11,096 bases of DNA from Candidatus Bathyarchaeota archaeon (lineage in GTDB: Archaea > Thermoproteota > Bathyarchaeia > RBG-16-48-13 > GCA-020355125): contig DAOVAG010000015.1 in NCBI GenBank assembly GCA_030671165.1, forward strand, positions 1 to 11,096, read 5' to 3'. Under the pieces are notes generated by a model that saw only the letters and a program-made list of their open reading frames with translations, did no database searches and was not told the DNA's origin. How positions within the stretch are numbered: position 1 is the stretch's first letter; each line of letters opens with the position of its first letter. Of the stretch, positions 1 to 11,096 are shown in pieces. A program made the translations under genes and the position numbers.

Positions 1-44
1 ATAGCTTTCTTTAACTCGTCTCCCAGATTAGACAGGTATCTCAT
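1..44 (-). CDS. Start of a probable fibre gene, truncated by the left edge
   Basis: Reading leftwards from the ATG at 44-42 gives an open frame of 14 codons (MRYLSNLGDELKKA) that leaves the window. It overlaps the end of the preceding coiled-coil gene by 17 bp in another frame. The same arrangement occurs at 4044-4063, where the other copy of the coiled-coil gene overlaps a 987-residue fibre gene that also starts MRY. By analogy this is the start of a second fibre-type gene, but no domain is visible. The MRY match carries little independent weight, because these bases also encode the conserved DEIP tail of the upstream protein. The true start could lie further downstream. Confidence 0.5.
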   Translation of the reverse strand, partial: MRYLSNLGDELKKA

Positions 45-804
45 CTCTTATTGTATATTTGACTAAAATCTCATCAAAAATAACTTCCGCTGTTGAGTTT
101 ACCTTTATATGAAATTTTTCTTGAAAACTTAAGTTTCTTATGCTTACATAGTAATAGCCACCATCTAAGAATGCAGAAACATTTTGTAAATAATCAGAAT
201 TACCTGCAAAATAAGTATAATTCTTATCAAATATAATATTTCCATCAACTAAAATCCATAAACCATAAGTAGATAGATTACATTTGATTAATATCTGGTC
301 TATAACACCAAAACCTTTCTGATTTACAATATCTAAGTCTCCATTGACCGTTTGATTATCTCTTATCTTGACTTTTGATGTAAAGACATTCTTGGTCTTT
401 ATACTATAATCATCTAATTTCCCATCAATGATAGCACAAATCATATCTCTCTGTTTATTTGAAAGAGTATGATAATATTGTTGTATCTTTTCTAATGCTG
501 ATTTGGTATTATCTGAGATTTGAGTTGTTATTAATGCCCATCTTTTACTGTAAGCATCCCTAATTTGAGATTGAAGGTCAGAGAGAGTGTTTAAACCTTG
601 TTGGAATTGTAGAAACTTATCTTCCCATACAGCATTCATTTTAGTAAGTCTTGCTCCGAAACTGACAAGTTCTTGCTTTTGAGAATCAAGTTCCTCAGTT
701 CTGAGAGTTTCTATTGAAGTCTTGGCTTCATTCCGTAATAGCTTTAACCCCTCAACGAAGTTATCTTCAAGTTCTTCTATTTGTTTATCCTTTTCGACAG
801 TCAT
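28..804 (-). CDS. Coiled-coil virion protein, copy B (paralogue of the gene at 4044-4694)
   Basis: This 258-residue protein has two parts. Residues 1-115 are charged and helical, with heptad-like Leu/Ile spacing, and look like a coiled coil. Residues 133-258 form a compact beta-rich domain that aligns along its whole length with residues 91-216 of the protein at 4044-4694. Shared landmarks are TSKV, a run beginning RDN, a segment ending IDQIL/INQIL, FDK followed two residues later by Y, and the tail DEIP. The helical part shares a short block (GLKLLRNE against GLRLMRDR) and is about 40-50 residues longer here. The start is the ATG at 804, with only a weak AGGT 12 nt upstream. It lies between fibre-type genes and its 3' end overlaps the next start, which suggests a tail or baseplate adaptor that anchors a fibre. 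That role is inferred. The family is not recognised by name. Confidence 0.75.
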   Translation of the reverse strand: MTVEKDKQIEELEDNFVEGLKLLRNEAKTSIETLRTEELDSQKQELVSFGARLTKMNAVWEDKFLQFQQGLNTLSDLQSQIRDAYSKRWALITTQISDNTKSALEKIQQYYHTLSNKQRDMICAIIDGKLDDYSIKTKNVFTSKVKIRDNQTVNGDLDIVNQKGFGVIDQILIKCNLSTYGLWILVDGNIIFDKNYTYFAGNSDYLQNVSAFLDGGYYYVSIRNLSFQEKFHIKVNSTAEVIFDEILVKYTIRDEIPV

Positions 805-838
805 TTAATTAAATATACCTATTTTTGCTTATTAATTT

Positions 839-1081
839 TTAGGGGATAGCATTAATTTTATCTATTTCAGCTTGTATAACAGCTTTTTGAGCATCTAATC
901 TGTTTATTTGGTCGTTATAGGTATCTAATTGTTGTTGTTTCTCTTGGGGAAATGTAAAGGTCTTTTTCTCTCCCTCTACGATAATTGTCTTTTCGAAGCT
1001 CTCCCCAATCTGTTGATAGTCTTCAACTACTTTAAACCCTAATGTTTGAGCAGAAGTTCGAATTACACTTTCTTCATTCAT
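839..1081 (-). CDS. Small protein of 80 residues with a C-terminal coiled coil
   Basis: I place the start at the ATG at 1081. A GTG four codons upstream (1093) is also in frame, but it lies inside the sequence AGAGGTG, which is the likely ribosome binding site nine bases before the ATG. The 80-residue product begins MNEESVIRTS. The middle (VEGEKKTFTF) looks like a beta-hairpin, and the last 30 residues are a Gln/Asp/Ile-rich amphipathic helix typical of a short coiled coil. No signal peptide, membrane segment or known motif is visible. It follows the large fibre gene with only 18 bases between its start and the fibre stop. It could be a fibre chaperone or small tail accessory protein; phage genes of this size often follow fibres, but nothing in the sequence proves a function. 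Confidence 0.7.
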   Translation of the reverse strand: MNEESVIRTSAQTLGFKVVEDYQQIGESFEKTIIVEGEKKTFTFPQEKQQQLDTYNDQINRLDAQKAVIQAEIDKINAIP

Positions 1082-1090
1082 TCTTTTTTT

Positions 1091-1097
1091 CACCTCT
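1091..1097 (-). promoter_or_regulatory. Ribosome binding site that decides the start of the 80-residue protein
   Basis: On the minus strand this reads AGAGGTG, a good complement of the 16S rRNA 3' end, nine bases before the ATG at 1081. It contains the GTG that would be the longest in-frame start, so that GTG is more likely part of the binding site than a start codon. Confidence 0.65.
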
Positions 1098-1099
1098 TT

Positions 1100-4063
1100 T
1101 TATTTAATAAATTCTTGTCTACTTCCTAAAGTATTGATTTCAATATGAACATCAAATTCTAAGAAAAATGCATCATTTGTATAATTATCGTTTGCGTGAG
1201 ATGAGTTTCTGAATAATCTACACACTAACATACTCGAAAGATTATATCCCGTTCCCGTAATTGTAGGAAATGGAGCTACTAAATGCTCTCTATCTGTTGA
1301 GTTAGTAGCGTCATCAATATAAATGATTGTAGTTGCTCCAAAAACTCCGTTAATATCTTGCCAAGTATATTCAAGACCCCATCTAACTGTTCCAGCAGCA
1401 GCATCAGAAGGAGTCCAATGAACATGGCACTCAATATCAGTTCCTTCTTTATAAGTATGTGGAATCTGAACTGTAAAGAATACTTCTTCTTCGTTTATTG
1501 CTAATGCTTGGTCGGAAAATGTGTAAGAATAAACGCCATTCATAAATGCTGTAAAACTTGGGTCTTTAATTCCCGCTAATTTAACAGAAAGAGCATTTAC
1601 TCTGACATCATCCCAAACAGTCTCAACAAGTTCGAGAGTCTTAGCTGTGCCACAATCAACTAAGAAATCTGATGGGTTTTGTAAATCTGTGGTTAATACG
1701 AAATTTGTGCCATTATATATGAGAGAAGTATCTAAACTTGCTCCAAGATATAGATTTAAACTATCACTCTTAATTACAAAATGCCCCGCTGTAAGAGCTA
1801 ATTGATTATTTACTGACCAATCTAATACTGGGTCGTTAGCTCCCGCATTAAAAATCATTAGATTAGGTTGTAATTGCATCTCAATCGCATTGGCAAAATA
1901 GAAATCTATCGTAGTGAGAGAATCTAAAGTGCCAATACCAAAGAAAGCACTCGCCATTTCACCTATTCTAAGTTCAGTCACCCCAATTCCAGCGTTATAT
2001 CTCCAAGTAGCTAATCGAGCAATCGTGCCAAAGCAACTATTTTCAAGTGTTGCATAATCTACTGTGGATTCAGCATTAGTAGTAAGTATTGATGCTAATG
2101 TTTGTGTTCCAGAAGGTCTTACTCCCAATACCGCCCCAACATTTGGATTTGCAGCGTTTTGTGGTTTAATAGTAAGAATATCAATAGCATTAAAAACGGT
2201 TGACCCCGAAAGTGCCATATATCCGTTAATCATTAAACCGCTATTCGGAGCTGTAATAATTTGTAGCGGGAAATCAACAACTTGGTTGTTCTCAATGGTC
2301 ATTATATTTACACCATCAATTCTAAAATCCATAGACCGCAGAGCAGAGCTATATGGTGTTTGGTTATCAAATACCATTGTTTTTCCTGAGTTTTCTACAC
2401 CCGACGACCTCTGTAATACCCAACCATATTCAGGATTATTGAACCCACCAAAAGCGGATATGAACTGATATGTAGCAATACCATTAAAACTTCTTATAGC
2501 AAAGTCATTCGACTGTGTCGGACTTGCCCAATATACATTCCCAAGTTCAATAAGGAATAAATTTTTAGTATCTTGAAAACAGCCATCCATTCCAAACTCC
2601 ACTGTGCCATCTTGGTCTCCTCCCGCTAAAGAACCACAACCCATATCAAATCTATAATTCTTGGCTTCTCCCGCATTTTGCCCAGTCGGAAATTCAATAG
2701 CATTACCGTTATTATTGTCGAGTTGTATCTGATGAGCTGCGAACACGCTTGGTGAAGGGGAGTTAGCATAATTATATGTTCCTGCTCCAATATGCCCATC
2801 AACAGCTACAATATCATCAAAGAAAGTATTAAGAATATCTCCCGTTGCTATCTCTGAAAAATAATTATTAGCAAAACCCGTAATAGAAATTTGATTTGAA
2901 GACGAATTTATTGTTCCCGTTCCCGATGTTGTATCCAAATAATAAATATAACCCGTTCCCGCTTTACCCGTAAGAGTAATACTATTAGCCATAATATTTC
3001 TCTCGACTATATCTCCACTTCCTTTATACCAATAAGTTGTTCCCGAATAAGATGCGTGAGTCATATTAAGTCTTGTAGTTGTATTCCCCGCAATCCAAAA
3101 AACTGAACCGTAGTCGGAAGAATCGTTAATAAAAATAACATCATCGTCAGAATCTCCAATATCTATTCTCCAATCGCAAGATGCCATTCCCAATTCTCCA
3201 CCATTTAGCTTTATTATCTCATGTGTGTTTGCTCCTACTTTATTACCACCGAAAGTATAATATGCTACACACGCTTGAAGAATTAGAGTGCCATCATCAA
3301 TATCCAAAGCTGTTGCTTTAGCCCCCGTATTAGCAGTTTGTATTAACATAAATGTCGTTATAAGTGCGTGTCTTCCATTATGTTGTTTAATTACAGTCGT
3401 TTCCGTATCTGCCAAAACAGGCACATTAAAAGCAACATTTTGAACTACACTATCAGAACTGAGATTATCAAATTCAATCATAGGGTTAGCTCCCGTATAC
3501 CAAAGAACTGTATCGGTTGCTCCTCCTGTTCCCCTAATGCTTGTATATTCTGGTAATTGAATAGTGTCTCCTACTGCATAAAAACCGGGAGATACTTGAA
3601 TTACATAACGCTTAATTATTGAACTGTCGGTGATGCTATCTGCCGCTGTTTTAATATCGGTAAAATCTCCACCACTCTTAGCAACAGTAATTATTTGTGC
3701 GAGGTCTTGATGCTCTCCAGCCACATAGTTAAGTAATGAATCATGGTCAATAGCTCCTACAAGAAGATGTTCCAAAGCATTATAATTTAATAATAGGTTA
3801 TGGTCAATATTAGTTTGGTCGACATCTAATTGTAGTGTTTCGTTAGCAGCGGGATTTAAAATAGTTTTTACTAATTTAGTAGAACCCATAACTAACTCAT
3901 CATCCAGCCACCCCTCAGTAGTGTCGGTTGCTGAGATTTTAACAGTAGAAATGGGTAGAGCGGCAATCTGAGCAGATAAATCGCTTATTGCTTTGATTAT
4001 TTCAATATCTACATTTTCATTTAGCATTAAATTCTTTAGATAATCACTCACGGGGTATCTCAT
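1100..4063 (-). CDS. Large tail-fibre-like protein (987 residues)
   Basis: Domains in order: a short helical N-terminus (1-40); a linker with STDTTEGWLDD-like and DHDSLLNYVAGEH-like segments common in phage fibres (45-120); a pectin-lyase-like region starting near 121 (AKSGGDF, then VIQVSPGFY and SIRGTGG), as in phage beta-helix fibres; a long repeat-poor beta-rich shaft rich in Gly, Ser, Thr and Asn; and a C-terminal domain from about 807 containing WDDVRV, a KDP segment, FFTVQIPHTYKEG, CHVHW and RWGLEYTW. I recall this C-terminal type in many phage and metagenomic proteins but cannot name a family. No catalytic residues of a polysaccharide lyase can be assigned. The ATG at 4063 overlaps the upstream gene by 20 bp and has AAAGG directly before it, too close for a normal binding site; a GTG four codons downstream is an alternative. 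Probable role: receptor binding. Confidence 0.8.
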   Translation of the reverse strand: MRYPVSDYLKNLMLNENVDIEIIKAISDLSAQIAALPISTVKISATDTTEGWLDDELVMGSTKLVKTILNPAANETLQLDVDQTNIDHNLLLNYNALEHLLVGAIDHDSLLNYVAGEHQDLAQIITVAKSGGDFTDIKTAADSITDSSIIKRYVIQVSPGFYAVGDTIQLPEYTSIRGTGGATDTVLWYTGANPMIEFDNLSSDSVVQNVAFNVPVLADTETTVIKQHNGRHALITTFMLIQTANTGAKATALDIDDGTLILQACVAYYTFGGNKVGANTHEIIKLNGGELGMASCDWRIDIGDSDDDVIFINDSSDYGSVFWIAGNTTTRLNMTHASYSGTTYWYKGSGDIVERNIMANSITLTGKAGTGYIYYLDTTSGTGTINSSSNQISITGFANNYFSEIATGDILNTFFDDIVAVDGHIGAGTYNYANSPSPSVFAAHQIQLDNNNGNAIEFPTGQNAGEAKNYRFDMGCGSLAGGDQDGTVEFGMDGCFQDTKNLFLIELGNVYWASPTQSNDFAIRSFNGIATYQFISAFGGFNNPEYGWVLQRSSGVENSGKTMVFDNQTPYSSALRSMDFRIDGVNIMTIENNQVVDFPLQIITAPNSGLMINGYMALSGSTVFNAIDILTIKPQNAANPNVGAVLGVRPSGTQTLASILTTNAESTVDYATLENSCFGTIARLATWRYNAGIGVTELRIGEMASAFFGIGTLDSLTTIDFYFANAIEMQLQPNLMIFNAGANDPVLDWSVNNQLALTAGHFVIKSDSLNLYLGASLDTSLIYNGTNFVLTTDLQNPSDFLVDCGTAKTLELVETVWDDVRVNALSVKLAGIKDPSFTAFMNGVYSYTFSDQALAINEEEVFFTVQIPHTYKEGTDIECHVHWTPSDAAAGTVRWGLEYTWQDINGVFGATTIIYIDDATNSTDREHLVAPFPTITGTGYNLSSMLVCRLFRNSSHANDNYTNDAFFLEFDVHIEINTLGSRQEFIK

Positions 4064-4694
4064 CCTTTATTATGTATTTTACTAACAAATGATTGAACAC
4101 GACAGATGTATCCGAATAAACATATATTCTAAAGTTTTTTTTGAAGTTAAGCGTTCTTATGCTCAGATAATACACCCCGTTATCCAAGAAACCAGAGATA
4201 TTCTCAAGATATTTTGAATGTTCAAAAAAGTAGCTATAATCCTTATCAAACATTACATTATCATCTACCATTACAAATATATGGAAATCGTTAGTTTGAG
4301 CTTCGCAGAGAATCTGATTGATTAAACCCATCCCACCCGCACTTGCTAAAGTCGTTCTATCTGTAACTGTTTCATTATCTCTCATTCGCACTTTTGAAGT
4401 ATAGACATCTTTCGTGTCTATTGTAATTTCGCTCATCTTTTTTTCTACTAACTGATTGATAAGCTCTACTTCTCCTTTAGTAAGCTTAGGAGAATATACA
4501 ATAGGTTTGTTCTCAATCTCATTCATGCGGTCTCTCATTAACCGCAATCCTCTGGTGAAAACATCGTTTAGATTATCTATTTTCTCATTTAGGAGATTAA
4601 TCTCTTTAGTGTCGCCTTGAATCTTCTCAACTTTCCCGTTCTTATCTTTCTGAGATAGTATATTGAGTAGAGTGAGAACTTTATCTGCTTCCAT
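4044..4694 (-). CDS. Coiled-coil virion protein, copy A (paralogue of the gene at 28-804)
   Basis: This 216-residue protein has a helical, charged N-terminal part (about 1-90, with one coiled-coil stretch around 28-62) and a beta-rich C-terminal domain (91-216) homologous to that of the protein at 28-804. The ATG at 4694 has no Shine-Dalgarno but lies about 26 nt from the centre of a TATA-like box, so the mRNA may be leaderless. Its end overlaps the fibre start by 20 bp, so the two are likely translationally coupled. The pairing with a fibre suggests an adaptor or fibre-base protein. The C-terminal domain resembles, in pattern only, small beta-sandwich domains found in tail proteins; no named family is claimed. 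Confidence 0.75.
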   Translation of the reverse strand: MEADKVLTLLNILSQKDKNGKVEKIQGDTKEINLLNEKIDNLNDVFTRGLRLMRDRMNEIENKPIVYSPKLTKGEVELINQLVEKKMSEITIDTKDVYTSKVRMRDNETVTDRTTLASAGGMGLINQILCEAQTNDFHIFVMVDDNVMFDKDYSYFFEHSKYLENISGFLDNGVYYLSIRTLNFKKNFRIYVYSDTSVVFNHLLVKYIIKDEIPRE

Positions 4695-4709
4695 ACATAA
4701 GAGTATGTA
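4694..4709. repeat. Perfect inverted repeat at the start of the copy A gene
   Basis: TACATA, a four-base spacer, then TATGTA. The repeat touches the first base of the ATG at 4694 and sits where a TATA-directed transcript would begin. It could be an operator or a small 5' hairpin, or chance in AT-rich sequence. Confidence 0.35.
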
Positions 4710-4716
4710 GATTAAC

Positions 4717-4724
4717 TATATAAA
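4717..4724 (-). promoter_or_regulatory. Archaeal-type TATA box for the copy A/fibre operon
   Basis: The minus strand reads TTTATATA, a close match to the archaeal TATA consensus. Its centre (4720.5) is 26-27 bases from the A of the ATG at 4694, the distance at which archaeal RNA polymerase starts. No Shine-Dalgarno lies in the 22 bases between, which fits a leaderless mRNA. No purine-rich BRE is visible upstream, because that stretch is T-rich. A bacterial -10 box cannot be excluded, but no TTGACA-like -35 is seen. Confidence 0.5.
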
Positions 4725-4731
4725 ATTAAAG

Positions 4732-4741
4732 AAAAAAAAAA
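4732..4741 (-). terminator. T-tract terminator after the 171-residue protein
   Basis: Ten consecutive T on the minus strand, followed after one C by three more T, begin 15 bases after the stop codon at 4756. No GC-rich hairpin precedes them, so a classical bacterial intrinsic terminator is not formed. Archaeal terminators are U-tracts without a hairpin, and the tract lies directly before the next TATA box. Confidence 0.5.
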
Positions 4742-4755
4742 GATATTTAAATTTT

Positions 4756-5271
4756 TTAAGGTGTATATAATTTACCAGAAAAACTACCGCCAATCTCTTC
4801 TCCGTTAACTTGAACTACTCCTAAATAAGCGTCTAAAGCATATAGGAAGAAATAAAGTGGCACACTTCCATCAGAATTGTCAATGACAATTAACGGAGCA
4901 ATTGTTCCCGTTTTTGATAGTGATAGTGTCGTTGGAATTTGACCTGCCCACATCTGAACAGCTCCCGCCATACCGCTAAATGGGTCAGCGAAAGTTGTGG
5001 TTGTAGCATAACCAACTCCTACTCCTTTAGCTCCCGCTTCTGAAGAGAAATCTAAACTGTAAATCTCTAAGACTTGACCCGCAGCAATCGTTAGCTGAAC
5101 TAATTCCGCATCTGAAGCTCCTAAAGGGTCTACACTTCCCTCGTCTCCAACAAAATCAATAGCATTCTGAATCATGCTTTTCTTTTCGATTAATTCACCG
5201 TTTTTATCGTATTCGAACTCGATAAACTTAACTACAAACTGGTCTCCAATTACATCATCAATTTTCGGCAT
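4756..5271 (-). CDS. Unrecognised small beta-rich protein, probably structural (171 residues)
   Basis: I do not recognise this protein. It begins MPKIDDVIGDQF and has a charged N-terminal third (about 1-35), then a Gly/Ala/Ser/Thr-rich body with alternating hydrophobic residues suggesting a beta-sandwich, and no cysteine. There is no signal peptide, membrane helix or catalytic motif. Its ATG directly follows the stop codon of the upstream gene (TAAATG) and is preceded by a near-perfect AGGAGGTG, so strong translation is expected, in line with a protein needed in many copies. The T-tract after its stop makes it the last gene of its unit. A minor virion or decoration protein is the most natural guess from position and composition. 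Confidence 0.7.
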   Translation of the reverse strand: MPKIDDVIGDQFVVKFIEFEYDKNGELIEKKSMIQNAIDFVGDEGSVDPLGASDAELVQLTIAAGQVLEIYSLDFSSEAGAKGVGVGYATTTTFADPFSGMAGAVQMWAGQIPTTLSLSKTGTIAPLIVIDNSDGSVPLYFFLYALDAYLGVVQVNGEEIGGSFSGKLYTP

Positions 5272-5757
5272 TTATCCTGACCCACCTCCTCTTGCGTAAT
5301 CCGTCACCTTAGTCACCACAGCAGGTTTAGAAGTTAACTGTTTGACAGTATATTTCCAACCCCAGAACCAAAAGTCGCATGTGACTGTATAAGATTTAGG
5401 ATTATATACATTGTATGCGGGATAATAAGGGTTCATAATGAAGATAGGTGTTCTGACTCCTTGTGGATAACCCGCATTTATGTAATTGAGTCTCTGCGTA
5501 ATTCCGTGTGGTGTCCAATGTGGCACACCTTCGGGGAATTGTAGCTGAAATTCAAGATAGCCATTCACAGCAACTCTCTCAATATGATAGAGAAATTCTC
5601 GATTTGGTTGTAAATCATCATCAAACTTTTGAACCGTGTTTGCAAGAGCTGCGAGAGAGACCGATTTCTTGAAAAAGAGAATATCAATCGAAGTTATTTG
5701 GTAAAATACATCGCCAATTTGAACATTGTGTCCTATTTTAAATTCATAATTCGGCAT
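5272..5757 (-). CDS. Unrecognised aromatic-rich protein, probably virion component (161 residues)
   Basis: I do not recognise this protein. It starts at the ATG at 5757, with AAGG about 11 bases upstream. It is notably rich in Tyr, Phe, Trp and Pro; examples are PHWTPHG, MNPYYPAYNVYNP and CDFWFWGWKY near residues 78-136. Such composition suggests a compact beta-fold with exposed aromatic loops, as in surface or binding proteins. Its C-terminus RGGGSG is encoded by the bases that also form the strong ribosome binding site of the next gene, so that glycine tail may be a by-product of the regulatory site. It is the first gene after the regulatory gap at 5758-5860 and is probably co-transcribed with the 171-residue protein. 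Confidence 0.7.
   Translation of the reverse strand: MPNYEFKIGHNVQIGDVFYQITSIDILFFKKSVSLAALANTVQKFDDDLQPNREFLYHIERVAVNGYLEFQLQFPEGVPHWTPHGITQRLNYINAGYPQGVRTPIFIMNPYYPAYNVYNPKSYTVTCDFWFWGWKYTVKQLTSKPAVVTKVTDYARGGGSG
5281..5290 (-). promoter_or_regulatory. Very strong Shine-Dalgarno inside the end of the 161-residue gene
   Basis: The minus strand reads AGGAGGTGGG, an almost perfect anti-16S match, with its AGGAGGTG core about 12 bases before the ATG at 5271. The spacing is slightly long; a second AGGAT lies four bases before the ATG. It is the strongest ribosome binding site in the window. Confidence 0.6.
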
Positions 5758-5799
5758 TTTAGAATAAACCTTGTGTTGTGTGTAATTGAATAATAGGCT

Positions 5800-5813
5800 T
5801 TTAAATATTTAAA
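5800..5813 (-). promoter_or_regulatory. TATA-like palindrome, probable promoter of the 161/171-residue genes
   Basis: A perfect 14-bp palindrome, TTTAAATATTTAAA, contains TTTAAATA on the minus strand (5813-5806). A start 26 bases from its centre would fall near 5783, giving a leader of about 26 nt that includes the AAGG before the ATG at 5757. Because it is a palindrome it could also act as a binding site. Promoter activity is inferred. Confidence 0.4.
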
Positions 5814-5818
5814 GGTTA

Positions 5819-5860
5819 TGTAGCTACAAATATAAAAATGTATATACAAATGTATTTACA
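5819..5860. promoter_or_regulatory. Three TGTAnnTACA palindromes, candidate operator cluster
   Basis: TGTAGCTACA (5819-5828), TGTATATACA (5839-5848) and TGTATTTACA (5851-5860) all fit TGTA-N2-TACA exactly. They sit just upstream of the TATA-like palindrome at 5800-5813 in the direction of transcription and directly after the stop of the cysteine-rich gene. Start-to-start distances are 20 and 12 bp. A dimeric regulator could bind here to activate or repress the downstream unit. The regulator is unknown. Confidence 0.45.
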
Positions 5861-6643
5861 TTAACCCCCAAATTCGCAATCGCATTGAGCATCAACACCG
5901 CAATCGGTATTACACAAACAATCATCATCGCAAGTGCAATCATAATTACACCCACAAAGATTATCACATATACAATGGGTATTACAGCCACAAACATCCT
6001 CACATTCGCAATAAAAAGAAGAATTTAACTCACAAGTGCAGTTGGCTGGACAATCAGCATCGCATATACAATGCCACCACTCGTCTCCACACATATCAAA
6101 CCAATGAGAATTACATAAACAAAGAGTATCACAAAGGCAATCTGTATTACAAGTGCAGTTAGTATCGCAAGAACATAGATGCTGACCAGAGCAATTTCCG
6201 CTATTACAATTACAAGCAGTTTCACAAGTGCAATTGCTTTCACAATTACAAAAGGTTTGACAAGAGCATTGAGCAACGCAACTACAAGCAAAAGAATCAC
6301 AATCGCATTGAGCTGCCATAACATCAATATCGTTATCGTAATATCTGAACATCTCTATTTTACCAGAGTCTATCGCATGTGGTGTTGTATCGGGAGCATC
6401 AACACCTCCATTATGAACTTCTACGCCTCCATCTGCTTCACAATAACAATGATGTTGATTAATAACACCATACATGATAGTTTCTATATCTAACCCTAAA
6501 ACATAACCAACTTCGTCTCCTTTAGTTGCTGAACTTCCTACTGGACTTGCTGAACCTCTTCTCGTATCTTCGTTATTAATTTTAGTAACTAAAGCGTTTA
6601 AATCTGAAGCAGTAATTACACTTCCTTTTGATATTGGACTCAT
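5861..6643 (-). CDS. Cysteine-rich CxCxxx-repeat protein with a phage-structural N-terminus (260 residues)
   Basis: Residues 1-32 (SKGSVITASDLNALVTKI, then NNE and RRG) resemble the N-terminal segment of many phage tail or fibre proteins. Residues 33-112 are ordinary and contain one CYC at 66-68. Residues 113-256 hold 42 of the 44 cysteines, mostly as CxC pairs every six residues: 120-146, 157-177 and 212-256 keep the period almost exactly, broken by a Trp-rich insert near 181-191. The other positions are mainly Asp, Asn, Glu, Thr and Ser, so the region is acidic and polar. There is no signal peptide or membrane helix. The ATG at 6643 overlaps the sulfotransferase stop by 4 bp (ATGA) and has GGTGAT eight bases upstream. 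The regular spacing suggests a disulfide-, metal- or thioether-stabilised solenoid. The adjacent modifying enzymes make it a candidate substrate; this is inference. A metal-binding protein is an alternative. Confidence 0.8.
   Translation of the reverse strand: MSPISKGSVITASDLNALVTKINNEDTRRGSASPVGSSATKGDEVGYVLGLDIETIMYGVINQHHCYCEADGGVEVHNGGVDAPDTTPHAIDSGKIEMFRYYDNDIDVMAAQCDCDSFACSCVAQCSCQTFCNCESNCTCETACNCNSGNCSGQHLCSCDTNCTCNTDCLCDTLCLCNSHWFDMCGDEWWHCICDADCPANCTCELNSSFYCECEDVCGCNTHCICDNLCGCNYDCTCDDDCLCNTDCGVDAQCDCEFGG
5876..6307 (-). repeat. 18-bp periodic coding repeat (CxCxxx hexapeptides)
   Basis: This stretch encodes residues 113-256 of the cysteine-rich protein, with TGY-NNN-TGY recurring every 18 bases. 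Units differ at the DNA level and use both Cys codons, so the pattern is held at the protein level and is not a recent tandem duplication. Two irregular segments (about residues 147-156 and 178-211) interrupt it. Confidence 0.75.
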
Positions 6644-7335
6644 TTAATAGCATCACCTACTAAATCAATAACATCTTGGTCTAAATAGTTTAAATAATCT
6701 CCTACAACTCCTTTTCTGAAAAAATATTCTGGTTTACCTTCACCATTATCTCTTCCTGTAACACTAAAAAAACTATTATTAATTATTATTTGATTCAATT
6801 CGGGGTCAGTTTTTACAATTTTAAGTAGAGAACAGATGTTTTGTAATTGAGTTATAGGAGTTAAATGTAAATCCTCATAGGTTAGAAGCATATAATTAGC
6901 GTGTGTATAACCATCATTATACATCTTCCATACCGCTGCTTCAAATTGATAACCTTTAGAAGAAAACGGAGAATCTTTAGCGTATTCGTTCACAAATGCT
7001 CTATCTGATAAAATTCCTTTAGTTCCATGCCACGCATCAACTTTAGTTGCTCCAGCATATTTTAATAAGAGATACCTTGATGTCATTATATCCCTTACAT
7101 CTCTCGTTATAGAGAAAACATAATCAGTCGCAGGAGTTATATATTTTATAATCGTTCTCGGTTCTACTCTGTGAAATATATAGATTTCGTTATCTGCCAA
7201 TTTCTCAACCTTATCTTGAATTAACTGTTCTGTCCAGCTAATTCTCTCCGTGATATGATGGAAGTCAGTCTTACCCATAATATCCTTCAATAAGCTACAT
7301 AGCCAATGCGTTCCTGCTCTGGGTTGGGTGGTCAC
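6640..7335 (-). CDS. PAPS-dependent sulfotransferase family protein
   Basis: Numbering from the GTG at 7335 (231 residues), all landmarks of the family are visible. PRAGTHW at 5-11 is the 5'-phosphosulfate loop (PKSGTTW in classical enzymes). His55 in IFHRV is placed like the catalytic His. RDVRDIMTS at 78-86 supplies the Arg and Ser of the 3'-phosphate site. YEDL is at 153-156, and FRKGVVGDY at 206-214 matches the RKGxxGDW motif. Such enzymes move sulfate from PAPS to a hydroxyl or amine of a glycan, tyrosine or small molecule; the acceptor cannot be read here. It overlaps the radical SAM gene by 41 bp and the cysteine-rich gene by 4 bp. The start is doubtful: the expected first beta-strand (residues TIRIYV in this frame) lies upstream of the GTG, the frame is open back to a TAG at 7369-7371, and there is no ATG, GTG or TTG start in between. 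Confidence 0.85.
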   Translation of the reverse strand: MTTQPRAGTHWLCSLLKDIMGKTDFHHITERISWTEQLIQDKVEKLADNEIYIFHRVEPRTIIKYITPATDYVFSITRDVRDIMTSRYLLLKYAGATKVDAWHGTKGILSDRAFVNEYAKDSPFSSKGYQFEAAVWKMYNDGYTHANYMLLTYEDLHLTPITQLQNICSLLKIVKTDPELNQIIINNSFFSVTGRDNGEGKPEYFFRKGVVGDYLNYLDQDVIDLVGDAIK

Positions 7336-8440
7336 ATATATTCTTATTGTTTTCTCCCCTTTTTTTTCCTAATTGATTTCTTTTTATTATTTCTTGAATT
7401 GCTCTATTTACTTCACTAAACATAAGGTTGTATTTCGCACTTTGGTAAAATGTATTATCGGCTAACTGTAAATTTGTGCCTTGACATAACTGAAACATAT
7501 AATTCGGATGTTGACCAGAATGATTCATCGTAGCGGAATACATTTTTTTGTGTTTTTTTAATCTATGGAATGAGTTATAAAGTTTAACATTTGTTAATTT
7601 ATCTGGTTCAAATACATTACCTAATTTAAAATCTTCTCTATTATGTTCTGTCGCTACTCTATGACAAGGATAAATATCCATCTTATCGTCAACAGCTAAT
7701 AAAGAAGTTCCTCCACCACATAAACCTCCTTTTCTGGTTATTATACTCAATAACAAAGCTTTCCTTTGTGCGAGAGTTAATCCTTCTTCTCTCATTACCC
7801 ATTCTTCTATTTCGTAATGCTGTTGTATGGCTATATCAATATCCTTATCTGTCCACTCCTCTTCAAATATTATTTGAAAAGTATTTTTATTGCAATCCTT
7901 TATTGCTCGTATTATCCCTTTTGGTTTAACCATTCTCCAATACCATTTAATAGATTCAGAGTAATAAGGAAGAGTTTTTTGAGTCACTACTCCATGTGTA
8001 GACCACTCAATACCATTATCTTGACAAGCCTTAATTCCCTTCATAACATCTGCATAACTACCTTTTCCGTTTGGATATTTTCTATGCATATCATGGGCTT
8101 TTTGCGTTCCATCTACACTAAACTGTATTCTACACCCTATTTTCTTTATTAAATCAATATTTTTAGGAACTAAAACACCATTCGTTATTAATGACTCTAT
8201 TCTAACTGGTGAGTTCTCAAATACATATTCAAGAACTTCAGGATTTAATAATGGTTCTCCTCCAAAGGGAAATACTTTACTAAATCCTCCTCCTTCTAAA
8301 TATTTCTTAACATCTTCTAACTTCATAGGTCGTGGTTCTTGGTCTACAAAACAATACTCACAACCTAAAGGACAATCTAATGTGAGCATTAAATCAACAG
8401 TATTTATATAATACCTATTATATTCTTCCAAATATCTCAC
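7295..8440 (-). CDS. Radical SAM enzyme with SPASM/twitch-like C-terminus
   Basis: The [4Fe-4S] cluster motif CPLGCEYC (Cys23, 27, 30; CxxxCxxC) is followed by FGGEP at 59-63, the SAM-binding GGE motif, then SLITNGV (83-89) and FSVDG (107-111), which mark the TIM-barrel strands. The C-terminal part has Cys241 (LCGGG), DIYPCHR with Cys259, LGN at 273-275 and Cys319. This resembles the auxiliary-cluster region of SPASM enzymes such as sulfatase-maturating enzymes and RiPP maturases, but has fewer cysteines than a full SPASM domain, so one auxiliary cluster is more likely than two. The likely role is radical modification of a peptide or protein. The gene overlaps its upstream neighbour by 23 bp. 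The GTG start at 8440 lies inside AGGTGAG, so a TTG at 8431 may be the real start; nothing essential is lost. The last 20 residues have no family counterpart that I recognise. Confidence 0.88.
   Translation of the reverse strand: MRYLEEYNRYYINTVDLMLTLDCPLGCEYCFVDQEPRPMKLEDVKKYLEGGGFSKVFPFGGEPLLNPEVLEYVFENSPVRIESLITNGVLVPKNIDLIKKIGCRIQFSVDGTQKAHDMHRKYPNGKGSYADVMKGIKACQDNGIEWSTHGVVTQKTLPYYSESIKWYWRMVKPKGIIRAIKDCNKNTFQIIFEEEWTDKDIDIAIQQHYEIEEWVMREEGLTLAQRKALLLSIITRKGGLCGGGTSLLAVDDKMDIYPCHRVATEHNREDFKLGNVFEPDKLTNVKLYNSFHRLKKHKKMYSATMNHSGQHPNYMFQLCQGTNLQLADNTFYQSAKYNLMFSEVNRAIQEIIKRNQLGKKRGENNKNICDHPTQSRNALAM
7360..7367 (-). other. A8 homopolymer at the radical SAM/sulfotransferase junction
   Basis: Eight A on the minus strand lie 42-49 codons... 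that is, about 65-72 bases before the radical SAM stop, and before the sulfotransferase GTG. Removing one A, or a +1 ribosomal shift, would join the radical SAM frame (NQLGKK) to GEKTIRIYVTTQPRAGTHW of the sulfotransferase without a stop, and would restore its missing first beta-strand. It may be a slippage site, a real or technical single-base indel, or irrelevant. Confidence 0.35.
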
Positions 8441-9341
8441 CTACTATTCTTACTAAATGAGGAACTTGATTATAAGTTCCCATTACTTTTTTATTTTGAT
8501 ATAAATCAAGAAAATAATTGCGTAATATAGGAATTGTGAAAATCTCTGGTTTTAAATCAATATATTGCCTTAATCTATTTAACTCTTTATTCGGTATGCT
8601 TTCACCATTATCATTCTTTCTCTTTTCTAAATCAAATAAGAGTTCATTATCCTCAAAAGCTTGTTTACCAGCATACATTTTTAAATCTGATGTTATATAA
8701 ACAGGTTTTTTATTTCTTCTCATATCTATTTCTATGGGATGTCTATGTTCTCGTTTATTTCCAGTAGATATGACCCAATTGGTTATCATATACATCCAAT
8801 TCTCAAACTCATGTAATTCATTAAAGGTCAGCTTCTCAAGACTCTCGTAATCAAAAGATAATTTGAAATGTCTTAAATATTTAGTAGTAAATGTATGAGC
8901 TATTTGTCTAGGAACTAATTTGTAGTTGTCATAATTTATTTTTAAATCAACCCATAAAGGATTATTCATTGTCCATTGTTTAAATCCCTTTATTTTGTTA
9001 AATAGTCGAGCATCTTTTACTTCTAAATCGGTTGTTATTTCAAATTGTCCTCTTAATCCTTCACATAAAGGAAATACATCATCTAACAATTCTGATTTTA
9101 TTAAGAGATTTATAGATACTTTATCGGTCATATATGACCTTGTAATAGCATCTGCGAATTGCTCAAACTCAAGAACACTATTTATAGGAATATGAACCAA
9201 TAATTTTCTATCTAATGCAAAATATTGTTCTACTTTACATCTTATAAATGTTTTAAAATCCTCAAATTCTATATCTGTAAATTTATTTAAGAATCCTTTA
9301 GCTCGAAATAAATCGGTAATGAAATCCTGTCGATGTATCAT
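8418..9341 (-). CDS. Unrecognised 307-residue protein, possibly a cluster-less radical SAM relative
   Basis: No named family is evident. The sequence has only two cysteines (35 and 93) and no CxxxCxxC motif. Its order of hydrophobic strands and helices nevertheless parallels that of the radical SAM protein it overlaps: LLVHIPI, VSINLLI, QFEITTDLE, WVDLKINYD and FKLSFDYE occur at spacings like the barrel strands, and LTFNELHEFENWMYMITNW resembles the helix ending in EEWVMREEG in the neighbour. A degenerate, catalytically dead partner or substrate-recognition subunit is therefore possible; this is a weak inference from pattern. Residues 195-307 are charged and unassigned. The ATG at 9341 directly follows the stop of the beta-helix gene (TAAATG), with GAGGT eight bases upstream, and the 3' end overlaps the radical SAM gene by 23 bp, so the proteins are probably made together. 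Confidence 0.7.
   Translation of the reverse strand: MIHRQDFITDLFRAKGFLNKFTDIEFEDFKTFIRCKVEQYFALDRKLLVHIPINSVLEFEQFADAITRSYMTDKVSINLLIKSELLDDVFPLCEGLRGQFEITTDLEVKDARLFNKIKGFKQWTMNNPLWVDLKINYDNYKLVPRQIAHTFTTKYLRHFKLSFDYESLEKLTFNELHEFENWMYMITNWVISTGNKREHRHPIEIDMRRNKKPVYITSDLKMYAGKQAFEDNELLFDLEKRKNDNGESIPNKELNRLRQYIDLKPEIFTIPILRNYFLDLYQNKKVMGTYNQVPHLVRIVGEIFGRI
8436..8442 (-). promoter_or_regulatory. Ribosome binding site overlapping the GTG of the radical SAM gene
   Basis: The minus strand reads AGGTGAG; the GTG inside it is the longest possible start (8440). If this is the binding site, the in-frame TTG at 8431, five bases after AGGTGA, is the start. No other good Shine-Dalgarno precedes the GTG. 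Confidence 0.45.
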
Positions 9342-11096
9342 TTAACTATACCTCGCTCCGTAGCTTGTGCCCGTTCCACTATCCAATATATCACCATCAC
9401 AGCCTTCATATTGATTGACTCCAATAACATTATTATTACAACCAGCACCATCAACATCTATTCCGTATTGGTCTCCGCCTCCACTATTGACACAGTTAGT
9501 AATTACATTATTAGCAATAAGATTATAATCACTAACATTCAAATGAATTGCTCCTCTGGTTGTTGCGTCAGCGGCATTACACGCATTTATTATATTACCC
9601 GAAATATTATGAGAACCACCCGTGCCAGTCAAATATATTGCTCTGTATAGACAATTGATTATTTCGTTATCTTGAACTCTATTTCTTAAAGCGTTGTGTA
9701 ATTGCATACCAGCTCCGCCATCGCAATTATCAATTATATTTCCTTGAATGAGATTACTATCGCTTTCACCGTATATTCCCATATATAAATCTTCAAATTT
9801 ACAGTTTCGTATAATAACTCCATTTGAGTTTAACTCTACACCTCTTCCGTTTGTGCCATCTCCCAACATTCTAACTCTTTCAATGACTACGGGGTTATCT
9901 GAACCTTCACTTACATCAATTACAGGTTGAGTAGTTGTCGATAAATCAGCAGCATCTACATAAAAATCTCTTAAAATTAAACTGTCACTACTTGTAATAT
10001 TAAATAATGCTTGGTCTCCTTGTAAATCAAAGATAGTAGCTAAACCCTCTCCTTGAATTGTCAGTTTTCCGCTTCCGTCTACATCAATAGTAGCTGTAAG
10101 TTGATATGTTCCCGCTAATACGGTAATAACACCTTGATTAGAACCAATTGCGTCAATAGCAGATTGGAGTTCAGCTATATTGCTTACTCTAAACTTCCAA
10201 TCTGGTCTAACTCCCGAATCAGCGTAAAATGGCAAATCACAACCCGTTGTGTTGTTATTTCTAACAAAAGTCAATTCGGCAAGATTATGTATATATAATC
10301 CATGTCCAACTCCTCCCGCTGTGCAGTAAGAACAATCATTATTGATAACGGTGTTATAGATTCCATCGTTCTCAATCATTATTCCATAACAGCTACCAGC
10401 CCCTCTAACAGTATAGCTACAATCATTCCCGTCAAATATATTATATTCTCCGTTTCTACTCCTAATACCCGCAAATGTGTTATAGCTAAAATCATTATGA
10501 TAAATATGATTTCGGTTAGATTCGTTCATATAAATCCCTGTGGAGTTATCGTCAGTTTTATTTCCATATATTATATTCCTATGAGCTGTGGATAACTCAA
10601 TTCCGTAAGCAAGGTGTTCAAAATAACAATTTCTCACTATATTATTACTACTATCTAATAAAATTCCAACTCCAAGCTCACCAGAAGTCTTTATAATGCT
10701 TACATTATCAATAATAACCCGATTATTACTTGCTTCAACAACAGAAATAGCTTTCGTAGTTCCTATTATACTTGTTGCGTCTATCTTAAAATCTTTTAAT
10801 ACTAAACCCGCACAATTAGTAATAGCAAATACAATAGAATCTCCATCGGGATTAATCTCAGTTCCAATCCCATTTCCCATAATGGTCATTGAAACTGATA
10901 CATCATTTATGGTGACTGGAAAACTCGTTTGACCAGTATCGTGAGTTCCTTCCATAAGATAAATAATTCCACCACCAGCAGCAACAACGGTATCAACAGC
11001 GTCTTGAATATCATCAGAACTGGGGTCTACAATCTCAGCGTGTCCTGCTCCCGCTCCAAGTATTTGATAAGTATCATCACAAAATTTTTTGGTTGC
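9342..11096 (-). CDS. Right-handed beta-helix (pectin-lyase-like) protein, 5' end missing
   Basis: The frame is open to the right edge: 47 codons precede the first ATG (10955), including GAGAGHAEIV and IQDAVDTVVAAGGGIIYLM, which is the capping start of a beta-helix. So the true start lies outside, and 584 residues are visible. Two tandem units can be seen. Unit 1 starts near in-window residue 30 and unit 2 near residue 305 (IAELQSAIDAIG, then ITVLAGTY). Each has the same order: opening helix, G-T-Y/H strand, IxGxG, LxLxDFxxDA, then NxIxxN-type rungs (NIIYGN, NHIYHND, NLIQGN, NRVQDN, NLIANN) as in NosD-like and pectate-lyase-3-like helices. The end DSGTGTSYGA resembles phage appendage proteins. 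No catalytic residues are assigned. Likely a tailspike, fibre or host-surface-binding protein. The name NosD would describe only the fold. Confidence 0.82.
   Translation of the reverse strand, partial: ATKKFCDDTYQILGAGAGHAEIVDPSSDDIQDAVDTVVAAGGGIIYLMEGTHDTGQTSFPVTINDVSVSMTIMGNGIGTEINPDGDSIVFAITNCAGLVLKDFKIDATSIIGTTKAISVVEASNNRVIIDNVSIIKTSGELGVGILLDSSNNIVRNCYFEHLAYGIELSTAHRNIIYGNKTDDNSTGIYMNESNRNHIYHNDFSYNTFAGIRSRNGEYNIFDGNDCSYTVRGAGSCYGIMIENDGIYNTVINNDCSYCTAGGVGHGLYIHNLAELTFVRNNNTTGCDLPFYADSGVRPDWKFRVSNIAELQSAIDAIGSNQGVITVLAGTYQLTATIDVDGSGKLTIQGEGLATIFDLQGDQALFNITSSDSLILRDFYVDAADLSTTTQPVIDVSEGSDNPVVIERVRMLGDGTNGRGVELNSNGVIIRNCKFEDLYMGIYGESDSNLIQGNIIDNCDGGAGMQLHNALRNRVQDNEIINCLYRAIYLTGTGGSHNISGNIINACNAADATTRGAIHLNVSDYNLIANNVITNCVNSGGGDQYGIDVDGAGCNNNVIGVNQYEGCDGDILDSGTGTSYGARYS

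Follow-up and report, generated by a model that had tools for sequence, protein, structure and literature searches.

A virus-encoded system of protein maturation is the reading that best fits a cassette of overlapping genes in which a radical SAM enzyme, a cysteine-repeat protein, and what is most likely a pseudo-radical-SAM partner are encoded together; a probability of about 0.6 may be given to it. The enzyme and the cysteine-repeat protein are very probably an enzyme–substrate pair. The maturation of cysteine-repeat proteins by radical SAM enzymes is of a known kind, and what would be new here is its transfer to viruses, with the pseudo-radical-SAM partner in one clade.

The gene cassette and its viral context

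The window, as the whole analysed stretch of 11,096 nucleotides is called here, covers positions 1–11096 of its contig, which belongs to a bin of 1.18 Mb (227 contigs, 77% complete). Four minus-strand ORFs overlap in series by 23, 41, and 4 bases and encode, in the order of reading, a 307-aa protein (8418..9341), a radical SAM enzyme of 381 aa (7295..8440), a PAPS-type sulfotransferase of 231 aa (6640..7335), and a cysteine-repeat protein of 260 aa with 44 cysteines (5861..6643). Upstream on the same strand lies the gene of a β-helix protein (9342..11096, the 5′ end off the contig; Pfam Beta_helix, E 3.7e-28). ORF calls and Pfam thus bear out the four overlapping genes and the β-helix neighbour described earlier in a sequence-only reading of this DNA. 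Fibre-like genes are found downstream of the cassette.

The viral contig L003 from IMG/VR (111 kb) has its own cassette, ringed by homologues of several window genes. A β-helix homologue precedes it, a homologue of the window's downstream neighbour (5272..5757, minus strand) lies downstream of it (29% over 161 aa, E 1.6e-24), and a structural-looking protein of the window (4044..4694, minus strand) has two homologues there (46% over 125 aa and 30% over 124 aa). In L002 (99.5 kb), a Baseplate_J protein (60.1 bits) is encoded 3.3 kb downstream of the cysteine-repeat gene. Because of the L003 homologues and this baseplate gene, the window is read as viral. The bin contains ribosomal protein L21e and is therefore archaeal, as in a control L21e was matched in 4 of 14 genomes, all of them archaea; the archaeal SSU model found no match in the bin, and in its own control this model responded to bacteria as well. 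A related contig, L057, is binned as Candidatus Prometheoarchaeum. The host of the window virus is likely an archaeon, the binning of viral contigs being no proof. A gene neighbouring the L057 radical SAM locus matches the Thoeris inhibitor family Tad4.

The cysteine-repeat protein

Nearly all cysteines of the 260-aa protein (42 of 44) fall within a 150-residue tail, 28% of which is cysteine. The repeats make up residues 113–256 (5876..6307, minus strand), and the protein ends in CxCEFGG. There are 20 CxC pairs in the protein, and the tail holds 12 overlapping CxCxxxCxC units, whereas 10,000 shuffles gave 0.78 on average and never more than 6; the CxCxxx repeats of a 44-Cys protein reported earlier are therefore real. 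The residue after CxC is D, E, N, or Q in 19 of the 20 cases, and each CxC[DENQ]xx repeat therefore offers a [DENQ]xxC spacing. The same residues follow CxC in the related proteins of L002 (25/28), L057 (20/21), L004 (7/7), and L003 (12/19), the last having V after 7 of its 19 pairs.

The N-terminal 110 residues, which a poor model shows as partly helical, contain a ITASDLNALVTKINNEDTRRG-like module; this module is common to cysteine-rich proteins of other repeat types encoded next to radical SAM genes. A module profile, run over the ORFs of the fetched loci, matched 30 ORFs; 27 of them are Cys-rich, with both CxC and CXXX types among them, a proportion inflated by the 13 Cys-rich seeds of the profile and by near-duplicates among the matches. 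In some ORFs with weak matches (E 2e-4 to 4e-3), the module is C-terminal to the cysteine region. It may serve in recognition, as an anchor in the virion, or in both ways. At seven loci, the cysteine-repeat protein ends in SDxRLKxxI, which we take to be the start of a tail-fibre chaperone domain. A place in the virion is likely, and the protein is probably part of a tail appendage or another virion component.

Structure prediction for the whole protein gave a pLDDT of 34, and the model was discarded. No Pfam family matched it, metallothionein included, repeats this short being hard for profiles. Searches of phages and plasmids by tblastn with the window protein, and of phages with three other cysteine-repeat proteins, found nothing.

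The radical SAM enzyme and the 307-residue protein

The 381-aa protein belongs to the radical SAM superfamily: it carries the CX3CX2C cluster motif as CPLGCEYC at residues 23–30 (8351..8374, minus strand) and GGEP at residue 60, and matches PF04055 at 66.2 bits, above the cut-off of 29.5. The full SPASM set comprises more than three downstream cysteines. In the 27-row alignment A2, C241 and C259 are invariant and C319 is conserved in at least 90% of rows. As to the SPASM/twitch-like cysteines proposed earlier, since the SPASM domain PF13186 was not called at E 1e-3 and three downstream cysteines are conserved, twitch-like is the safer label, and by sequence the enzyme is compatible with a single auxiliary cluster.

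Matches were found with 54 NCBIfam families, of which the 25 listed span many chemistries, all far below their cut-offs; the best is PapB (NF047865) with 116 bits against a cut-off of 340. The closest solved sequence for the A2 profile is 5wgg (99 bits), which we take to be CteB, followed by the formylglycine enzyme anSME. The 5wgg match starts at chain residue 101; the window enzyme begins at the radical SAM core, whereas 5wgg carries an extra N-terminal stretch before the matched part.

The 307-aa protein has only two cysteines, Cys35 and Cys93, and lacks CX3CX2C or any other cluster motif. Its predicted model matches the radical SAM/SPASM fold by a second structural aligner, the closest solved fold being that of the thioether maturase 5wgg/5why. 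Neither hhalign of its family against the radical SAM alignment nor Foldseek of its model (no match under E 1e-3) gave a signal, and the kinship is therefore drawn from the second aligner; among NCBIfam families, too, none matched at E 1e-3, the pseudo-radical-SAM family TIGR04347 included. Thus, the ORF noted earlier is real, and its product, then called an unknown, is most likely a pseudo-radical-SAM partner, judging from the fold match of a predicted model.

A core trio and an accessory sulfotransferase

A database search returned the window enzyme and 26 close relatives; below these, the score falls from 193 bits to 90. Readable DNA was available for five members of the clade, four of them among the 27 A2 rows (the window, L002, L004, and L057) and one, L003, recovered by the A2 scan at 548 bits. 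They form one set on a tree of 85 radical SAM proteins (support 100/100). The radical SAM and cysteine-repeat genes lie close together in all five, and the 307-aa protein is likewise represented, itself or by a homologue, in 5/5; L004 has a rearranged cassette with a second radical SAM gene. When the cysteine-repeat protein alone served as a query, both viral contigs found had the radical SAM gene (2/2). As a single-protein query, the window enzyme found nothing in viral contigs, and among 398 genomes of the phylum, A2 at E 1e-30 found only the window and a distant radical SAM gene (L061), with no Cys-repeat ORF in its 3.5 kb.

The identification of the sulfotransferase is upheld by PF00685 (47.9 bits, cut-off 22), and it bears motifs, read by eye, that we take to be those for PAPS. 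In the window, its gene sits between the radical SAM and cysteine-repeat genes, while L002 has two copies after the cysteine-repeat gene. BLAST with the window sulfotransferase found none in L003, L004, and L057; because one of the L002 copies had escaped this search as well, Pfam was also run on ORFs of these loci (L003, ten; L004, eight; L057, two) and found none. The L057 contig ends 0.66 kb after the radical SAM gene. Seen in two of the five loci (window and L002), the sulfotransferase is accessory and stands outside the core cassette.

The four-gene neighbourhood that the sequence-only reading proposed to look for is accordingly retained as a trio of radical SAM, cysteine-repeat, and 307-aa genes, without the sulfotransferase as a core member. 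Its choice of the cysteine-repeat protein as the likely substrate is supported by the five clade loci, by the two contigs reached through that protein alone, and by the recurrence of the pairing in viruses.

Radical SAM–cysteine-repeat pairs in other viruses

The A2 scan of viral contigs gave 55 loci, or 56 with L057, and 43 after filtering at 90% radical SAM identity. A gene with at least 8 Cys in a 40-residue stretch is found no more than 5 kb from the radical SAM gene in 4/4 loci scoring at least 400 bits, in 11/12 at 100–400 bits, 3/5 at 70–100 bits, 8/12 at 50–70 bits (L025, L029, L037, and L045 being weak positives with 8 Cys in 40), and 0/10 below 50 bits; the L007 count took in its own radical SAM gene beside two true Cys ORFs. 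At a threshold of 9 Cys in 40, with lower-scoring loci left out, 31 loci above 55 bits hold 26 cysteine genes. Sixteen of these adjoin the radical SAM gene, against a mean of 5.2 and a maximum of 12 in 2,000 shuffles, and 25 are at most two genes away (mean 9.0, maximum 17, again in 2,000 shuffles).

A second scan was made with ten more distant radical SAM proteins as queries. Among the best 80 of its 394 relatives (59 distinct loci at 90% identity, several contigs being shared with the 43-locus set), a cysteine gene lies within three genes of the radical SAM gene in 46/59 loci and is absent from that distance in 13/59. The control comprised 120 stretches picked by one tail-fibre-like motif (1.11 Mb, 1,261 genes), which are shorter than those of the 59-locus set (mean 9.3 versus 14.4 kb) and contain one radical SAM gene and no cysteine gene. 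Three human-gut records (L063, L064, and L066) have the radical SAM gene and no Cys-repeat ORF on the stretch.

The repeats are of several types (CxCxxx, CNCNYx, CxCxxRT, C[EQ]xx, CxxC, CTCT, and C[SGT]xx), and the residue after cysteine varies between classes. On the radical SAM tree (125 proteins, 85 after an 85% identity filter), repeat types jointly track the phylogeny: they need 29 changes, where shuffling gives 50 on average and none of 200 shuffles is as low. The clustering is driven mainly by C[SGT]xx, CNCNY, CTCT, and ‘none’, the last label (23 of 85 rows) including loci with a sub-threshold cysteine gene, such as L010. Individually, CxC, RT, C[EQ]xx, and ‘other’ show no clear clustering; CxC alone gives 8 changes against a shuffled mean of 9.6, with 25 of 500 shuffles as low. 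In the CxCxxRT class, with 3 CxxxC in total, there is little for the [DENQ]xxC rule to apply to.

It had been argued that cysteine-repeat proteins occurring mostly without the radical SAM gene would speak against the pairing. Two scans with generic Cys-spacing DNA patterns gave at least 120 matches each, mostly low-complexity DNA by eye; among the matches listed, 51 were in-frame ORFs of at least 90 aa, and 5 of these (4 loci) lay on stretches with a radical SAM gene. By eye, L219, L222, L264, and L271 have real-looking cysteine repeats and no radical SAM gene on the fetched stretch. On this point the outcome is weak and partly negative.

The pairing is found in cultured phages as well. In Salmonella phages STsAS and SPN3US, two CXXX-repeat ORFs are flanked by a virion structural gene on one side and by two radical SAM genes on the other, and the layout is the same in Erwinia phages Asesino, Huxley, and Wellington and Cronobacter phage CR5, i.e., in all six phages examined. 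Unlike the window repeats, those of the jumbo phages are CXXX of the S/G/T type, their [DENQ]xxC count is 4/102, so that the rule fails there, and their enzymes are placed elsewhere on the radical SAM tree. One SPN3US Cys-repeat ORF (L068, 4133–4525), which lies at 143828–144220 on the reverse strand of JN641803, has no CDS in the deposited annotation. The SPN3US radical SAM protein (L068, 7001–8329) has TIGR04115 as its best family, with 125.6 bits against a cut-off of 350; of the two SPN3US cysteine proteins, one scores 19.6 against TIGR04114, below the cut-off of 20, and the other has no match, while the cysteine protein of a gut phage (L067) passes with 21.3. Near the radical SAM gene of Campylobacter phage CP220 that was examined, there is no Cys-repeat ORF.

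The sequence-only reading knew of no viral system with the full set; the radical SAM–cysteine pairing, at least, was already present in cultured jumbo phages and appears to have gone unremarked in the available literature. The SPN3US gene products gp163–gp167 and the radical SAM proteins are unmentioned in the available main texts, supplements aside, of PMC5105663, PMC5694885, and PMC10052503. Amber mutants and particle mass spectrometry exist for SPN3US, according to the accessible parts of this literature. For one published set of SPN3US spectra, carbamidomethylation of Cys was a fixed modification in the search (PMC10052503, available text), and peptides with blocked cysteines could therefore have been missed; the local database of that study (273 sequences) may have included the unannotated ORF. 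A viral radical SAM enzyme acting on a Cys-repeat virion protein does not appear in open-access titles and abstract openings, a scope outside which most subscription papers and preprints fall, and the open literature examined, as far as accessible, holds no report of a modified product of such a pair. The nearest literature in that scope is made up of bacterial reviews and of phage genome notes mentioning radical SAM genes.

Relation to known maturation systems

The CXXX-repeat system (TIGR04115/TIGR04114) likewise has a radical SAM enzyme next to a protein with cysteines at fixed spacing. The window differs from it in the CxCxxx repeat, the viral setting, and the pseudo-radical-SAM partner; its enzyme scores 74.2 against TIGR04115 (cut-off 350), and TIGR04114 has no match in the window.

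By profile (PapB) and solved sequence (5wgg), the closest enzymes are the ranthipeptide maturases PapB and CteB (SCIFF); the maturase of NxxcA is comparable in the spacing of its product. As described in the available text of PMC8326336, the thioether of NxxcA joins Asn20 to Cys23, a spacing equal to the [DENQ]xxC of the window. PapB is described as strict for Cys-X3-Asp in the available text of PMC8172795, and by that description the window repeats, whose register is CxC[DENQ]xx and not CX3D, are not PapB-type substrates. A ranthipeptide is defined by a thioether from sulfur to a carbon other than the α-carbon. The ranthipeptide maturases act on a short precursor, whereas the window substrate would be a protein of 260 aa. 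Thioether formation in a whole protein, as proposed for the window enzyme, is the mode of action of QhpD; the QhpD target, however, is one defined enzyme subunit instead of a repeat tail, and the window enzyme scores only 59.4 bits against TIGR03906 (cut-off 453). The accessible part of PMC8172795 also presents QhpD as a radical SAM enzyme that places thioether links in a whole protein, not in a short peptide.

Proposed maturation and alternative explanations

In the mechanism proposed, the radical SAM enzyme (7295–8440) would modify the cysteine-repeat tail of the 260-aa protein (5861–6643). The 307-aa protein, as a catalytically dead subunit of the radical SAM fold, probably binds the N-terminal module of the substrate and probably passes the repeats on to the enzyme. 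The products would most likely be several intramolecular thioethers, one per repeat, in which, within [DENQ]xxC, the cysteine sulfur is bonded to a carbon in the side chain of the D, E, N, or Q that stands three positions N-terminal to it. The outcome would be a covalently stapled repeat rod and hence a stable, protease-resistant appendage. The sulfotransferase may add an optional further modification on some target.

Thioether formation as such is given an even chance. That the enzyme modifies the cysteine protein in another way (C–C cyclophane, epimerisation, formylglycine-type oxidation of cysteine, or cluster loading) is unlikely. The many chemistries among its sub-threshold NCBIfam matches, anSME as the second closest solved sequence, and the varying residue after cysteine would be in keeping with such a reaction; against it, cysteine at fixed spacing is the constant element over the classes, and the thioether maturase 5wgg/5why is closest both to the enzyme by sequence and to its partner by fold.

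CxC pairs resemble those of metallothioneins, and free CxC repeats could bind metal, so that a tail with 28% cysteine (42/150) might be a metallothionein-like or cluster-binding domain, or else a disulfide rod, with the enzyme acting on something else. Disulfides are possible in the cultured phages, which grow in aerobic hosts. This explanation is distinctly improbable in view of the lack of any Pfam match, the tight coupling to radical SAM genes with none of the repeat genes in the 120 control stretches, and the way in which repeat types as a whole track the enzyme tree. It is more improbable still that the enzymes serve a pathway of glycan or cofactor metabolism, acting on host or virion sugars, with the cysteine protein a bystander in a fibre cassette. 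The sulfotransferase gene between the other two, the CP220 locus without a Cys-repeat gene, and the 11–12 radical SAM genes of Campylobacter phages, discussed as metabolic in the available text of PMC2853527, would fit such a pathway, but the sulfotransferase occurs in 2/5 loci only, and the radical SAM–cysteine pair persists without it.

Significance

The observation behind the maturation reading holds up, and the class has proved larger than first seen. A broader proposition, tentative and slightly short of an even chance, is that archaeal and bacterial tailed viruses have in common an undescribed form of virion maturation, in which radical SAM cyclases would staple the cysteine repeats of particle proteins that share a helical module into a C–S ladder (via [DENQ]xxC in the window), with a pseudo-radical-SAM docking subunit in one archaeal-virus-like clade; enzymes and repeats would have co-evolved, and the products would be RiPP-like structural proteins. 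If this is true, viruses build covalently reinforced particle parts by radical chemistry, many viral radical SAM genes now filed as metabolic oddities would gain a function, and the enzymes would be natural multi-site peptide cyclases for large protein substrates.

Additional features of the window and related loci

The window carries two paralogues (28-804 and 4044-4694) with a common C-terminal domain (RDNxTV ... FDKxYxYF ... IRDEIP-like), each adjoined by a fibre-like gene. In seven loci of the wider class (L019, L021, L023, L032, L034, L038, and L051), the cysteine-repeat proteins, proposed substrates of the radical SAM enzymes (rSAM), terminate in an SDxRLKxxI-like motif of the kind with which tail-fibre chaperone domains begin.

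At L009, L021, L023, and L034, a single stretch has five or six rSAM genes around the cysteine-repeat genes, which suggests several modifications on one product. The proteins encoded alongside an rSAM at L018 (6126-6701) and L020 (9403-9978) have modules with HxH pairs followed by CTCTCT cysteine tails, and appear to be a separate variant that forms links or binds metal. Directly after the cysteine-repeat gene, the viral contigs L002 (12014-12870) and L003 (11891-12307) encode small, YkgJ-like CxxCGKCC proteins; neither of the two, when tested, gave a Pfam match, and they may act as an additional factor in maturation or metal handling.

In the cultured jumbo phage SPN3US (JN641803), no CDS is annotated at the 130-aa ORF with 21 cysteines (4133-4525 of the stretch L068), and its neighbour, gp166, has its annotated start at 4609, later than the 4536 of the ORF identified in this analysis.

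Finally, ahead of the cassette in L057, which lies on a contig binned as Candidatus Prometheoarchaeum, there is a gene (8082-8765) whose product matches the Thoeris inhibitor family Tad4 with 54.1 bits against a cut-off of 25, a hint that a virus of Asgard archaea carries an anti-defence gene.
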